Source: Candidatus Fimenecus excrementavium | Lineage (GTDB): Bacteria; Bacillota; Clostridia; Oscillospirales; Acutalibacteraceae | Reading direction: 5' to 3' | DNA: 64,000 nt | Assembly (NCBI GenBank): GCA_018712805.1 | Contig: DVGI01000027.1 | Location: forward strand, 1 to 64,000 | Shown: positions 1-64,000 of the stretch, one piece after another | How positions within the stretch are numbered: the first letter of the stretch is position 1 | How the letters are laid out: the number at the start of each line of letters is the position of its first letter | Notes under the pieces: generated by a model | What the model was told of the DNA's origin: nothing | What the model saw: only the letters and a program-made list of their open reading frames with translations | The model's database searches: none | Made by a program: the position numbers and the translations under genes

Positions 1-12
1 CAATGCGTCCAT
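1..12 (-). CDS. Start of a gene running off the left edge, probably ribosomal protein L21
   Basis: Only the first four codons (M-D-A-L) are inside the window. The start is well marked: an AGGAGG ribosome binding site (complement of 19-24) lies six bases upstream of the ATG at 12-10. The L21 guess rests on context: in B. subtilis spoIVFA-spoIVFB directly precede rplU, and here spoIVFA/spoIVFB-type genes and the two radical-SAM-linked genes lead into this start. L21 proteins usually begin M-Y-A-I/V, so alanine at position 3 fits weakly. The start codon is secure; the product is inferred. Confidence 0.5.
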
Positions 13-124
13 AATGAACCTCCTAAAATGTTTTCAGGCGTTCATACACAAGTAAAAATGCAGAGGACCGCCAGCTTTAATGTTGCCATTAACTGCCGTT
101 GGAAAGGAACCAACGCACAAATGC
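13..124 (-). promoter_or_regulatory. Structured 5' leader, possible r-protein leader RNA
   Basis: About 110 bases separate the predicted transcription start (near 124) from the start codon at 12. The RNA can form a GTTGG/CCAAC hairpin (98-102 with 110-114) and a TTAATG/CATTAA hairpin closed by a GCAA tetraloop (77-92). A long folded leader is typical of autoregulated ribosomal protein operons, and Firmicutes rplU carries a known L21 leader class. Membership of that class cannot be tested by eye. Confidence 0.4.
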
Positions 125-130
125 TTAAGT

Positions 131-159
131 ATAATAGCACAAGTCCTTTAAAAAAGCAA
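131..159 (-). promoter_or_regulatory. Sigma-A promoter for the left-edge gene
   Basis: On the minus strand: TTGCTT (154-159), 17-base spacer, TATTAT (131-136) preceded by TGC, giving an extended -10. It lies just downstream of the 222-residue gene, so the left-edge gene can be transcribed independently. Confidence 0.65.
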
Positions 160-192
160 GTATTTTTTACAAAAAGTTACATAGAAAGAAAA

Positions 193-861
193 TCAAGAGA
201 AGTTTTCGCCGTTTTCGAGCAAAACGCGCTTTTTTAAAATTTCCGTGTGGTCGATTTTTTCGCTTGCTTCTCCCAAAACGGCCGACAGCAAAAGCGTGGG
301 GTTAATGTTATTTTGATCCCCCGCCGTCAGCCGGACAAGAAGTAAAACGCCGTTTTCGGTTTTTGAAACCTCGGCGGAAATCACATTCGGTTTGATGTCG
401 ATTTCTTTGTCAATTTTCCGTCTGCCCTGTTTTGCTTTTTTGGTGACAAGAATTTGCGCTTTGGAAAGGCCTGTCTCTATTGCCGCGTGAACCGTTTCGG
501 GTTCATCTGTAAACAATTTGATTTCATAATCGGCAAACGCGATTTCGGTCGGCTTGTGCACGGGCTTTGCAACGGAAACAATCGTAATGCCGGGAACCAG
601 CGCGTCATTCATTCGGCTTTTGATTTCTTTAAAAGTCATTTCCCCCGTAAGGCGGACATCGACGCACTCGCAAAGGCTCTCCTGCCCTAACGACAGCGGA
701 CGCGCAAAGGTCATAAACAAATGGGGATTATACCCTTCCGTAAACCACAGCGGAATTTGCGCACGGCGGAACGCGCGGGACATACAGCGCATCAAGTCAA
801 GATGGGAAATATATTTTGCCGTACCGGTTTTCGTAAAGAAAATGCGAACGTCATTTTGCAT
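193..861 (-). CDS. TIGR03936 family radical-SAM-associated protein (DUF2344)
   Basis: 222 residues. The N-terminal half carries the family pattern: VRIFFTKTGTAKYISHLD, then a run of basic residues and WFTEGYNPH. Family members occur next to, or fused with, the TIGR03960 radical SAM protein; here the start codon overlaps the end of that upstream gene by 11 bases, so the two are almost certainly cotranslated. It lacks a radical SAM cysteine motif. The biochemical role is not established; a role in RNA or ribosome modification is only a guess from its rplU neighbourhood. The ATG at 861 is the only start that fits the family N-terminus. Confidence 0.88.
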   Translation of the reverse strand: MQNDVRIFFTKTGTAKYISHLDLMRCMSRAFRRAQIPLWFTEGYNPHLFMTFARPLSLGQESLCECVDVRLTGEMTFKEIKSRMNDALVPGITIVSVAKPVHKPTEIAFADYEIKLFTDEPETVHAAIETGLSKAQILVTKKAKQGRRKIDKEIDIKPNVISAEVSKTENGVLLLVRLTAGDQNNINPTLLLSAVLGEASEKIDHTEILKKRVLLENGENFS

Positions 862-2692
862 CGCAATGCCCCCCGTTGAGTTTTGCCGCCCCGCACGCTG
901 AGCATTTCTGCCGGCAGTTGGGCGTTGTCACACTTTCGTGCGCCTTTTTGTTTTCCGCAATCAAGAATTCCTTGCGAATGCCGTAATCCAAATGGTCCCA
1001 CGGCAAAATTTCATTGAAATCACGTCGGCGGTTGGAGTAAAACGACGGGTCCACGCCGCACTCTGTGAACGCTTCCGTCCATTTGTCAAACAGGAAAAAT
1101 TCATCCCAGCCGTCAAACTTACAGCCCTTTTTCCATGCACTTTCAATGACGTCACAAAGCTTTCTGTCACCGCGGGCAAAAACGCCCTCCAAAAAGCTGG
1201 TTTGCGACTGATGCCAGCTGACTTGGATTTTATGTGTATGGACATTTTCGAGCAAATGCTTTTGCTTTTCGACAAGCTGTTCCATGGTGTCCTGCGGCTC
1301 CCACTGGAACGGCGTAAAAGGCTTCGGCACAAAGGAAGCGACACTGACACTCACGGTAACGCCTTTGCCTTTGGGCTTGTCCGGGTTTTTATAAAATTCG
1401 TTAACCACCTTTTGCGCAAGCTCGGCAATGCCCGCAATATCGTCTAACGTTTCGGTCGGAAGCCCCATCATAAAATAGAGTTTGACCGCCGTCCAGCCGC
1501 CGCGGAACGCCTGCGCCGAAGTGCGCAAAACCTCTTCTTCGGTAACGTTTTTATTGATGGCATCACGAAGCCGCTGCGTGCCCGCTTCCGGCGCAAAGGT
1601 AAGCCCGCTTTTGCGCACTTTCTTTAATTCTTCCATCAGTTCTTCAGAGAAATTATCCACGCGCAAAGACGGCAGAGAAACATTGATTTTTTCGGGCACC
1701 GCCCAAGAGAGCATATCGGGAATCAGTTTTTCAACCTGGGAATAGTCGCTGGTGCTCAACGAGCAAAGCGACACTTCGTCATAGCCGGTCGTTTCACAAA
1801 GGCATTTTGCCTGGTGGTTGACGGTTTCGCTTTTCTTTTCCCGAATCGGGCGGTAAATAAACCCGGCCTGGCAAAAACGACAGCCGCGAATACAGCCGCG
1901 GAAAACTTCCGTGACCGCGCGGTCGTGGACAATATCGACGAACGGCACGACAAACTTGTCCGGGTAATACACCGAATCCAAGTCGGAAATAATCCGTTTT
2001 TTGACGCGCGCCGGCGCGGTTTCTTTGGGCGTCACCGAAGCGATTGTGCCGTCTTCGTGATAAGCGACGTCATAAAACGCGGGGACATAAACGCCCTCGA
2101 TTTTTGCCGCCTCACGTAAAAATTCCAATTTGGTTGAACCTTTTTCCTTATGCTCGATTAAAAGGTCAATCAGCTCATTGGTGACCTCTTCCCCCTCGCC
2201 CGGCAGGAAAATATCAAAAAAGTCCGCCAACGGTTCCGGGTTGCAGGCGCACGGTCCGCCGCCGACCACAATCGGAGTTAAAGAAGTTCTGTCTTTGCTT
2301 CGAAGCGGAATATTTCCAAGGTCGAGCATATTGAGCACATTGGAATAGGAAAGCTCATATTGGAGCGTAAAGCCGATTAAATCGAACTTGTCCAGCGCGT
2401 CGCCGCTTTCTAAAGCAAAGAGCGGCACATGATTTTTGCGCATTTCTTCTTCCATATCCACCCACGGGGCAAACACGCGTTCGCACCACGCGTCGTCGCG
2501 CTCGTTGACAAGGCTGTATAAAATTTTCATACCCAAATGGGACATACCGATTTCGTAGCTGTCGGGAAAGCAAAACGCATAGCGCAGTTTCACCTTGCTT
2601 GCGTCTTTTACGACGCTGTTGAGCTCGCCGCCCGTATATCTTGCCGGCTTCTGCACATGCGGCAAAAGCCGTTCCACTGCCCTGTTTAACAT
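851..2692 (-). CDS. TIGR03960 family B12-binding-domain radical SAM protein
   Basis: 613 residues, normal for the family. The N-terminal third looks like the B12-binding-type Rossmann domain (PDSYEIGMSHLG; IVVGGGPCACNPEP). The radical SAM core follows, with the cluster motif C-x3-C-x2-C in FRGCIRGCRFCQAGF near residue 270. The C-terminus has a second cysteine group (CRQKCSACGA) that could bind another cluster or metal. Substrate unknown. An AGAGG ribosome binding site precedes the ATG, and TTGCAA-N17-TATGAT lies upstream, so this gene heads a two-gene operon with the DUF2344 partner. Confidence 0.9.
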   Translation of the reverse strand: MLNRAVERLLPHVQKPARYTGGELNSVVKDASKVKLRYAFCFPDSYEIGMSHLGMKILYSLVNERDDAWCERVFAPWVDMEEEMRKNHVPLFALESGDALDKFDLIGFTLQYELSYSNVLNMLDLGNIPLRSKDRTSLTPIVVGGGPCACNPEPLADFFDIFLPGEGEEVTNELIDLLIEHKEKGSTKLEFLREAAKIEGVYVPAFYDVAYHEDGTIASVTPKETAPARVKKRIISDLDSVYYPDKFVVPFVDIVHDRAVTEVFRGCIRGCRFCQAGFIYRPIREKKSETVNHQAKCLCETTGYDEVSLCSLSTSDYSQVEKLIPDMLSWAVPEKINVSLPSLRVDNFSEELMEELKKVRKSGLTFAPEAGTQRLRDAINKNVTEEEVLRTSAQAFRGGWTAVKLYFMMGLPTETLDDIAGIAELAQKVVNEFYKNPDKPKGKGVTVSVSVASFVPKPFTPFQWEPQDTMEQLVEKQKHLLENVHTHKIQVSWHQSQTSFLEGVFARGDRKLCDVIESAWKKGCKFDGWDEFFLFDKWTEAFTECGVDPSFYSNRRRDFNEILPWDHLDYGIRKEFLIAENKKAHESVTTPNCRQKCSACGAAKLNGGHCDAK

Positions 2693-2727
2693 AACATACC
2701 TCTGTTATTTTCAAAATTCGTTTCTTT

Positions 2728-2756
2728 ATCATACACGAAAAAGAAGAATTTTGCAA
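2728..2756 (-). promoter_or_regulatory. Sigma-A promoter for the radical SAM pair
   Basis: Minus strand: TTGCAA at 2751-2756, 17-base spacer, TATGAT at 2728-2733 preceded by GTG. It overlaps the space just after the spoIVFB-like stop codon. Confidence 0.6.
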
Positions 2757-2758
2757 AC

Positions 2759-3364
2759 CTATGTGCCGCATTTTTTAAACAGCGTGACAATCAGATAAAA
2801 CGAAAGCATCAAAAGCGAAAAGTTGTGACCGCTTTGAAACAGGAAGAAAAAACCCGCCCCCATAACGAGCGCCGTGCAAAAAAGCGAAGTCAGAAACATT
2901 ATACGCACGCGGGTTTTCTCGCTGTTTTTTTCAAAAAGATAGGCTTCGAGCGCGCGCCCGCCGTCTAAAGAATACACAGGCATTGCATTAAATAAAAAGA
3001 TGCAAAGATTGACTGTCGCGCAGGTAAGCAAAAGCTCGGTTTTCAAAAAATACCAAAACGAAAAAAACAAAATGCAAAACGCCAAATTGACAAAAGGCCC
3101 TGCAAGCGCCGTTCGGATTTCTTGGTGGTAGCTTAGGCGTATATCGTCCGCGCGCTGAATCGTCATGCCGAAAAGCCCGAGCCGGACCGCCTGCGGCGCG
3201 ACGCCGTAAAGGCAGTCCGACAGCAAATGCCCGCACTCGTGGAAAAGCGAAAATAACACGGATAGTTGGATAATAACATTGTTGCTGAAACATAAAAGGC
3301 AGCAGACCAAAAAGGCGAACAAAAAGCCGATTTTAACCTGCACGCCGAAAACATGAAATGTCAT
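2759..3364 (-). CDS. spoIVFB: Site-2 protease family (M50) metalloprotease, SpoIVFB-like
   Basis: 201 residues, mostly hydrophobic with about six membrane segments. The zinc site is visible as HECGH (HExxH) near residue 43, and the second conserved element as NAMPVYSLDGGR near residue 125, which supplies the third metal ligand (Asp). This is the SpoIVFB type of intramembrane protease, which cuts pro-sigma-K in the mother cell during sporulation. It follows directly on the M23-domain gene, as spoIVFB follows spoIVFA in Bacillus, and bofA, encoding the inhibitor of this protease, is about 1.1 kb upstream. Protease identity is strong; the SpoIVFB role rests on gene context. Confidence 0.85.
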   Translation of the reverse strand: MTFHVFGVQVKIGFLFAFLVCCLLCFSNNVIIQLSVLFSLFHECGHLLSDCLYGVAPQAVRLGLFGMTIQRADDIRLSYHQEIRTALAGPFVNLAFCILFFSFWYFLKTELLLTCATVNLCIFLFNAMPVYSLDGGRALEAYLFEKNSEKTRVRIMFLTSLFCTALVMGAGFFFLFQSGHNFSLLMLSFYLIVTLFKKCGT

Positions 3365-4216
3365 TTAAAAAAGCAGCCACGCGGGGTTATAGCGAACGGA
3401 ATTAAGACGCACTTCAAAATGCAAATGCGGTCCTGTGGATTGCCCGGTGCTGCCGACTTTGGCGATGACCTCGCCGCCGCGGATGTTCGCGCCCTCCTCG
3501 ACGAGAATTTCACTGCAATGGCAATATACGGTCTGTAATCCGCTGCCATGCGTGAGAATGACGTAGTTCCCGCGCACTTCCGAATAAGAAACGGTCGTCA
3601 CCTGCCCCGAAAAAGCAGCATAAATCGGCGTGCCGCTCGGCGCCGCCAAATCGATTCCGCCGTGAAAGCCCTGCTTGCCGGTGACTGGGTTTTCACGGTA
3701 GCCGAAAGCGGAGGTCACTTTTGTGTATTCGACCGGCACACAAAACGAGCCGGAAACCGTCAGCGGTGCAAAAGAGGCGGTCTTATCGGGGTAAAGTAAA
3801 TCTTCACCGCCCGCACCATCTAAAGATTCGGTACTTTGCGCCGTCGTCACCGGCGATGACGTGGTTTCGGCAGGGGCAGTGGTTTCAGGCTTAGCAAGGT
3901 CGTTTTGCGGTTTAAAGAGAAAATCGGAAACGCTTTTAAAGGTCTCAACCAGTTCTTCCCGCTCCATATCTTCGGAGAACAGCGCCCAATAAGACTGTTT
4001 TGCGTTTTCAAACCGCTCCCCGCCCGTTTTCATCACGGCAAAGGCAACTAGAGCTATCACGATGCAGAGCGCGGACTGGGTTAAAATGACGCGCAAAAGG
4101 AAATCGCGTGGCTTTTCTTCTTCCTGCGGCTCACGTACAGGACGTTCCCTGCCGTAGGCGCGCACGGGATAGGGTCTTTCTTCTGATTGTTGCGAGACTT
4201 TGTTTTCTTCGTACAT
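3365..4216 (-). CDS. spoIVFA: Membrane-anchored M23 (LytM) domain protein, SpoIVFA-like
   Basis: 283 residues from the chosen ATG. A charged N-terminus is followed by one membrane helix (about 45-65), a Thr/Ser-rich linker, and a C-terminal LytM domain (GFHGGIDLAAPSGTPIYA; STGQSTGPHLHFEV). The HxxxD and HLH zinc-ligand patterns are present, so peptidoglycan hydrolysis is possible, although SpoIVFA itself acts as a scaffold for SpoIVFB and BofA. The next gene, the SpoIVFB-like protease, starts with no gap. Upstream in-frame TTG, GTG and ATG codons exist; ATG at 4216 is preferred because a GGTGAT ribosome binding site sits four bases before it, a pattern repeated in this genome. A SpoIIQ-like role is an alternative. 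Confidence 0.78.
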   Translation of the reverse strand: MYEENKVSQQSEERPYPVRAYGRERPVREPQEEEKPRDFLLRVILTQSALCIVIALVAFAVMKTGGERFENAKQSYWALFSEDMEREELVETFKSVSDFLFKPQNDLAKPETTAPAETTSSPVTTAQSTESLDGAGGEDLLYPDKTASFAPLTVSGSFCVPVEYTKVTSAFGYRENPVTGKQGFHGGIDLAAPSGTPIYAAFSGQVTTVSYSEVRGNYVILTHGSGLQTVYCHCSEILVEEGANIRGGEVIAKVGSTGQSTGPHLHFEVRLNSVRYNPAWLLF

Positions 4217-4304
4217 ATGCATCACCAAAATTATTAATTTAGGGCAGTTGAAAGGCGCGCCCGGTGTAAAATAAAACTTTTTTTGAAAAAACAGAAAATA
4301 ACTC

Positions 4305-4333
4305 TTGATTTTTTTAACGGTTTCCGATATAAT
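4305..4333 (+). promoter_or_regulatory. Promoter of tRNA-Val
   Basis: TTGATT (4305-4310), exactly 17 bases, TATAAT (4328-4333), ending 18 bases before the first base of the tRNA. A near-consensus housekeeping promoter. Confidence 0.85.
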
Positions 4334-4351
4334 ACAACAGCAGCAAAAAAT

Positions 4352-4427
4352 GGACGTTTAGCTCAGTTGGTAGAGCATTCGCTTGACGTGCGAAGGGTCA
4401 GCGGTTCGAGTCCGTTAACGTCCACCA
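4352..4427 (+). tRNA. tRNA-Val (anticodon GAC)
   Basis: 76 bases with CCA encoded (4425-4427). The acceptor stem GGACGTT/AACGTCC pairs perfectly. The D arm (TAGCTCAGTTGGTAGAGCA) and T arm (GGTTCGAGTCC) are canonical. The anticodon stem TTCGC/GCGAA encloses loop TTGACGT, so the anticodon is GAC, reading GUC valine codons. It lies between divergent spoIVFA and convergent bofA and has its own promoter. Confidence 0.97.
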
Positions 4428-4465
4428 CTTACGCCGAATCCGGTTTACGGGTTTGGCGTTTTGCT

Positions 4466-4723
4466 TTATAGGCTGAAAATCGTTTGCAAAAGCAAAAGCA
4501 AAACGACCCCCGGCGTGCCGCCGACTGCGGCGACCGACAGGGAATACCAGTTCATCGGGATATGTACGCCGAAAAAGCCGCCGACAAAATTTGCCGCAAA
4601 AAAAGCGACGATGCCTTGCAGCACCGACAAAAGCAGCGCGGCGAAAAAGCGTTTTGTCCGCAGCATGGAAAACAAGATGAGCACACCCGAAAAAATCAAA
4701 ATAAAATAAAATGTTCCTTGCAT
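4466..4723 (-). CDS. bofA: BofA family inhibitor of pro-sigma-K processing
   Basis: 85 residues, the usual BofA length, with hydrophobic segments at about 5-20, 25-50 and 65-85. The conserved C-terminal part is present (HIPMNWYSLSVAAVGGTPGV followed by five leucines). In Bacillus BofA holds SpoIVFB inactive in the outer forespore membrane together with SpoIVFA; the likely partners are encoded nearby at 2759-4216. The ribosome binding site is GGGAGCGAGG just before the ATG. A sigma-E-like promoter lies upstream, which suits mother-cell expression. Confidence 0.88.
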   Translation of the reverse strand: MQGTFYFILIFSGVLILFSMLRTKRFFAALLLSVLQGIVAFFAANFVGGFFGVHIPMNWYSLSVAAVGGTPGVVLLLLLQTIFSL

Positions 4724-4747
4724 TTCCTCGCTCCCGTTTTTTATATA

Positions 4748-4776
4748 AATATATCCTGTGAAAAAACAATTTATGA
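4748..4776 (-). promoter_or_regulatory. Candidate sigma-E promoter for bofA
   Basis: Minus strand: TCATAAA (4770-4776), 14-base spacer, GATATATT (4748-4755). The ATA core and 14-base spacing match the sigma-E pattern; the -10 differs from CATACAAT at its first, fifth and seventh positions. B. subtilis bofA is sigma-E dependent. Confidence 0.45.
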
Positions 4777-4839
4777 CCGAGGATTATTTCATAAAAGAAG
4801 GAATATACTGTTACTGAAAACCAACGCGGAGGGAACAGT

Positions 4840-5034
4840 ATGCAGGAAAATTTTGAAACTTTCGAGCAGTATTGCATTGAAAAACAGCACAATGTGATTT
4901 TAGAAGAACACTTTTTGCCGAACGGCGAACGACAAATTTTTTGCCGCTCAAAAGAAAAGTGTGAACAGACCGACTGTTCATGCATTAAGCGGCTGCACGA
5001 GCGGATAAAAATTATGAATTCTTTTCAAAAATAG
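4840..5034 (+). CDS. Small cysteine-containing protein of unknown function
   Basis: 64 residues, acidic in the first half and basic at the end. It has five cysteines; the last four fall in one cluster (CRSKEKCEQTDCSC, spacing C-x5-C-x4-C-x-C) that could bind zinc or form disulfides. No known family recognised. It is likely a real gene: a strong GGAGGG ribosome binding site sits six bases before the ATG. It is divergent from bofA, about 115 bases apart, so a sporulation link is possible but unproven; TATACT at 4804-4809 is a possible -10 without a good -35. Confidence 0.6.
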   Translation: MQENFETFEQYCIEKQHNVILEEHFLPNGERQIFCRSKEKCEQTDCSCIKRLHERIKIMNSFQK

Positions 5035-5044
5035 TCGGAAACAG

Positions 5045-5073
5045 TTGACCGAATATAAAAAATCGAGTAAAAT
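5045..5073 (+). promoter_or_regulatory. Sigma-A promoter with adjacent inverted repeat
   Basis: TTGACC (5045-5050), 17 bases, TAAAAT (5068-5073). Immediately downstream an inverted repeat GTCATA...TATGAC (about 5076-5098) covers the expected transcription start, a typical repressor position. No regulator is identified. Confidence 0.65.
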
Positions 5074-5128
5074 ATGTCATAGATCATAAAATTATGACGA
5101 TTGTCTCTCTATATATTCGGTGATAAAG

Positions 5129-5800
5129 ATGAAAAAAATTGTTGACTTTGATATTGTCGACATTATACCGTTTTCCTGCGGTATTATATTTTCCAAAAAA
5201 GAAATGCTCGGCGAAGACAAATGTAGGGTTTCCTTTTACGGATTAGATGTGCAGAAGATGAAAAACGCTCCGGTCACCCGCAGCGTTTATCTTTTAAACA
5301 AATTCGGAAACGGCTATAAAAAAATCGTCGACGAAATCGGCGACTATCTTTCGTGTGATGCCGACAGCTTTGCCGGCAACAACACGGTGCTTGTGTACCC
5401 CTCCGGTGAAACCGGCGTATTTGATTACAGCGGCAAAACCGTTTGGACAGGCGACCTGATGTATCACGGTCACCCGGTGCAGGGCGTCGCTTCCGACGGC
5501 AACCAAATTTGGTGCGCGGTACCCGAGCAAAACGCAATTATCAGTTACTCTATTGCACATAAAAAGTTTTATATGCGCATCGGCGGCGAAACCTCCACGG
5601 CATTTGACTGCCCCGTTTCCGTTACCAAATATGAAAATGAGTTGTTTGTCTGCAACATGGGCTCTTGCAAAATCCGCACGGTGGACTTGAAAAACTTTTC
5701 CGTCCATGATTTCCGAACATTTGACGAGCCGGTTTTGCGGTATATTCGCACCTGCGGCAAAGAAATTGTCCATCTGGACTCCGGCATATACATATTGTAA
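5129..5800 (+). CDS. Unknown protein, beta-propeller-like
   Basis: 223 residues from the ATG at 5129, which has a GGTGAT ribosome binding site five bases upstream; an in-frame GTG at 5120 lies inside that site and is less likely. No signal peptide or membrane segment. The sequence has repeated short strands with Gly/Asp turns (YPSGETGVFDYSGKTVWTGD; GVASDGNQIWCAVPEQNAI; ITYSI-type strands), suggesting a small beta-propeller or WD/NHL-like fold. No named family recognised. It is monocistronic, with its own promoter and a strong terminator at 5815-5842. Confidence 0.7.
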   Translation: MKKIVDFDIVDIIPFSCGIIFSKKEMLGEDKCRVSFYGLDVQKMKNAPVTRSVYLLNKFGNGYKKIVDEIGDYLSCDADSFAGNNTVLVYPSGETGVFDYSGKTVWTGDLMYHGHPVQGVASDGNQIWCAVPEQNAIISYSIAHKKFYMRIGGETSTAFDCPVSVTKYENELFVCNMGSCKIRTVDLKNFSVHDFRTFDEPVLRYIRTCGKEIVHLDSGIYIL

Positions 5801-5814
5801 GCAAAGCAAAATAA

Positions 5815-5842
5815 AAAAGACCCGGATTTTTCCGGGTCTTTT
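5815..5842. terminator. Bidirectional terminator
   Basis: A 12-base-pair stem (AAAAGACCCGGA with TCCGGGTCTTTT, loop TTTT) flanked by A and T runs lies between the convergent unknown gene and the permease gene, so it can serve both strands. Confidence 0.88.
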
Positions 5843-5856
5843 CTTTTGTTGTTTTT

Positions 5857-6843
5857 TCAGCGTTCCTCGCGGAAATAGTTGACGCCGACCGCGGCCGGTT
5901 CCGCGCTCTTTTTCTTTTTGCTGACAGAAGCAAAAACAAGCACCAACGCCGTAATCAGGAACGGCAGAAGCTGATAGAATTCATCGGGGATAAGCCGAAG
6001 CCATCCGAGCACGCGCGGGAAGGTTGCGCTGAGGTTGCCCTTCCATGCCATCAAAACGTTAAACATGCCGAAGAAGAACGAACCGAAAATGGCTTTCATC
6101 GGGTTCCAGTTTGCGAAGATAACCAACGCGACCGCAATCCAGCCCATGCCGTTAATCCAAAATTCGTTCCAGGAACCGCCGTTGATGACGAATGCCAAAT
6201 AAAGCCCGCCGAGGCCGGTAATTCCGCCGCCTAATACGATGTTGATATAGCGGGTGCGGTTGACGTTGACACCGCAGGCATCCGCCGCGCCCGGGTTTTC
6301 GCCGACCGCGCGAAGCCGCAGGCCGGTTTTGGTACGCATAACGTAAACCCACATAATAATTGCAACGACAATCGCAACATAAACAAAAATGTTGTAAGAA
6401 AACAGAAGTTTGCCGATATAAGGAATATCCCGAAGCACCGGGATGCCTTTATCCATAACCTTTTCGGCAAGGTCCGGATAATTGCTCAACAGCGGGAATT
6501 TGCCGGCTTTTGCAAGCGAACGGCCGACAAACAGGTAAACACCGTTGCCGAAAATGGTAAGGGCAAGACCGGTTACGTTTTGGTTTGCCTGTAAAGACAC
6601 GGTCAAAAACGCATAAATCAGCGCGCCGAGCGCCGCCGAGCAAAACGCCGCCAAAATACCGACCAGCAAGCTGCCGGAATAGCAGGCGGCGCAATAGCCG
6701 CCGATTGCGCCCATCGCCATCATGCCCTCGACACCGAGGTTCATATTGCCGGAGCGTTCGGTGACCACTTCGCCGGTTGTGCCGAACAACAACGGCGTGC
6801 CCATTCGAATCGAATAATAGAGAAAGTTAATAATTGTTTCCAT
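5857..6843 (-). CDS. BMP-type nucleoside ABC transporter permease (NupQ/YufQ-like)
   Basis: 328 residues with eight to ten hydrophobic segments and the family signature TERSGNMNLGVEGMMAMGAI near residue 30. This is the second permease of transporters using BMP family binding proteins, which import nucleosides or nucleobases. Its ATG overlaps the stop codon of the fused ATPase-permease gene by one base (TAATG), indicating translational coupling. It is the last gene of the purine uptake operon and ends at the bidirectional terminator. The exact substrate cannot be read from the sequence; guanosine or another purine is likely given xpt upstream. Confidence 0.9.
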   Translation of the reverse strand: METIINFLYYSIRMGTPLLFGTTGEVVTERSGNMNLGVEGMMAMGAIGGYCAACYSGSLLVGILAAFCSAALGALIYAFLTVSLQANQNVTGLALTIFGNGVYLFVGRSLAKAGKFPLLSNYPDLAEKVMDKGIPVLRDIPYIGKLLFSYNIFVYVAIVVAIIMWVYVMRTKTGLRLRAVGENPGAADACGVNVNRTRYINIVLGGGITGLGGLYLAFVINGGSWNEFWINGMGWIAVALVIFANWNPMKAIFGSFFFGMFNVLMAWKGNLSATFPRVLGWLRLIPDEFYQLLPFLITALVLVFASVSKKKKSAEPAAVGVNYFREER

Positions 6844-9566
6844 TAGTGTTTAACCTCCCCTTTTGCTTTTTTACCGTTCCAAACAATTTTGTAACGAATG
6901 AAGAAATCCGCCGCGAGAATGGCGAACAAAATCACGCCCTCCAAAATTTCCGAAGTGGAAGATGAAATGTTGAACGTGCTTTCGGCAACCGCCGCGCCTT
7001 TTTCCAAAATACCCATCAGCACGCTGCCGATCAAGATTCCGAACGGATTAAGTTTGGCAAGCCAAGCAACGATAATGCCGGTCCAGCCGACGTCGCTTGT
7101 AATGCCTTCGCTTAACATATGTCCGGTAGCGGAGCCGGAAACGTGGAGCATACCGGCAATGCCGACAATCGCGGAGCTTAAGAACATGGTACGAACAACA
7201 ATTTTGTTGACGTTCATGCCGGCGTAGCGCGCGGTATTGCGGCTGTCGCCGACCACGCTGATTTCATAGCCGCGTTTGGTATAGCGAAAATAGACAAAGG
7301 AGAAAATCACCAAAACAATGGCAATAATCAGTGAAACGTCCACTTTCACGCCGAAGAAATCGAACTGATACATCCAGGCGTTGTCCGGCAATACTTTAAA
7401 GTCCGGGCGAAGCAGTTCGCCGGTCGCAGAAAGCTTGCGGAAGAATATCACATTCTTGAGATAAGAAAGAATATAGAACGCAATATAGTTAAGCATTAAG
7501 GTGAGAAGTGTTTCGTTGGTGCCGAATTTCACTTTCAACGCCGCCGGAATCAAACCGAAAATACCACCGCCGACAGCGCCCGCAACAAACATCAAAAGCA
7601 GACACGCCCACTGCGGAATCGAATCACCCAAGCCTAAGCCCACCGTAGCGGCAAAAATCGCGCCGATGATAAACTGGCCGTTCGCGCCGATGTTCCAAAA
7701 CTTCATTTTGAACGCGTAGGCAATACCGAGCGAAGTAATCAACAGCGGAATGACAATGCTGATAAAGCCGCGGAAATAAATCGTGTTGTTAAAGCAACCG
7801 ACCAACACCGTTTTATAATAAGAAAACGGATTGGTGCCCATGCAGGCGACGAGAATACCGCCGGCGACAATCGCAAACAAGATGGCGCCGATATAAAACA
7901 AAACGCTTTTTGCTGTGGAAAGGTCGTCACGCTTTGTGACACGGAACAGCTTGCGGCGGGATTTTGCTTTCTTTTCCTTGCCGGTGTTTTCCTGGCGGAA
8001 TTGAATTTCAGCTTGCTTCTCCTGTTCCGCCTCAACGGGAGTTTCCGTTTCTTCTTTCGAAAACGCGTCCGTCATCAAAAGGCCGAGTTCTTCTTTGTCG
8101 GTCTCTTTGGCGTTGACAATGCCGGTCACGCGCCCGTGGCAAAGCACCAAAATGCGGTCGCAAAGTTCCAACATAACGTCCAAATCTTCACCGACGAACA
8201 AAATGGCAACGCCTTTTTTCTTTTGCTCGTTTAAGGTGTCGTAAATCGTATAAGACGAGTTAATGTCAAGCCCGCGGACGGGATACGCCGTGACCAGCAC
8301 GTTGGGGTCGGCTTCAATTTCACGACCGAGCAGGATTTTCTGCACGTTGCCGCCGGAAAGCCGACGCACGGGTGTGTCACGACCGGGCGTGACAACCTCG
8401 AGTTTCTCAATGACGCGGTCCGCGGTTTTTGCCGCGGTTTTGCGGTCAACAAACGGACCTTTTGACACCGTGTAATTTTTGAGCATCATATTGTCGGTGA
8501 TGCTCAACGACGCTGCAAGGCCCATGCCTAGACGGTCCTCAGGGATAAAGCTCATGCTGATGCCGCGTTTGATAATTTCACGCGGCGGAAGTTTTTCGAT
8601 ATTTTCATCCTTGTAAAGGATTTCGCCGGATTTAATCTTTTGCAAGCCCGCAATCGCTTCGCAAAGTTCTTTTTGCCCGCAGCCGGAAACACCGGCAACA
8701 CCGAGGATTTCCCCGCCGTGCACGGTAAAGGAAACGTCATCAATCGCAAGCGCGCCTTCGTCGTTAACAATCGAAAGATTTTTAACATTCAAAAGCGGTT
8801 CGGACGCGTTGCACTGAGGACGGTCGATTTCCAAAGAAACCTGGCGGCCGACCATCATATTGGTAAGCTCCTGCGCGTTGGTTTCGGCGGTAACAACCGT
8901 ATCAATGGATTTGCCTTTTCGCAAAATCGTCACGCGGTCGCTGATTTCGAGCACTTCATTAAGTTTGTGGGTGATGATGATAATCGAACAGCCCGCTTTG
9001 CTCATGCGGCGCAAAATCGAGAACAGCTTACGAGTTTCCTGAAGCGTCAAAACCGCGGTCGGCTCGTCCAAAATCAGAATATCCGCGCCGTAATAAAGAA
9101 CCTTTAAAATTTCAATCGTCTGCTTTTCGGAAACAGACATTTCATAGACGTATTTTTTCGGGTCAATTTCAAAGCCGTAATCCTTGCTGATTTTTGCAAT
9201 TTTTGCAAAGCGTTTGGAAGACAGCAGTTGTTTTTTCTCGTGGCGGTCGCCAATCCAGATATTATCCGCAGCGGTAAAGTTTTCGACCAGCTTAAAGTGC
9301 TGATGAACCATGCCGATGCCGAGTTTTTTCGCGTCTTCCGGCGAAGAAATCGACACTTCTTTCCCGTCGACCAAAATCTGACCGCTGTCCGGCTGATAAA
9401 TCCCCGACAGCATATTCATAAGCGTGGTTTTGCCGGAACCGTTTTCACCGAGCAGCGCCAGAATTTCGCCCTTTCGCAAAGAAAGGTCAACATTTTCATT
9501 TGCAACAACAGAACCAAATATCTTGGTAATGCCGCGCAGCTCAATAGCAAGCGTTTTGTTTTCCAT
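6843..9566 (-). CDS. Fused nucleoside ABC transporter ATPase and permease (NupO-NupP type)
   Basis: 907 residues. Residues 1-505 form a double ATPase: Walker A GENGSGKTT, a degenerate LSGGQ (MSVSEKQ) and DEPTAVLT in the first half; a degenerate Walker A (GVSGCGQ) and LSGGNVQK in the second, as usual for the RbsA/YufO type. A charged linker of about 50 residues (Glu/Lys/Gln-rich) follows. From about 560 the chain is a complete NupP-type permease with LFRVTKRDDLSTAKSVLFYI and eight to ten membrane helices. These are normally two proteins of about 510 and 350 residues. The reading frame is open throughout with no disruption at the joint, so the fusion looks genuine. Ribosome binding site AAAAGGA. 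Confidence 0.92.
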   Translation of the reverse strand: MENKTLAIELRGITKIFGSVVANENVDLSLRKGEILALLGENGSGKTTLMNMLSGIYQPDSGQILVDGKEVSISSPEDAKKLGIGMVHQHFKLVENFTAADNIWIGDRHEKKQLLSSKRFAKIAKISKDYGFEIDPKKYVYEMSVSEKQTIEILKVLYYGADILILDEPTAVLTLQETRKLFSILRRMSKAGCSIIIITHKLNEVLEISDRVTILRKGKSIDTVVTAETNAQELTNMMVGRQVSLEIDRPQCNASEPLLNVKNLSIVNDEGALAIDDVSFTVHGGEILGVAGVSGCGQKELCEAIAGLQKIKSGEILYKDENIEKLPPREIIKRGISMSFIPEDRLGMGLAASLSITDNMMLKNYTVSKGPFVDRKTAAKTADRVIEKLEVVTPGRDTPVRRLSGGNVQKILLGREIEADPNVLVTAYPVRGLDINSSYTIYDTLNEQKKKGVAILFVGEDLDVMLELCDRILVLCHGRVTGIVNAKETDKEELGLLMTDAFSKEETETPVEAEQEKQAEIQFRQENTGKEKKAKSRRKLFRVTKRDDLSTAKSVLFYIGAILFAIVAGGILVACMGTNPFSYYKTVLVGCFNNTIYFRGFISIVIPLLITSLGIAYAFKMKFWNIGANGQFIIGAIFAATVGLGLGDSIPQWACLLLMFVAGAVGGGIFGLIPAALKVKFGTNETLLTLMLNYIAFYILSYLKNVIFFRKLSATGELLRPDFKVLPDNAWMYQFDFFGVKVDVSLIIAIVLVIFSFVYFRYTKRGYEISVVGDSRNTARYAGMNVNKIVVRTMFLSSAIVGIAGMLHVSGSATGHMLSEGITSDVGWTGIIVAWLAKLNPFGILIGSVLMGILEKGAAVAESTFNISSSTSEILEGVILFAILAADFFIRYKIVWNGKKAKGEVKH

Positions 9567-9589
9567 GTCTCACAATCCTTTTCTTTCAC

Positions 9590-9640
9590 TTACAGACATT
9601 CGAAAGCCGACACGCATTGTCAGTTTTCGAATGTCTGTAA
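9590..9640 (-). promoter_or_regulatory. Long hairpin just before the ATPase-permease gene
   Basis: A perfect 16-base-pair stem (TTACAGACATTCGAAA at 9590-9605 with its complement at 9625-9640) with an inner GACA/TGTC stem in the loop. It ends about 24 bases before the start codon at 9566. On the minus strand it is not followed by a T run, so it is more likely an mRNA stability or processing element than a terminator. Confidence 0.6.
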
Positions 9641-9650
9641 AAACAAGAGG

Positions 9651-9683
9651 TCGAGGCGTGTTAAAGCGATTAACACGCCTCGA
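9651..9683 (-). promoter_or_regulatory. Intercistronic hairpin after the binding-protein gene
   Basis: A 14-base-pair perfect stem (TCGAGGCGTGTTAA, loop AGCGA, and complement) starts about 15 bases after the lipoprotein stop codon. In the transcribed direction it is followed by CCTCTTGTTTTT, a weak T tract, so it may stop only part of transcription or protect the upstream message from 3' decay. Confidence 0.6.
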
Positions 9684-9698
9684 TTTTATAAGCTTAAA

Positions 9699-10898
9699 TT
9701 ACGCGACTTCTACGCCTTCAACAAAGTAATTCATTGAACCGGTGATGACGCTGTCTTCCACAGAAGGACCGCCCGCAGGGACGATTTCTTTGCCGGTGTT
9801 GTCTTTCAGAGCCGCATCAGTCTTAACGACGTTGTTGTTTTCATCGAAGGAAAGTTTCACGCCGGTGAAAACATCCCAGGAGCCGTCGTTGTAAAGCGCT
9901 TTAACGGCATCAATTTTTTCCTGTGTGCCGGGCACGCAGTTGTCAGAAAGCGGAGAAACATCGCAAAGGCCTTCTTTAACGCCCTTGTAATAGTTACCGA
10001 ATTCCACCCATTTGCCGTCGATAACTGCCTGAACAGCCGCGGTGTAATAAACATCCCAATTCCAAATGGTTGCCGTCAGATGCGCTTTCGGAGCATCTTT
10101 GGTCATATCGGAGTTGTAGCCGCAGCCGAAGACGCCGGCTTTTTCAGCCGCAATCTGCGGGTTTGCGGTGTCGCAGTGCTGCGAAATGACGTCGCAGCCC
10201 ATGTTGATGAGCGCTTCTGCATAAGCGGTTTCATTTGCCGGGTCGAACCAAGATTTCAATTCTTTGACATAAACCACTGCATCGGGGTTGACGGACTGAA
10301 CGCCGAGTGCGAACGCGTTAATGCCGGAGCAGGTTTCCGCAAGCTCCGTGCCGTAAGCAGAAACATAGCCAATCTTGTTGGTCTTGGTCTTAAGACCCGC
10401 TGCGATACCTGCAAGGTAGCGCGCCTGATAAATTCTGCCGAAGTAGTTGTTCAGGTTAGAGCCGTTGCTCTTATAGCCCGTACCATGGGAGAAGATAACA
10501 TCCGGATGCTCGTTTGCCAACGCTTCCATAGTATCCATATAACCGTAGCTGGTGCCGAAAATCACGTTGCAGCCCTGCGCGATGCAGTCTTCAATCGCGT
10601 TGCGGATAGCGGTGGTGTCCGAGTCGGAAATGTTCAACTGGCGAACAATCTGATCATCGGAAAGGCCGAGATTTTTCTGCATACCCTGAATGCCGAGGTC
10701 ATGCGTGTAGGAATAGCCGGAGCCGTCTGCCGGGTCACCGATGTGGATTACGCCGATTTTCAGCTGATCCTTCGGAATCGCGGCGATGGTAGCGGTCTGT
10801 GTCTTGTCGCCTTGGTCAGCGTCTTGTGTGTTGCCGCAAGCGGCGAAGCACAGCACGACCATGACAAGGGCCAAGAGAATGCTGAGAACTTTTTTCAT
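9699..10898 (-). CDS. BMP family nucleoside-binding lipoprotein
   Basis: 399 residues from the ATG at 10898, preceded by GGGAGG; an in-frame upstream extension is rejected because it lacks a ribosome binding site and would bury the signal peptide. The N-terminus (MKKVLSILLALVMVV) leads to lipobox FAAC, with Cys21 as the lipidated residue. The mature part begins like BMP/PnrA proteins (LKIGVIHIGDPADGSGYSYT) and contains GTSYGYMDTM and SHGTGYK. It captures the substrate outside the membrane for the permease complex encoded downstream. Separate promoter, attenuator and hairpins around it suggest it is made at a level different from its neighbours. Confidence 0.93.
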   Translation of the reverse strand: MKKVLSILLALVMVVLCFAACGNTQDADQGDKTQTATIAAIPKDQLKIGVIHIGDPADGSGYSYTHDLGIQGMQKNLGLSDDQIVRQLNISDSDTTAIRNAIEDCIAQGCNVIFGTSYGYMDTMEALANEHPDVIFSHGTGYKSNGSNLNNYFGRIYQARYLAGIAAGLKTKTNKIGYVSAYGTELAETCSGINAFALGVQSVNPDAVVYVKELKSWFDPANETAYAEALINMGCDVISQHCDTANPQIAAEKAGVFGCGYNSDMTKDAPKAHLTATIWNWDVYYTAAVQAVIDGKWVEFGNYYKGVKEGLCDVSPLSDNCVPGTQEKIDAVKALYNDGSWDVFTGVKLSFDENNNVVKTDAALKDNTGKEIVPAGGPSVEDSVITGSMNYFVEGVEVA

Positions 10899-10960
10899 GT
10901 CTTTTCCTCCCAAAAAGTTTGATATTATGCAAAGCGGACCCATTCCGCAGAACATACCCG

Positions 10961-11042
10961 AAAAGAGAAAAACCCCGGCGAAGAAAACAACGCTTATGCT
11001 TTTCTCGTGGGGTTGATAACCGAAGTCCCTTATAACTTGTCC
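10961..11042 (-). promoter_or_regulatory. Attenuator leader upstream of the BMP operon, class unknown
   Basis: The transcript starting near 11042 forms a strong terminator: AACCCC (11009-11014) pairs with GGGGTT (10971-10976), the stem continues inward (CGAGAAAA with TTTTC-T-TCG), and TTTCTCTTTT follows. Just upstream, GGTT-ATC-AACC can form instead and would use the same AACC bases, a possible antiterminator switch. Only about 30 bases precede the terminator, too short for the classic purine riboswitch. A further GCGGA/TCCGC hairpin (10934-10948) lies before the ribosome binding site. Confidence 0.6.
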
Positions 11043-11048
11043 AACCTA

Positions 11049-11077
11049 ATAGTAAATGATTTTAACCCAAAAGTCAA
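11049..11077 (-). promoter_or_regulatory. Sigma-A promoter of the BMP transporter operon
   Basis: Minus strand: TTGACT (11072-11077), 17 bases, TACTAT (11049-11054). It begins seven bases after the xpt stop codon, so the transporter genes have their own start in addition to any readthrough from xpt. Confidence 0.72.
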
Positions 11078-11083
11078 TAACCG

Positions 11084-11662
11084 TCAGTGGCGGAACGTAA
11101 TCGCGCCGGTTTGGTCGTCCATTGACTCGACAATTGCGAGCGACTCGAGACGCAGGCCGCGCGAACGAATCATATCGCCGCCTTTTTGGAAACCTTTTTC
11201 AATGGCAATACCGATTCCCGAAACCTGGGCACCGGCGGCGTGCACAATGTCGATAAGCCCCTCAAGCGCACAGCCGTTCGCCAGGAAATCGTCAATGATC
11301 AAGATTTTATCATCCGGCGAAAGATATTTTTTTGAAACAATAACGTCATAAACACGCTTGTGGGTAAACGACTGGATTTTGGTGGAATACACTTCGCCGT
11401 CAATGTTGACGCTCTGCGCTTTTTTCGCAAAAACTACCGGAACATGAAAATACTGCGCCGCAATGCAGGCAATACCGATGCCGGAGGCTTCAATGGTCAT
11501 AATCTTGTTGACCTCAACGTCTGAAAAAAGGCGTTTGAACTCCTTGCCCATTTCATTGAACAGCGCAATATCCATTTGATGATTTAAGAAAGAATCTACT
11601 TTTAAAACGTTGCCGGCTTTGACAATACCGTCTTTTTGGATTCGTTCTTCCAACAATTTCAT
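11084..11662 (-). CDS. xpt: Xanthine phosphoribosyltransferase
   Basis: 192 residues, the normal Xpt length. The PRPP-binding loop is visible as [18 protein letters not shown] (about 125-143) and the N-terminus [12 protein letters not shown] is typical. It converts xanthine plus PRPP to XMP in the cytoplasm. The ATG at 11662 is chosen over a TTG five codons upstream because GGGGA lies at the right distance. It precedes the BMP transporter operon, linking salvage with uptake. The upstream region has a good promoter and three PurBox-like sites, but no room for a purine riboswitch, which controls xpt in Bacillus. Confidence 0.95.
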
Positions 11663-11697
11663 TCTGATTCCCCACAAACAAAAGATTGAATGAAAAT

Positions 11698-11726
11698 AGT
11701 ATACATTATTCCGACAATTTTTTCAA
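11698..11726 (-). promoter_or_regulatory. Sigma-A promoter of xpt
   Basis: Minus strand: TTGAAA (11721-11726), 17 bases, TATACT (11698-11703). The untranslated leader would be only about 30 bases. Confidence 0.7.
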
Positions 11727-11763
11727 TAATATTTCTGCAAAATCCGACAAATATCCGAATTTT
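11707..11763. promoter_or_regulatory. Three helically phased PurBox-like sites
   Basis: Read on the plus strand, CCGA cores at 11711, 11744 and 11755 sit in contexts resembling the PurBox AWWWCCGAACWWT: 10, 11 and 12 matches out of 13 by hand count. They share orientation and are spaced 33 and 11 bases, so all face the same side of the helix. The first lies in the xpt promoter spacer and the others upstream, as expected for PurR-type control. The regulator itself is not in the window. Confidence 0.45.
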
Positions 11764-11773
11764 ACCTTGGAGG

Positions 11774-11802
11774 TTTGCAAACGCGCACAACTGCTGTATA
11801 AT
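11774..11802 (+). promoter_or_regulatory. Promoter of the MATE gene
   Basis: TTTGCA (11774-11779), 17 bases, TATAAT (11797-11802). It places the transcription start near 11809 and so excludes the in-frame ATG at 11801 as translation start. Confidence 0.6.
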
Positions 11803-11827
11803 GTCTGTATCTTTTGTTTTAAGAGGA

Positions 11828-13186
11828 GTGTTCGGCATCGTTACGGACCTTACCGTCGGAAAACCGGGTTCGGTTTTGTTCCGATTCACCTTTCCGTTGC
11901 TTTTAAGCGTTGTTTTTCAGCAGTTTTATAATATTGTAGACAGCATTATTGCCGGGCACTATATCGGTGTCAACGCTTTGGCGGCGGTCGGCGCTTCCGC
12001 GCCGATTACCATGTTGTTCTTGGCGATTGCGAACGGCATGAACATCGGCTGTTCCGTTGTGATTTCACAATATTTCGGCGGCAAACACATGACCCACATG
12101 AAATCCGCGGTCAGCACGGCGGTCATTGCAAGCGCGGGGCTGTCGCTAATCTTAACCGGCATCGGGCTTTGGCTCTCCCCGCTTCTGTTACGCCTTATCG
12201 ACACGCCGGAAGAGATTATGGCGGACTCCGAAGTCTATTTGAACATCTATATTTTAGGGCTTCTGTTCTTGTTCGTTTATAACATTGCGAACGCGGTATT
12301 TACCGCGCTCGGCGATTCACGAACGCCGCTTTTCTTTCTGATTGTCTCGTCACTCGGCAACATAGGGCTTGATATTTTGCTTGTCACCCGCTTTCAAATG
12401 GGTGTTTCGGGCGTTGCGTGGGCGACGTTTATCGCGCAGGGGTTCGCGTCTGTGGCGGCCATCCTATTTTTACTGCGGCGTATGCGGAAAATCAAAAGCG
12501 ACAAACCGCGCATTTTCTCACTTAAAATGCTGGGCCGCGTGTCGCGCATTGCAATTCCCAGCATTTTACAGCAAAGCTTTGTTTCTGTCGGCAATGTATT
12601 TGTGCAGGGACTCGTTAACAGTTTCGGCGCAACGGTCGTTGCGGCGTTCGCGGCGGCTTCCAAATTAAACACCTTTACAATTACCACGCTTTGCGCGCTC
12701 GGCAACGGGCTTTCAAGCTACACGGCGCAAAACATCGGCGCGCGGAACATTCGCCGCGTGAAACAAGGCTTTACCGCCGGCATTTTGTTAGCGCTTGTTA
12801 TCGCCGTTCCGTTTTTTATAGCGTTTTTCTTCTTCCCCGACTACACAATGCGGGTATTTATCAGCGAAGACAGCACGGCGGTTATTGTCGCCGGCGTTCG
12901 TTTCTTAAAAATCGTTTCGCCGTTTTACTTCTTAATTCCGGTGAAACTGGTCGTAGACGGTATTTTGCGCGGGGCAGGGTCTATGGCATCGTTTATGGTT
13001 TCGACGTTTTCCGACCTGCTTTTGCGCGTAGGGTTTGCCTACATTCTCGCGCCGTATTTTGCGGAAACCGGCATTTGGTATTCCTGGCCGATAGGCTGGA
13101 CGGTGGCAAGCATTCTTTCGTTTTCGTTTTACGCGGCAGGTGTTTGGAAAAAACGAATCCCGAAAGAAGAAATACAAAACGCATGA
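11828..13186 (+). CDS. MATE family multidrug/cation efflux transporter
   Basis: About 450 residues with twelve membrane segments and MATE features: TDLTVGKPGSVLFRFTFPLL at the N-terminus, FQQFYNIVDSIIAGHYIG, NIGCSVVISQYFGG, and a second repeat starting at IAIPSILQQSF. The start is unclear. Family members begin at the position of ATC (11837-11839) or the next codon, and an AAGAGGAG ribosome binding site is placed correctly for it; no ATG, GTG or TTG exists there. The GTG at 11828, used here, overlaps the ribosome binding site. A longer reading from 11690 is ruled out because it starts before the promoter. It is followed by a strong terminator. Confidence 0.88.
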   Translation: MFGIVTDLTVGKPGSVLFRFTFPLLLSVVFQQFYNIVDSIIAGHYIGVNALAAVGASAPITMLFLAIANGMNIGCSVVISQYFGGKHMTHMKSAVSTAVIASAGLSLILTGIGLWLSPLLLRLIDTPEEIMADSEVYLNIYILGLLFLFVYNIANAVFTALGDSRTPLFFLIVSSLGNIGLDILLVTRFQMGVSGVAWATFIAQGFASVAAILFLLRRMRKIKSDKPRIFSLKMLGRVSRIAIPSILQQSFVSVGNVFVQGLVNSFGATVVAAFAAASKLNTFTITTLCALGNGLSSYTAQNIGARNIRRVKQGFTAGILLALVIAVPFFIAFFFFPDYTMRVFISEDSTAVIVAGVRFLKIVSPFYFLIPVKLVVDGILRGAGSMASFMVSTFSDLLLRVGFAYILAPYFAETGIWYSWPIGWTVASILSFSFYAAGVWKKRIPKEEIQNA

Positions 13187-13197
13187 TATAAACAAAT

Positions 13198-13231
13198 AAA
13201 AAAACAGCCGGTGCTTACCGGCTGTTTTTTT
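13198..13231. terminator. Bidirectional terminator after the MATE gene
   Basis: CAGCCGGT/ACCGGCTG stem with GCTT loop (13205-13224), preceded by A7 and followed by T7, between convergent genes. Confidence 0.88.
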
Positions 13232-13233
13232 GT

Positions 13234-16182
13234 TTACGCAAGCGGGATTCCTATTGTCAGGATTTCGAACGGACCGTAAGGCACGGTATCGCTTTCTCCC
13301 TCGATGTCTTCGAGCATATTGAGCAGTTTCACCGCTTTCGGCAGGCGAAGCGTGCCGCGGCGGCCGTCCTGCTCGGAAAGGCGGACAACGACCATAGAGC
13401 CGTCTTCCGAAAGTTTCATTGCCTGCAAGAACAACCCTGAAAAATCATTCTGACAGGAAACGTCGGCTTTGACAATCGGAATGTTATATTCCAAAGCGAT
13501 TTTATTGACGTTTGCCTCCACAGGCGAACCGCTGTGGGGCAAAATCATATAGCAGAAGCGGTGCACGCCCATATCCGACGTCGGGTCGGGGCGAATCGTG
13601 GCGCGCAAAAGACTTAACGCCATCGTATTTTCGGAAAAGCTGACGCCGTATTTGCAGTCGTTAATAATTGCAACACCGCCGTCGGTTTCCGAAAGGTCGC
13701 ACCACTTGTGGTGGCAGACTTCAAACCGCGCCTGCTGCCACGAAGTGTTTTGGTGGGTGTCGCGTTTGATAAAGCCCGCGCCGATGTCACAAACGCCCTC
13801 ACGCGTCAAAACATTACAGCCGAACTCGACCTTGGCAAGGCGGTGTTTTTCGTGCCAATCCACAAGGTTTTCCACTTCAATCCCGCGAGACTGACGGAAC
13901 AGGCGGATTTGACGCCGCCAGCTGCTGTTGCCGACTTTTAACTCGGTTTCAAACACAGCGACTTCGTCGTTCTTCTCGGAAAGGAATAACGGCACGACGA
14001 CTTCGACCGGGTATTCCTTGTCTTTGTAATTCGGCAGAATATCCCATGCGTCGTAAACGCCCGGTTTGTCTTCGTAAATTTTCAGCTTGTTAAAATCGCC
14101 TTTGACCCATTCACGCTCTTCGCTTTTTTCGTAAAGGCTCGTAATACTGCCGTCTTTTTGGAACTCGATTTTATAATACGGCGTTTCGACCACATTTTCA
14201 AAGCTGCGGCACCAAGCTTTGGCCGTGCCTGCGCTGCGGCGGATTTCCCCGCTTGTCAGCGGCGGCAGGTTCGGAATGCACCAATACCCTTTTCTGCCGT
14301 AGCGAGTGCTGTCGCCGTGCGGATTTTCAACAAAGGTAAGCCAAGTGCGGGTGAAATTCAGAGAATTAAAATACTTCTCGCCGCTGCCGATGATTTCATT
14401 GAGCTTTTCGTCAATTTCTTCATAGTCGGCTATTGCGTCTTTATAAACCGGCGTAATGTGGCTGCCCGGCAGAATATCGTGGAACTGGTTAATCAACAGC
14501 TTTTTGTAGCAAGCGGTCAGCGTTTCACGCGGATACGGCGCGCCGGCAAGGGCACGCAACGTTGAAATGATTTCCGCTTCGCGAAGCTTATATTCAAGCT
14601 TTCGATTCCACTTTTTAATATTGGCCTTTGTGGTAAAGGTGCCGCGGTGCATTTCGAGATAAAGCTCCCCGTCCCATTTTGAAAGCCGGGGGTTGTCTTT
14701 TAAGTTCTTTTCCAAAAACGCTTCGGCGGTTGTGTGCTCGGTTTTCGGCATGATAGAGAGCTTATCAAAACGCTTCATCATCTCGAGCATTTCTTCGGTA
14801 ACCCCGCTGCCGCCGTCGCCGTAGCCGAACATCGACATGGTTTGCCCGCCGGTGTTTTTATCCTGATAGGCTTCCCAGTTTTCCTGAATCTGGCTCGGCA
14901 TATTCCAAGTGATAAAGTGCGTCGGCGGCACGCAGGCATAAACTTCGCTGCCGTCAATGCCTTTCCAGATAAAGTTGTTGTGCGGGAAACGGTTGGTGTC
15001 GTTCCAGGTAGACATTTTGTTGGAAACAAAATAATCAACGCCGCTTTTTTTAAGAATCTGCGGCAAAATCCAGCTGTTGCCGAATACATCCGGCAGCCAG
15101 CAGTTGTGAATGGTCTTACCGAATTTTTCGCGGAAATACTGCTGCCCGTAAAGGCACTGGCGAATCAGACTTTCTGCCGCCGGAATGTTGCAGTCCGGCT
15201 CGACATACATCGCGCCCACGGGTTCAAACTGCCCGTTTGCGATTTTTTCGCGAAGTTCTTCGAACACTTCGGGGTAATATTTTTCCAGCGTTTCGTAGGT
15301 GTACGCTTGCGTGTGGGTATAGTGGAATTCGGGATAACGGTCCATTAAGCGAAGCTGAATCAGCACTGTGCGGAGGTTTTTCTGCACCGCGTGAATGCGT
15401 CGCCAATAATAGGCAATATCCAAATGAGAGTGGGCAATCAGCGCCACGTCCCCGCTCCCCTTGTAATCTGTATTGGCGTAAATCACTTCGTCCACATAGC
15501 GTTTGGCTTCTGCGAGTCCCGGCAGGTCGTCGTCTTCAAAATCAATAAAATTGAGCGCGTTGTTGAGTTCCCGATTTAAGAAGGCGCGGTAATCTTCATT
15601 AAACAGCTCGCATTTTGCCACGTCGAGCAGCAATTCCAAATCATAAACCAAATCCAAAACGTCGTGGCGAATCGTGGCAAGATAAGCACCCTCAAAAATC
15701 TGACGGCACCCGCGCACAGAAAGAGATTCGGGGTTGCGCTCGTCGTCGGGTTTGGAACGGTTATAGCCCTGCATTTCAAAATGCAACTTTTCCGTGCCCG
15801 GCGCAAGATAAGGCGAAAGCAAAATGCGGTCGCGGTTCGGGTCAACGCCGCCGACATATTTCCCGTTGACTTTCACAATGATTTCCGCCGCGGTTTTTAA
15901 AGAAAACCAAAGCTCTTGCTCGCGCATATCCTCCGGAATGACAATATCCCCGCGGATAAACGCTGTGCCGTCCGGCGTAAAATACATATCGCCTTTTATA
16001 AGCGGGCGGTAATCCGCTTCGTAATAGGCATATTCCATTTCGGAAACCTGGCGCGCGTCACGAATCTGCAAGGTTTTGATTTCATATTTTTTGGCGTAAA
16101 TATGGCGTTTGAGCCATTCAAAGCGCAAATCCGTCCATTCTTCCGGGCGCATACTTCTTCGTACAACTTTGATATGTGCCAT
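13234..16182 (-). CDS. GH38 family alpha-mannosidase
   Basis: 982 residues, in the range of bacterial GH38 enzymes. After a 240-residue N-terminal beta-rich domain comes the catalytic domain with the zinc motif HSHLD (251-255), a second conserved block (GAMYVEPDCNIP, about 324-335), and the nucleophile in WLPDVFGNS (Asp365). A C-terminal beta-sandwich region follows. No signal peptide, so it acts on alpha-mannosides or mannose oligosaccharides inside the cell. It is the last gene of an operon with the phosphohexomutase and NifU-like genes; gap to the NifU-like gene 11 bases. GGAGAAACC precedes the ATG. Confidence 0.92.
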   Translation of the reverse strand: MAHIKVVRRSMRPEEWTDLRFEWLKRHIYAKKYEIKTLQIRDARQVSEMEYAYYEADYRPLIKGDMYFTPDGTAFIRGDIVIPEDMREQELWFSLKTAAEIIVKVNGKYVGGVDPNRDRILLSPYLAPGTEKLHFEMQGYNRSKPDDERNPESLSVRGCRQIFEGAYLATIRHDVLDLVYDLELLLDVAKCELFNEDYRAFLNRELNNALNFIDFEDDDLPGLAEAKRYVDEVIYANTDYKGSGDVALIAHSHLDIAYYWRRIHAVQKNLRTVLIQLRLMDRYPEFHYTHTQAYTYETLEKYYPEVFEELREKIANGQFEPVGAMYVEPDCNIPAAESLIRQCLYGQQYFREKFGKTIHNCWLPDVFGNSWILPQILKKSGVDYFVSNKMSTWNDTNRFPHNNFIWKGIDGSEVYACVPPTHFITWNMPSQIQENWEAYQDKNTGGQTMSMFGYGDGGSGVTEEMLEMMKRFDKLSIMPKTEHTTAEAFLEKNLKDNPRLSKWDGELYLEMHRGTFTTKANIKKWNRKLEYKLREAEIISTLRALAGAPYPRETLTACYKKLLINQFHDILPGSHITPVYKDAIADYEEIDEKLNEIIGSGEKYFNSLNFTRTWLTFVENPHGDSTRYGRKGYWCIPNLPPLTSGEIRRSAGTAKAWCRSFENVVETPYYKIEFQKDGSITSLYEKSEEREWVKGDFNKLKIYEDKPGVYDAWDILPNYKDKEYPVEVVVPLFLSEKNDEVAVFETELKVGNSSWRRQIRLFRQSRGIEVENLVDWHEKHRLAKVEFGCNVLTREGVCDIGAGFIKRDTHQNTSWQQARFEVCHHKWCDLSETDGGVAIINDCKYGVSFSENTMALSLLRATIRPDPTSDMGVHRFCYMILPHSGSPVEANVNKIALEYNIPIVKADVSCQNDFSGLFLQAMKLSEDGSMVVVRLSEQDGRRGTLRLPKAVKLLNMLEDIEGESDTVPYGPFEILTIGIPLA

Positions 16183-16193
16183 AGGTTTCTCCT

Positions 16194-16433
16194 TTATTTA
16201 TCCCAAAAATACGGCTTTTTACGAACCGCACAGACGTTGACGGTCATTCCGAGGTCTTTTTGCACTTCACTTTCAATCCAGCGAAGGCAGCGGTCTAAAA
16301 TTAAGCACTTTGAGCATTCGCCCTGAAACACGAGCGTAAGCTTGCCGTCGGTGTAAGCTTGGAAGCGCACTTCGCCGCCGTCGCCCTGAATCTTGGGGCG
16401 AATCACAGATTCAATATATTCTTCGAGTTTCAC
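16194..16433 (-). CDS. NifU C-terminal-domain-like small protein
   Basis: 79 residues. The layout resembles the NifU C-terminal (Nfu) domain: IRPKIQGDGGEVRF near the start, then a glycine-strand and GECSKC, where Nfu proteins have a CxxC iron-sulfur site (here Cys40 and Cys43, plus an extra Cys49). The later part is basic and lacks the usual Nfu ending, so function as an iron-sulfur carrier is only inferred. Its start overlaps the end of the phosphohexomutase gene by four bases, so it is translationally coupled to a sugar gene, an unusual pairing. Confidence 0.7.
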   Translation of the reverse strand: MKLEEYIESVIRPKIQGDGGEVRFQAYTDGKLTLVFQGECSKCLILDRCLRWIESEVQKDLGMTVNVCAVRKKPYFWDK

Positions 16434-18070
16434 GCTTCTACCACCGCCTTCATTTGTTCACGAAGCGCCGAGAGCTGCTCAGCCGCCGCTTCGTGGGATT
16501 CACCGCGCACGGAATAATACACTTTCAGCTTTGGTTCCGTGCCCGAAGGACGAACCGCAAGCCAGCTTCCGTTTCGGAACAAATATTTCAACACGTTTTC
16601 TTTCGGCAGGTCGCCGATGCCCTCTGAAAAATCCTGCACCGTTTCCACATCCGGGAAAGCGCTCGCGCCGCGGGCACGAAGCGCGTCGAGCACGGCGTTC
16701 ATTTTCTGCACGCCGTCTATTCCCTGTAAAACGAACGAATCGAGCGCGTCGAGATAGTAACCGTATTCTTTATAAATTTCTTCAAGCGCGTCCACAAGCG
16801 TTTTGCCGTTGTTTTTGTGGTAAGCGGTCATTTCACAAATGAGCATGGACGCAACCACGGCGTCTTTGTCGCGCGCGTGCGTGCCGACGAGATAGCCGTA
16901 GCTTTCTTCATAGCCCATGACAAATTCTTTTTCACCGGTTTTTTCATAGCGGTTAATCTGGTCGCCGATATATTTAAAGCCGGTCAGCGTTTCGACAATC
17001 TGTAAGCCGTATTTTCTGCCGATATTCGCGCCGAGGTCGTTGGTGACAATGGTTTTGACAAGTGTGGATTTTTCGTTGCGTGTATCCGCCTTAAAGCGAA
17101 GCACAAAATCCGCCAACAGCGCGCCGACCTGATTGCCGGTCAAAAGCACATAGTCGCCGTTGTGGCGTACGGCAATCCCCACGCGGTCACAGTCGGGGTC
17201 GGTGCCGAGCACCAAATCCGCCGCTTCGGTTTTTGCTTGTTCAATCGCGAGATTGAGCGCGTCTTTTTCTTCGGGATTGGGCGAGCGAACCGTGGAAAAG
17301 TCCCCGTCCGGAACGGCCTGTTCTTTAACGACGGAAACCGAATAATCTTTAAGAATACGGCGAACCGGAATATTGCCTGTCCCGTGCAAAGGGGTGTAGA
17401 CAATTTTTAACTTGCTCGGTTCCGTATAAAGCGCCTGCGTTTTTAGGGCGTCGAGGAAGGCGTCGAGCACCTCGTCACCCACCATTTGAATCATACCGCT
17501 TTGCAGCGCGACTTCAAAATCGAGACGCGGCACAGCGCGGTAATCCGTAATTTCCTGCACGTGGGCAATCACTTTGTCTGCAAGCGACGGCACAAGCTGA
17601 CAGCCGTTTTCGTCATAAACTTTATAGCCGTTGTATTCTTTCGGGTTGTGGCTTGCCGTAATCACAATGCCGGCAATACAGCCGAGGTGCCGCACGGCAA
17701 AGGAAAGCACCGGCGTCGGGGTGATTTTGTCAAACAGATAAACGGTAATGCCTTTTACGGCAAGGACTTCCGCCGCACATTTTGCAAAATCTTCGGAATT
17801 GTTGCGGGAATCGTAAGCAATTACCACGCTTTTTTGCGGCGTTGGAAAATCCGACAAATAATTGGCAAGGCCGAGCGTCGCACGGGAAATTGTGTAGCGG
17901 TTCATGCGGTTCGGACCCGCGCCCATAATGCCGCGCATACCGCCCGTTCCGAACGCAAGGTCTTTGTAAAATCGGTCTTCAATTTCTTTTTCATCCGTAA
18001 TTTTTAAAAGCTCCTGTTTTGTGTCGTCGTCAAACAAGAGCCATTCATTATAGCGTTCTTTATAATCCAT
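16430..18070 (-). CDS. pgcA: Phosphoglucomutase/phosphomannomutase
   Basis: 546 residues of the alpha-D-phosphohexomutase family, long PgcA type. All four functional loops are visible: phosphoserine loop TASHNPKEYNGYK (Ser140), metal loop DPDCDR (Asp291, 293, 295), sugar-specificity loop GYEESYGY, and phosphate loop RPSGTEPK near the C-terminus. It interconverts hexose 1- and 6-phosphates. Being first in an operon that ends with an alpha-mannosidase suggests a part in mannose or glucose entry to glycolysis. Promoter at 18101-18129 with an inverted repeat in its spacer. Confidence 0.93.
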   Translation of the reverse strand: MDYKERYNEWLLFDDDTKQELLKITDEKEIEDRFYKDLAFGTGGMRGIMGAGPNRMNRYTISRATLGLANYLSDFPTPQKSVVIAYDSRNNSEDFAKCAAEVLAVKGITVYLFDKITPTPVLSFAVRHLGCIAGIVITASHNPKEYNGYKVYDENGCQLVPSLADKVIAHVQEITDYRAVPRLDFEVALQSGMIQMVGDEVLDAFLDALKTQALYTEPSKLKIVYTPLHGTGNIPVRRILKDYSVSVVKEQAVPDGDFSTVRSPNPEEKDALNLAIEQAKTEAADLVLGTDPDCDRVGIAVRHNGDYVLLTGNQVGALLADFVLRFKADTRNEKSTLVKTIVTNDLGANIGRKYGLQIVETLTGFKYIGDQINRYEKTGEKEFVMGYEESYGYLVGTHARDKDAVVASMLICEMTAYHKNNGKTLVDALEEIYKEYGYYLDALDSFVLQGIDGVQKMNAVLDALRARGASAFPDVETVQDFSEGIGDLPKENVLKYLFRNGSWLAVRPSGTEPKLKVYYSVRGESHEAAAEQLSALREQMKAVVEA

Positions 18071-18100
18071 AGCACGCCTCTTTTCTGTTTTATTGGTTTT

Positions 18101-18129
18101 ATTTTACTGCAAGGCGTTTGCAAAATCAA
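18101..18129 (-). promoter_or_regulatory. Promoter of the pgcA operon with internal operator-like repeat
   Basis: Minus strand: TTGATT (18124-18129), 17 bases, TAAAAT (18101-18106). The spacer contains TGCAA-N5-TTGCA (18108-18122), which on the minus strand also reads TGCAAACG, matching the left half of a catabolite-repressor (cre) site. Placement inside the promoter fits a repressor. Confidence 0.6.
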
Positions 18130-18214
18130 CAAAAAAACAAAAATAAATTTGGTACATCCCCGCCCGCTTTTTATGGTATACTGAAAAGACAAAGTCATCT
18201 CCTTGGAGGGTATT

Positions 18215-19861
18215 ATGGAAAAATTTAAAATGCAGGTCGCCTATCAGGTCGCCAAAACTTCTTACATCACCAACCAGTTTGAAACCGAACATTTTCGTAT
18301 GGACTGCACGGCATTTAAAGACCATATCGTCTTAAAAATGCGCACGCCGGTTCCGGTTAAAATACAAAGTCTTTCGATTACCATTCCGTATGAATTTAAA
18401 GCAGACGACCGTCTGTTTTTGAACGGTTACCAATCCTGGACCGATTGCCGGGAGTATTTTCCCGACGACAAGCCCCCTTATCTCTCCCCGGTTTTCAAGC
18501 CGTTTATTATGATGAGCTCGTTCCGTTCATCCGGTGACTATACGTTTGTCGAATACGCAACCGAGCTCGGTCATTTTCACGGCTTTTCCTACGGCTATGT
18601 GCGCCGCGGCGCACAGTATGACCTGTTTGCCTCTTTAAACGAGCGCACCGGCTATACGATTTTCCGCTTTAACGCCAAGGAAAACACGATTGTGGTGGAA
18701 AAAGACTTGGACGGCATTGCGATTAACGGCGAATACACCGTTTTAGATATTGTAAACCTTCAGGGCTCTATGGACGAAGTCTTTGACAAGTGGTTTGCTC
18801 TGTTAAAGATTCCGAAAGCGACCGCGCCCGTCTATAACGGCTATACGACTTGGTACAACTATTATCCGAACATCGACGACAAAATCGTGACACAGGATTT
18901 GGAAGCGCTTTCCAAAGTGGATGCAGATATTGACATTTTCCAAATTGACGACGGCTACCAGACCAACGTCGGCGACTGGCTTTCGGTCGACGCCAAAAAA
19001 TTTCCGAGCGGCATGAAAGTGGTCGCGGATAAAATTCACAAAAAAGGTATGAAAGCCGGGCTTTGGCTCGCACCGTTCGGCGCGCAGTATGTTTCGGAAG
19101 TGGCGAAAAATCATCCTGACTGGATTATCCGCGACAAAAAAGGCCGCCCGGTTCGCTGCGGCTTAAACTGGGGCGGGTTTTACGCTTTGGACATTGAAAA
19201 CCCAGACGCGCGGGAATATATCCGCCATTTCTTCGACGTGATTTTAAACGACTGGGGCTATGACCTCGTAAAGCTTGACTTTTTGTATGCGGCGGCAATT
19301 GTGCCGAACCACAACAAGACAAGAGGTCAGCTGATGTGCGAAGCGATGGATTTCCTGCGGGAATGTGTCGGCGACAAACAAATTCTCGGCTGCGGCGTAC
19401 CGCTGTTCCCCGCGTTCGGCAAGGTGGACTACTGCCGCATCGGCGCGGACATGGGTCTTAAATGGAACGGGCAAACCTTCTCGCACCGTGAAAATGTTTC
19501 AACAGTACACACGCTTTGCAACTCCATTTTCCGCCGGGCGCTCGATGGGCGTGCATTCCGAAACGACCCGGATGTGTTCTTGCTGCGTGACAACAACATG
19601 CACTGCACCTATGAACAGCGGCAGATTATCGCCAAGGTCAACAAGCTGTTCGGCAGCGTGCTGTTTACGTCGGACAACGTCGGCGATTACAACGCGGCGC
19701 AAATGGAAACCTTGCGTGAAACTTTCCGCAAGGACGATATAAAAATCGAGAACGCAGAGTTTTTGGCTAAAAGCCGCAACATAATCAACATTGATTACAC
19801 CCAAAACGGTGAGCCGAAAAACTTCAAATTTGACCTTGTTAACGGCACAATCGTTAAATAA
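18215..19861 (+). CDS. GH36-like alpha-galactosidase family glycoside hydrolase
   Basis: 548 residues from the ATG at 18215 (TTGGAGGG ribosome binding site; the TTG inside that site is not the start). The (beta/alpha)8 barrel begins near residue 205, with FQIDDGYQ (242-249), AGLWLAPF (281-288), the nucleophile region VKLDFLYAA (Asp355) and the acid/base region CRIGADMGLKW. GH36 enzymes usually carry KWD at the nucleophile; here KLD. It is shorter than typical 700-residue GH36 proteins. No signal peptide, so intracellular. Substrate probably an alpha-galactoside but not certain. Divergent from pgcA; an extended -10 (TGGTATACT, -10 at 18177-18182) lies upstream. Confidence 0.85.
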   Translation: MEKFKMQVAYQVAKTSYITNQFETEHFRMDCTAFKDHIVLKMRTPVPVKIQSLSITIPYEFKADDRLFLNGYQSWTDCREYFPDDKPPYLSPVFKPFIMMSSFRSSGDYTFVEYATELGHFHGFSYGYVRRGAQYDLFASLNERTGYTIFRFNAKENTIVVEKDLDGIAINGEYTVLDIVNLQGSMDEVFDKWFALLKIPKATAPVYNGYTTWYNYYPNIDDKIVTQDLEALSKVDADIDIFQIDDGYQTNVGDWLSVDAKKFPSGMKVVADKIHKKGMKAGLWLAPFGAQYVSEVAKNHPDWIIRDKKGRPVRCGLNWGGFYALDIENPDAREYIRHFFDVILNDWGYDLVKLDFLYAAAIVPNHNKTRGQLMCEAMDFLRECVGDKQILGCGVPLFPAFGKVDYCRIGADMGLKWNGQTFSHRENVSTVHTLCNSIFRRALDGRAFRNDPDVFLLRDNNMHCTYEQRQIIAKVNKLFGSVLFTSDNVGDYNAAQMETLRETFRKDDIKIENAEFLAKSRNIINIDYTQNGEPKNFKFDLVNGTIVK

Positions 19862-19871
19862 GAAATTCAGA

Positions 19872-19910
19872 AAAAAACGGTACGAAAGAAAATCTTTCGT
19901 ACCGTTTTTT
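19872..19910. terminator. Bidirectional terminator after the GH36 gene
   Basis: A 13-base-pair perfect stem (ACGGTACGAAAGA at 19877-19889 with its complement at 19893-19905, loop AAA), flanked by A6 and T6, between convergent genes. Confidence 0.9.
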
Positions 19911-20217
19911 ATTCCGGCAGCCACCGGTATTTTTTCAAATCCACGCGCCCGTCGTCGCTCACTTCCACGCCCTCGGCGCGCAGCAAATCAATTTGCGCAT
20001 TTTTGCCGCCGAACGCAAACGCCGGCGACACTTCGCCGAAGCGGTTGACCACGCGATAACACTTGATGTGTTCGGGGTCGGGGTTAACGTGCAACGCGTA
20101 CCCGACAACGCGCGAAAGATGCGGGTTTCCGGCAAGAAACGCAATATCGCCGTAGGTTGCCACGCGGCCGTATGGAATTTTTCGCACAATTTCGTAAATG
20201 CGCGCAAAGGTATTCAT
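19909..20217 (-). CDS. MGMT family alkyltransferase-like protein
   Basis: 102 residues, the size of a lone DNA-binding domain of O6-alkylguanine transferases. The start is the ATG at 20217 with GGAGG upstream; a longer frame overlapping gerAC is a shadow. IPYGRVATYGDIA and the HTH region are typical. The active-site PCHRV becomes KCYRV (Cys53 kept, His changed to Tyr). Alkyltransferase-like proteins that only recognise damage have PWHR. This protein keeps the cysteine but loses the histidine that activates it, so repair activity is doubtful. Confidence 0.85.
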   Translation of the reverse strand: MNTFARIYEIVRKIPYGRVATYGDIAFLAGNPHLSRVVGYALHVNPDPEHIKCYRVVNRFGEVSPAFAFGGKNAQIDLLRAEGVEVSDDGRVDLKKYRWLPE

Positions 20218-20273
20218 TTTTTTCGCCTCCAAGATAAAGCATAGCGAAAAAGCCCCGAAAACGCAAGGAAAAG

Positions 20274-21428
20274 TTAAATATTTTCCGCACCGTTTCCGAC
20301 ATATTTCACTTCGATTTGCGTGTCGATGTTGTATTCCACGCTTGGAAGCACCGCTTTCCAGTCCTCGATATTTTCTTTGTAATAGCTTGTGTATGCTTTC
20401 AAAAAGCGTGTACCGAAGCGGTAAGGGTCTGCTTGATTGACAACAAACGACTGCTTTAAACTTTCGTCCAAAAGATTCGTAATATATTCTTTTGCGCACT
20501 TGGTCGTGCTTTGGATAAATTCCTTACTGACGCCGAACGGGTTTTCGGTTTGGTTTTCCGCAATATCCACCGTCATTTGTAATTGAATATCAAAATGAAT
20601 ATTTCCGTTTTTTACAGCCGGTTGAATTTTCACCCGGCTTTTTCGAATTTTCAAAACGGTTGTGGAATCGTATTCGGGATTTTCAACCGAGAAATAGCCG
20701 ATTTCCACTTCGTTGGTCAAAAGTTGTAAAGCGGTTATCCCCTCTTCGTTCAATTCATATTGCAGTTTATCTTTTTGAAATACGGCGACAGAGCAAAGCT
20801 CCACCTTGCTTTCGTCCTCTTTTTCTTCGCTCGCTTTTAAAACCGGCAAATAGGCATCGGCGGTGTCCGATTCCATTTTGTTAATCACCGAATAAAGCGC
20901 CTGTCCCACCACGTCGGTGCTGAATTGCTGCGCGTGCAAAATGGCTTCGATGCTGTCCGCTGTCAACACATTTTCGCCCATTTTTGCGCTGACCACGTCA
21001 TAGGCGGTTGTATCCGAAACCGCCAGCAAAACGGTTGTGCGGTTCTCAGTATCGCGGACAAAAAAGTCCAAATGCTCTAAAATCCCCTGTTCGGCGGTGT
21101 CGCGACCAAACACGACCAAACGGTTTTGAGACAAAAGCGGTTTTTTGCCGATCATCGTTGCGGCGTTAGAAATTGCGTCCGCAACGGTTTTGCCGGTCAC
21201 TTGAAAAGAAGTGACCACGTCACCGAGGCTCGCGCCGCTGTTGGGGTTGCCCGCCATTTCGGTGTTGAGCGTTTGCAAGGTGACGAGCACCGTACCGTCT
21301 TTTTGCGCGTCAATCCCGATTGCCTGCACAATCAGCCGGTTTTTTAGCTCATTTTCCGAGTTTTGACAGCCACTGAACAAAAGCACCAAAAGGCCTAACA
21401 AAGCCAATATTTTCAAAACTTTATTCAT
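20274..21428 (-). CDS. gerAC: Spore germination receptor subunit C (Ger(x)C lipoprotein)
   Basis: 384 residues from ATG 21428 (ribosome binding site AAGGAAG). Signal peptide with lipobox LFSGC (Cys21), then LIVQAIGID, the usual first strand of GerAC. The C-terminal domain includes the long helix region ending in KYVGNGAENI. It is the lipid-anchored outer subunit of a germinant receptor in the inner spore membrane. The start overlaps the end of the B subunit gene by eight bases. Last gene of a three-gene gerA-type operon. Confidence 0.92.
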   Translation of the reverse strand: MNKVLKILALLGLLVLLFSGCQNSENELKNRLIVQAIGIDAQKDGTVLVTLQTLNTEMAGNPNSGASLGDVVTSFQVTGKTVADAISNAATMIGKKPLLSQNRLVVFGRDTAEQGILEHLDFFVRDTENRTTVLLAVSDTTAYDVVSAKMGENVLTADSIEAILHAQQFSTDVVGQALYSVINKMESDTADAYLPVLKASEEKEDESKVELCSVAVFQKDKLQYELNEEGITALQLLTNEVEIGYFSVENPEYDSTTVLKIRKSRVKIQPAVKNGNIHFDIQLQMTVDIAENQTENPFGVSKEFIQSTTKCAKEYITNLLDESLKQSFVVNQADPYRFGTRFLKAYTSYYKENIEDWKAVLPSVEYNIDTQIEVKYVGNGAENI

Positions 21429-22506
21429 GCGCACGCTTCCTTTTCAAAGTTGCCGCCGTCAGCACAGCGAGCGGCAGCACCACGACAAACAGGACGAAGA
21501 AAATCAATCTTTCCAAAAGCGAAGTTCCGAAAAAGAATTCGGAAAACACGCCGCCGAACAAAATCTGGACCAAAAAGATGACGACGCCCGTAACCAAAAT
21601 ATAAATGTTTTTCCATTTCGGGACAAAGGATTTTTGTAAAAGCATCGCCTGTAAATACAAAAGAAGGCTGATTTTGATAAATGCTGTCAAAATCCAAACG
21701 CCGGTTAAAAGCACGTCAAATCGCTGGAACACGCTGAACTGCGAAAGCTCCGCCATGGCGTGAATGGGGAAAAGCTGACTGAACACAAAATCGCCGAGCC
21801 CGCCGGTCACGAAAAAGAACACCAACAACATCCAACCGCCCAAAGACGTAATAAAGGCCGTGTACATTTTACCGGGGTTGCCGCTGGCGCGCGGCATTAA
21901 AACCGAAAGGACGGCGATTTCGACCGTTCGGGTCGCGGCGTCGAGTCCCGCTTTTAAAGACGGCTGCACGCCGTCATAAAACACCGGCGAAAAATTCAAA
22001 AAATCGGTTTTATCGGCCATAGCGAACATAATAAAAATAAAGGACGCGCAGAAAACAACAAGGGAAATGCCGCTTGCCCTGCCGACGGCCTCAAGTCCCA
22101 ACGACGCGGCGTAACAGGCGGCGGCAACGCAAATGAGCACAAACAAAGAACTGCTGTTTTCGGGGAAGATAATTGTCCCGACAAACCATTCGAGTTTTCC
22201 GAGTGTGGTCAAAGCGTTAAAGGTAAAGAAAAACGCCAAACAAAGCGACGTGCCTTTGGAAAGCAGCGGCGACGCGTAATAAGCAATATCCACGAGGTCT
22301 TGGTTCGGAAAGGCTTTTCTCTGCCACACAAGCGGTAAAGAAAAAAGCAGAATAAACAAAACGGCAAACCCCACCGCCGGAAAATAGTCGGACGTGTGTT
22401 TCAGACTTTCCGCGCCGACCGGCGTATAGGTCAAAAGCGTCAAAAGCCTTGACAACAGCACAATGGAAAACAACTGCCAAATGCTGATTTTTGTACTTTT
22501 TTCCAT
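21421..22506 (-). CDS. gerAB: Spore germination receptor subunit B (GerAB, APC-like permease)
   Basis: 361 residues with ten predicted membrane helices and the GerAB start pattern KISIWQLFSIVLLSRLLTLLTY. This subunit resembles amino-acid transporters and forms the ligand-binding membrane part of the receptor. It follows the A subunit with a one-base gap and overlaps the C subunit. The germinant cannot be read from the sequence. Confidence 0.93.
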   Translation of the reverse strand: MEKSTKISIWQLFSIVLLSRLLTLLTYTPVGAESLKHTSDYFPAVGFAVLFILLFSLPLVWQRKAFPNQDLVDIAYYASPLLSKGTSLCLAFFFTFNALTTLGKLEWFVGTIIFPENSSSLFVLICVAAACYAASLGLEAVGRASGISLVVFCASFIFIMFAMADKTDFLNFSPVFYDGVQPSLKAGLDAATRTVEIAVLSVLMPRASGNPGKMYTAFITSLGGWMLLVFFFVTGGLGDFVFSQLFPIHAMAELSQFSVFQRFDVLLTGVWILTAFIKISLLLYLQAMLLQKSFVPKWKNIYILVTGVVIFLVQILFGGVFSEFFFGTSLLERLIFFVLFVVVLPLAVLTAATLKRKRAHE

Positions 22507-22507
22507 G

Positions 22508-24013
22508 TTATTTCTCCAAGCTCTTAATTTTGAGTTCCCGCTTTCCTAACCGCTTCCAGCTCAGACGCAAAAACGAGTCGCGAACCAGCGCGCCGGGGTT
22601 TGCCGGCGAAAACGGCGCGGTAAACGGGGTTTGCATAGAGCGCATCGCGCAAAGGTTGACAAGCATCATTCCGAAGCCAATCACAATCCCGTAAAATCCG
22701 GCAAGCCCGCCGATAATCATAAACGCAAACCGCAACAGCGAAACCGGGTAATAAATTTTCGGAACAACAAAGGAACTGATTGCCGTCATCGCGACCACGA
22801 TCAGCATCGGCGCAGCGATAAGCCCCGCGGACACCGCCGTGTCGCCTATCACAAGTGCGCCGACAATACTTACCGCGTGCCCGACGGATTTCGGCATACG
22901 AAGGCCCGCTTCGCGCACGATTTCGTAAATAAAATGAATAAAAATCGCTTCCACCATAACGGGGAACGGCGTTACGCTTTCTTGCACCGCGGTGTCGTAA
23001 AGCATGGCTGTCGGTAAAATTTCCTGATGAAACGTGCAGACGGCGACATAAATGCCCGGCAGGAATACGCTTAAAATAAACGAAAAGAATTTCAAAACGC
23101 GGATAAACACCGCGTAAAACGGTTTGTGGTTATAATCGTCAAGTGACTGGAAATTTTCGGCAAACAAATAAGGCACAATCAGCGCAAACGGCGTGCCGTC
23201 CACCAAAATGACCACGCGCCCCTCAGCCATTTCCGCACAGGCGGTGTCCGGCCGTTCGGTTGTGCCGACGCCGGAAAACAAGGAAACGACCTTGGTTTCC
23301 AAAAACGGACGCAAATAACCCGCACCGAGGACGACGTCCAGTTTTGCCTTACTCAACCGGCTTTTGACGCTTTCAACGGTTTGTTTGTCGGCACGGTCGG
23401 CAAAATAACAAACACAGACGCGCGTTTGGCTGGTTGTGCCGACCTCCTGCACCTCGAAGCGCGCCACAGGCGAGCGAATCCGGCGGCGAATGAGCGCGAC
23501 GTTATCTTTAAAGCTTTCGACAAACGCTTCCTGCGCGCCGCGTTCCTGCACCTCGGTTTGCGCATTTTCAATGCTGCGTTTCGGAAAGCCCTGCACCCCG
23601 AAGCACTCACAAAACGGCACGCCGTCGATAAACAAAACCACAAGCCCCGAAACAACCTGCTTGACCGCTTCGTCGAGGCTGTATTCCTCTTTTTGGTCAA
23701 TCCCACTCGAGACACAGTCGCGGATATATGCCATTTGCTCCTCTGCGTTTTCCGGCAAATCGCGCGCCGTTAAAATCGGATTGACGACCTGACCTGTGAC
23801 CAAAAGGTTGTCGCACATCCCGTCGTCCATAATAAACATTGCTTTGTTGCCGCCGATTTGGGTCTGCTTATACATAATGTCGAAGCTCGACCCGAGCTTT
23901 TCTTTAAAATAGACAATATTTTTTTCAAGCGACCGGCTGACCGGCACAGGTGCGCTGTCAGAAGAGACCGGCTGTGTGATTTTTTCCATTTCATTTTTTA
24001 TCCATTTACGCAT
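22508..24013 (-). CDS. gerAA: Spore germination receptor subunit A (GerAA)
   Basis: 501 residues from the ATG at 24013, with AGGTGAT seven bases upstream. The cytosolic N-terminal domain (to about 280) contains VILVDGTPFALIVPYLFAENFQ near its end; the C-terminal part has five membrane segments with KSVGHAVSIVGALVIGDTAV and MTAISSFVVPK, both classic for GerAA/SpoVAF proteins. First gene of the operon. A sigma-G-like promoter precedes it, as expected for forespore expression. Confidence 0.93.
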   Translation of the reverse strand: MRKWIKNEMEKITQPVSSDSAPVPVSRSLEKNIVYFKEKLGSSFDIMYKQTQIGGNKAMFIMDDGMCDNLLVTGQVVNPILTARDLPENAEEQMAYIRDCVSSGIDQKEEYSLDEAVKQVVSGLVVLFIDGVPFCECFGVQGFPKRSIENAQTEVQERGAQEAFVESFKDNVALIRRRIRSPVARFEVQEVGTTSQTRVCVCYFADRADKQTVESVKSRLSKAKLDVVLGAGYLRPFLETKVVSLFSGVGTTERPDTACAEMAEGRVVILVDGTPFALIVPYLFAENFQSLDDYNHKPFYAVFIRVLKFFSFILSVFLPGIYVAVCTFHQEILPTAMLYDTAVQESVTPFPVMVEAIFIHFIYEIVREAGLRMPKSVGHAVSIVGALVIGDTAVSAGLIAAPMLIVVAMTAISSFVVPKIYYPVSLLRFAFMIIGGLAGFYGIVIGFGMMLVNLCAMRSMQTPFTAPFSPANPGALVRDSFLRLSWKRLGKRELKIKSLEK

Positions 24014-24027
24014 AGAATCACCTGTAA

Positions 24028-24056
24028 TATTTTGACCGCGCAAACACACGATATTC
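24028..24056 (-). promoter_or_regulatory. Candidate sigma-G promoter of the germination operon
   Basis: Minus strand: GAATA (24052-24056), 17 bases, CAAAATA (24028-24034). Against sigma-G (GHATR, 17-18, CATNHTA) only one -10 position differs. It lies 15 bases before the GerAA start, close enough to need a short leader. Confidence 0.45.
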
Positions 24057-24088
24057 TCAAAGGAAAAAGAATAAAGCTGGGGTAAAAA

Positions 24089-24766
24089 ATGTTAGTGACT
24101 TTGCTTCGCACAATTATTTTATATATTTTGGTGCTGATTACCATTCGCGTGCTCGGCAAACGGCAAGTCGGCGAGTTACAGCCCGCCGACTTGGTTTTGA
24201 CCATTTTATTGTCGGAAATTTTGGTGATTCCGATGCAGGACCCGGAAATCCCGCTGGTGCACACCTTTATTCCGGTGCTTTTGCTCATCGGGTTTGAAAT
24301 TGTGATTTCGGTCATCAGTTTAAAAAGCCTTCGGTTTCGAACGCTTTTACAGGGCAATTCCCTAATCGTCATTCGCAACGGCGTTGTTGACCAAAAACAG
24401 TTACAGCGCCTGCGGTTTACCGTGGACGACCTTTTGGAGGCGCTTCGCAAAAAAGACGTGTTTGATATTACGACCGTTCAATATGCCATTGTGGAAACCG
24501 ACGGCACGTTAAGCGTGCTTTTAAAGCCGGAAAACAAAGTCCCCACCGCCGGTGACTTACAGGTGCAGCTGCCCGACAACGGTATGCCGACGGTGATTAT
24601 CAGCGACGGAAAAGTCGTGGAAATGGATTTCAGCGAATGCAACATGACGCCCGAGAAAATGAAAAAGCTCATTCAAAAAAAGCACATTGACGTAGAAAAC
24701 GTCCTTTTGATGACCATGGACAAAAAGGGCAACACCCACATGATAAAGAAGGCGAACGGCAAATGA
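24089..24766 (+). CDS. DUF421 membrane protein (YetF/YdfS family)
   Basis: 225 residues. Three membrane helices (about 5-90), then two small cytosolic domains typical of DUF421. Hallmarks: IRVLGKRQVGELQPADLV and the G-N-S-L-I-V-I segment around 115. In Clostridia this family often pairs with DUF4363 and, in Bacillus spores, YetF-like proteins are tied to spore membrane properties and heat resistance. It is divergent from gerAA by 75 bases. Ribosome binding site GGGG upstream of ATG. Confidence 0.88.
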   Translation: MLVTLLRTIILYILVLITIRVLGKRQVGELQPADLVLTILLSEILVIPMQDPEIPLVHTFIPVLLLIGFEIVISVISLKSLRFRTLLQGNSLIVIRNGVVDQKQLQRLRFTVDDLLEALRKKDVFDITTVQYAIVETDGTLSVLLKPENKVPTAGDLQVQLPDNGMPTVIISDGKVVEMDFSECNMTPEKMKKLIQKKHIDVENVLLMTMDKKGNTHMIKKANGK

Positions 24767-25143
24767 AACGACTTTGGATTGCAATTCTTTGCCTGGTGCT
24801 CGCCGGAGCGCTTGCTGTCGGCGGGTATTACGGGTTGCGGCACATCTGTTTTCAAATGGAGGAAAAAACCGACGCTGTTATTTCGGCAGCGCAGGCAAAA
24901 GACCCCGAAAAACAAAAAAACGCCGTTAAAGACTTTCTGACGGCGTGGGATAAATATGATTCGTTATTGGGTGCGTTTGTCAACCACCACGAAACGGACG
25001 ACTTGGATATTCTCATTCGCGGGCTTTCGGAAAAGACGGAACAGCAGGATTTTGAAGGCGTTTACGAAGATATGTGCGAAATCCGCTATCGGTTCGAACA
25101 TTTGAAAGACGCCGAAAACCCCGATTTGAAAAATGTATTTTAA
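24763..25143 (+). CDS. DUF4363 family membrane-anchored protein
   Basis: 126 residues: one N-terminal membrane helix or uncleaved signal (RLWIAILCLVLAGALAV) and an acidic helical domain. It overlaps the DUF421 gene by four bases (ATGA), the usual pairing for these two families, suggesting that the two proteins work together at a membrane. Function unknown. Followed by a strong terminator. Confidence 0.85.
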   Translation: MKRLWIAILCLVLAGALAVGGYYGLRHICFQMEEKTDAVISAAQAKDPEKQKNAVKDFLTAWDKYDSLLGAFVNHHETDDLDILIRGLSEKTEQQDFEGVYEDMCEIRYRFEHLKDAENPDLKNVF

Positions 25144-25176
25144 AAAAGCGAAAGGTAAAAATACCTTTCGCTTTTT
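25143..25176. terminator. Bidirectional terminator
   Basis: A 15-base-pair stem (AAAAAGCGAAAGGTA with its complement, loop AAAA) between the convergent DUF4363 and yunB genes. Confidence 0.9.
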
Positions 25177-25181
25177 GGCTG

Positions 25182-25868
25182 TTATTCGATGACGACCGCT
25201 CCGTAATCGTTAATAAGTCCCGCCGTGTCGCTAAAACCGCTTTCAAACACCTGTGTGAAGGCGTCGGGCGTCATGCCGACAATCACGGTTTCCGCAACCG
25301 GAACAGAGGTTTTGACCGAAAAGCTGTCGGTTGCGCCCTTCATAATCAGTCTGCCGTTGATTTCGAGTTCCAAAATGACGCGGTGAATGACCTGATTTAA
25401 GCCCGCCTGTTCAAACTGAAACGAAAAGTCCGCCACGGTGTTGGTGACAAGCTGCATTGTAAAATGCACTTTCGGACCCAAGCCGTTTGTGTATTCGTTC
25501 CCGAGGAATGTGCCAATCGGAATTGAGACCGTGTAACCTTCTTTTTGGGCGATTCGCTTTGAAATTTCCAGGGAAATCTGGCTTTTCAAAAGATTGACCG
25601 TAAACACGTCGACCTGCAAGCTCGTCACATAACCGGAGGCATCTTTGTTAAGATGGACAATATCGTCATAGGCAATGTCGTTTTCCGACACAAGCGCGGC
25701 TACCGATTCATTTGCCGAAGTGAGCATCATGCGCTTTGCCGTATTTTGCGCATAGGAAATCACGACCGGCCGCATTTTCAGAAAGACGGTTAAAATAAGT
25801 ACAAAAATCAACAGGAACGCCGTCACCGAGAAAAACAGCCGCTTTTTTTTGCGTTTTCTGCCGTGCAT
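25182..25868 (-). CDS. yunB: Sporulation protein YunB
   Basis: 228 residues: a very basic N-terminus, one membrane helix (about 12-32) and an extracytoplasmic domain typical of YunB (SANESVAALVSENDIAYDDI; VSIPIGTFLGNEYTNGLGPK; QFEQAGLNQVIHRVILEL). YunB is needed for normal sporulation or spore quality in Bacillus; its molecular role is not known. Ribosome binding site GGGTGA. A perfect sigma-E -10 element CATACAAT (complement of 25892-25899) is present with a poor -35, in line with mother-cell expression. Confidence 0.9.
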   Translation of the reverse strand: MHGRKRKKKRLFFSVTAFLLIFVLILTVFLKMRPVVISYAQNTAKRMMLTSANESVAALVSENDIAYDDIVHLNKDASGYVTSLQVDVFTVNLLKSQISLEISKRIAQKEGYTVSIPIGTFLGNEYTNGLGPKVHFTMQLVTNTVADFSFQFEQAGLNQVIHRVILELEINGRLIMKGATDSFSVKTSVPVAETVIVGMTPDAFTQVFESGFSDTAGLINDYGAVVIE

Positions 25869-25925
25869 AGTTCACCCGCTTTCCGCATTCCATTGTATGC
25901 GAAGCGCGCGGTGGGGTTTCGTTTG

Positions 25926-26495
25926 TTAAAACGAGATGACGCCCAAATGCTCCAAAAGAATTTTAAGCCCGATTAGAATCAAAATGATACCGCCGGCAAG
26001 TTCGGCTTTGTTTTTGTGTTTTGCGCCGAATTTGTGCCCGATGAACACGCCGACTGCGGAAAGCAAAAAGGTCGTGCAGCCGATGATGCCAATACTCACC
26101 CAAATATTGGTTTGGAGAAACGCGAACGTAATCCCGACCGCGAGCGCGTCAATGCTTGTTGCAATCGCAAGCAAAAAGATTTCGCGGACGCTGAACGGAG
26201 AATCATCTTTGTCACCGTCTTCTTGTTTGAGCGCGTCAAACACCATTTTGCCGCCGATGAACGCCAGCAAAACAAAGGCAATCCAGTGGTCGATGCTTGT
26301 GATATAGGTTTCAAACTGTTTGCCGAGCACCCAGCCGATCAGCGGCATTAACGCCTGAAAGCCACCGAAAAACAAGGCGATAATCAAGGTCTGCTTGGGG
26401 CTTATCTTCCGCATTTTTAAGCCCTGACAGACAGACGCCGCGAACGCGTCCATTGAAAGCCCGATGCCGATAAGCAACAATTCTCCGATTCCCAT
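25926..26495 (-). CDS. mntP: Manganese efflux pump MntP
   Basis: 189 residues from ATG 26495 (ribosome binding site GGAGTG). Six membrane helices in two repeats, each with the conserved Asp motif: GLSMDAFAASVCQGL and ATSIDALAVGITFAF. A short charged loop (KQEDGDKDD) separates the halves. The pump exports excess Mn(II). The manganese-sensing riboswitch directly upstream supports this function and not a general cation pump. A longer frame to 26576 is artificial, because it reads through the riboswitch terminator. Confidence 0.95.
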   Translation of the reverse strand: MGIGELLLIGIGLSMDAFAASVCQGLKMRKISPKQTLIIALFFGGFQALMPLIGWVLGKQFETYITSIDHWIAFVLLAFIGGKMVFDALKQEDGDKDDSPFSVREIFLLAIATSIDALAVGITFAFLQTNIWVSIGIIGCTTFLLSAVGVFIGHKFGAKHKNKAELAGGIILILIGLKILLEHLGVISF

Positions 26496-26525
26496 TTTTT
26501 TGTTCACTCCTACTTTTGTTTTGCC

Positions 26526-26650
26526 GCAAAAAAAAGACCCATGCACAGCAAAAAAGCCGTACATGAGTCTTGTCATTTCAGGTAAAGCCAGACCGAAAGG
26601 TCAGTATGTTGACTTGCCGCACCGTTAGATGCTGACTACTCCCTCACGAG
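26526..26650 (-). promoter_or_regulatory. Manganese riboswitch (yybP-ykoY class) with terminator
   Basis: Read on the minus strand, the leader carries hallmark segments of the class: GAGGGAGTAGTCAGCATCT, GGCAAGTCAACATACTGACC and GGCTTTACCTGAAATGACAA. It ends in a terminator hairpin (26534-26571, T run at 26528-26535) whose 5' arm starts at AAGACTCATG. Mn(II) binding is expected to prevent termination and switch on mntP. Its position directly between a sigma-A promoter and mntP is the standard arrangement. Confidence 0.88.
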
Positions 26651-26658
26651 GTAAGGCA

Positions 26659-26687
26659 ATTTTAATACAGATTTTTTGGTTTGTCAA
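26659..26687 (-). promoter_or_regulatory. Promoter of the manganese riboswitch-mntP transcript
   Basis: Minus strand: TTGACA (26682-26687), 17 bases, TAAAAT (26659-26664). Perfect -35 and spacing. Confidence 0.85.
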
Positions 26688-26701
26688 TATAAAAATGCCA
26701 T

Positions 26702-27607
26702 TTACTCCGGCAAATTTCCTTGCAGTCTTTCTTTGGCGAGCAGCGCGGCGCCGAGCATACCGGCCTGGTTTTTCATTGCCGCTTTTTTAATGGAAACCGA
26801 CTTGCAGCTATGCATCGGGCGGGCGTGAATGCGTTTATTGATTTCGTCGATGATATAATCCTCGTTCATAATGCCGCCGCCGAGAATGATGCAGGGCGGG
26901 TTGAAAATGAAAATCAGCGTGATAAGCCCGCCGATGACTTCTTCAATCCAGTTGTCAATGACCGCGCGAATCGTGACGTTGCTGAAATTTTCCGGCTTGA
27001 AAATTTCACGGCCGGTGAGCGTTTTTCCGGTGGCGTCTTTGACGCCTTGAATCAGCGCGCGTGTGGACGCATACATTTCATAACACCCGTTGTTGCCGCA
27101 GGTGCATTTCCGGCCGCCCGTATGGGTGACAATGTGACCAAATTCCCCGGCGGAAAAGTGTTCGCCGGTATAGATTTTGTTGTTAATCCACATTGCGCCG
27201 CCGACACCCGTGCCGTAAGTTAAGCAAAGGAAATCACTGTACCCGCGCCCCGAGCCGAAGTTTGCCTCCGCGGTGGCGGCGGAATTGACGTCATTTTCCA
27301 CGCTGACCGGCAAGTTATATTTTTTATGTATGGTTTTGGTAATTTCTATGCCGGTATAGTTCGGGATATTCTCACTTGCGAAAATGATTTTGCCAAGCTC
27401 GCTGTTGACCTGCCCCGCCGTGCTGATACCGACGCAGGCCACATCGTTGGCGTATTCCCCGACAATGGTCATGATTTTGTTCATCAAGTGCGGTCCGCCG
27501 AGATTGGCTTCGGTCGGAATCTCAAAAGATTGCTCAATCGAAAAGTCTTCACGGACAATGCCGTATTTGATGGCGGTTCCGCCGATGTCAATCGCAAGTA
27601 TTTTCAT
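26702..27607 (-). CDS. ROK family sugar kinase or regulator
   Basis: 301 residues. ROK pattern: DIGGTAIKYGIV (ATP phosphate loop), SVENDVNSAATAEANFG, GTGVGGA, EFGHIVTH, and the zinc motif CTCGNNGC. There is no N-terminal HTH, so it is a kinase and not a ROK repressor. Likely substrates are glucose, N-acetylmannosamine or N-acetylglucosamine. It ends the hprK-murB-whiA operon and is one of two ROK genes bracketing it. Ribosome binding site GGAG. Confidence 0.88.
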   Translation of the reverse strand: MKILAIDIGGTAIKYGIVREDFSIEQSFEIPTEANLGGPHLMNKIMTIVGEYANDVACVGISTAGQVNSELGKIIFASENIPNYTGIEITKTIHKKYNLPVSVENDVNSAATAEANFGSGRGYSDFLCLTYGTGVGGAMWINNKIYTGEHFSAGEFGHIVTHTGGRKCTCGNNGCYEMYASTRALIQGVKDATGKTLTGREIFKPENFSNVTIRAVIDNWIEEVIGGLITLIFIFNPPCIILGGGIMNEDYIIDEINKRIHARPMHSCKSVSIKKAAMKNQAGMLGAALLAKERLQGNLPE

Positions 27608-27631
27608 AATTTTCTCCGTCTTCTAAAAAAT

Positions 27632-28525
27632 TTATTTCAGTTTATCCGCCATGTCGCAAAGTTTTTTAAGCCGGTGATAAACGCCGGAACGAGACATAGG
27701 CGGCGTCAGCGCGTCGCCGATTTGCTGTAAGGAAAAATCGGGGTTTTCAAGCCGAAGATTGGCAATTTCCTGCAATTCCGGCGAAAGCTCGCGAAACTTC
27801 ACGCTCTTTTTGAGCTTTTGAATGCTCTGCGTCTGCCGAACGGCGGCGTTCACGGTTTTGTTTAAGTTGGCGTTTTCAAAATTCAGCCGGCGGTTGACGT
27901 TGTTGCGAATGTCTTTATAGACAATCACGTCAATAAACTCCATAACAAATTTGGAAGCGCCCATAATTCCGATTAGATTTTGGATTTCCTCGGTCTTTTT
28001 AAAATACAGCACATAAAGACCGTTGCGGCGCACCTCTTTTGGGGAAAAGTCGCTGTTTTCCAAAAACTTTTTTAAATCCTGGCTTAGGTTATAATGCGGA
28101 ACGACAAATTCCAAATGATAATTTTTTTCCGGCGAGCTTATCGTGCCGCAGGCTAAAAACGCCCCGCGCAAAAACGCGCCGACACAGCAGTCGTCGGAAA
28201 TATTGCTCCAATTTAACCGCCTTGCGCGCTCCGTACCGTCATAGCCGAACGCAGAAAGCACACGAAGCCTGTCCGCACGCTGTTCCACGGCGACCCGGAA
28301 TTTTTTGGCGGTAGAATGTTCGAGCGTCGCCGGGCGCAGGCAGAGCCGTTCGGTCAAATAGCGGTATTTTTCGGCAACCGCCTTGTTTTCCGTGGAAATG
28401 GAAATGTCTTTTGCGGAAAAGCCGCGGCCGAACAAAAACAGACCGTAACATTCCGCCAACTGACAACAGGCGTTTTCCGGCTCAATGCGCAAAAGCTCCT
28501 CTTTTAAATCCGAAGAAAAAGACAT
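27632..28525 (-). CDS. whiA: WhiA family DNA-binding protein
   Basis: 297 residues. N-terminal half is the degenerate LAGLIDADG-homing-endonuclease-like domain (AFLRGAFLACGTI), the C-terminal half the HTH domain (LSPELQEIANLRLENPDFSLQ; MSRSGVYHRLKKL). In Bacillus WhiA affects cell division and chromosome segregation; in Streptomyces it controls sporulation. It follows rapZ by nine bases. In most Firmicutes yvcK sits between the two genes; here it does not. Confidence 0.95.
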   Translation of the reverse strand: MSFSSDLKEELLRIEPENACCQLAECYGLFLFGRGFSAKDISISTENKAVAEKYRYLTERLCLRPATLEHSTAKKFRVAVEQRADRLRVLSAFGYDGTERARRLNWSNISDDCCVGAFLRGAFLACGTISSPEKNYHLEFVVPHYNLSQDLKKFLENSDFSPKEVRRNGLYVLYFKKTEEIQNLIGIMGASKFVMEFIDVIVYKDIRNNVNRRLNFENANLNKTVNAAVRQTQSIQKLKKSVKFRELSPELQEIANLRLENPDFSLQQIGDALTPPMSRSGVYHRLKKLCDMADKLK

Positions 28526-28534
28526 AACGATTCT

Positions 28535-29395
28535 CTACCTTTTAATATCTCTGTGATACACGCGGCTGTTCGCGCCTGTTTCCAAAAGATGCTTGTTGAT
28601 AAGCTCCGCGAAAACGACGGAACGGTGTTTCCCGCCCGTGCAGCCGACGGCAATCGTCAGCTGGCTTTTTCCCTCGGTTCTGTATAACGGCAAAAGATAA
28701 TCGAGCAAGTCGAGTAATTTAATTTCAAGCCCTCTTGACTGGTCGAATTTCATTACGAAATTGCGCACCGGCTCTTCAAGACCCGTGTGCTGTTTGAGTT
28801 CGGGAATATAAAACGGATTCGGCAAACAACGAACGTCAAACACCAAGTCCGCCTCTTTCGGCGCGCCGTATTTAAAGCCGAACGAAATGACGGAAATTTT
28901 CAGTGCGCTTTGTGCGTTGTCCAAAAACAGGTTGGCGACTCGCTCTTTAAACTGGGAACTGGTCACGTCGGACGTGTCGATGATATAATCCGCTTTCTGC
29001 CGCGCGGGCAAAAGGATTTCGCGTTCCTTGTTAATGGCTTGCAAAATAGACGGCGTGCTGAATTCGTCAGCAAGCGGGTGTTTGCGGCGCGTTTCCTGAT
29101 AACGGCGCATAATCACTTCGTTGTCGGCATCAATAAACAGGATTTTATATTTGACCTTCATATTTTCAAGGTCGCCCAAAACGTCAAACAAAGAAGAGAA
29201 GTTGCTGCCAAGACGGATATCCGCGACCAGCGCCACGCGGTCACGTTTTTCTTTGGACTTCAAAATCAGCTGGACGAAGGTCGGAATCAGCTCCGGCGGC
29301 ATATTATCCACACAAAAATACCCGATATCCTCCAACGCATCAATCGCGCGGGATTTTCCCGCACCGGAAAGCCCGGTAACAATGACCAAATCCAT
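28535..29395 (-). CDS. rapZ: RapZ/YvcJ nucleotide-binding protein
   Basis: 286 residues. Walker A GLSGAGKSRA at 8-17, FCVDNMPPELI (about 28-38), and the C-terminal domain with YGAPKEADLVFDVRCLPNP and GCTGGKHRSV. In E. coli RapZ senses glucosamine-6-phosphate and steers RNase E; in Firmicutes (YvcJ) it is a GTPase/ATPase of less clear role. Located between murB and whiA, which links it to cell envelope sugar metabolism. Confidence 0.95.
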   Translation of the reverse strand: MDLVIVTGLSGAGKSRAIDALEDIGYFCVDNMPPELIPTFVQLILKSKEKRDRVALVADIRLGSNFSSLFDVLGDLENMKVKYKILFIDADNEVIMRRYQETRRKHPLADEFSTPSILQAINKEREILLPARQKADYIIDTSDVTSSQFKERVANLFLDNAQSALKISVISFGFKYGAPKEADLVFDVRCLPNPFYIPELKQHTGLEEPVRNFVMKFDQSRGLEIKLLDLLDYLLPLYRTEGKSQLTIAVGCTGGKHRSVVFAELINKHLLETGANSRVYHRDIKR

Positions 29396-29408
29396 TTCGG
29401 CTCACTTC

Positions 29409-30311
29409 CTATCCAATATATTTGACTTCGGTTTCCAAACGCACACCCTTTTGCGCGTAAACGCGCTCTTGGACGGCGTGAATCACATTTAAAATGTCCG
29501 CGGTGGTTGCGCCGCCTTTGTTAATCACAAAACCGGCATGTTTTTCGCTGACCTGCGCGCCCCCGACGGTAAAGCCTTTCAGGCCGCATTCTTCAATCAG
29601 CGCACCGGCAAAATAGCCCACGGGGCGTTTAAAGGTGCTGCCCGCACTCGGATATTCGAGCGGTTGTTTCGCTTTGCGGCGCGCCATTTTGTCATCCATC
29701 GCCGCGCGAATCGCCGCCGGGTCGCCGGGCTGCAGTTTCAGAATCAGCTTTGTAATGACATAGTCAGAATCTGTATAAACGCTTTTGCGGTAGCCCAAAG
29801 CGAGTTGTTCTCCCGAAAAACTGCCGAAGGTGCCATCCGGCGCAATGTGCTCGCAGGACTGCAAAACATCTTTCATTTCCCCGCCGTAAGCGCCGGCGTT
29901 CATATAGGCTGCGCCCCCTGCTGTTCCGGGAATTCCGAACGCAAATTCGAGCCCTGTCAGCGCGTGTTTTAAAGCAAAATTGCAAAGCCCGGTCACAGAT
30001 TCGCCCGCATCACAGGCGATAACGCCGTCGCCGAGATATTCCACATTGGAAAACGCGGGACCGATCCGAATGACCACGCCGGGAAAACCGTCGTCGGAAA
30101 TCAAAAGGTTGCTGCCGTTGCCGACAATGCAAAAGCGCGCCTTTTCTTTGCGGCAGGCCGCAAGAATGTCTGCAAGCGCCGTTTTATCCGCCGGCAAAAC
30201 ATACAGCGCCGCAGGCCCGCCGGTCTTAAAGCTCGTCACCAAAGACAGCGGGAAACCTTCATGATATTCGGTTTTATGCTTTTCTGCAGCAGCTATAATC
30301 GCTTCGAACAA
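29409..30311 (-). CDS. murB: UDP-N-acetylenolpyruvoylglucosamine reductase MurB
   Basis: 300 residues, type II MurB length. FAD-binding features: FCIVGNGSNLLISDDGF and GIPGTAGGAAYMNAGAYGGE; active-site segment YPSAGSTFKRP with the catalytic serine and ALIEECGLKG. It makes UDP-MurNAc, the second committed step of peptidoglycan synthesis. It starts with TTG (30311), preceded by GAGGGA. Confidence 0.95.
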   Translation of the reverse strand: MFEAIIAAAEKHKTEYHEGFPLSLVTSFKTGGPAALYVLPADKTALADILAACRKEKARFCIVGNGSNLLISDDGFPGVVIRIGPAFSNVEYLGDGVIACDAGESVTGLCNFALKHALTGLEFAFGIPGTAGGAAYMNAGAYGGEMKDVLQSCEHIAPDGTFGSFSGEQLALGYRKSVYTDSDYVITKLILKLQPGDPAAIRAAMDDKMARRKAKQPLEYPSAGSTFKRPVGYFAGALIEECGLKGFTVGGAQVSEKHAGFVINKGGATTADILNVIHAVQERVYAQKGVRLETEVKYIG

Positions 30312-30328
30312 AACAATCCCTCACAAAA

Positions 30329-31276
30329 TTATTCATCTAACAGCGCCGCGCCGATGATACCGGCGTCGTTGCCGAGAATGGCGGAGCAAATCTGCGTCTG
30401 TTTGCCGCAGTGAATGCTGTAACGCTCTTTTTCCACAATCTTGCGAATGGGCTCGAGCAGCGGTTCGCCTTCACAGCCGATGCCGCCGCCGACGCAAAGC
30501 ACGTCGGGCTGGAACACGTTAATGGTGTTCGTGATACCTGCGGCAAGGTATTTTATGTATTTGTCCACAACGACCTTTGCGGCAATGTCGCCTTTACGCA
30601 TACCGTCAAACGCGGTTCTGCCGTTGACGTTATCAAGGTCGCCGCCGACAATTTCCCACATTAAAGAATCTTTGTTTTCCTGCATCGCCTTTTTGGTCTG
30701 GCGAACGAGCGCCGTTGCCGAGGAATAGGCTTCCCAGCAGCCGCATCTGCCGCAGGTGCAGGGTTCGCCGTCGACAACAATCACGGAATGGCCCATTTCC
30801 CCTGCCGCATCGTTGCAGCCGTTCACGATTTTGCCGTTAACGATAATGCCGCTGCCCACACCCGTGCCGAGCGTAATCGCAACGAAGTTTTCCACGTTGC
30901 CGCCCGCGCCCGCGACCGCTTCGCCGAGCGCCGCACAGTTGGCGTCATTTTCGAGATAAATCGGCTGGTCAAAATATTTCGACAAAACATCCCGCGCGGG
31001 TACTTTATCAAAGCCGAGGTTGTTTGCATATTCGATAATGCCGAGGCGTTTGTTCACGGAGCCCGGTGTGCCGATACCGATAGAAGAAACTTCGTCCATC
31101 GTAATGCCGGCGTCTTTGACGGCTTCGTTGACACAAATGGCAATGTCCGCCAAAATTTCCTTCGCCGGACGCGGGCAGGCGGTTTTGCGTTTGCCTTTGC
31201 CGACGATTTTATAAAATTCGTCTACAACACCCGCAACAATATTGGTTCCGCCTAAATCAACACCTATTCTATACAT
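30329..31276 (-). CDS. ROK family glucokinase
   Basis: 315 residues. GVDLGGTNIVAGVV at the N-terminus, YLENDANCAALGEAVAG, TLGTGVGSGII, EMGHSVIV and the zinc motif CTCGRCGC. Closely follows the pattern of Firmicutes glucokinase GlcK. It phosphorylates glucose with ATP. Placement between hprK and murB joins carbon control to wall synthesis. A GGAGGAAAAGG ribosome binding site precedes the ATG. Confidence 0.9.
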   Translation of the reverse strand: MYRIGVDLGGTNIVAGVVDEFYKIVGKGKRKTACPRPAKEILADIAICVNEAVKDAGITMDEVSSIGIGTPGSVNKRLGIIEYANNLGFDKVPARDVLSKYFDQPIYLENDANCAALGEAVAGAGGNVENFVAITLGTGVGSGIIVNGKIVNGCNDAAGEMGHSVIVVDGEPCTCGRCGCWEAYSSATALVRQTKKAMQENKDSLMWEIVGGDLDNVNGRTAFDGMRKGDIAAKVVVDKYIKYLAAGITNTINVFQPDVLCVGGGIGCEGEPLLEPIRKIVEKERYSIHCGKQTQICSAILGNDAGIIGAALLDE

Positions 31277-31315
31277 ATTCCTTTTCCTCCGAAAAAATAT
31301 TTATAACAAGCGGCG

Positions 31316-32284
31316 TTAGAAATTCCGCCAAATTTCCAGTTCTTCTTCCGGCGCGCTTTCTTCGTCATCCATACCGAGATGGTGCAAAAGCTCGCGCGCG
31401 GCGTTGTAGCCCATTTTCTTTTGCCGGTTGTTCATTGCGGCAACCTCAATAATCACCGCGAGATTTCGGCCGGGCTTTACGGGCACAACGGTGACCGGCA
31501 CTTTCACGCCCATAATGTCAATATAATCATTTTCAAGCCCCATACGGTCATACACCTTTGTGGAATCCCAGGGCTCTAACTGAATGACCATGTTAATCGT
31601 TTCCGTCAACTTAACGGCGCCCATACCGAAAATGCGGCGGGCGTTAATAATCCCGATGCCGCGAAGTTCAATGAAGTGGCGGATATTATCCGGCGCAGAG
31701 CCGACCAGAGTTTTCGCGGTAACGCGGCGGATTTCCACGGCGTCGTCCGCAATCAGGCGGTGACCGCGTTTGATAAGTTCAATCGCCGTTTCGCTTTTAC
31801 CGACACCGCTGTCGCCGACAATCAAAATACCTTCGCCGTAAACCTCGACCAAAACGCCGTGGCGCGTAATGCGGTCGGCAAGTTCGGTGCCTAAAAAGTA
31901 GATTAAAGAGGACATACAGCTCGAAGTGGATTCTTCCGTTCGAAGCAGCGGTACCTCGTATTTTTCGGCAAGCTCACGCAAGGTTTCCGGGCACTCGAGA
32001 TTGCGGGTAATCAAAATCACCGGCGGGTGCTGGCTTGTCAGCCGCTCAAGCCCTTCGCGCTGTTGCTCGGGTGTTTGGGTTTTTAAAAATTCCAATTCGG
32101 AAAGCCCGAGAATCTGCGCGCGCAGGGGGTCAAAATAATCGTCGCGTCCCGCAAGCAAAAGCCCCGGGCGGTTAACGTCTTGGGACGTGACCGACAATTC
32201 GGACGGGTCTTTGGGCATGTAAAGCGTTTCAAACGAAAACTCTTTAATAATGCGCGCCAAAGAAACGGAATAATTGGAAGCCAT
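31316..32284 (-). CDS. hprK: HPr kinase/phosphorylase
   Basis: 322 residues from ATG 32284 (TAGGAGGG upstream; a longer frame has no such site). N-terminal domain about 1-130, then catalytic domain with RHGVLVEVYG, Walker A GDSGVGKSE (157-165) and the HprK signature region ending GVKVPVTVVPVKPGRN. It phosphorylates HPr at Ser46 and so sets CcpA-type catabolite control. It is the first gene of a six-gene operon. No ptsH is in the window. Confidence 0.95.
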   Translation of the reverse strand: MASNYSVSLARIIKEFSFETLYMPKDPSELSVTSQDVNRPGLLLAGRDDYFDPLRAQILGLSELEFLKTQTPEQQREGLERLTSQHPPVILITRNLECPETLRELAEKYEVPLLRTEESTSSCMSSLIYFLGTELADRITRHGVLVEVYGEGILIVGDSGVGKSETAIELIKRGHRLIADDAVEIRRVTAKTLVGSAPDNIRHFIELRGIGIINARRIFGMGAVKLTETINMVIQLEPWDSTKVYDRMGLENDYIDIMGVKVPVTVVPVKPGRNLAVIIEVAAMNNRQKKMGYNAARELLHHLGMDDEESAPEEELEIWRNF

Positions 32285-32315
32285 CGAAAGCCCTCCTATG
32301 TTCATATTCTATTTT

Positions 32316-32344
32316 ATTATAAACGATATAGTACAAGTTTCCAA
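32316..32344 (-). promoter_or_regulatory. Promoter of the hprK operon
   Basis: Minus strand: TTGGAA (32339-32344), 17 bases, TATAAT (32316-32321). Confidence 0.75.
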
Positions 32345-32416
32345 TAGTTTTTTCCCAATTTCCGCAAATATTTTTTGTGGTTTTGCCTTTCGGAAATTTT
32401 GTGCTTCTCCTGCGTT

Positions 32417-32445
32417 GCATAAGTCCTTTTGAAACTGCCATACTA
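32417..32445 (+). promoter_or_regulatory. Candidate sigma-G promoter
   Basis: GCATA (32417-32421), 17 bases, CATACTA (32439-32445). Both boxes fit the sigma-G consensus (GHATR and CATNHTA) without mismatch. Located 15 bases before an unknown gene, with no competing sigma-A pair at correct spacing. Confidence 0.5.
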
Positions 32446-32459
32446 CTAGCGGTGATTGG

Positions 32460-32984
32460 ATGATTACAGTCGTTGTCCCCGGTTCGGAAAATGAAAATTG
32501 TGCAAAAGAGCTCTGTTGTATCTTAGAAAAATTCGGCGGAGCTCTTTTTGCGTCCAAAGACTCGGTTTTGGACTTTTCCGCGGCTTTCCCGGCGTTTTTG
32601 GTGTTTAACACAGACACCGTGCGCTCGGTAACGACACGGCACCGGCTGTTGCTGCTTCCGGGGAACACCCAAAGCGGAAAAATTGCAGAGGACTGCCGAT
32701 TCGACCGCATTATCGCGGACGGGCTTTCAAAAAGCGTCTGCGACGACCGCTTTTTGACAGTCGGAACGGGGCGAAACAACTGTATCAGCATTGCGAGCGC
32801 TGACCGGGACACGTTGCAAATCAGCGTGCAGGATATTTTGCACACGCTTGACGGCGCGGAAATTTTGCCTTGTGAGTTTTCGGTACAGTTCCATGAAACT
32901 GCCCCCCGCACCGCGCTTTACGCGTTTACTGTTTTGCTGCTTGCCGGCAAAGCAGACATCAGCAAACTGCAATTACAACTATAA
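32460..32984 (+). CDS. Unknown protein, possible forespore gene
   Basis: 174 residues, no signal peptide or membrane segment. Alternates beta strands and helices (MITVVVPGSENENCAKELCC; ALYAFTVLLLAGKAD near the end), possibly a small Rossmann-like fold. No family recognised. The ATG has a GGTGATT ribosome binding site, the same style as other genes here. It stands alone, divergent from hprK and followed by a terminator. The sigma-G-like promoter suggests expression late in the forespore, which is inference. Confidence 0.65.
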   Translation: MITVVVPGSENENCAKELCCILEKFGGALFASKDSVLDFSAAFPAFLVFNTDTVRSVTTRHRLLLLPGNTQSGKIAEDCRFDRIIADGLSKSVCDDRFLTVGTGRNNCISIASADRDTLQISVQDILHTLDGAEILPCEFSVQFHETAPRTALYAFTVLLLAGKADISKLQLQL

Positions 32985-33011
32985 AACCGCCCTGCGAAAC
33001 AGAGCGGTTTT
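32983..33011. terminator. Terminator between convergent genes
   Basis: AAAACCGC/GCGGTTTT stem with a 13-base loop, directly at the stop codon of the 174-residue gene; a moderate terminator. Confidence 0.6.
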
Positions 33012-33040
33012 ATGAAATAGTTAAAATTTATCTACTATGT

Positions 33041-33529
33041 TTAATAGCCTGTCGTGCCGTTTAAGGATTCGTCGTCTTCAATCCATTTTTGCACGTGGAT
33101 AATCCGGTAATCGTCTTTGGTGTCGCGGATAATCACGTGCGCGATACCGGCGTTGATAATCATACGTTTGCACATCGAGCAGCTGTTGGCGTTTTCGACA
33201 TATTCGCCGGTGTCGCATTCAATCCCGACCAAATACAGCGTGCTGCCGAGCATTTTGTTTCGGGAGCTGCTGATAATGGCGTTTGCCTCGGCGTGGACGC
33301 TCCGGCAAAGCTCATAGCGTTCGCCGCGCGGTACATTCATTTTGGAGCGAATGCAGAAATTCATGTCTGTGCAGTTTTTACGCCCGCGGGGCGCGCCGAC
33401 ATAGCCGGTGGAAATTACTTCGTCATTTTGGACGATGACCGCGCCGTACCGCCGGCGAAGGCAGGTGCTTCGCTGAGCAACAACTTCGGCTAAGTCCAAA
33501 TAATAATTGATTTTGTCGCGTCTTTCCAA
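33041..33529 (-). CDS. dCMP deaminase (ComEB-like)
   Basis: 162 residues. Zinc deaminase motifs: HAEANAI (His ligand and catalytic Glu) and SCSMCKRM (two Cys ligands; the usual PCxxC has Ser for Pro). The extra N-terminal insert (VGAPRGRKNCTDMNFC) is typical of deoxycytidylate deaminases. It makes dUMP for thymidylate synthesis. TTG at 33529 is chosen: GGGGAG lies nine bases upstream, while the in-frame ATG at 33547 has no ribosome binding site. Confidence 0.9.
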   Translation of the reverse strand: MERRDKINYYLDLAEVVAQRSTCLRRRYGAVIVQNDEVISTGYVGAPRGRKNCTDMNFCIRSKMNVPRGERYELCRSVHAEANAIISSSRNKMLGSTLYLVGIECDTGEYVENANSCSMCKRMIINAGIAHVIIRDTKDDYRIIHVQKWIEDDESLNGTTGY

Positions 33530-33603
33530 ATTGAACACTCCCCACATAAGTCTTAATTTATTGTAGCATAGAGAAAAGCCTGATTCAATACGGAATATTT
33601 CAC

Positions 33604-33638
33604 AAAAAAGCTGTTTCCCTTTCGGAAAACAGCTTTTT
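33604..33638. terminator. Terminator after rpoD
   Basis: AAAAAGCTGTTT/AAAACAGCTTTTT stem with CCC/GG core and T run on the minus strand, directly after the rpoD stop codon. Confidence 0.85.
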
Positions 33639-33640
33639 CT

Positions 33641-34738
33641 TTAATCTAAGAAATCTTTTAATTTTTTGCTGCGGCTCGGGTGGCGCAGTTTGCGCAGCGC
33701 TTTCGCCTCAATCTGGCGGATGCGTTCACGGGTAACGCCGAACTCGCTGCCGACTTCTTCAAGGGTTCGCGGGTGACCGTCTTCAAGCCCGAAGCGCAGG
33801 GAAAGCACTTTCGCTTCGCGCAGCGTCAGGGTTTTTAAGACGTCGTTGAGCTGTTCTTTCAAAAGCAGCATCGAAGCCGCGTCGGCGGGCGCCAACGCGT
33901 CATCGTCGGGAATAAAGTCACCGAGGTGGCTGTCGTCTTCTTCACCGATCGGGGTTTCCAAGGAGACAGGTTCTTGGGAAACGCGCAAAATTTCGCGCAC
34001 CTTTTCAACCGGCATATTGAGTTCCGCGGCGATTTCTTCCGCCGTCGGGTCACGACCGTTTTTGTGGAGCAGCTGGCTGTTGGTCTTTTTGACCTTGTTG
34101 ATGGTTTCGACCATGTGCACAGGGATTCGAATCGTGCGCGCCTGGTCGGCAATCGCGCGGGTAATCGCCTGGCGAATCCACCAAGTCGCATAGGTCGAGA
34201 ATTTGAAGCCTTTTGTGTAGTCGAACTTGTCCACCGCTTTGATAAGCCCTAAGTTGCCCTCTTGAATTAAATCCAAGAACTGCATCCCGCGGCCGACATA
34301 ACGCTTGGCGATGCTGACAACCAAACGAAGGTTCGCTTCCGCAAGGCGCTGTTTGGCCTGCTGGTCATTGTCGCCGATACGGATGGCAAGTTCGATTTCC
34401 TCTTCGGGTGTGAGCAGCGGCACACGACCGATTTCTTTGAGATACACCTTGACCGGGTCGTCCATTGCCGCGTTGCGGGTGTCCGCAGCTGCGGCGGCTG
34501 CCTCCTGCCCTTTCGGCAGTTCGGAATCGAAATTCAGCTCGTCAAGGACCGAATCGTTCATATCGTCGATAATCTCGATATTCTGCGCTTCAATATTTTC
34601 ATAGAGCTTGTCCAGTTCGTCCATGTCGAAATCCATTTCAAGGATCGCGGCGTCGATTTCCTGGGTGGTGAGCTTACCGGCGGCTTTTCCTTTTTCAAGT
34701 AACGCTATAACCGGGCTTTTCTTTTCTGAATTCTCCAT
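33641..34738 (-). CDS. rpoD: Primary RNA polymerase sigma factor RpoD/SigA
   Basis: 365 residues. Region 1.1 remnant at the N-terminus, acidic linker, then region 1.2 ([17 protein letters not shown]), regions 2.1-2.4 ([35 protein letters not shown]), region 3 and region 4.2 ([20 protein letters not shown]). It directs housekeeping transcription. It follows dnaG closely, the conserved macromolecular-synthesis arrangement. Ribosome binding site AAGGAG. Confidence 0.97.
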
Positions 34739-34782
34739 AAAATCTCCTTCATTTTATGTAAATTTAAGGATCCACACAAATC

Positions 34783-36552
34783 CTATTGTTGGTGAAATAA
34801 TTTTAAAAAGTCTTCGTCGGAAAGCCCCGCCGGATTTACCGGGACATTTTTAGCTTTTTCCTCAGAAAGGACTTTTATACAATCGCGGCATTCCGTTAAG
34901 GTGTTCGCAAGCTGTGGAATGAGCGTTTGAATTCGGGCGACTGCGCTGATTTCCTCACTTGTAAACGACGCGTCGGAAAGCGCGGACAGCATAAACTCGC
35001 CGTTGCTTTCGATTTGTTCGCGCACCGCTTCAAACACGCGTCGGTTAAAGGAAGTTATAAACAAATCAGACGAAATACTGTTTTTGAGTTGCCCGAAAAA
35101 CGCGGGATTATTCATAAGACTCGCGAGCAGCACTTCTTCGGCGCGCGCGGCACGCAATTGTTTTTCGCGTTCGGGGTTTACCTCGCGCGTGGCTTTCGCC
35201 GCCGTTTTCTCATAGTCGCGCACTTCTTTGAGCTTTTCTTTTTTATTGCGGTAAGCGTTGTTTTTGTGCACACGCTTTGCCTGCAGCAAAATCGCCTGTT
35301 TGTCGACGCCGAGTTCTTCCGAAAGCCTGCCGGCGTAAACGTCCAGTTCCACGGGACTTTTCACCTGCGCCAAAACAGCGCACGCGGCTTCCAAAAATTT
35401 AACCTTGCCGTCAGAAGTGTTTAAGTTGAACCCCTCACGCGCTTTTAAGAGCTTATACTCAATGTCATTCGCCGCGCCGTTCATCAGGGCTTTGAAACGC
35501 TCCGGCCCATATTTTTTGATAATTTCGTCCGGGTCTTTGCCGCCCTCCATATTGATAACTTTCACGTGGACGGTAGTTTTGGAAAACAGCGCAAGCGCCT
35601 TGCGCGCCGCTTTTTGACCCGCTTCGTCGTTGTCGTAGCAAAGCAAAATTTCCGACGCATACCGCGAAAGCAAAGACGCCTGTTGTTCCGTCAGCGCGGT
35701 GCCGAGACCCGCGACGGCGTTGTCAAAGCCCGCTTGATGCAGCGAGACAACGTCCATATTGCCTTCGCAAAGAATCAGAGAATCTTTTCCGGATTTTTTG
35801 GCGAAGTTTAAAGCAAAAATGTTTTCGCCTTTTTTATAAATCAGCGTATCGCTTGTATTGACATATTTCGCACGCACATCCGAAGTAATCGCGCGGCCGC
35901 TGAACGCCAAGACGTTGCCGCGCAAGTCGATAATCGGGAACATCACACGGTTAACGAACGCGTCGTAATAATGTTTACGGTCGTTTTTCGTGCTCAACCG
36001 CAACAGGTTTGCTTCATACAGTTCCCGGTCGGTAAAACCGGCGGCGTGCAAAGCCGTTCGCAGCGCGTCCCAACTGTCGGGCGCAAAACCGAGCCCGAAT
36101 TTGGTGATAATCGAATCGGAAAGCCCGCGGTCATGAAGGTAGGCAAGCCCTGCCTGCCCCGCCGGGGAATACAGCATTTTGTGAAAGAACCGGGCGGCAA
36201 GCCGGTTCGCTTCAAACATTCGCCGGCGCTTTTCATGAAGCCCCGCGTCGTAGTGGTTGTCCTGCGGCATGGAAAGCCCGACTTTTTCGGAAAGGAACCG
36301 CACCGCTTCGACATAGTCAAGGTTTTCAATGTTTTTAATAAAGGTAATCACATCGCCGCCGTTGCCGCAGCCGAAACAATAATAAGACTGCGTTTCGGGG
36401 TAAACGGTAAAGGACGGCGTTTTTTCGTTGTGGAACGGGCAAAGACCGGTTAAGATTTTGCCCTTGCGTTTTAAAGAGACATAGGCAGAAACAATCGACT
36501 CAATGTCTGCCCGCGAACGCAGTTCCAGCAAATACGATTCGTCAATCGCCAC
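34783..36552 (-). CDS. dnaG: DNA primase DnaG
   Basis: 589 residues. N-terminal zinc finger C-x2-H...C-x2-C (CPFHNEKT and YYCFGCG), primase core with TOPRIM features (LILCEGNMDVVSLHQ; LCYDNDEAGQKAA) and a C-terminal helicase-interaction domain. It synthesises primers for DNA replication. It lies between dgt and rpoD in the same direction, 35 bases after dgt. Confidence 0.97.
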   Translation of the reverse strand: MAIDESYLLELRSRADIESIVSAYVSLKRKGKILTGLCPFHNEKTPSFTVYPETQSYYCFGCGNGGDVITFIKNIENLDYVEAVRFLSEKVGLSMPQDNHYDAGLHEKRRRMFEANRLAARFFHKMLYSPAGQAGLAYLHDRGLSDSIITKFGLGFAPDSWDALRTALHAAGFTDRELYEANLLRLSTKNDRKHYYDAFVNRVMFPIIDLRGNVLAFSGRAITSDVRAKYVNTSDTLIYKKGENIFALNFAKKSGKDSLILCEGNMDVVSLHQAGFDNAVAGLGTALTEQQASLLSRYASEILLCYDNDEAGQKAARKALALFSKTTVHVKVINMEGGKDPDEIIKKYGPERFKALMNGAANDIEYKLLKAREGFNLNTSDGKVKFLEAACAVLAQVKSPVELDVYAGRLSEELGVDKQAILLQAKRVHKNNAYRNKKEKLKEVRDYEKTAAKATREVNPEREKQLRAARAEEVLLASLMNNPAFFGQLKNSISSDLFITSFNRRVFEAVREQIESNGEFMLSALSDASFTSEEISAVARIQTLIPQLANTLTECRDCIKVLSEEKAKNVPVNPAGLSDEDFLKLFHQQ

Positions 36553-36586
36553 CTAAATCACCTCTTTTGCAGTTACTTTTCAGAAA

Positions 36587-37597
36587 TCAAAAGCCTTTTT
36601 CGAGCCAGGCTTTCGGAATAAAAATGCGGTGGTAGACGCTTAACACATAGCTGTCGGACATGCTCGCGACATAGTCACAGGAAGCCCGCGCCGCGCCCTC
36701 TTCGATACTGGTCTGCCAAAAGCTGGAGGGAAGCTTATCGGGATTCTCGATAAAATAAGCGTAAAGGCTTTTTATCAGCGCTTCGGCTTTTTTCTCCTCT
36801 CCTTTGCAGACCGGGTTTGTGTAAACGTGTTTAAACATAAAGCGGTTTAATTCCGCGAACGCCTGGCTTACGGGCAGCGAAAGCGCAATATCGTCTTCAC
36901 TGTTTTCAATTACGGAAGTAACCAGTGTGTTGATACGCGCCGATTTGGACGTTCCGAGCATCGCGCGGACATCGAGCGGAATATCCTCTTCCTGCATGAC
37001 ATTGGCGCGCACAGCGTCGTCAATATCGTGGTTTAAGTAAGCAATTTTATCGGCAATTTTGACGATTCGCCCTTCTAAGGTGTCCGCCTCTTTGCCTGTT
37101 GTGTGGCAGCGAATCCCGTCGCGCACTTCATAGGTCAAATTAAGCCCCTTGCCGTTCTTTTCGAGCTTATCAACCACGCGCAAACTTTGCTCATAATGGC
37201 GGAAGCCGCCGTCAAACACTTCGTCAAGCGCGCGTTCCCCGGCGTGACCGAACGGTGTGTGCCCGAGGTCGTGCCCGAGCGCAATCGCTTCGGTGAGGTC
37301 TTCGTTCAGCCGCAGGGCGCGTGCTATTGTGCGCGCAATCTGCGACACTTCGAGCGTGTGGGTAAGGCGGGTGCGGTAGTGGTCACCCTCGGGCGACAAA
37401 AACACCTGGGTTTTATGTTTCAGGCGGCGAAACGCGTTGCAGTGTAAAATCCGGTCGCGGTCGCGCTGAAACACGGTGCGAATCGGGCACTCGTCTTCCG
37501 GCGTCTGTCTTCCGCGGCTGTTTTGCGCAAGGCACGCACGAGGAGACAGCGTCATTTGTTCAATTTCTTCGGTACGCTTGCGAACAGAAGCATCCAT
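36587..37597 (-). CDS. dgt: dGTP triphosphohydrolase-like HD protein
   Basis: 336 residues from ATG 37597 (GGCGGTGG upstream). HD-domain metal motifs: RLTHTLEVSQIAR (His), LGHDLGHTPFGHAGE (His-Asp) and IADKIAYLNHDIDDA (Asp). Family members hydrolyse dGTP or other dNTPs to deoxynucleosides and triphosphate. The family commonly precedes dnaG-rpoD in Clostridia. Precise dNTP preference is unknown. Confidence 0.9.
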   Translation of the reverse strand: MDASVRKRTEEIEQMTLSPRACLAQNSRGRQTPEDECPIRTVFQRDRDRILHCNAFRRLKHKTQVFLSPEGDHYRTRLTHTLEVSQIARTIARALRLNEDLTEAIALGHDLGHTPFGHAGERALDEVFDGGFRHYEQSLRVVDKLEKNGKGLNLTYEVRDGIRCHTTGKEADTLEGRIVKIADKIAYLNHDIDDAVRANVMQEEDIPLDVRAMLGTSKSARINTLVTSVIENSEDDIALSLPVSQAFAELNRFMFKHVYTNPVCKGEEKKAEALIKSLYAYFIENPDKLPSSFWQTSIEEGAARASCDYVASMSDSYVLSVYHRIFIPKAWLEKGF

Positions 37598-37657
37598 TTT
37601 TCCACCGCCTTTTCTTTCTGTCTTATTTAAATATACGCACAAATTTTCGGATTCCCT

Positions 37658-38281
37658 TTAAATTTCGGCAAAATTTTCACCGATTTTTTGCGCTTTCACG
37701 CGCCCGTCGGAGCTGTCAAAGATTTTGTCACAAATTAAGGCTTCTTTTTCGGAAGCGACGGACAGCGTCAGCGTAACTCTATCGGAAAAATCCGAGTTTT
37801 GCACGGTTGCGCCGAATTCGGGCAAAATCGTCAAAAGCCTTTGGTAAAACGCATAGTCGGTTTCCACGTTTAAAATGCTGCAAGGGCCCATGGTGACAAT
37901 CCCGCCCGCCGTGGCCGCAAGTTTCGCCGCGTGGGAATAAGCGCGCACAAGTCCGCCGGTTCCCAAAAGCACCCCGCCGAAATAACGGGTCACAACCACG
38001 GCGACATCATAAAGCTGTTCTTTTTCGAGCACATCGAGAACCGGCACGCCCGCCGTGCCCTGCGGTTCGCCGTCGTCGCTGTAACGCTTTACGCCGCCGT
38101 CACGCAGAATATAAGCAAAGACGTTGTGTTTTGCGTCCCAGTGTTTTTTGCGGATTTCTTCAATAAAATCCGTTGCTTCTTCGGCGGTTTTGACGGGTTT
38201 TGCATAGCCGATAAACTTAGAACGCTTTTCAATAAACGAATCGCTCCCCGCGCCGTGCACGGTTTTATAGGGTGAAAGCAT
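37658..38281 (-). CDS. YigZ/IMPACT family protein
   Basis: 207 residues. N-terminal UPF0029 domain with IEKRSKFIGYAKPV, DAKHNVFAYILRDGG, SDDGEPQGTAGVPVL and VVVTRYFGGVLLGTGGLVRAY, then a DUF1949 ferredoxin-like C-terminal domain. Function uncertain; relatives bind nucleic acids or influence translation. ATG at 38281 is favoured over GTG two codons earlier by spacing from GGGAGA. Confidence 0.93.
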   Translation of the reverse strand: MLSPYKTVHGAGSDSFIEKRSKFIGYAKPVKTAEEATDFIEEIRKKHWDAKHNVFAYILRDGGVKRYSDDGEPQGTAGVPVLDVLEKEQLYDVAVVVTRYFGGVLLGTGGLVRAYSHAAKLAATAGGIVTMGPCSILNVETDYAFYQRLLTILPEFGATVQNSDFSDRVTLTLSVASEKEALICDKIFDSSDGRVKAQKIGENFAEI

Positions 38282-38305
38282 AGCCACTCTCCCGAAAAAA
38301 ATGAA

Positions 38306-38331
38306 AAAAGCGGTGCAGCTGCACCGCTTTT
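38306..38331. terminator. Terminator after rpmE
   Basis: A perfect 26-base palindrome (AAAAGCGGTGCAG and its complement) between rpmE and the YigZ-like gene; T tracts on either strand. Confidence 0.8.
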
Positions 38332-38341
38332 ATCGAATGCG

Positions 38342-38545
38342 TTATTTGTTCAGATTGAATCTCTTGTTGAATCTGTCTACGCGCCCGCCGGTGTCCACCA
38401 GTTTCTGTTTGCCGGTGAAGAACGGGTGGCAGTTCGAGCAAATATCCACACGAAGATTTTCTTTGGTGGAACGGGTTTCATACTCAGCGCCGCATGCGCA
38501 TTTCACGGTTGTGGTTTTGTATTCGGGATGAATTCCCTGCTTCAT
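38342..38545 (-). CDS. rpmE: 50S ribosomal protein L31 (zinc-binding type)
   Basis: 67 residues from ATG 38545 (AGAGGTGA upstream). [19 protein letters not shown] and [15 protein letters not shown]; the four cysteines (CxC and CxxC) make it the zinc-containing type, usually used when zinc is sufficient. The gene is monocistronic, with its own promoter and terminator. Confidence 0.97.
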
Positions 38546-38601
38546 TTCAGTCACCTCTTTCGGTTCCAATTAAAGTAAACATTACTATAACAGCAGATAG
38601 A

Positions 38602-38630
38602 ATTTTACCACAGCATTTTATAAAATGCAA
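38602..38630 (-). promoter_or_regulatory. Promoter of rpmE
   Basis: Minus strand: TTGCAT (38625-38630), 17 bases, TAAAAT (38602-38607) preceded by TGG. The leader is about 50 bases with no clear r-protein leader fold. Confidence 0.75.
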
Positions 38631-38650
38631 GTCTTTTTTTGAAATCCCCG

Positions 38651-41600
38651 TCAAATATTTACGCGTACTTCTTTTTTCATCGAAAACGCATATAAAATCG
38701 CAGCTTCTACGGGCAGACCGAACATTTCCTCGGCGGCGCGTTTATAAACGGCGAGCTGCTTTTTATAGCGTTCTTTGAGCGCGTCTTCATCTTTCGTTCG
38801 GTCGGTTTTGTAATCGACCAGCACCAGTTTGCCGTTTTCAAGGAATATGCAGTCGATAACGCCCTGCACCAAAACACGTTCCGATGAAAACTCCGCCGGC
38901 AAATCGTTCTGCACTTCGCCCGCCGGGAAAAAGACGGTGAATTTTTGCTCGCGGTAAAGCGCGTCGGCGTTTTGCATACGCTCGAACAGCGAGGATTGGA
39001 AAAAGGCCTGCAACGCTTCGCGGTCAAGCATTTCGCACGCTTCTTCGGACAAAAAGCCGCGGGCTTTCAGTCGCTCGATTTCCTGTTCTAAATCGGCTTT
39101 AGCAGCTTTAAAATCGCAAACTTCCGCAAAACGGTGCGTTGCCGTACCGCGCATGGCGGGGGTCATGCCGCCCTTGCCCAAAAATGCAGGTTTCGCCGTT
39201 GCGAAGAAAGTAAAGCCGGTGTCACTTTCGTTAAGCGCGGAAGCGGAAATTTTTGCAGGGCACGCCGAAAGCGGCAGACCCGGGTAAGTGTATTCCACAC
39301 GAGAAGCGATATAAGAAAGACATTCGTCGGTCGGTGACGCAGGTTCGGCACTTTCCGTTTCTTTCGTTTTTGCGGTAAGGGGTTCATCACAGAACACCTG
39401 CAAATGAAAATCGGCGGTTGCTTTCGGAATCAACGGAAACTCTGAAAGCGCGCGAAGTGTTTCCGCCTCCGGGTGCTGCACAAGCGTTGCGATAATCCAA
39501 TCCAAATAGCTGTTCACGCCGCGCACAAATGCCGCGGGCAAGGTTTGGTCGCCTGCGACGGTTGCCGCGCGGTCAATGATTTTCGGCAGGCGGTGCTTAT
39601 AAGACCCCGACCCGACCAAAATCAATTTTTCTTTGGCGCGCGTTAAAGCGACATATAAAACACGAAGTTCTTCCGCTTTTGCGTCAATATCTTTGGCAAG
39701 CTGCGTCGCGACGTAAGGCAGAGAAGTATAAATGCGCCGCCGCACCGAATCGTAAATGCGAAGTCCCAATTTAAACGCCGGGTGAATCAGCAATTTTTGA
39801 TATTGGTCATTTTTATTAAACTGTTTGCCGCCGTTCGCGAGAATGACAACCGGAAATTCCAACCCTTTGCTTTTGTGAATGGTCATAATCCGCACGACGT
39901 CGGCATATTCCGAAACGCCGGTTGCCGCTTCCAGTTTCGATTCGTTCGCTTCCAGTTTTTCAAGATAACGCAAAAAGCCGGAAAGCCCGGTTTTGCCGTT
40001 GTCGGTATAAGTTTGGGCATATTCCAAAAGCAAAAGCAAATTGAGCTTTCGGTTGTCGCCGCCGTTCATGGCGCCGGCAATGGCCATAAAACCGGTGCGC
40101 TCGTAAATCGTCCGCAGCAGCGCCGCCGGCGAAAGCGTAACCGAAAGCGCGCGCAGGGCGTTATATTCCGCCAAAAAGTTTTTGCATTTTTCGGATTTAG
40201 ACGTCTGCATTTTTTGAAACAGCGTTTCTTCTTGGGAGGACAATTTGATTTCTGCAAGTTCATCCGGCGTAAAGCCCCAAATCGGCGACATCAAACACGC
40301 AGCAAGGGGCACATCCTGCAACGGGTTGTTAATCGTTTTTAAAAGTGAAAAGATGACGCGGATTTCCTGCATCGAGAAAAAGCCGCCTTTTTTCTGATAA
40401 AACGCGGGTATACCGGCGTTTTCCAGCGCATCGCGGTATTTCGGCGCATTGCCGAGTGCACGCATCAAAATACAAATGTCCCCGTACCGCACCGGGCGCT
40501 TTTCCCCGTCTTTGCCGCGCACAAGCATGCCGGATGTTATAAGCTTCTCAATAAGCCCCGCCACATATTCCGCTTCCGGCAGTTCACCGGTTTCCGTCGG
40601 GGAATTCGAGGACAGAAGGTGCAGTTCCAAAGGCGGGTCTTCTTGCTCGATAAAATCCGCCTCGGGGTTTAACCGCTCGGTCGCACGATAATCCACGCCG
40701 CCGATTTCCGGCGTCATCAATTGGTCAAACATAAAATTGATGCCCTTCGCAACGGTTTTGCGCGAACGGAAGTTGCGGTCTAACGTAATGCGTGCCGGAA
40801 AAGTTTTGCCGTCAAAATCGGCATAGGAAGCGCGGCGCTTCAGAAACAGCTCCGGCATGGCAAGGCGGAAGCCGTAAATACTTTGCTTGATATCGCCGAC
40901 CATAAACAAATTTTGCTCGTCGCGGGAAATCGCCGAAAACAGCAAATCCTGCATTTCGTTGGTGTCCTGATATTCGTCTAAAAAGATATAATCATATTTT
41001 TCCCGCAGTGCGTCGGCGACCGGTGTTTTATGGTAGGTGCCGTCCGGGTTTTGCGTTACGACCAAATTTAAGGTCATATGGGAAATGTCGTTAAATTCGT
41101 ATGCATTTTGCGCGAGTTTTTCCGCAAACAGCGCTTCGGAAAACGCACACACGGTATCAACTAAAAGCTGCACCACCGGCTGAAGGAACGCCATATCTTC
41201 TTGAAATTCCTGTTCAGAGCACGGCATAAGTCCGGGAATAGACTCAATACTTTTTTTGGCTCTTTCCCGAAGCGCTTTGACATTGGCCTGAATGGCGCTG
41301 TCTTTATAAGCCTTTGGAGCGGGTTTAAAGTCTTCTTTCTTATTTTTATAATCCTGTGCGTATTCCAGTAAAGCGTCCCAACGGTTTGAAGAAGCGAGTG
41401 CCTCCAATGCGCTGAGTATTTGCAAATCTTTTTCAATCGCCGGCGCATAGGCTTCGGCAAGCGGGGCGTCGTCACACATCAAGTCGAGCGCTTGCTGCGC
41501 GGCGCGTTTCCCCTCTTCAATGCGTTCTCGGATATTTTGCAAAATGAGCAGATACCAAATGGATTCCTGTATGGAGAGCGCCGGAGAATAGTCGGCGGGA

Positions 41601-42187
41601 ATTTCCCGAAGCCAGCGTTCCGGCGACGGGTAAACCTGTGCGTTTCTGAAAAGGGTTAAAATCGCATCTTTCAGCGTTGCGTCGGAGCTCCCGAGCGAAA
41701 AAAGATTGGAAAGATCATAAAACGCAGCACTCTTTTTTTCGCAAAGCGTGTTGATACAATTTGTGACGACCTCATCTTCCAGCGCGGCGCGTTCGCTGTC
41801 ATCTAACATTCGGAAATCCGGCGCAATGCCGAGTTCGTGAAAATAGCGCTTGACAACGGTCGAGCAAAAGCTGTCAATTGTGCAGATTTCCGCCGCAGGC
41901 AGCAGCATTTGCTGACGGCGAAGGTAGGCGTTTGTCGGGTCTTGTTCGAGCTTTTGGGAAAGCGCCTTGCCGATGCGTTCGCGCATTTCAGCAGCGGCGG
42001 CTTTGGTAAACGTCACAATTAAAAAGCGGTCAATCGGGTGGGGCTTTGCAGTATCGCAAACCATTTGAATCACGCGTTCGACCAACACAGCGGTTTTGCC
42101 GGAGCCCGCCGCAGCGGAAACCAACACAGAGCCCCCGCGCGCATAAATGGCATGTTTTTGCTCGTCTGTCCATGTGCGTTCACTCAT
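38651..42187 (-). CDS. addA: ATP-dependent helicase/nuclease subunit A (AddA)
   Basis: 1178 residues. UvrD-type helicase with Walker A VSAAAGSGKTAVLV at about 20-33, DEYQDTNEMQ (Walker B) and motif VI VALTRAKEKL. The C-terminal RecB-type nuclease has ILVDYKTDR-like catalytic residues (LVLVDYKTDRTKDED). With AddB it processes double-strand breaks for recombination. It overlaps addB by four bases. Confidence 0.96.
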   Translation of the reverse strand: MSERTWTDEQKHAIYARGGSVLVSAAAGSGKTAVLVERVIQMVCDTAKPHPIDRFLIVTFTKAAAAEMRERIGKALSQKLEQDPTNAYLRRQQMLLPAAEICTIDSFCSTVVKRYFHELGIAPDFRMLDDSERAALEDEVVTNCINTLCEKKSAAFYDLSNLFSLGSSDATLKDAILTLFRNAQVYPSPERWLREIPADYSPALSIQESIWYLLILQNIRERIEEGKRAAQQALDLMCDDAPLAEAYAPAIEKDLQILSALEALASSNRWDALLEYAQDYKNKKEDFKPAPKAYKDSAIQANVKALRERAKKSIESIPGLMPCSEQEFQEDMAFLQPVVQLLVDTVCAFSEALFAEKLAQNAYEFNDISHMTLNLVVTQNPDGTYHKTPVADALREKYDYIFLDEYQDTNEMQDLLFSAISRDEQNLFMVGDIKQSIYGFRLAMPELFLKRRASYADFDGKTFPARITLDRNFRSRKTVAKGINFMFDQLMTPEIGGVDYRATERLNPEADFIEQEDPPLELHLLSSNSPTETGELPEAEYVAGLIEKLITSGMLVRGKDGEKRPVRYGDICILMRALGNAPKYRDALENAGIPAFYQKKGGFFSMQEIRVIFSLLKTINNPLQDVPLAACLMSPIWGFTPDELAEIKLSSQEETLFQKMQTSKSEKCKNFLAEYNALRALSVTLSPAALLRTIYERTGFMAIAGAMNGGDNRKLNLLLLLEYAQTYTDNGKTGLSGFLRYLEKLEANESKLEAATGVSEYADVVRIMTIHKSKGLEFPVVILANGGKQFNKNDQYQKLLIHPAFKLGLRIYDSVRRRIYTSLPYVATQLAKDIDAKAEELRVLYVALTRAKEKLILVGSGSYKHRLPKIIDRAATVAGDQTLPAAFVRGVNSYLDWIIATLVQHPEAETLRALSEFPLIPKATADFHLQVFCDEPLTAKTKETESAEPASPTDECLSYIASRVEYTYPGLPLSACPAKISASALNESDTGFTFFATAKPAFLGKGGMTPAMRGTATHRFAEVCDFKAAKADLEQEIERLKARGFLSEEACEMLDREALQAFFQSSLFERMQNADALYREQKFTVFFPAGEVQNDLPAEFSSERVLVQGVIDCIFLENGKLVLVDYKTDRTKDEDALKERYKKQLAVYKRAAEEMFGLPVEAAILYAFSMKKEVRVNI

Positions 42188-45100
42188 TCTGCTTCCTCCC
42201 CTTCTGCTTCCAGCATTTTTTTCACGGCGGCAAACGTGCCGTAGTTCGGAAGTTCCCGAACGATATCGCCTTCTTCATAACCGCAGACGGCTTTAAAGTC
42301 GCAATATTTACAAGCCGCATTTTCGGTTTTGATATATGCCGGCAAAACGGGAATTTCGCCCCGATGCAGGCGCTCGGCCATTTCCCGTAAGTTTTTGTCC
42401 ATATGCTCTTTCAGGGTGTCAAACACCTTTTGGCTCAACAAATTACCTTTGAAGCCGCCCTTGTCGGCGCTAACCGGGATAAAGTGATTGGAAACGGAAG
42501 AATCCATGCCGAGAACAACGTCGGTATTATCCAAAACAACACCGTCCATGCGGCTGTTTCCCAAGCGCGCCTCCAAAATCTCCTGGTCGTCGGCATTCCT
42601 TGAAAGCTTATCTTCCACCGACTTTGCCTGGAAATACAAAACACCCGCCGGTATAATATCGCCGTACCGTTCTTTCCCGTTTTCACAAATGGCAAACAGG
42701 TAAATGAGCATTTGCATATTAAGACCCGACAGCACTTGGGACATATCAAGTTTTTTGCCGCCTGATTTATAGTCAATCACGCGCAGATAGCTTTTGCCGT
42801 CTTTTTCCATCACGTCCACGCGGTCAACCGAGCCGATAATCCGAATAGAGCCGCCGTCTGAAAGCGGCAAACGGTAAGGCTGAATGTCGCCGTCCGGCCC
42901 GATAGAAAGCTCAAAATCGGTCGGAATGAAGGCGCTCACGGAAAATTCGGCGATCAAGCGTTTAATTACGTCAAACACCGTGTCACAAAGGTTATGAAGC
43001 AGGAATAAAAACCGCGGTTCTTTGTCGGCGCTTCCGCCGAGTTTTTCCGCAATATAGTTTTCTAAAACCGTTTGGATTTTTTCGCGCAAGGTGTCGTCGG
43101 GCATCTCCCGCAAGGTGTCGCGGTCGTTTTCCGACAGGATTTTTTCAAGGCAATGGTGAATAAACGTGCCGCTTTGCGCAAAATCCAGCTCCGCTTTCTT
43201 TAACGGGTTCAGCTTTAAGCCGAATTTGCAGAAATAGGAAAACGGGCACTTGTAAAACACTTCCGCTTTAGAGGCGGAAATCAGGATATCTTTTTTAAAC
43301 AGGTCTTCGGCAAGCGCAGGGTCCTGAAACGCTGTTTGCAGGTGGAAAATCGCTTTTTCCACCGCCGCTTCCCGCGCCTTGTAATCTTCCCGCGCGCGGA
43401 AATAAGCAATCAGAGACGCCGAAAGCGGTGTGTTCTCTTTAAATTGTGACGCCATGGTCTCAAACGCATCCGCCGCACTTTCCACGCGGTTCTCGGGCGG
43501 CAAAGTGTAAGCGTCGGTCACGGCAATCTGCGGGAAAACATCTTGTAATTCCGAAACGATTTCCGAAGGCGAAAGCCCATTGCCGCGGTAATCCGCCAAC
43601 GCATAAGAAACCGTCAGCCTTTCGCGCGGGAGCGTCATCGCGTAATAGGCGTAAAAATATTCGTCCACCGCTTTGACCTCAGCAGTTTCGGTCAACTGCA
43701 CCCCTAAGGATTCCAAAGTTTTGCGTTCGGTGTCGCTCAAAATGCCGTCGGTCGGCGGCGTTAGCGGGAAACTGCCGCTGTTCGCACCGACCAAGAACAC
43801 GGCGCGCGGCGGCGCGATGCGAATTCGGTCGGCGGCGCCGACGGTAATTACATCCAAACCCTGCGGGATTTGCCCCAAATCGACACAGCCGAGCAAAACG
43901 GAAAACAGTTCGCGGTAACGCTTCGCGGGCACGACCGATTCGCCGACGGCGAGCGCCAGTTTGTTGAGCATATCCATCAGCATTTCCCAAACGGTGTTCT
44001 GTTGTTCGGCGACGGCAGTCTGACCGTTTGATGCTAACTGCTGTGCCAAAGTCTTAAGGCTTTCGCCGGCATGCACCGCTTGCAAAAAATCATAAAGCAT
44101 GCGGGACTTGTCTAGCCCCGACGCGGTTTCAAATTCTTTTCGAAACGCGAGCACGGGACCGACCGCGCGGCGGCGCAGTTCGTTTAATCGAGCGAGCTTT
44201 TTCTCTTCGCGCTCCTGCATGGTCTGTCCGAGCCCGGCGGGGTTTCCGGTGAAATCCGACCGCCATTTTGCGCGGTCGATATTCCACATAATCGCATAAT
44301 TTTCAAGGTCGGCTGCCTCGTCGACAGCTATGCCCGCAAGCCCGGTTTTCAAATAGCGCAACAGCACTTCCGTTGTGATGCCGTCGGCGGCCATATCCAA
44401 AAGGCCGGAAATCATTTGCATCAACGGCTGCATATTGACCGGCTGGCGTTTGTCTTCAAAAAACGGCAGACCGAATTTCTGAAACGCGGCGTTGAGTTCG
44501 TGGTCATAGGTATCTTTTTTGCGTGCAATAACAGCGATTTCCCCGGCGCGGTAATTTTGTTCGCGTAAAAGCTTTCGAATTTCGCGCGCGACAAAATCGC
44601 TTTCATCTGTTCGGTTGGCGGCAGAGAAAATCTGCAGTCCGGCGGGAATTTCCGAACACTTTTCTTTTTTCGAGCGGAACACATTTGCTTCGAGCGCGCG
44701 CAGTTCCGGGGTTTTCGTGTCTTCTGCCGCTAAGCACACCACCGATTTTGCGACCGGTACAGAATTTTCGGCGCAAACGCGTTTTAATTTTTCCGCCTCG
44801 TCGCGGATATTGTCAAACAGCAGCGTATCTTCCGCTTTCGCAGCGTCCATACACAGCGTAATGTAAACGTCTTTGCAGCGGCGCAGCATTGCCGCAATGA
44901 CATTTCGCTCCTGTTTTGTAAAGCCGCAGAAGGTATCGAGCACAACGGTTTTACCGTCAAAATAATCGATTTCCGGAATAATTTCGGCTAATCGCGTCAG
45001 CAAATCGGTATCATCGGAAAAGCGGTCATGGACAAGTGCGTTGTAAAGGTCGGTAATTTTAGAAAGTTCGGTAAGTTTATGCTTTAAAGTGCCTTCGGGA

Positions 45101-45531
45101 AGTGTCTCCCCCGCTTTTTCAAGTTGGTCGGCGGAAACCGCACACTGTTTTAATTCGGTGGAAAAGGTCACAAGGCTTTGCAAAAGGGCGGGACGGTTTA
45201 TAAATTTTTTATAGATTTCTGCGTTTTCGCCCAACGCTTCCAAAGCAAGGCTCATTAAGACCGCGCGTGTGCCGTCGTCAATTTTCGGTTTGTCACCGGG
45301 CGCAAATTGAGACAAAACGGTTTCGGCAAGCCGTGAAAAACTCAAGATTTCAAGGTTTAGCATATTTTTCGGCCCGACTTTTTCGAGCATGGCGCGTTCA
45401 GTCTCAAACGAAAACTGCTCGGGCACGATTAAAATAAGCCCCTTTTCCCCCGCAAGCAGTTTTTCGGACAAGAGCTTTCGCACATATTCGGTTTTGCCGC
45501 TGCCGTTTCGGCCGAAAACAAAACGAAGCAT
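42184..45531 (-). CDS. addB: ATP-dependent nuclease subunit B (AddB)
   Basis: 1115 residues. Walker A GRNGSGKTEYV at 8-18, an inactivated-helicase middle region, and a C-terminal nuclease domain with VIDYKSGGKK and an iron-sulfur cysteine set (CPFSYFC, about 750-765, and CKYCDFKAVC near the end). AddB recognises Chi and cuts the opposite strand. First gene of the addB-addA operon. Confidence 0.95.
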   Translation of the reverse strand: MLRFVFGRNGSGKTEYVRKLLSEKLLAGEKGLILIVPEQFSFETERAMLEKVGPKNMLNLEILSFSRLAETVLSQFAPGDKPKIDDGTRAVLMSLALEALGENAEIYKKFINRPALLQSLVTFSTELKQCAVSADQLEKAGETLPEGTLKHKLTELSKITDLYNALVHDRFSDDTDLLTRLAEIIPEIDYFDGKTVVLDTFCGFTKQERNVIAAMLRRCKDVYITLCMDAAKAEDTLLFDNIRDEAEKLKRVCAENSVPVAKSVVCLAAEDTKTPELRALEANVFRSKKEKCSEIPAGLQIFSAANRTDESDFVAREIRKLLREQNYRAGEIAVIARKKDTYDHELNAAFQKFGLPFFEDKRQPVNMQPLMQMISGLLDMAADGITTEVLLRYLKTGLAGIAVDEAADLENYAIMWNIDRAKWRSDFTGNPAGLGQTMQEREEKKLARLNELRRRAVGPVLAFRKEFETASGLDKSRMLYDFLQAVHAGESLKTLAQQLASNGQTAVAEQQNTVWEMLMDMLNKLALAVGESVVPAKRYRELFSVLLGCVDLGQIPQGLDVITVGAADRIRIAPPRAVFLVGANSGSFPLTPPTDGILSDTERKTLESLGVQLTETAEVKAVDEYFYAYYAMTLPRERLTVSYALADYRGNGLSPSEIVSELQDVFPQIAVTDAYTLPPENRVESAADAFETMASQFKENTPLSASLIAYFRAREDYKAREAAVEKAIFHLQTAFQDPALAEDLFKKDILISASKAEVFYKCPFSYFCKFGLKLNPLKKAELDFAQSGTFIHHCLEKILSENDRDTLREMPDDTLREKIQTVLENYIAEKLGGSADKEPRFLFLLHNLCDTVFDVIKRLIAEFSVSAFIPTDFELSIGPDGDIQPYRLPLSDGGSIRIIGSVDRVDVMEKDGKSYLRVIDYKSGGKKLDMSQVLSGLNMQMLIYLFAICENGKERYGDIIPAGVLYFQAKSVEDKLSRNADDQEILEARLGNSRMDGVVLDNTDVVLGMDSSVSNHFIPVSADKGGFKGNLLSQKVFDTLKEHMDKNLREMAERLHRGEIPVLPAYIKTENAACKYCDFKAVCGYEEGDIVRELPNYGTFAAVKKMLEAEGEEAE

Positions 45532-45560
45532 ATTTTCCCCGCCTTTCCGTAGTTACAAGT

Positions 45561-45589
45561 ATTTTAACATACCGCCGCACGGTTTACAA
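45561..45589 (-). promoter_or_regulatory. Promoter of addB-addA
   Basis: Minus strand: TTGTAA (45584-45589), 17 bases, TAAAAT (45561-45566). No LexA-type box is evident beside it. Confidence 0.65.
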
Positions 45590-45680
45590 CCGAGGCTTTT
45601 TTCATAAGTCCAAGGTTTTGGACATAAACTGCAATGTTCCGTGAAAATCTTAAAGAATTCTTAAAGTTCGCCTTTGTTAC

Positions 45681-45708
45681 TTGCGATTTTTCAGAAAAAG
45701 AGTATAGT
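45681..45708 (+). promoter_or_regulatory. Promoter of the amidase gene
   Basis: TTGCGA (45681-45686), 16 bases, TATAGT (45703-45708). Looks like sigma-A, though CwlD in Bacillus is made under sigma-E/G. Confidence 0.5.
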
Positions 45709-45725
45709 TTTTAGTGGTGATTATA

Positions 45726-46424
45726 TTGAGAAGGAGAAAAATCGGCCGTCCGAGAAGGCAAAACATCCGGCTTGTTCGTACTTTATTTTTAGTGCTGATT
45801 GCTGTCGTTCTTGTGGGCGGCACAATTTTAGCTGTTTACATACATGACAGCGCACCTGAAATTTCCGTTTGCCTGGACCCGGGGCACGGCGACCACGACC
45901 CGGGGGCTGTAAGCGGCGACCGGCAGGAAAAAGACGACAATTTGCGCGTGGCGCTTTTGGTACGGGATAACTTAGAAGCCAAAGGTATTCGCGTTTACAT
46001 GACGCGCGACGACGACACCTTTTTAAGCTTGGAAGAACGCTGTGCGCTGGCAAACAAAAAGAAATGCACGTTGTTTGTGGCTTTACACCGCAACAGCGCC
46101 GAAAGCGGCAGCGGTGTGGAAGTTTGGGTAGAAAACACGCCCGAAAAGGTCGACTGGGCGCTTGCAGAAAACATTTTGAACGGCTTGAGCGAAGCCGGTA
46201 TTTCCAAAGCGCGCGGCGTAAAAAGTGGCTATGTTCACAACCCCGACGGCAACTATTACGTCAACGCGCACACGAAAATGCCAAGCTGTCTTGTGGAGCT
46301 CGGGTTTATCACGAGCGACACCGACAACGCCTTATTTGACGAGCATTTAAACGATTACGCAAAAGAAATTTCCGACGCGATTGAAAAAACTTTGCAAGAA
46401 CAGGTGGAAACAACTACCGCATAA
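45726..46424 (+). CDS. cwlD: N-acetylmuramoyl-L-alanine amidase, CwlD-like
   Basis: 232 residues from TTG at 45726, which follows GGTGAT by five bases; upstream GTG codons lie in that site. A very basic N-terminus, one membrane helix, and an Amidase_3 domain: LDPGHGDHDPGA (zinc His), NLRVALLVRDNLEAKGI, LFVALHRNSA (zinc His) and CLVELGFITS (catalytic Glu). The single-helix form with only the catalytic domain matches CwlD, which prepares muramic-lactam in spore cortex. A cell-separation amidase is an alternative. Confidence 0.8.
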   Translation: MRRRKIGRPRRQNIRLVRTLFLVLIAVVLVGGTILAVYIHDSAPEISVCLDPGHGDHDPGAVSGDRQEKDDNLRVALLVRDNLEAKGIRVYMTRDDDTFLSLEERCALANKKKCTLFVALHRNSAESGSGVEVWVENTPEKVDWALAENILNGLSEAGISKARGVKSGYVHNPDGNYYVNAHTKMPSCLVELGFITSDTDNALFDEHLNDYAKEISDAIEKTLQEQVETTTA

Positions 46425-46467
46425 AAAGGAAACGCTCTGCATTTGTAGGGCGTTTTGTTTTGGCTTA

Positions 46468-46980
46468 TTAAGGTTTCAAAATTATTTGCCACGCGGAAAG
46501 CAAGCGTTCCATATTCCACGCGGCGTTTGCCGGACTTGTGGAGGGCAGACAGACGGACTGTATTTTCGTCACAGGGAAAATATAACGCATATAAAGCGAA
46601 TCCGCCGTTTTGCCGTTTGTAAAAATTTTTCGGACATTGCTGTTTTCCAAAATCGGCGTAATATCGTTCGGTTTTGCGTTGCGGATGCTGCTGTCGGAAG
46701 AACCGACAATTTCGCACGAGGCAATCACGTCCCAAAGCGCAATTCCGTTTTTAAGCGCCAACTGTTTCTTTTCTTCGATCGTTTGCGGGATTTCAGAACC
46801 TGTGAGCGCGGCGAGCAACGGCCAAAAACGGTTTTTCGGGTGGCCGTAGAAAAACTGCTGTTCGCGGGATTTCACCGACGGAAAGCTGCCGAGGATTAAC
46901 ACCCGGCTTTGCTCGTCATATAGCGGGCCGAACGGATGCCAAACAAGATTAGACCCTTTGGTGCTTTCGGATTTTGCCAT
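46468..46980 (-). CDS. DNA-deoxyinosine glycosylase (UDG superfamily)
   Basis: 170 residues from ATG 46980 with GGGAG upstream. Matches the hypoxanthine-DNA glycosylase branch (TIGR04274-like): VLILGSFPSVKSREQQFFYG, HPKNRFWPLL, GIALWDVIASCE and SVCLPSTSPAN. It removes deaminated bases from DNA. It lies beyond the terminator of the tsa-upp operon, so it probably has its own promoter. Confidence 0.8.
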   Translation of the reverse strand: MAKSESTKGSNLVWHPFGPLYDEQSRVLILGSFPSVKSREQQFFYGHPKNRFWPLLAALTGSEIPQTIEEKKQLALKNGIALWDVIASCEIVGSSDSSIRNAKPNDITPILENSNVRKIFTNGKTADSLYMRYIFPVTKIQSVCLPSTSPANAAWNMERLLSAWQIILKP

Positions 46981-46998
46981 TTTAAAGTCTCCCACAAA

Positions 46999-47024
46999 AA
47001 AGGACGGCAAATAAGCCGTCCTTT
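46999..47024. terminator. Terminator after upp
   Basis: A 10-base-pair stem AAAGGACGGC/GCCGTCCTTT with AAATAA loop and T run on the minus strand. Confidence 0.85.
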
Positions 47025-47042
47025 AATTTGTATGTTTCTCTT

Positions 47043-47672
47043 TTATTTTGTGCCGAAAATACGGTCGCCGGCATCGCCGAGACCCGGAACAATGTAGCTG
47101 TGTTCATCAAGCTTTTCGTCCAGCGCGGCGCAGAAGATGTCAACATCGGGGTGCGCGGTGGTCAGCGCTTCCAACCCTTCCGGCGCGGCGATTATACCCA
47201 TAAATTTGATGGACTTCGGGTTATAAGTCTTAATCTGGGTAATCGCGTCAATCGCAGAACCGCCGGTTGCAAGCATCGGGTCCAACACGATAACTTCACG
47301 CTGCGAAATATCCGACGGCAGTTTGCAGTAATACGGAACGGGCTTTACGGTATCGGGGTCACGATACATACCGATATGGCCGACCTTTGCGGACGGAACC
47401 AACTCAAGCACGCCGCCGAGCATACCGGTGCCGGCACGGAGAATCGGCACAAAAGCAAGCTTTTTGCCGGAAATGACTTTGGTTTTTGCCATGGAAATCG
47501 GGGTTTCAATCTCGACTTCTTTAAGCGGCAGGTCGCGGGTTGCTTCATAGCACATCAGCATAGCGATTTCCTGCACCAGAGCGCGGAACTCTTTTGAGCC
47601 GGTGTTCTTGTCACGAAGAAGAGTCAGCTTATGCTGAATCAGCGGATGATTGGTGATTGTAACCTTTCCCAT
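47043..47672 (-). CDS. upp: Uracil phosphoribosyltransferase
   Basis: 209 residues from ATG 47672 (GGAGG upstream). PRPP loop [16 protein letters not shown] at about 128-143 and the uracil-binding C-terminus [17 protein letters not shown] are both present. It converts uracil to UMP. Last gene of a cluster with tsaE-tsaB-rpiB; 100 bases separate it from rpiB. Confidence 0.97.
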
Positions 47673-47773
47673 AAAGCGCCTCCAAATAAGCATTAAATTT
47701 TTTCCTAAATATTATATAACAAACGAAGAGAAATTACAAGAATTTTGTCGTCGAAATTCAAAGTGCCGGCGAT

Positions 47774-48217
47774 TTAACCTTGGCTTTGCTCAATTGCGGT
47801 AATTTGGTCGACGCGGCGCTGATGACGCCCGCCTTCAAATTCGGTGTTGAGAAAAACGTCGACCAATTCACAGGCAAGCCCCGCCCCGACAACGCGGCCG
47901 CCCATGCAAAGGACGTTGGCGTCATTATGAAGGCGCGTATATTTTGCGCTGAAATAATCGGAACAGCAGGCGGCGCGAATGCCGTGGACTTTGTTTGCCG
48001 CCATAGAAATCCCGATGCCGGTGCCGCAGCAGAGAATCCCGAGGCTCCCTTTGTCGGCAAGGAGTTTTTCGCAAGTCGCTTGCGCAATCGGCGCGTAATC
48101 GACTGACTCCGCGGAATGTGTACCGCAGTCCTCGACTTCATAGCCTTGTTCGAGCAAATGCTGTTTAATTGCCTCTTTGAGTTCAAACCCGCCGTGATCG
48201 GCACCTAAATAAATCAT
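47774..48217 (-). CDS. rpiB: Ribose-5-phosphate isomerase B
   Basis: 147 residues. IYLGADHGGFELKEA, the active-site LGILCCGTGIGISMAANK (catalytic Cys) and HNDANVLCMGGR. It interconverts ribose 5-phosphate and ribulose 5-phosphate. It overlaps tsaB by four bases and sits upstream of upp, which needs PRPP made from ribose 5-phosphate. Confidence 0.95.
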   Translation of the reverse strand: MIYLGADHGGFELKEAIKQHLLEQGYEVEDCGTHSAESVDYAPIAQATCEKLLADKGSLGILCCGTGIGISMAANKVHGIRAACCSDYFSAKYTRLHNDANVLCMGGRVVGAGLACELVDVFLNTEFEGGRHQRRVDQITAIEQSQG

Positions 48218-48933
48218 TTTGTATGCTCCTTTTTTTGCAAATCTTTTTGTTTGTTGTTTAATTCCCGCTCCGCCTGCGGCAAGCGCAGATACAGCGGCAG
48301 CAATTTCCCCGCCGGCACTGAGCTTTCCCCCGCTTCGAGTTTTTGCGCCGCAAGAAAAGCCACGCTTGAAGCGCGCACAAACCGCAAAGGCTCGTCGGCT
48401 TCATAACACGGTGTTTTAAGCGCGCCCGAGAGAAATTCAAACGCCTTTTTCGTCCCGTCGCCCGCCAAAAGCACCGCAGACGAAAACGCGCGCAGTTCTT
48501 CCGAAAGGTCCGCAAGGGACATTGCTTTATCTTCGGTTAAGCGTTCGCCGTTTTGAAAACAAGCAGTATAAACCTGGTCACGCCGCGCGTCCATGACCGC
48601 ACAGACCACGCCGTCAAAATGGCGGTTTGCGTAGGCCGCGGCTTCCAGCGCGGAAACGGCAAAACAGGGCTTTTCGGCAGCGTCTGCCATGCCTTTAATT
48701 GCCGCAACGCCTATACGCACGCCGGTAAACGACCCGGGTCCGTTGGTCACGGCAAAAGCATCGACTTCGCTCGGCTGCACACGACAATTTGAAAACAGCT
48801 CTTGCGCCATCGGTAAAAGCGTTTGGCTGTGGGTGAGCGGCACATGGGTAAAGCTTTCACCGAGCAAAACGCCGTCGCAAAGCAGCGCCGCCGAAGCTGT
48901 CGCGCCGGCGCAATCCAGTGCAAAAATCGTCAT
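48214..48933 (-). CDS. tsaB: tRNA t6A biosynthesis protein TsaB
   Basis: 239 residues of the ASKHA fold: TIFALDCAGATASAALL, VTNGPGSFTGVRIGVAAIKGM and AVMDARRDQVYTACF. TsaB forms the platform for TsaD in making t6A at tRNA position 37. It overlaps tsaE and rpiB by four bases each. TsaD and TsaC are not in the window. No RimI acetyltransferase is fused or adjacent, unlike in many Firmicutes. Confidence 0.95.
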   Translation of the reverse strand: MTIFALDCAGATASAALLCDGVLLGESFTHVPLTHSQTLLPMAQELFSNCRVQPSEVDAFAVTNGPGSFTGVRIGVAAIKGMADAAEKPCFAVSALEAAAYANRHFDGVVCAVMDARRDQVYTACFQNGERLTEDKAMSLADLSEELRAFSSAVLLAGDGTKKAFEFLSGALKTPCYEADEPLRFVRASSVAFLAAQKLEAGESSVPAGKLLPLYLRLPQAERELNNKQKDLQKKEHTK

Positions 48934-49361
48934 GCCTTTTCCTCCCAGCCGTCTACCGTAATTATCCGTTCGTTTTCGGTGTTTCCAAGCTTAATCGTAA
49001 TGCGAATGGCGTCTTGCGGCAGAGCGTTTTCGATGTTTTCGCTCCACTCCACGCAAAGCACGCTGCCCGCGTCCATATATTCGAAAAATCCGGTGGAATC
49101 TAAGTCTGCCCAAGTTTCCACGCGGTACATATCAAAATGGCAAAGTTCCGCGTTTTTGCCGTATACGTTGACAATGGCAAACGTGGGGCTTGAAACTTCA
49201 CACGCCAGCCCCATGCCTTTTGCGACGCCGGTCACAAAAGCGGTTTTGCCCATACCCATGCCGCCGAAAAACGCGAGCACTTCCCCGCCTTTTAAGGTCC
49301 GCCCGATTTTTTCGCCGAGCGCGACGGTTTGCGCATAGTCTTTGGTTACAAAAGTCTGCAT
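48930..49361 (-). CDS. tsaE: tRNA t6A biosynthesis ATPase TsaE
   Basis: 143 residues from ATG 49361 (GGTGAT ribosome binding site). Walker A FFGGMGMGKTAFVTG, SPTFAIVNVYGK, HFDMYRVE and LCVEWSENIENALP are diagnostic. Its ATPase activity supports turnover of the TsaBD complex. First gene of the tsaE-tsaB-rpiB cluster. Confidence 0.95.
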   Translation of the reverse strand: MQTFVTKDYAQTVALGEKIGRTLKGGEVLAFFGGMGMGKTAFVTGVAKGMGLACEVSSPTFAIVNVYGKNAELCHFDMYRVETWADLDSTGFFEYMDAGSVLCVEWSENIENALPQDAIRITIKLGNTENERIITVDGWEEKA

Positions 49362-49377
49362 CTCATCACCGCTTGTC

Positions 49378-49406
49378 ATTGTAACACGGTTTTCACGGTT
49401 CGTAAA
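49378..49406 (-). promoter_or_regulatory. Promoter of tsaE operon
   Basis: Minus strand: TTTACG (49401-49406), 17 bases, TACAAT (49378-49383). Back to back with the rodA-like promoter. Confidence 0.55.
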
Positions 49407-49416
49407 TACTTTTTGC

Positions 49417-49445
49417 TTGAATTTGGAGTGTAACCATACTATAAT
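49417..49445 (+). promoter_or_regulatory. Promoter of the rodA-like gene
   Basis: TTGAAT (49417-49422), 17 bases, TATAAT (49440-49445). Confidence 0.75.
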
Positions 49446-49472
49446 ACAAACAGAACTTTGTGAGGTAGCAAA

Positions 49473-50642
49473 ATGAAAAAACGACTTCGTTCGGTTCAGC
49501 TCTTTTTAAAAGAGACGGACTTGCTTTTATTGATAACCTGCATCGTCACGTCGGTTTTCGGTCTTTTGATGGTTTACAGCGCCACGCGCCACAACCTAAA
49601 AGAGGGCCAAATTTTCCCGCGTGATTTTTTGATTATGCTCATTGCCGTTGTGGTCGGCATTGCGTTAAGCCTTGTGATTTCCTATTTTAACTATGAGGTA
49701 TTTACAAGGTTTTGGATTTGGATCGGCGCGGCGTGTATTTTCGCCATGGTTTTGCTGTTTTGGTTCGGCACGGGTCCGAGCGAACGCCCGGACGTGCACA
49801 CATGGCTTGACTTTAAAATTTTCAGCATTCAGCCCTCGGAATTTGTCAAAATCGGGTTTATTATCACATTCAGCGTGCATTTGGAACGGTTAAAGGACAA
49901 GCTTAACAAGCCATTGAGCATTTTACAGCTTGCCGTGCACGCGATGATTCCGACCTTTTTAGTTTTGAAAACCGGCGACATGGGTTCGGCGCTCGTGTTC
50001 CTTGTGATAACCGCGGTTATGCTGTTTGTCGCGGGGTTACACTGGGGCTACTTCCTCGGCGGCATCGCCTTGGTTGCCGCCGCCGCACCGCTCGTTTGGA
50101 CGTATGTGTTTTCCTCGATTCAGAAAGACCGCTTTTTGGCGCTCATTTACCCGGAACTTTACCCGAGCATTATTTACCAGCAGGAACGCGGCATGACCGC
50201 CATAGGCGCCGGCGGCATCACCGGGCAGGGGCTGTTTCAGGGCGCTTACACGCAGGCGGGCGCTGTGCCGGAAAGCATGAACGACATGATTTTCACGGTT
50301 ATCGGCGAAGAACTGGGGTTTGTCGGGTGTGTCGCCGCGCTGGCGCTGCTTTGCTTTATCTGCGTGCGGATTATTTTAATCGGCAAAAAATCGCGGGAGC
50401 GCTCCACCAACTTGATTTGCGACGGCATGGCGGCGATGATAATTGGACAAGTGGTGATTAACGTCGGGATGTGCTTAATGCTTTTGCCGGTTATCGGCAT
50501 TACGCTCCCCTTCTTCTCCGCCGGCGGTTCTTCCAACCTTGCGGTGTATCTCGGCATTGGGCTTGTTTTAAGCATCTACCGCCACAACTGCGATTCAGGC
50601 GCGGTCAACATTCGCGTGTATGATTCTTTAAAAAATTCATAA
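49473..50642 (+). CDS. rodA: SEDS family glycosyltransferase, RodA-like
   Basis: 389 residues with ten membrane segments. SEDS hallmarks: LLMVYSAT, FSIQPSEFVKIGFI, DMGSALVFLV, GMTAIGAGGITGQGLFQGA and LPVIGITLPFFSAGGSS. Peptidoglycan polymerase acting in elongation (RodA), or in spore or division wall (SpoVE/FtsW); single copy with no mur or fts neighbours favours RodA, but this is not certain. Own promoter and terminator. Ribosome binding site TGAGGT. Confidence 0.85.
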   Translation: MKKRLRSVQLFLKETDLLLLITCIVTSVFGLLMVYSATRHNLKEGQIFPRDFLIMLIAVVVGIALSLVISYFNYEVFTRFWIWIGAACIFAMVLLFWFGTGPSERPDVHTWLDFKIFSIQPSEFVKIGFIITFSVHLERLKDKLNKPLSILQLAVHAMIPTFLVLKTGDMGSALVFLVITAVMLFVAGLHWGYFLGGIALVAAAAPLVWTYVFSSIQKDRFLALIYPELYPSIIYQQERGMTAIGAGGITGQGLFQGAYTQAGAVPESMNDMIFTVIGEELGFVGCVAALALLCFICVRIILIGKKSRERSTNLICDGMAAMIIGQVVINVGMCLMLLPVIGITLPFFSAGGSSNLAVYLGIGLVLSIYRHNCDSGAVNIRVYDSLKNS

Positions 50643-50661
50643 GTTTTCTAAAAGCAACAGA

Positions 50662-50694
50662 AAAGACCTCCGAAAACGGAGGTCTTTCTTTTTA
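50662..50694. terminator. Terminator between rodA-like and CAP genes
   Basis: AAAGACCTCCG/CGGAGGTCTTT stem with AAAA loop and flanking A and T runs. Confidence 0.88.
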
Positions 50695-50703
50695 TGTATT
50701 CTG

Positions 50704-51459
50704 TCAGCCGATAAAAATTTGCACCCAGTAACCGTTGCCGTTGACGACCACACAGCCGAACCCGACTTCGGAAAAATCACCGTTTAAAATATTGGCGCGG
50801 TGTCCCTCTGAGTTCATCCATCGGTCCATAATCTTATCCACACCGAAATAGCCCCAGGTGCCCATGGCGATATTCTCGCCGGCAGTCCTGTAAGAAACGT
50901 CGCTGATTGCCGTGAAGCAACCGCTGCCGTCCGGGCGGGTGTGGGAAAAACAGCCGTCTTTGGCAATTTCAGCCGCACGCACACGCGCCGAAGCGCACAG
51001 GGTTTGATTTAACGTCAACGCGGACTGTCCGTTTATGGCTCGCTGGGCGTTGACCTGTTTTAACATATCGGATTCAAAGCCGGTTTGCGCGCCGGAAACC
51101 GTTTGACTTTGTGCCGGAGGATTTTGTTCCTGCGGTTTTTGTGCTTGCGGTTTCTGTTCTTGTGGCTTTTGTTCCTGTGGTTTTTGCGCCTGAGGCTTTT
51201 TCTGTTCCTCGTTGTTTGTTTTAATCTGTGTAGACCTCTTGGTTGTTTCGGAATTGGTTTTTGTTGTCGGCGCTTTGGTTGCGGTTGTTGTGACAGGCGC
51301 CGTTGTCGTTGTTGTCGGCGCTTGCGTTGTGGCTGCGGCCGTGGTGGTTATAGGCACAGTAGAAGTAGTCGTTACTTCGTCGCCGCCCTTTTGACAGGCG
51401 CACAAAAGCACCGTTAGGCACAAAACCGCACCACTAATCCGAAAAATGGAACCTCGCAT
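50704..51459 (-). CDS. CAP domain lipoprotein with Thr-rich and QKP-repeat stalk
   Basis: 251 residues. Signal peptide with lipobox LLCAC (Cys22), then about 45 residues rich in Thr and Ala, then a stalk of tandem five-residue repeats (QKPQE/QKPQA). The C-terminal 120 residues form a CAP domain (LKQVNAQRAINGQSALTLN; GCFSHTRPDGSGCF; AGENIAMG; HRANILNGDFSEVGFGC). SafA/YkwD-like CAP proteins occur on the cell surface or spore coat. The role is unknown. It is the last gene of the divIVA-like/pcrA operon. Confidence 0.88.
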   Translation of the reverse strand: MRGSIFRISGAVLCLTVLLCACQKGGDEVTTTSTVPITTTAAATTQAPTTTTTAPVTTTATKAPTTKTNSETTKRSTQIKTNNEEQKKPQAQKPQEQKPQEQKPQAQKPQEQNPPAQSQTVSGAQTGFESDMLKQVNAQRAINGQSALTLNQTLCASARVRAAEIAKDGCFSHTRPDGSGCFTAISDVSYRTAGENIAMGTWGYFGVDKIMDRWMNSEGHRANILNGDFSEVGFGCVVVNGNGYWVQIFIG

Positions 51460-51484
51460 GGAAAACGCCTCCCCTAAAACAGAA

Positions 51485-53893
51485 TTATTTTACCAAGCGT
51501 AAATTTGCCATTCGCGCCATGAGTTTTTTCGTGCCGACTTTTTGGAAAGCAATTTCCAAAAGCATATCGTTGCCCATCGGGCGCACGGTAGAAACCACGC
51601 CCACGCCGAACGCTTTGTGTTCGACAGTATCACCCGGTTTAAAGCTCGGAATTGACCCGGAAGAAGCAGCCGGTTTTTTCGTAAAGCCGCGGTTGACGCT
51701 TGAAGAAGCAGGAGCGGCGGAATGCGGCACATTGTGAGAAGCACCGGCGTGTGACACCGTGCCGTAAGTGCTCTTTCCCCCGAATCCATAGCGCGTGCCG
51801 ACCGTTTCCGAACGGTGCATGTCGAGCAAATCTTCGGGGATTTCCGCCACAAAGCGCGACGGGCGGTAATAGTTCGTCGAGCCGTAAATCATACGGGATT
51901 TCGCGCAGGAAAGATACAGTTTTTCTTTCGCGCGCGTAATGCCGACATAGGCAAGGCGGCGTTCCTCTTCGACTTCGTCGTCGATATACATGCTTTGCAC
52001 GCCGGGGAACACGCCCTCTTCCATACCGGGAATAAAAACAATCGGGAATTCCAGTCCTTTGGCGGAATGGAGCGTCATCAGCACAACGGCCTCGGCTTCG
52101 GCGTTGTAATTGTCAATATCGGTAAGAAGTGCAACTTCTTCCAAATAATCGTTTAGCGACCCCTCGGGGTTTTCTTCGGAAAAGCGCACCAAAGTCGCGG
52201 AAAGTTCGTTTAAGTTCTGAACGCGGTCGTCGAATTTTTCCGGCTCAGCACGCAGGCTTTCGACATAAGCGGTTTCGTCCAAAATCTGATTGAGCACGTC
52301 GGCGAGCGGCGCACCCGACGCCGTGTCGGCAATGCGTTCAATCATCGCCGTGAAAGCCTTGAGTTTTTCCGCAGAGCGTTTGAGCACGTCATATTCATCC
52401 GCCGTTTTGAAAACTTCAAACAGCGAAACGCCCAACAGGTCCGCAATTTCATTGGCGCGGGTCACGGTTGTGTCGCCGATACCGCGTTTTGGGACGTTGA
52501 TAATCCGCTGTAAGCGGACTTTGTCGGCGGGGTTGTTGACCACCGACAAATACGCCAGCATATCTTTAATTTCCATACGGTCATAGAATTTATGGCCGCC
52601 GATAATTCGGTAAGGAATTGCGTTTTTGATCAGCGCGCGTTCAATAGGGCCCGACATGGCGTTCATGCGGTAAAGCACCGCGTGGTCGCCGAACGAGTGC
52701 CCTTGCGCGACGGAATCCAAAATCTGACCGGCTATGTAATTGGCTTCTTCGGTCTCATCCTGCGCCGTTTCCAACGTAATTTTAGCACCCTCGCCGTTCG
52801 CCGTCCAAAGATTTTTGCCTTTTCGCTGGCTGTTGTTGGCAATCACGGCGTTGGCGGCATCCAAAATATTTTGCGTGGAACGGTAATTCTGCTCCAAACG
52901 AATGACCACCGCGTCCGGGTAACGGGTTTCAAAGCTCAAAATGTTTTCAATCGTCGCGCCGCGGAAGCGGTAAATGCTTTGGTCATCGTCGCCGACCACG
53001 CAGATGTTGCGGTAGCCGTCGGCAAGCAGAGAAGTAAGCTTATACTGCGCGTGGTTGGTGTCCTGATACTCGTCGACCATAATATAGCGGAACTGCCGCT
53101 GATAGTGTTCCAGCACGTCGGGGTTTTCTTCTAAAAGACGCACGGTGTTGAAAATAATGTCGTCAAAATCCATCGCGTCTGCGTTTTGCAAAAGGCGCTG
53201 GTATTTTTCATAGCAGTCCGCGATTTTTTGCATCCACACATCCTGGCCGGTGGTCTTTTTAAATTCCTCGGGCGAAACGAGCGCGTCTTTCGCGCGGCTG
53301 ATTTCCGCCAAAATCGACTTGTGCGGCAGGAAGCGGTCTTCGATATTCAAAAGCTTCTGACATTCTTTCATCACGCGCTTGCTGTCGTCGGTGTCGTAAA
53401 TCGTGAACCGATTGGTAAAGCCGATGCGGTCTGCGTTGCGGCGCAAAATCCGCACACAGCTTGCGTGGAAGGTGCTCGCCCAAATGTCCTGCGCATCTTC
53501 GCCGAGCATCCCGCCGAGGCGTTCTTTCAGCTCGTTTGCCGCTTTATTAGTAAAGGTAATCGCCAAAATCTGCCACGGCTTCGGGGCTTTGGCACGAAGC
53601 ACATCGGCAATTTCCGGATAAACCGAACGGTCGCCCGCAAGATAGGCGCGCATATTCGCGACATCCGCGTCGTCGGGCGTGCGGTCGGCGTAATCGGAAG
53701 TATAGGCTTCACCGAAACGCAGGAGGTTCGCAATTCGGTTGACGAGCACCGTGGTTTTGCCGCTGCCCGCGCCCGCAAGAATTAAAAGCGGCCCATCCGT
53801 TTGAAAGACCGCTTTTTTCTGCATCGCATTCATGCGTTTAAATTCGTTTTCGATAATTTGTTTGCGCAAAAGTAAAAATTCGTTGTAATCCAT
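51485..53893 (-). CDS. pcrA: ATP-dependent DNA helicase PcrA
   Basis: 802 residues. UvrD/PcrA helicase: NAMQKKAVFQTDGPLLILAG with Walker A GAGSGKTTVLV, DEYQDTNHAQ, VGDDDQSIYRFRGA and VGITRAKEKL. The disordered C-terminal tail ends in a small Tudor-like domain (PGDTVEHKAFGVGVV). It acts in repair and in removing proteins from DNA. Neighbours give no hint of a mobile or defence role. Confidence 0.95.
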   Translation of the reverse strand: MDYNEFLLLRKQIIENEFKRMNAMQKKAVFQTDGPLLILAGAGSGKTTVLVNRIANLLRFGEAYTSDYADRTPDDADVANMRAYLAGDRSVYPEIADVLRAKAPKPWQILAITFTNKAANELKERLGGMLGEDAQDIWASTFHASCVRILRRNADRIGFTNRFTIYDTDDSKRVMKECQKLLNIEDRFLPHKSILAEISRAKDALVSPEEFKKTTGQDVWMQKIADCYEKYQRLLQNADAMDFDDIIFNTVRLLEENPDVLEHYQRQFRYIMVDEYQDTNHAQYKLTSLLADGYRNICVVGDDDQSIYRFRGATIENILSFETRYPDAVVIRLEQNYRSTQNILDAANAVIANNSQRKGKNLWTANGEGAKITLETAQDETEEANYIAGQILDSVAQGHSFGDHAVLYRMNAMSGPIERALIKNAIPYRIIGGHKFYDRMEIKDMLAYLSVVNNPADKVRLQRIINVPKRGIGDTTVTRANEIADLLGVSLFEVFKTADEYDVLKRSAEKLKAFTAMIERIADTASGAPLADVLNQILDETAYVESLRAEPEKFDDRVQNLNELSATLVRFSEENPEGSLNDYLEEVALLTDIDNYNAEAEAVVLMTLHSAKGLEFPIVFIPGMEEGVFPGVQSMYIDDEVEEERRLAYVGITRAKEKLYLSCAKSRMIYGSTNYYRPSRFVAEIPEDLLDMHRSETVGTRYGFGGKSTYGTVSHAGASHNVPHSAAPASSSVNRGFTKKPAASSGSIPSFKPGDTVEHKAFGVGVVSTVRPMGNDMLLEIAFQKVGTKKLMARMANLRLVK

Positions 53894-53908
53894 AAATGCT
53901 CCGTAAAA

Positions 53909-54439
53909 TCAGGTATGAAACAGGTTGCCGCCGTGGCAGTCAATCGCCACGGTCAGCGGAAAATCGGCAAATTCCAGCCGTTTGACGGATTCACAGCCGA
54001 GGTCGTCAAACGCAATCACCTCACAAGAGGTAATGCATTTGCTGGCGAGCGCGCCCGCGCCGCCCACAGCGCAGAAATACACCGCGCCGTTGCGGACAAT
54101 CGCGTCGCAAACCTCTTTGCTTCTCGGCCCTTTGCCGACCATAGCGGCAAGCCCCAAATCGAGCATGCGCGGGGCGTAAACGTCCATGCGCCCGGAGGTT
54201 GTCGGGCCGCAGCTGCCGATTGCAAGGTGCGGCGGTGTCGGCGTAGGTCCGGCGTAATAGACGACAGCGCCGTCAATTAAGTAAGGGGGTTCTTTTCCCG
54301 CGTCTAAAAGCGCCATAATGCGTTTATGCGCCGCGTCGCGGGAGGTGTAAACCGTACCGCTTAAATAAACGGTATCGCCGGCGTGAAGTTCCCCGGCCCG
54401 CGCCTTAATTTCACTTGTATGTAACCGAAATTCTTTCAA
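53909..54439 (-). CDS. Fumarase/tartrate dehydratase beta-subunit-like protein
   Basis: 176 residues, the full length of the class I fumarase beta subunit (FumB/TtdB). LHAGDTVYLSGTVYTSRDAAHKR, AGPTPTPPHLAIGSCGPTTSGRMD and MVGKGPRSKEV are typical. In clostridia it forms an iron-sulfur hydro-lyase with an alpha subunit encoded directly upstream. Here the upstream gene is a DivIVA-like protein and no alpha subunit is in the window. It starts with TTG (54439), with GAGGGA upstream. Confidence 0.88.
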   Translation of the reverse strand: MKEFRLHTSEIKARAGELHAGDTVYLSGTVYTSRDAAHKRIMALLDAGKEPPYLIDGAVVYYAGPTPTPPHLAIGSCGPTTSGRMDVYAPRMLDLGLAAMVGKGPRSKEVCDAIVRNGAVYFCAVGGAGALASKCITSCEVIAFDDLGCESVKRLEFADFPLTVAIDCHGGNLFHT

Positions 54440-54442
54440 TTT

Positions 54443-55249
54443 TTATCCCTCTTTGGGTTTGTCGAACCGATAAACCGAATTCGGCGTAATGTTTAAGTCT
54501 TCGTTAAATTCCGTATTCGGCGGGTAGTGAATGTAAGTAAGCCCGCTGCCGTCGTCGGTTTGGGTAATCCCGGCAATCTCTTCACCGAGTTCGTCGGCAA
54601 TGCGAATCGAAATATCGGGCACGAATTTTTCCGCATCTTTGCGGTTGGCAAGCGCCTGCGCCGCTTTGGAAAGTTTTGCGGAAAGCGCGGAAATATCCGC
54701 GTGGAGGCTTTCAATCGATTTTGTGAAGCTCGCTGCCAAAGCGTCGACGTCGGAAGAAAGGCGCGCCACTTCGCTCGCCTGCTTCGCGATATTGTCGGAA
54801 GCTTCCGTTTGGGTTTCGCTTGCCTTTTTGTTGGCGGCGTTCACGATTTCGTCGGAATATTTACGCGCATCTAAAAATGCGGCGCCGAGCTGGGCTTCCG
54901 AGGCGCGAACCTCTTCGCTCTTCTTTTCTAAGAAAGCTTTCTTTTCATCTAACGTCGAAACCTGTCTTTTCAGCGCTTCGTTTTCCGCCTGCACGCTTGC
55001 AGACTCAGCCACGGCGCTTTGCAGCGCGGCGTTTGTTTCATCTAATTTCTTTTCGGTTTCTTTCGCCTGTTCACACACGGCGGAAAGCTCGTCCACTTTC
55101 TCTGTTAAAGTCTGAACCGCGGCGCCTTTTTCCTGTAATTCTGCGTTCAAATCGGCGATTTGGGTTTTTAACTCCTCGACATATTTCAGCACATCTTCGC
55201 GCTTAAAGCCGCCGAAAATGCTGGTTCTTAAGATCCGTTCGGACTCCAT
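54443..55249 (-). CDS. DivIVA-like coiled-coil protein
   Basis: 268 residues from ATG 55249 (AGGAGG upstream). The N-terminus (FGGFKREDVLKYVEELK) resembles the membrane-binding DivIVA/GpsB domain. A long coiled coil follows (about 35-210, rich in Ala, Glu, Lys), then an alanine-rich helix and a non-coiled acidic tail. It is likely a polar or septal scaffold. First gene of the operon with fumB-like, pcrA and the CAP protein. Confidence 0.75.
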   Translation of the reverse strand: MESERILRTSIFGGFKREDVLKYVEELKTQIADLNAELQEKGAAVQTLTEKVDELSAVCEQAKETEKKLDETNAALQSAVAESASVQAENEALKRQVSTLDEKKAFLEKKSEEVRASEAQLGAAFLDARKYSDEIVNAANKKASETQTEASDNIAKQASEVARLSSDVDALAASFTKSIESLHADISALSAKLSKAAQALANRKDAEKFVPDISIRIADELGEEIAGITQTDDGSGLTYIHYPPNTEFNEDLNITPNSVYRFDKPKEG

Positions 55250-55298
55250 TTGCCTGCCTCCTGTTTTCGCTTTCCTGTTCACTTTAAAATTCTGAAAT

Positions 55299-55327
55299 AT
55301 TTTAGCATATTTTAAAAGTTATCGCAA
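55299..55327 (-). promoter_or_regulatory. Promoter of the divIVA-like operon
   Basis: Minus strand: TTGCGA (55322-55327), 17 bases, TAAAAT (55299-55304). Confidence 0.7.
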
Positions 55328-55389
55328 CTGTTTTTAAAAGCTTGACACGGATATTTTACAAAAGTCTATTTTGAATTTATCGCACAGCG

Positions 55390-55422
55390 AAAAACCCCGC
55401 CCGAAAGCAATCGGACGGGGTT
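55390..55422 (-). terminator. Terminator of the glycan-use operon
   Basis: AACCCCGTCCGA/TTTCGGGCGGGGTT stem (55393-55422, loop TTGC on the minus strand) followed by a T run, just after the MFS carrier stop codon. Confidence 0.85.
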
Positions 55423-55444
55423 CTTCGTCAGAGCATAAGTTCCT

Positions 55445-56932
55445 TTATTCTGTATCTTTAGGGGGAGATACAAAAGCGGCATTGTTTTCAGGGCCTTGTT
55501 CGCCTTTGGCTTTAAGCTCCGCGGCGCGGTTTTTCAGCACTGCTTCGTGGATTTCCTGTTTTCTCGCGCCGGTCAGGCGATAGAAGAAGAACGGAACGCC
55601 GGCGAGCAGCATCATAAGCCCATGGAAAATCGTGTAGAAAAACAACAGCATAATTTTGGTATGCAGCGTTTGATCGGGGTAAACGCCCTCCTGCGGCTGA
55701 ATGTATTGGATAATCGAGCTGTCGCCGTATAAAATCAAAGGCGCCACGCCGGTTGCGATTGCACCGCTGATGGTCGACCCGATGCCGCAAACAAAGCCGA
55801 GACTTGCATCCAAGCGTTTGCGGGTTTTCAGTTCGATGTCTTCGAGGATATCCGCCTGGAACATCGCCGGCAAAAGGTTGGACGCGCCGAACTGCAAGCC
55901 GATTAGGAACAAGGAAAGCACGAACACAATCTGAAGTGCGGACGAACCGGTTTTGAAATAGATTGTGCCGATTGTAAAAGCTAACGTATTGGCAAGCACC
56001 GAATACACACCGGACGCAATGTAAATCTGTTTGGAATTAAACTTATTCAAAAGCGCTTTGACAATCAGCATGCCGACAAACGTGCCGATACCCGTGGGAA
56101 GCCCCAACAGGATGTATTTGCTCGTAGAGCCGAGCAGCGCGGCGGCGAGGAAAATCCCCATATAGTTCGCTATGCCGCGGAAGTTTTTCAAAAATTCGCT
56201 CAAAAGGACAATCCAGGCATATTTGTTGGAGAGAATATCCAAATAGCCTTCAAGCGGGTTTTTGCGGGTGACGCTGTAGGTCACGCGCTCTTTAACCATA
56301 CTGCACGCGAGCAGCATAACACAGGTGCACACCACGGCGCAGGCAATCGCTGAGCCGAGATATTGCAGGCCCTCGTCGTCGGTAATCACGCCGGCGACCG
56401 CCACAACGACCAGCGGCGCGGAATTGCCGATGGCGTTGACGATACCGCGCCAGGTAAACGCCGTGTCGCGTTCGCCGCTGTTCGGGGAAATAACCACCGC
56501 AATGTTGTTGAGCGTGCCCGCAAAGGTGTTGGCGATATTGTATACGACTTGAATACAAATCAAGTAGGCTACAATGATTACACCGGTGCGCGGGATAAAG
56601 CTCGGCGTCCAAAACAAAAGCACAGTCAAAACCGCCGTCGGGATTGCCCAAATGCGGACAAACGGCTTAAATTTGTTGTGACCGTCTTTCGGCGGGCGGT
56701 CGATAATCATCATCAAAAAGAAATTGATGATAAAGCCCGCTATCGTACAAAAAGAATTAATGAAGCCCACCTGTTTGGACTCAAGTCCCAATACGTTTAC
56801 AAGGTAAGCCTGCCGGTAGTTACCGAGCATTCCCTGCATAGTCGTCAGGAAAAAAGTACCCATTAAAAAGATAATCAATTCTCTAGTCGGCACGAGTTTG
56901 TCGAGTTTCTCCCCAGTTTGCTTTTTAACCAA
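55445..56932 (-). CDS. MFS transporter, GPH (sugar:cation symporter)-like
   Basis: 495 residues with twelve membrane segments. GPH-type features: GMLGNYRQAYLVNVLG, GERDTAFTWRGIVNAIGNS and the long cytosolic ends. These carriers import disaccharides, oligosaccharides or glycosides with a cation. It starts with TTG at 56932 after an AGGAA site and is the last gene of the GH31 operon, so it likely imports the substrate split by the enzymes upstream. No other transporter is encoded nearby. Confidence 0.85.
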   Translation of the reverse strand: MVKKQTGEKLDKLVPTRELIIFLMGTFFLTTMQGMLGNYRQAYLVNVLGLESKQVGFINSFCTIAGFIINFFLMMIIDRPPKDGHNKFKPFVRIWAIPTAVLTVLLFWTPSFIPRTGVIIVAYLICIQVVYNIANTFAGTLNNIAVVISPNSGERDTAFTWRGIVNAIGNSAPLVVVAVAGVITDDEGLQYLGSAIACAVVCTCVMLLACSMVKERVTYSVTRKNPLEGYLDILSNKYAWIVLLSEFLKNFRGIANYMGIFLAAALLGSTSKYILLGLPTGIGTFVGMLIVKALLNKFNSKQIYIASGVYSVLANTLAFTIGTIYFKTGSSALQIVFVLSLFLIGLQFGASNLLPAMFQADILEDIELKTRKRLDASLGFVCGIGSTISGAIATGVAPLILYGDSSIIQYIQPQEGVYPDQTLHTKIMLLFFYTIFHGLMMLLAGVPFFFYRLTGARKQEIHEAVLKNRAAELKAKGEQGPENNAAFVSPPKDTE

Positions 56933-56953
56933 AGTTCCTGCACCTGCCCTCTT

Positions 56954-58309
56954 TTATTCCAAAATCAGCGTTGCGTTATAGTCGTCTATGCCGTAATTGC
57001 CGGCGGAATGTTTTAAAATCTCCGCCATATCCGCAAGGTCGCCTTCCAGCGTTTTGATACGTAGCTTTTTAAACACAAAGCGCAAGCGGCGAATTGCCGC
57101 CAACAGCACGTCGCCTTTCGGCGTTCCTTCAACGAAGGTTTGGTTCCCCTCTAAAACGCCGCGCACCAATTCGACAACATAGTTTTTAAACAGCATTTTG
57201 CGAATGGACTTGTCGCAATGTATGCACAACAGCCGCGCTACGCCCCCGACGGTCATTTTGTTGAGAATTTTGCCGAGCGTTTTAAAAACCGGGTAAAGCG
57301 ATTTTTTATCGGCGGCGCCGAATTTCTGCAAAAGCACTTCCGGGTTTTCGCGCATATCCTCGATGATATTTAAAATCATGCTGTCGAACAAATCGTCTAA
57401 ATATTGCTTGCAGTCACGCCCGCCGGTGTCCCAGTCGAAATCCGGCGTGGGAATACTTTCGATTTTTACGGTTTTTCGGTCAAGCACGGTCACAAGGCGC
57501 ATAAACGCCGGGTCGGCGATTGTGGAGCCGGTGCAGACATCGTAAAATTTATTGCCTTTTTCGGTGATTTTTTCGTTGATGCTTTGGTTGTGCATATGCC
57601 CCGTAAACACCAAATGCACGCCCTCGTCAGCGAGCATGGTGGTAATCGCTTCGGCGTTTTGTTGGACCGCAGTCGGAATAATGGAAAAAATCGGCTGACC
57701 GGGCAAAAGCGGATAATGATTCATCGCAATCATCATCTGCCCGTCGTCCCGCGCTTTTTTGGTTTGTTCTTTGATCCATGCAATTTGCCGGTCGTCATAA
57801 GTGATATTTTCTTCACAGTCGCCGTCATTGTTTAACGCGAGCAGGCGCACACTATCGGACAGCTGAACGACATAAGAAAGATGTTCGCGGTCAACGGCAA
57901 TCGCTTCGGAAAAACCGAAGTCGTAATACAAATCGAAAAGTTCTTCGCGCTTTGTGCCCTCCGGCTCGTGGCGGCCGGTCTCGTCAAACGAAAACGGGTG
58001 GTCGTTAAAATCGTGACCGGCGGTAATCACATAAACGCGTTTGCCGCTTTGCTTTAATTTGTTCAGTTCTTCGACGAACGCCAAATGACTTTCTTTTTCG
58101 CCGTTAAACGAAAGGTCACCGGCAATAAGCACAATATCCGCCAAGTCGCTTTCGGCGAGATAAGAAAGGACGGCTTTGTTAATTACTTCCGTTTCGGCAA
58201 AGCATTTTTGCTCGTAGCGCATGAAGCTGTCATACGCTTCACCGTGCGCGCCGAGAGAGTTTTTGAAATAATGGGTATCGGTAATCACAAAGAATTTTAA
58301 TTCGTTCAC
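56954..58309 (-). CDS. Calcineurin-like metallophosphoesterase
   Basis: 451 residues from GTG 58309, which overlaps the preceding stop codon (GTGA). Metal motifs: DTHYF, LIAGDLSFNGE, TAGHDFND (in place of the usual GNHD), MNHYPLLPGQ and FTGHMHNQ. An extra C-terminal helical region of about 170 residues has no recognised family. No signal peptide, so it acts in the cytoplasm. It is the third gene of the GH31 operon; its substrate may be a sugar phosphate or phosphodiester, which is inference from context. Confidence 0.88.
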   Translation of the reverse strand: MNELKFFVITDTHYFKNSLGAHGEAYDSFMRYEQKCFAETEVINKAVLSYLAESDLADIVLIAGDLSFNGEKESHLAFVEELNKLKQSGKRVYVITAGHDFNDHPFSFDETGRHEPEGTKREELFDLYYDFGFSEAIAVDREHLSYVVQLSDSVRLLALNNDGDCEENITYDDRQIAWIKEQTKKARDDGQMMIAMNHYPLLPGQPIFSIIPTAVQQNAEAITTMLADEGVHLVFTGHMHNQSINEKITEKGNKFYDVCTGSTIADPAFMRLVTVLDRKTVKIESIPTPDFDWDTGGRDCKQYLDDLFDSMILNIIEDMRENPEVLLQKFGAADKKSLYPVFKTLGKILNKMTVGGVARLLCIHCDKSIRKMLFKNYVVELVRGVLEGNQTFVEGTPKGDVLLAAIRRLRFVFKKLRIKTLEGDLADMAEILKHSAGNYGIDDYNATLILE

Positions 58310-60240
58310 GCCTCTCGCCTCTTTTCTGAAATCTTCGCTTTTAAAACCGGCATCCAAAGCCCCGCCTGGACGCTGCGGTGGTCCATGCCGCGTTCTTTGG
58401 GTTCTTTGGTTTCAAACCAATCGGTAAAGCAGTTGCGATCGTCGGTTTCCGCCAAAAAGCGGACAATGCATTTTGAAAACCGCTCAATGTTTTCGCCGGT
58501 ATCGTCTAAACACGCCGCCCAAAGCATCCAGTCGGATTTGGTGAAATCCGCACGCGAATCCAGCGGCACGCCGTAACGGTTAAGCTGTGCTTTGTATTGC
58601 TCGCTTTCCGCGCGGTAAAGGGCCTTGTCAAACAAATTGAATTCAAACAAAATGTCCCAAATCAAATTGTATTTCAAGCTCCAGCTTCCAGCGCCGTCTA
58701 AATTGAAGCGGAAATAGCCGTTTTCTTTTGCGAGCGCGGACAATTTTTGCGCATAATCTTTGGCAACTTGCATATCGTTTTGCGATTTACCGAGCGCTTC
58801 GCAGATTTTTGCAAAGCAGGCAATACCCATAACCGCTTTTATCGCAAGATTGACGTTTTTCTCACTGTGCCCGGCAAAATCGTCGGTGCAAAGCTGATTT
58901 TCTAACACCACACCGGTTTTTTTGAGAAACGCCGCCCATTTTTCGAGCAAGTCGAAATTCTCTAATAGCTGCATATCGTCGCCGGTTCTGCAATAATAGG
59001 CGTACGCCATAATCAGCATATTGCCGCACTCTTCCACCGGCATTTGATTTTTCTTTTGATAAATGGAAAAATCACGGCTTTTATAAACATTCTTCTTCGA
59101 CGCGCGTCGGAACAGTTCGTCTTTTAAAGCATAAGCCTGCCCGTTGGCTATGGGGTAAGTCCCAATGTCATGCGGCGCAAAATCCGCCTGCCAAACCGGC
59201 AAGCGTGCAAACGCGAAAATTCCGGTCAGCATCGCTTTGACAAGTTCGGGTTTATAAACCAAAAACATCGGGATTGCAGGATAAGACACATCGACGGTGT
59301 TTACACAGCCGTTCGAGTGACATTCTTTCGAGAGATATAAAAGCTCGCCCTGCTTATTGCGCACAAGCTTATGTGCGGCGAGCACCTGCCGCGCGGCGGC
59401 GGTCAATATAGCTTGATAAGCGCCGCCGAACGCAGCGGCGTCGGAAAGGAGCAAGTCCTCTTGCTGCTGCATTTTCACAAGCAGCATATCATGATTTTCG
59501 CGGCAATAGGCAATCGCCGCTTCGATTGTTTCAAAACGTTCGTGCCACAAGGCTTTTAGGGGCGTGTCAAAATATAAAATGGAATCAATGTCGTCATACG
59601 CCAAAATATTGCCGAACGTAACGGAGCCGGTAAACTCCGGGAAAGAAAAGGCGGACGTGAGCGCGGTTCCTTTAGAGCCGCCGAACGAAAGCCTGCCGCC
59701 TTCTAAATAGAAATACCCCCAGTCCGCCGAAACCCCGTCGCCGGATTTGCTTAACGGTTTTTGGTCGGTGCGGCCCATACGTGCGGCGGTGGTGTCCCCT
59801 GCCGCAACAAGTTTCTTTTCCACCTGTTTTGCGCGGCGGTCATAGCAAAATTCCTCATGCACACAAAGTGTGAGGGAAACGTCATGAGGGGTGCTGTCAA
59901 GCACCGTAAGCTTGTAATCAATAAAGGAGCACGGTGTGGACAAAATATGTAAATCCGCAAAGGTAAGCGGCGTCCAAAATCGCACATTCAAAGAAACAGC
60001 GGCGTTGGAAAACGTATACTCCGTGACATAGGGCGTGACAACCAGGTCTTTCTGCTCAATAACCGCGCCTTTGCCCTTGCCGAGAAAGCGAAATTTTTTG
60101 CCGTCGACCGTTACAAAGCCGGTCAGGCGTTTCGGGATGCCACACCAAAGGGTTGTGGGCGCGTCATACAGGTTTTCACTTCTTGACCAAATGCTGAAAA
60201 AGGGGTCAACGGTAATCAATGGATAAGCGGGAAGTCGCAT
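58306..60240 (-). CDS. DUF4965/glutaminase A-like family protein (possible glycan enzyme)
   Basis: 644 residues. N-terminal DUF5127-type beta domain, then an (alpha/alpha)6-barrel domain: IWSRSENLYDAPTTLWCGIP, VDVSYPAIPMFLVYKPELVK, MPVEECGNMLIMAYAY, GAGSWSLKYNLIWDILFEF, FTKSDWMLWAACL and FTDWFETKEPK. Members are named after fungal glutaminase A, but they occur in glycan-use operons and the fold is that of many glycoside hydrolases. No signal peptide here. Second gene of the GH31 operon; GGAGGACC precedes the ATG. Activity unknown. Confidence 0.82.
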   Translation of the reverse strand: MRLPAYPLITVDPFFSIWSRSENLYDAPTTLWCGIPKRLTGFVTVDGKKFRFLGKGKGAVIEQKDLVVTPYVTEYTFSNAAVSLNVRFWTPLTFADLHILSTPCSFIDYKLTVLDSTPHDVSLTLCVHEEFCYDRRAKQVEKKLVAAGDTTAARMGRTDQKPLSKSGDGVSADWGYFYLEGGRLSFGGSKGTALTSAFSFPEFTGSVTFGNILAYDDIDSILYFDTPLKALWHERFETIEAAIAYCRENHDMLLVKMQQQEDLLLSDAAAFGGAYQAILTAAARQVLAAHKLVRNKQGELLYLSKECHSNGCVNTVDVSYPAIPMFLVYKPELVKAMLTGIFAFARLPVWQADFAPHDIGTYPIANGQAYALKDELFRRASKKNVYKSRDFSIYQKKNQMPVEECGNMLIMAYAYYCRTGDDMQLLENFDLLEKWAAFLKKTGVVLENQLCTDDFAGHSEKNVNLAIKAVMGIACFAKICEALGKSQNDMQVAKDYAQKLSALAKENGYFRFNLDGAGSWSLKYNLIWDILFEFNLFDKALYRAESEQYKAQLNRYGVPLDSRADFTKSDWMLWAACLDDTGENIERFSKCIVRFLAETDDRNCFTDWFETKEPKERGMDHRSVQAGLWMPVLKAKISEKRREA

Positions 60241-60250
60241 ATGGTCCTCC

Positions 60251-62662
60251 TTACTCTAAATTTTCTAAAAGTGCCAAGGCCACAGATCTCGGCAATTTAG
60301 AAGCGCGTTTTACCTCCGCGCGAATTTCCTCGGCGGTTTCCAAACGCCGGAACGGCTTATAGGCTGAAGTCTTTTTCGCCGTCGTTGTCTGCCAAAGTTC
60401 CAGGACATGCACCACAGCGTCATGGGGCAAGGGATTTTGCCGTAGTTTTACACCAAAAAGCCGAATTTGTAATTTTGCATACTGCAAAGCATTTTCTACA
60501 CGAACGACAAGCGGCGCGCGACTTTGCGGTTTTGGGTATTGTGAAGCAAACGGAACGGTCATTTCGCCATTGGTGACCACGACTTCGGAACAAGTTAAGA
60601 CATCGCGGAAAATAAACGTGTATGCTCTGTCCGGCGGCAACAAATCCGCGTTGCCGACCGGCTTTTCAGCTGTGAATTCCAGCGTATCCCCCGTTTGTCG
60701 GACAGAAAACGCAGTGGTGACATGGTTCGATTCAAAATCGGTTTTGCCGCTGTCTTCAAATAACGTAAAGCTGCCGTAGCCTGCAAAAATGTGCAGTTCG
60801 AGATTTTTTGGATTCTCCGCTGTATTGCCCTCGTCCGCGCTCATCGGGAGAATCGCGCCGGCGCGCGCCAAAACCGGAATGGAAGCCAAGTCCCGGAACA
60901 GGGTGAGCGTTTTGCCGCCCGAATATTTCTGACCTGTGAAAATATCGGTCCATTCCCCTTTCGGCAGCCACGCTTCGACAGCGCCGCGGTTTAATTCCCG
61001 GCAATTGGGAGAAGTAATCGGGCAAACCAACAAATTTTCACCGAACATATACTGATTTTTGTGGGTGTAGGCTTCTTTCTCTTCCGGGTATAAATAATAC
61101 ATCGGCTCGCAAAGCGCAACGCCTTCGCTGTGGGTGCGGTAATCGAGCGTATATAAATACGGAATCAGGCGGTGGCGCAGACGCAAAAAGCGTTTGGCGA
61201 TTTCAAAAATCGGGCGGTTGTAGCGCCAGGGCTCTTTGCCGAGCAGGTCGTTGGAGGTGGAGTGCAGGCGCAAAACCGGGCTGAACACACCGAATTGCAG
61301 CCAGCGGATATATAAATTTTCATCACGTTTTCCAAAGTGGTGCCCGCCGATGTCGTGGCTCCACCAGGTATAGCCGCAGTTCGCCGCGTTGACGGTGAAA
61401 TAAGGCTGGAAATCCAAAACCTTCCAAGAGATTGCCGTATCGCCCGAAAAGCCCAACGGATAACGGTGACTGCCGATGCCGCCGTAGCGGGAAAGGATCA
61501 GCGGGATACGGCCGTCTTCCGCGTTGTCCAGATAATGATAATGATTCAGCGCCACCAGTGGGTCCAGCCCTTTGACATCGCTCTTTTTCCCTTGCTGCCA
61601 GTCAATCCACCAAAAATCAACGCCATCTTTTTCATAAGGCTTATGCAGCACATCAAAATAGGCATTCCAGAATTTCGGATCTTTACAGGAAAACGGAATA
61701 TCCTGTTTGGTTTTGGGGTCAATCCCCATGGCTTTAGCCATTTCGGGGTAAGCATCTTCAAAAAAGCGAACCCCGTCCGCCGGGTGGAGGTTTAGCGTGA
61801 TATGTAAGTTTTTAGATTTCAGATATTGCAAAAACGCACGGTAATCGGGAAACAAGTCGGTGTTCCAGGAATACCCTGTCCACCCGCCGCTGATGGGATT
61901 GTCCGACCAGGGATTGCTGCGGTAATGCGTGCCGAAGCGCGCGTTCAAATCCGTCCAGTGCCAGTCCATATCCACCGTGGCGACGGTCAGCGGAATGTCC
62001 TCGGTTTCAAACCGCTCCATCAGCTGTTCGTATTCCGACTGGGTATACTGCCGGTAACGGCTCCACCACACGCCGAGCGCAAAGCGCGGAACAATCGGAA
62101 CGGCGCCGCTGACCTTATAAAAATCACGGATGCAGTCACGATAGGCACTGCCGTATGCAAAAACATAATCGTCGCGCCCGTGCCCGGTGCGCGGTGTGAA
62201 TTCTCCGTTTTCATTTAACAAAATGCTGTCGCGGTCGTTCAACACGCTTACACCGTTTCGACTTAATAATCCGTCTTTCAGCGGAACCGGACCAAAGGTT
62301 TGGTCCAGCGTGCGGCAAGTGCCTTTCAGATTGCCTTTTTTGAAATTCTTGACGGTTTTCCCGCTGTCCAAAAATCTGACAGCCAGAAGCTTTCCGCTGT
62401 TGGCGGAAATAAAGAAACGGACTTTTTCCGTGGTCAACTCCAAAACACTGCCGCCACGTTTTTGTGCTGTGGAAAAGGTGCACGGCGGCTGACGGCGATT
62501 TAGAAACGCAATGCTCGGCAAATCGTTAAACCTGCCGCTTTTGTCGGCTTCTATGCGAATCATGCAAGGCGTAAACACCGTGACGCGGATATTACCGCAC
62601 TTACAGATTTGTTCCTCGCTCGCCTTGCCGCAGGTTTTTGCAATCAAACTGGGTTTCAGCAT
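60251..62662 (-). CDS. GH31 family alpha-glycosidase
   Basis: 803 residues. Barrel landmarks: GVWWSRYRQYT (197-207), TVDMDWHWTD (229-238), the nucleophile region FWWIDWQQG (Asp354) and the acid/base region FSGDTAISW (Asp408). Standard alpha-glucosidases of the family have DMNE after the nucleophile strand; here it is DWQQ, so the specificity probably differs from alpha-glucosidase. No signal peptide. First gene of the four-gene operon. A small hairpin (CGAAAT/ATTTCG, 62674-62688) abuts the GGAGG ribosome binding site. Confidence 0.9.
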   Translation of the reverse strand: MLKPSLIAKTCGKASEEQICKCGNIRVTVFTPCMIRIEADKSGRFNDLPSIAFLNRRQPPCTFSTAQKRGGSVLELTTEKVRFFISANSGKLLAVRFLDSGKTVKNFKKGNLKGTCRTLDQTFGPVPLKDGLLSRNGVSVLNDRDSILLNENGEFTPRTGHGRDDYVFAYGSAYRDCIRDFYKVSGAVPIVPRFALGVWWSRYRQYTQSEYEQLMERFETEDIPLTVATVDMDWHWTDLNARFGTHYRSNPWSDNPISGGWTGYSWNTDLFPDYRAFLQYLKSKNLHITLNLHPADGVRFFEDAYPEMAKAMGIDPKTKQDIPFSCKDPKFWNAYFDVLHKPYEKDGVDFWWIDWQQGKKSDVKGLDPLVALNHYHYLDNAEDGRIPLILSRYGGIGSHRYPLGFSGDTAISWKVLDFQPYFTVNAANCGYTWWSHDIGGHHFGKRDENLYIRWLQFGVFSPVLRLHSTSNDLLGKEPWRYNRPIFEIAKRFLRLRHRLIPYLYTLDYRTHSEGVALCEPMYYLYPEEKEAYTHKNQYMFGENLLVCPITSPNCRELNRGAVEAWLPKGEWTDIFTGQKYSGGKTLTLFRDLASIPVLARAGAILPMSADEGNTAENPKNLELHIFAGYGSFTLFEDSGKTDFESNHVTTAFSVRQTGDTLEFTAEKPVGNADLLPPDRAYTFIFRDVLTCSEVVVTNGEMTVPFASQYPKPQSRAPLVVRVENALQYAKLQIRLFGVKLRQNPLPHDAVVHVLELWQTTTAKKTSAYKPFRRLETAEEIRAEVKRASKLPRSVALALLENLE

Positions 62663-62785
62663 TTCATTTCCTCCGAAATTAAATTTCGCTGCCTGTCGGG
62701 AGATAAAAATATGGCTTTATCGCTCATTTTGAGTAAAACTTTCAAATATCACGCGGGATCATTTTAAAAACACTTACAACAAATT

Positions 62786-62813
62786 TATATAAAACTGCTA
62801 AAATTCATTGCAA
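62786..62813 (-). promoter_or_regulatory. Candidate promoter of the GH31 operon
   Basis: Minus strand: TTGCAA (62808-62813), 16 bases, TATATA (62786-62791). The -35 overlaps a CATTGCA site (62806-62812) that is repeated in the araC promoter. Confidence 0.5.
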
Positions 62814-62858
62814 ATTTTGTCATTATTTATTTATTATATTCTTATTTCTATTATAAGT

Positions 62859-62874
62859 ACATTGCATGCAATGT
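62859..62874. promoter_or_regulatory. 16-base perfect palindrome, candidate operator
   Basis: ACATTGCATGCAATGT is a perfect palindrome covering the araC -35. Its CATTGCA half-site recurs at 62806-62812, a 54-base step (about five helical turns), over the GH31 -35. Confidence 0.6.
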
Positions 62875-62891
62875 CAACAATATGGTATAAT
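62862..62891 (+). promoter_or_regulatory. Promoter of the araC-type gene
   Basis: TTGCAT (62862-62867), 18 bases, TATAAT (62886-62891) preceded by TGG, an extended -10. Confidence 0.7.
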
Positions 62892-62915
62892 GTGTATATT
62901 CAAGGCGGTGATATT

Positions 62916-63792
62916 TTGATTTGTGAAAAGCACATGATTTACAACACGCGTCTTTCCGACGAGCGCATTTACATTCAGGAAATCGGGAGTGAAGCCTGCA
63001 GCTGTGAAAAGAAAAGCCGGACGCATATTTTTCAATACAATTCCCTGCATTTTATCCTCGACGGCGAGGGAACGTTTAACGGGCAGCTTGTAAAAAAAGG
63101 CGACTGCTTTTATGTTAGAGAAAAGAACCTTGCTATTTACGAGGTAAACCCCCGAAAACCCGTGGCAATATTTTTGGATTAACTTTTCGGGAAGCCTTTG
63201 CGAAGATGCCATGGACCAAATCGGGCTGACCAGCGGCAGCGGCATTTTTCATTTGTCGGACATTGAAAAAATCCGTGCCATTTTCAAAGATGCCTTTTCA
63301 AAACGTCACCAAAACGCCGACGTGCATTTTTATATGGACAGCTATTTCTTCCGGCTTGTCGGTGCGATTGCGTCGGAGTTTGAAAAAACCAACGCAAAGC
63401 CCAGTCCCCTTTCCCTTTCGGAATCACGATTTCGCCAAGCGCTTGTGTTTATCGGCAACAACTACACCCACCGCATCACCGTTGCCGATGTCGCGAACAG
63501 CTTACAGGTGGAGCGGCAAACCTTGAGCCGGATTTTTCAAAAATATTCCGACCGTTCCCCGCAAACCTACATTTTGGAATTTCGGATGGAAAAGGCAAAA
63601 AGCCTTTTGCTGACGACGACCTATTCCATAACGGCGATTGCCTATTCGGTCGGCTATGACGATGTTTTGCAGTTCTCCAAAATATTCAAAGCCAAAGTCG
63701 GACTTTCGCCGAAAAAATACCGCGAGGAAGTCCAAACGCACGGCACAACGGCGCTGATTACGGAAGATATTCCGTATTCGACAAATTCGTAA
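62916..63792 (+). pseudogene. AraC family regulator, interrupted by a +1 frameshift
   Basis: Two frames together make one 291-residue AraC protein. The first (from TTG 62916, ribosome binding site GGCGGTGAT) encodes the cupin-like sensor half (YNTRLSDERIYIQ; HFILDGEGTF) and stops at 63180-63182. The second continues with WINFSGSL and the double HTH (ITVADVANSLQVERQTLSRIF; AYSVGYDDVLQFSKIFKAKVGLSP) to 63792. Removing one T from the run at 63171-63175 restores a continuous frame through VAIFWINFSG, the usual AraC junction. Whether this is mutation, slippage or base-call error cannot be told here. It is divergent from the GH31 operon, its likely target. Confidence 0.85.
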
Positions 63793-63808
63793 AGCCGCGT
63801 AAACAACA

Positions 63809-63847
63809 AAATAGCCCCCGCCGAGACTCGGCGAGGGGTTATTTTTT
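63809..63847. terminator. Terminator between araC and the right-edge gene
   Basis: CCCC...GGGG with inner GCCGA/TCGGC stem followed by T6 on the plus strand; the stop codon of the minus-strand gene lies inside it. Confidence 0.8.
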
Positions 63848-64000
63848 CAAAGCTTTAACAAACGTTGCGCCGTTTATCGTTTTAGGTGCATCTATCTCAC
63901 AAAAACCGGCGGCTTGCAAAAGCCGGATTTCGTGCTCTAAAGTCAATGGTGTATCAAAATGAACAAACACATTCTCAGGAACACCGGCGGCAGCTCGGCG
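63839..64000 (-). CDS. C-terminal end of a class I SAM-dependent methyltransferase
   Basis: Only the last 53 residues are in the window; the start lies to the right. The fragment contains VHFDTPLTLEHEIRLLQAAG and ends FVKALKK. This matches the end of Methyltransf_25-type SAM-dependent methyltransferases, where a P-L-T-x-E-H-E-I motif precedes the last strands. Substrate unknown. It is convergent with the araC-type gene and shares its terminator. Confidence 0.7.
   Translation of the reverse strand, partial: RRAAAGVPENVFVHFDTPLTLEHEIRLLQAAGFCEIDAPKTINGATFVKALKK

Follow-up and report, generated by a model that had tools for sequence, protein, structure and literature searches.

Relatives of three of the proteins considered here have been described. 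LlGH31_u1 of Lactococcus lactis (PDB 7WJ9) is, according to the accessible part of PMC9061262, a nigerose-specific alpha-1,3-glucosidase without a signal peptide; it was assayed as an alpha-glucosidase that also cleaves kojibiose, and in its active site Gln343 makes a contact at subsite +1 while His280 binds the 6-OH of glucose at subsite -1. In the portion of PMC9668830 available, the activity probe JJB111 labelled many glycosidases and also a fungal relative from the DUF4965 family, and a relative from Streptomyces showed weak beta-galactosidase activity and no glutaminase activity. A work cited in PMC4320098 has a title that names Lmo2642, the nearest solved relative of the phosphoesterase discussed below, as a cyclic nucleotide phosphodiesterase. 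Here we describe an operon that combines members of these families with a GPH-type sugar carrier.

Results

In the window, the whole 64,000-nucleotide stretch of Candidatus Fimenecus excrementavium DNA that was analysed, the open reading frames give four tightly spaced genes at 55445-62662, all on the minus strand (Table 1). The first-pass annotation had taken them to be tightly coupled and the spacing agrees, with 10 bases between the GH31 and DUF4965 genes, a GTGA overlap between the DUF4965 and phosphoesterase genes, and 21 bases between the phosphoesterase and carrier genes. The longest open frame of the phosphoesterase reaches back to a TTG at 58357. Because a single promoter match (TTGACA-16-TATAAT) stands before the GH31 gene and a hairpin with a T run follows the carrier gene, the operon is likely to form one transcription unit; this hairpin was not among the features returned by the pattern scan. 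The palindrome was the only one found with up to two mismatches allowed, against 0.04 expected, and its 12-base core is absent from the other 185 loci, matching only the window's own GH31 locus. The divergent AraC-type gene is broken by a frameshift in the current assembly, with open frames at 62916-63182 and 63211-63792, the second of which carries the HTH_18 match; both parts align to one intact protein of 297 residues at locus L106 (32% and 35% identity). The segment drawn by the first-pass annotation ended at 62915, where this gene starts.

Table 1. Features of the operon and its flanks, in window coordinates
Feature	Position	Strand	Evidence
Probable GH31_u1-type alpha-1,3-glucosidase (nigerosidase-like), 803 aa	60251..62662	-	PF01055 1.7e-58
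DUF4964-DUF5127-PF16335 (DUF4965) protein, 644 aa	58306..60240	-	PF16335 3.4e-113
Metallophosphoesterase, 451 aa, GTG start	56954..58309	-	Metallophos 3.2e-11
GPH/MFS_2 symporter, 495 aa, TTG start	55445..56932	-	PF13347 (MFS_2) 4.8e-32
Sigma-70-type promoter match before GH31	62850..62877	-	12/12 positions
Perfect 16-base palindrome ACATTGCATGCAATGT, operator candidate	62859..62874		overlaps promoter match
Terminator-like hairpin + T run, directly past carrier gene	55388..55427	-	-32 kcal/mol, z -7.6
Divergent AraC-type regulator gene, frameshifted	62916..63792	+	HTH_18 1.2e-22

The GH31 protein matches 7wj9 with an E-value of 9.9e-179 and a score of 599 bits, whereas the next other GH31 of the PDB reaches 172 bits; 290 of the 624 residues aligned with 7wj9 are identical (46%). 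Alignment places the nucleophile at Asp354 and the acid/base at D408, and the DWQQ that follows Asp354 is also the motif of 7WJ9, Asp341-Trp-Gln343-Gln. Ten LlGH31_u1 positions were compared, one of which (429) was unusable; the catalytic pair Asp341/Asp394 and the binding residues His280, Gln343, Phe391 and His427 are conserved, and Tyr99, Met122 and Ser455 are replaced by Lys (in an uncertain part of the alignment), Gln and Thr, respectively. We do not take these three differences as defining; for Tyr99, the accessible text of PMC9061262 states that this residue is not strictly conserved among homologues and that Y99F retains the substrate preference. By sequence, the enzyme is very probably a GH31_u1-type alpha-glucosidase, and the notion that it cannot be assigned is ruled out by the presence of DWQQ in this characterised group and by the gap in score. 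The earlier view, in which DWQQ set this GH31 apart from every known alpha-glucoside pathway, is therefore not supported, and a characterised subfamily now accounts for the GH31 enzyme, though it leaves the phosphoesterase unexplained. Entry 7wj9 is labelled alpha-xylosidase in the PDB.

Pfam places the second protein in DUF4964, DUF5127 and PF16335 (presumably the former DUF4965) and gives it no GH116 or GH52 sequence membership. Its AlphaFold model (pLDDT 90.7) finds TxGH116 as the best Foldseek match (E 1.5e-19), followed by GH52 xylosidases, with a TM-score of 0.73 by query length and 0.62 by target. E306 and D454 are invariant in all 28 DUF4965 sequences compared; two weak alignments pair E306 with a Glu from a GH116 chain (E 0.04) and with E357 of the GH52 enzyme 4c1o (E 0.076), which we take to be the nucleophile of 4c1o. 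GH116-family genes also occur near the DUF4965-phosphoesterase pair at two related loci (L003 and L004) and beside the DUF4965 gene at a third (L009), which has a more distant carrier (286 bits) and no phosphoesterase; in a profile comparison with these genes, D454 falls opposite a conserved Asp and E306 does not fall opposite their conserved Glu. The assignment of E306 and D454 as the catalytic pair is accordingly tentative, but the predicted fold makes it probable that the protein is a GH-O-like (GH116/GH52-like) beta-glycosidase. A glutaminase was rejected, as that function derives from the family name and the relative assayed in the accessible part of PMC9668830 was inactive as one.

These family assignments bear on whether the operon might instead handle oligosaccharides of the xyloglucan or host-glycan type, with GH31 as an alpha-xylosidase, the DUF4965 protein as a beta-galactosidase and, in relatives, a GH95 alpha-fucosidase and a GH116-family enzyme. 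The GH95 and GH116-family genes at L003 and L004, the GH116-family gene at L009, the alpha-xylosidase label of 7wj9 and the weak beta-galactosidase activity of the Streptomyces relative (PMC9668830, in the part available) all point that way, but the conserved His280 contact to the glucose 6-OH favours glucosides and LlGH31_u1 itself behaves as an alpha-glucosidase in the assays that the accessible part of PMC9061262 describes, so that we regard this alternative as very improbable and retain the reading of GH31 as an alpha-glucosidase.

The full four-gene order was found at one of 31 related loci (L002), which rules out strong conservation of the whole operon, and the DUF4965-phosphoesterase order was found in the window and at four of the 31 (L002-L005). 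The first-pass annotation had named a gene order confined to this strain as evidence against its reading; for the complete operon this is nearly the case, while two sub-units, DUF4965-phosphoesterase and phosphoesterase-carrier, are more widely kept. In 20 of the 34 other GH31-bearing genomes of the family, those examined, no phosphoesterase, DUF4965 gene or carrier of at least 150 bits lies within 5.5 kb of the GH31 gene; three weak carrier-like matches there scored 52-74 bits, and in genome G149 a carrier orthologue lies about 7 kb from GH31. Likewise, the 17 DUF4965-bearing family genomes other than the window genome and G123 have no GH31 or phosphoesterase within 6.5 kb of that gene. As its partner genes were not seen near it in the other family genomes examined, GH31_u1 looks like a mostly free-standing gene that was recruited into the window operon. 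At the level of the order, in 245 genomes including that of the window, the scans scored the first candidates and so give lower bounds: at least 4 genomes with the phosphoesterase (E 1e-90), at least 3 with the carrier (E 1e-60) and at least 44 with the DUF4965 protein (E 1e-100), and at these thresholds every phosphoesterase and carrier match belongs to the window's own family.

The phosphoesterase is predicted to fold like Lmo2642 and GpdQ and to have a C-terminal part made of helices. Foldseek returns Lmo2642 first (also a sequence match, E 2.9e-26) and GpdQ fourth, with Rv0805 also among the matches. In binuclear metallophosphoesterases the Asn of motif III, GNH(D/E), binds metal. Motif III of the window protein reads TAGHD, not GNHD, and the canonical Asn is found in none of 60 homologues; all 60 retain motifs DxH, GD, H and GHxH as well as the HD of motif III. 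Since motif III lacks the usual Asn throughout, catalysis cannot be taken for granted. An anti-phage role was considered and rejected, with no PADLOC family matched and a weak NCBIfam match (37.5 of 420 bits).

The carrier belongs to PF13347 and scores 89.7 bits against TIGR00792, below the cut-off of 231.35. Among 150 genomes, 17 bear a carrier orthologue, and in 10 of these, from ten genera, it is paired with the phosphoesterase, that is, on the same strand and separated by no more than two genes, where simple arithmetic leads one to expect about 0.1-0.3. Setting aside the window genome and G123, the source of the phosphoesterase query, leaves 8 of 15, and no phosphoesterase match was found near 7 of the 17. 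Pairings were counted from match coordinates because gene picking, which kept the longest of overlapping frames, lost some true genes, such as the phosphoesterase at L117. The glycosidase near the pair varies, being GH31_u1 in the window and L002, GH95 at L003 and L004, and GH36 at L157 and L115. The phosphoesterase is thus a frequent partner of the carrier rather than of GH31, and this pairing suits the import of a phosphorylated compound.

Whether the phosphoesterase acts on what the carrier imports is the point on which the evidence divides. It may leave the compound untouched, as a signalling, sugar-phosphate-stress or non-catalytic protein, from a family commonly located close to glycoside genes, beside plain catabolism of nigero- or koji-oligosaccharides. 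The degenerate motif III is consistent with this, as is the description of Lmo2642 as a cyclic nucleotide phosphodiesterase (a title cited in PMC4320098), and homologues have diverse neighbours, which Pfam identifies as GH36 and GH95 and inspection by eye as GH30-, GH13- and GH78-like, while many have no recognised glycosidase nearby. (As evidence for families we rely on Pfam and, in places, phmmer matches; many other neighbours, such as GH30, GH13, GH51, GH127, GH125 and GH78, were recognised by eye from the start of the protein.) On the other side, the remaining motifs are intact, and the repeated occurrence of the phosphoesterase beside a single clade of carriers, on one strand and in ten genera, points to the imported compound; we consider an uninvolved phosphoesterase rather unlikely.

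If the phosphoesterase does participate, the compound could be a sugar-bearing glycerophosphate or lipid head group, derived for example from teichoic acid or from deacylated glyco- or phospholipids; the carrier would import it, varying exo-enzymes would strip its alpha-glucose, alpha-galactose or alpha-fucose caps, and the phosphoesterase would cut the glycerophosphodiester. The exchange of GH31_u1, GH95 and GH36 beside the same carrier and phosphoesterase would fit such caps, and one of the nearest folds is that of GpdQ, a glycerophosphodiesterase; ordinary oligosaccharides fit the same observations, however, and the glycerol or phosphate part is conjecture. To our knowledge a GH95 (alpha-fucose) cap is also not typical of teichoic-acid or glycolipid-type polymers. 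Even with the cleavage of kojibiose by LlGH31_u1 (reported in the accessible part of PMC9061262) on its side, we hold this substrate to be distinctly unlikely.

Discussion

We propose, with somewhat better than even confidence, that the operon is a single unit for the uptake and cytoplasmic dismantling of a small alpha-glucoside. The GPH-type symporter would import the glucoside, the GH31_u1 enzyme would then remove its terminal alpha-linked glucose, preferring 1,3-type and possibly accepting 1,2-type linkages, and the DUF4965 enzyme would open a beta linkage in the core that is left. A phosphoester in the compound brought by the carrier would be the target of the metallophosphoesterase, a step that we put forward with more doubt than belief. 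Import by the carrier is itself probable. Inspected by eye, the N-termini of the three enzymes show no hydrophobic signal sequence, in line with the earlier description; together with the GPH type of the carrier this makes import followed by cytoplasmic cleavage likely, as the first-pass annotation had supposed. As a glycoside uptake operon it is therefore of an ordinary kind, and what is new is the combination of its genes. A broader reading, in which a family-wide, modular system takes up phosphoester glycosides by means of this GPH clade and a TA-x-HD phosphoesterase with an altered metal site, with interchangeable GH31_u1, GH36 or GH95 enzymes that remove caps and the DUF4965 GH-O-like beta-glycosidase, appears unlikely; were it true, the carrier would be a transporter of phosphodiester glycosides.

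With the GH31 puzzle answered by a known subfamily the operon becomes mostly readable, and it offers a testable link, seen in ten genera, between one clade of sugar carriers and a clade of phosphoesterases that lack the canonical Asn of motif III. The substrate of the phosphoesterase would reveal whether these bacteria import phosphorylated glycosides whole. The operon is also a natural setting in which to find out what DUF4965 proteins do: the Pfam name of the family refers to glutaminase, yet the one relative tested showed no such activity (PMC9668830, in the part available).

Compared with LlGH31_u1, the window enzyme shares 46% identity, the DWQQ motif, the catalytic Asp pair, four binding residues and the lack of a visible signal peptide, and differs at Tyr99, Met122 and Ser455. 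The neighbourhoods of LlGH31_u1-type genes, as far as the accessible text of PMC9061262 describes them, combine ABC or PTS uptake with LacI-like regulators and name no DUF4965 or phosphoesterase gene, whereas the window has a GPH symporter, an AraC-type gene and both of these. The GtaA-type DUF4964/5127/4965/1793 proteins (Phchr2|3002168 and Streptomyces WP_074995790) share three Pfam families of their set, and a predicted GH116/GH52-like structure, with the window protein; Phchr2|3002168 carries a secretion signal (PMC9668830, in the part available), whereas the window protein has none visible and sits in a probable uptake operon. Like YagG-type GPH symporters (TIGR00792), the carrier belongs to PF13347 and adjoins glycosidases, but it represents a divergent clade. 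Finally, the phosphoesterase shares its fold and motifs I, II, IV and V with Lmo2642 (2XMO) and GpdQ (3D03), and is set apart from both by the TAGHD of motif III and by the frequent pairing of its family with a GPH carrier.

Results

The closest PDB entry to the GH31 of the operon is 7wj9 (E 9.9e-179, 599 bits, against 172 bits for the next other GH31 in the PDB), to which it is identical at 290 of 624 aligned residues. This entry was deposited under the label alpha-xylosidase and is described in PMC9061262 as LlGH31_u1 of Lactococcus lactis, an alpha-1,3-glucosidase whose efficiency relative to nigerose is 13% for kojibiose and 2.1% for maltose. Ten positions named in that paper were looked up with the chain number taken as the paper number plus 20, which reproduces the stated residue at nine of the ten, position 429 being Gln in the chain versus Asn in the paper. 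His280, Asp341, Gln343, Phe391, Asp394 and His427 (LlGH31_u1 numbering) are kept in the window enzyme, Ser455 is changed to Thr and Met122 to Gln, and Tyr99 lies opposite a Lys within a poorly aligned loop. As these positions are conserved, the window DWQQ corresponds to Asp341-Trp-Gln343-Gln of LlGH31_u1, and from the alignment it is predicted to provide the nucleophile and the subsite +1 contact of that enzyme. The shared motif and the gap in score thus run against the first-pass annotation, which had placed a GH31 with DWQQ after the nucleophile outside the known alpha-glucoside pathways.

The four genes are tightly coupled on the - strand, as had been proposed, with gaps of 10 and 21 bases and a GTGA overlap between the second gene, for the DUF4965 protein, and the third, for the phosphoesterase. 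The whole region holds 14 promoter matches scoring 9 or more, versus 10.1 expected, and what is notable in the match upstream of the operon is its perfect score alone; a perfect 16-base palindrome overlaps it (0.04 expected at two mismatches or fewer). The hairpin at the end of the unit is absent from the pattern scan's list. Downstream lie genes for a DivIVA-like coiled-coil protein, which scores below the Pfam cut-off, for a protein of the fumarase C-terminal type (Pfam) and for a helicase-like protein (named by eye); they look unrelated to the operon. The divergent AraC-type gene is frameshifted, because its two open frames each match the same uninterrupted protein of 297 residues in the related locus L106, and the frameshift is either true or an assembly error; no match to its HTH part was found in L002, the closest relative.

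Features of the operon and of related loci
Feature	Sequence	Position	Strand	Remark
GH31 gene	window	60251-62662	-	first of four
DUF4964/DUF5127/PF16335 (DUF4965) protein gene	window	58306-60240	-	second of four
Metallophosphoesterase gene	window	56954-58309	-	third of four, GTG start
GPH/MFS_2 carrier gene	window	55445-56932	-	fourth of four
Promoter match TTGACA-16-TATAAT	window	62877-62850	-	12/12 positions (pattern scan)
Hairpin then T residues	window	55427-55388		end of operon unit; -32 kcal/mol, z -7.6
AraC-type gene	window	62916-63182, 63211-63792		two open frames; divergent, upstream
GH116-family gene	L003	1272-3836		near DUF4965 gene
GH116-family gene	L004	1248-3812		near DUF4965 gene
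GH116-family gene	L009	10945-13536		near DUF4965 gene
GH109-like (PF21252) gene	L002	5063-6292		oxidoreductase fold
DUF2804 gene (PF10974)	L116	6957-8090		
912-927-residue protein	L171	8472-11210		
912-927-residue protein	L175	9281-12049		
912-927-residue protein	L165	13363-16146		

The AlphaFold model of the DUF4965 protein, from 28 sequences, has a mean pLDDT of 90.7, and Foldseek against the PDB places GH116 beta-glucosidase entries at the top (E 1.5e-19, TM 0.73 by query), followed by GH52 xylosidases, an exo-beta-D-arabinanase (8ic6), and then GH63 and phosphorylases. Sequence matches in the profile search are weak (a GH116 chain, E 0.04; GH52 4c1o, E 0.076), and in both alignments E306 stands opposite a Glu, in 4c1o position 357, the nucleophile of that enzyme. 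When its profile is compared with that of the GH116-family genes from L003, L004 and L009 (probability 94%), D454 comes to stand opposite a conserved Asp, with E306 about eight residues off their conserved Glu. Both residues are invariant in 28/28 DUF4965 sequences, and they form a tentative catalytic pair, tentative because that comparison does not set E306 opposite the conserved Glu. PMC9668830 describes a fungal relative labelled by an activity probe that labels glycosidases too, and a Streptomyces relative with weak beta-galactosidase and no glutaminase activity. The protein is taken here as a predicted GH-O-like beta-glycosidase.

The search with the DUF4965 protein, which reaches near relatives only, gave 31 loci, several ending early at contig ends. 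The gene order, whose recurrence the first-pass annotation had made a test of its reading, is found in full in L002, where the downstream genes also look the same as in the window, and in none of the other 30. The phosphoesterase gene follows the DUF4965 gene in L002-L005 (4/31). In L003 and L004 (the latter on the same contig as genome G123) GH95 replaces GH31 beside the carrier, the DUF4965 protein and two phosphoesterases, and these loci also hold a ROK-type gene, which is divergent, and a gene of the GH116 family; in L005 a metallo-beta-lactamase-fold gene sits between carrier and DUF4965 gene; and L009 has the DUF4965 and GH116-family genes with a more distant carrier (286 bits), no phosphoesterase being found there. 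The GH116-family protein of L003 has an exo-beta-D-arabinofuranosidase (8ic6) as its nearest PDB entry. A GH109-like gene lies upstream of GH31 in L002.

Across 150 genomes of the family, the phosphoesterase (E 1e-40) occurs in 32, the DUF4965 protein (E 1e-40) in 19, GH31 (E 1e-60) in 35 and the carrier (E 1e-60) in 17. By match coordinates, carrier and phosphoesterase share a strand and are separated by no more than two genes in 10/17 carrier genomes, of ten genera (G000, G123, G021, G002, G108, G009, G034, G080, G057, G043), or in 8/15 without the window genome and G123, the seeds of the phosphoesterase query; arithmetic from match numbers and genome sizes, with no shuffled control, predicts 0.1-0.3 pairs. 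No pair was found in the other seven (G015, G008, G071, G098, G048, G138, G149), the carrier's contig being shorter than 9 kb in G008 and G071. Besides the window genome, 34 genomes have a GH31 match, and the GH31 neighbourhoods of 20 of them were covered. Within 5.5 kb, none of the 20 has a phosphoesterase gene, a DUF4965 gene or a carrier match that reaches 150 bits, and three have weak carrier-like matches (52-74 bits). The carrier of G149 is about 7 kb from GH31. Neither GH31 nor phosphoesterase lies within 6.5 kb of the DUF4965 gene in any of the 17 genomes with a DUF4965 match (window genome and G123 aside). GH36 accompanies the phosphoesterase-carrier pair in L157 (phmmer) and L115 (by eye), where an AraC-type gene separates it from the pair, and adjoins the carrier in L163; L162 has a GH36-like gene, seen by eye only, at a contig end. 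A DUF2804 gene immediately precedes the pair in L116. Proteins of 912-927 residues, alike in their first residues, adjoin distant phosphoesterase relatives in three genomes (L171, L175, L165).

Discussion

The carrier-phosphoesterase pair looks like the older unit. The DUF4965 gene stands beside the pair in a few genomes, and the alpha-glycosidase that removes the cap can be exchanged, the window having GH31_u1 in this role. The operon is therefore an ordinary kind of glycoside utilisation unit in a combination that we have not found described in the open-access literature searched.

The earlier suggestion of a phosphorylated glycoside gains from the repeated pairing of carrier and phosphoesterase and loses from an altered motif III. 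Motifs I, II, IV and V of the window phosphoesterase, one of four family members in its genome (E 1e-40, operon copy included), are intact. The alteration is general among 60 homologues from all loci compared (157 bits or more, the window protein and 59 others; frames identical over their final 200 residues were taken as one, and a fragment that lacks the motif region was left out): the canonical Asn place is taken by T (27), G (17), R (9), D (4) or S (3), and by Asn in 0/60, the pattern being as a rule TA[T/G/R/D/S]HD, while all 60 keep the HD and the remaining four motifs intact. Lmo2642 (2xmo) is the sole PDB sequence match at E 0.1 or better (E 2.9e-26), and it also ranks first by Foldseek for the phosphoesterase model (pLDDT 81, built from seven sequences), with GpdQ fourth and Rv0805 lower. 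Lmo2642 carries NHD at motif III, whereas the window phosphoesterase carries TAGHD.
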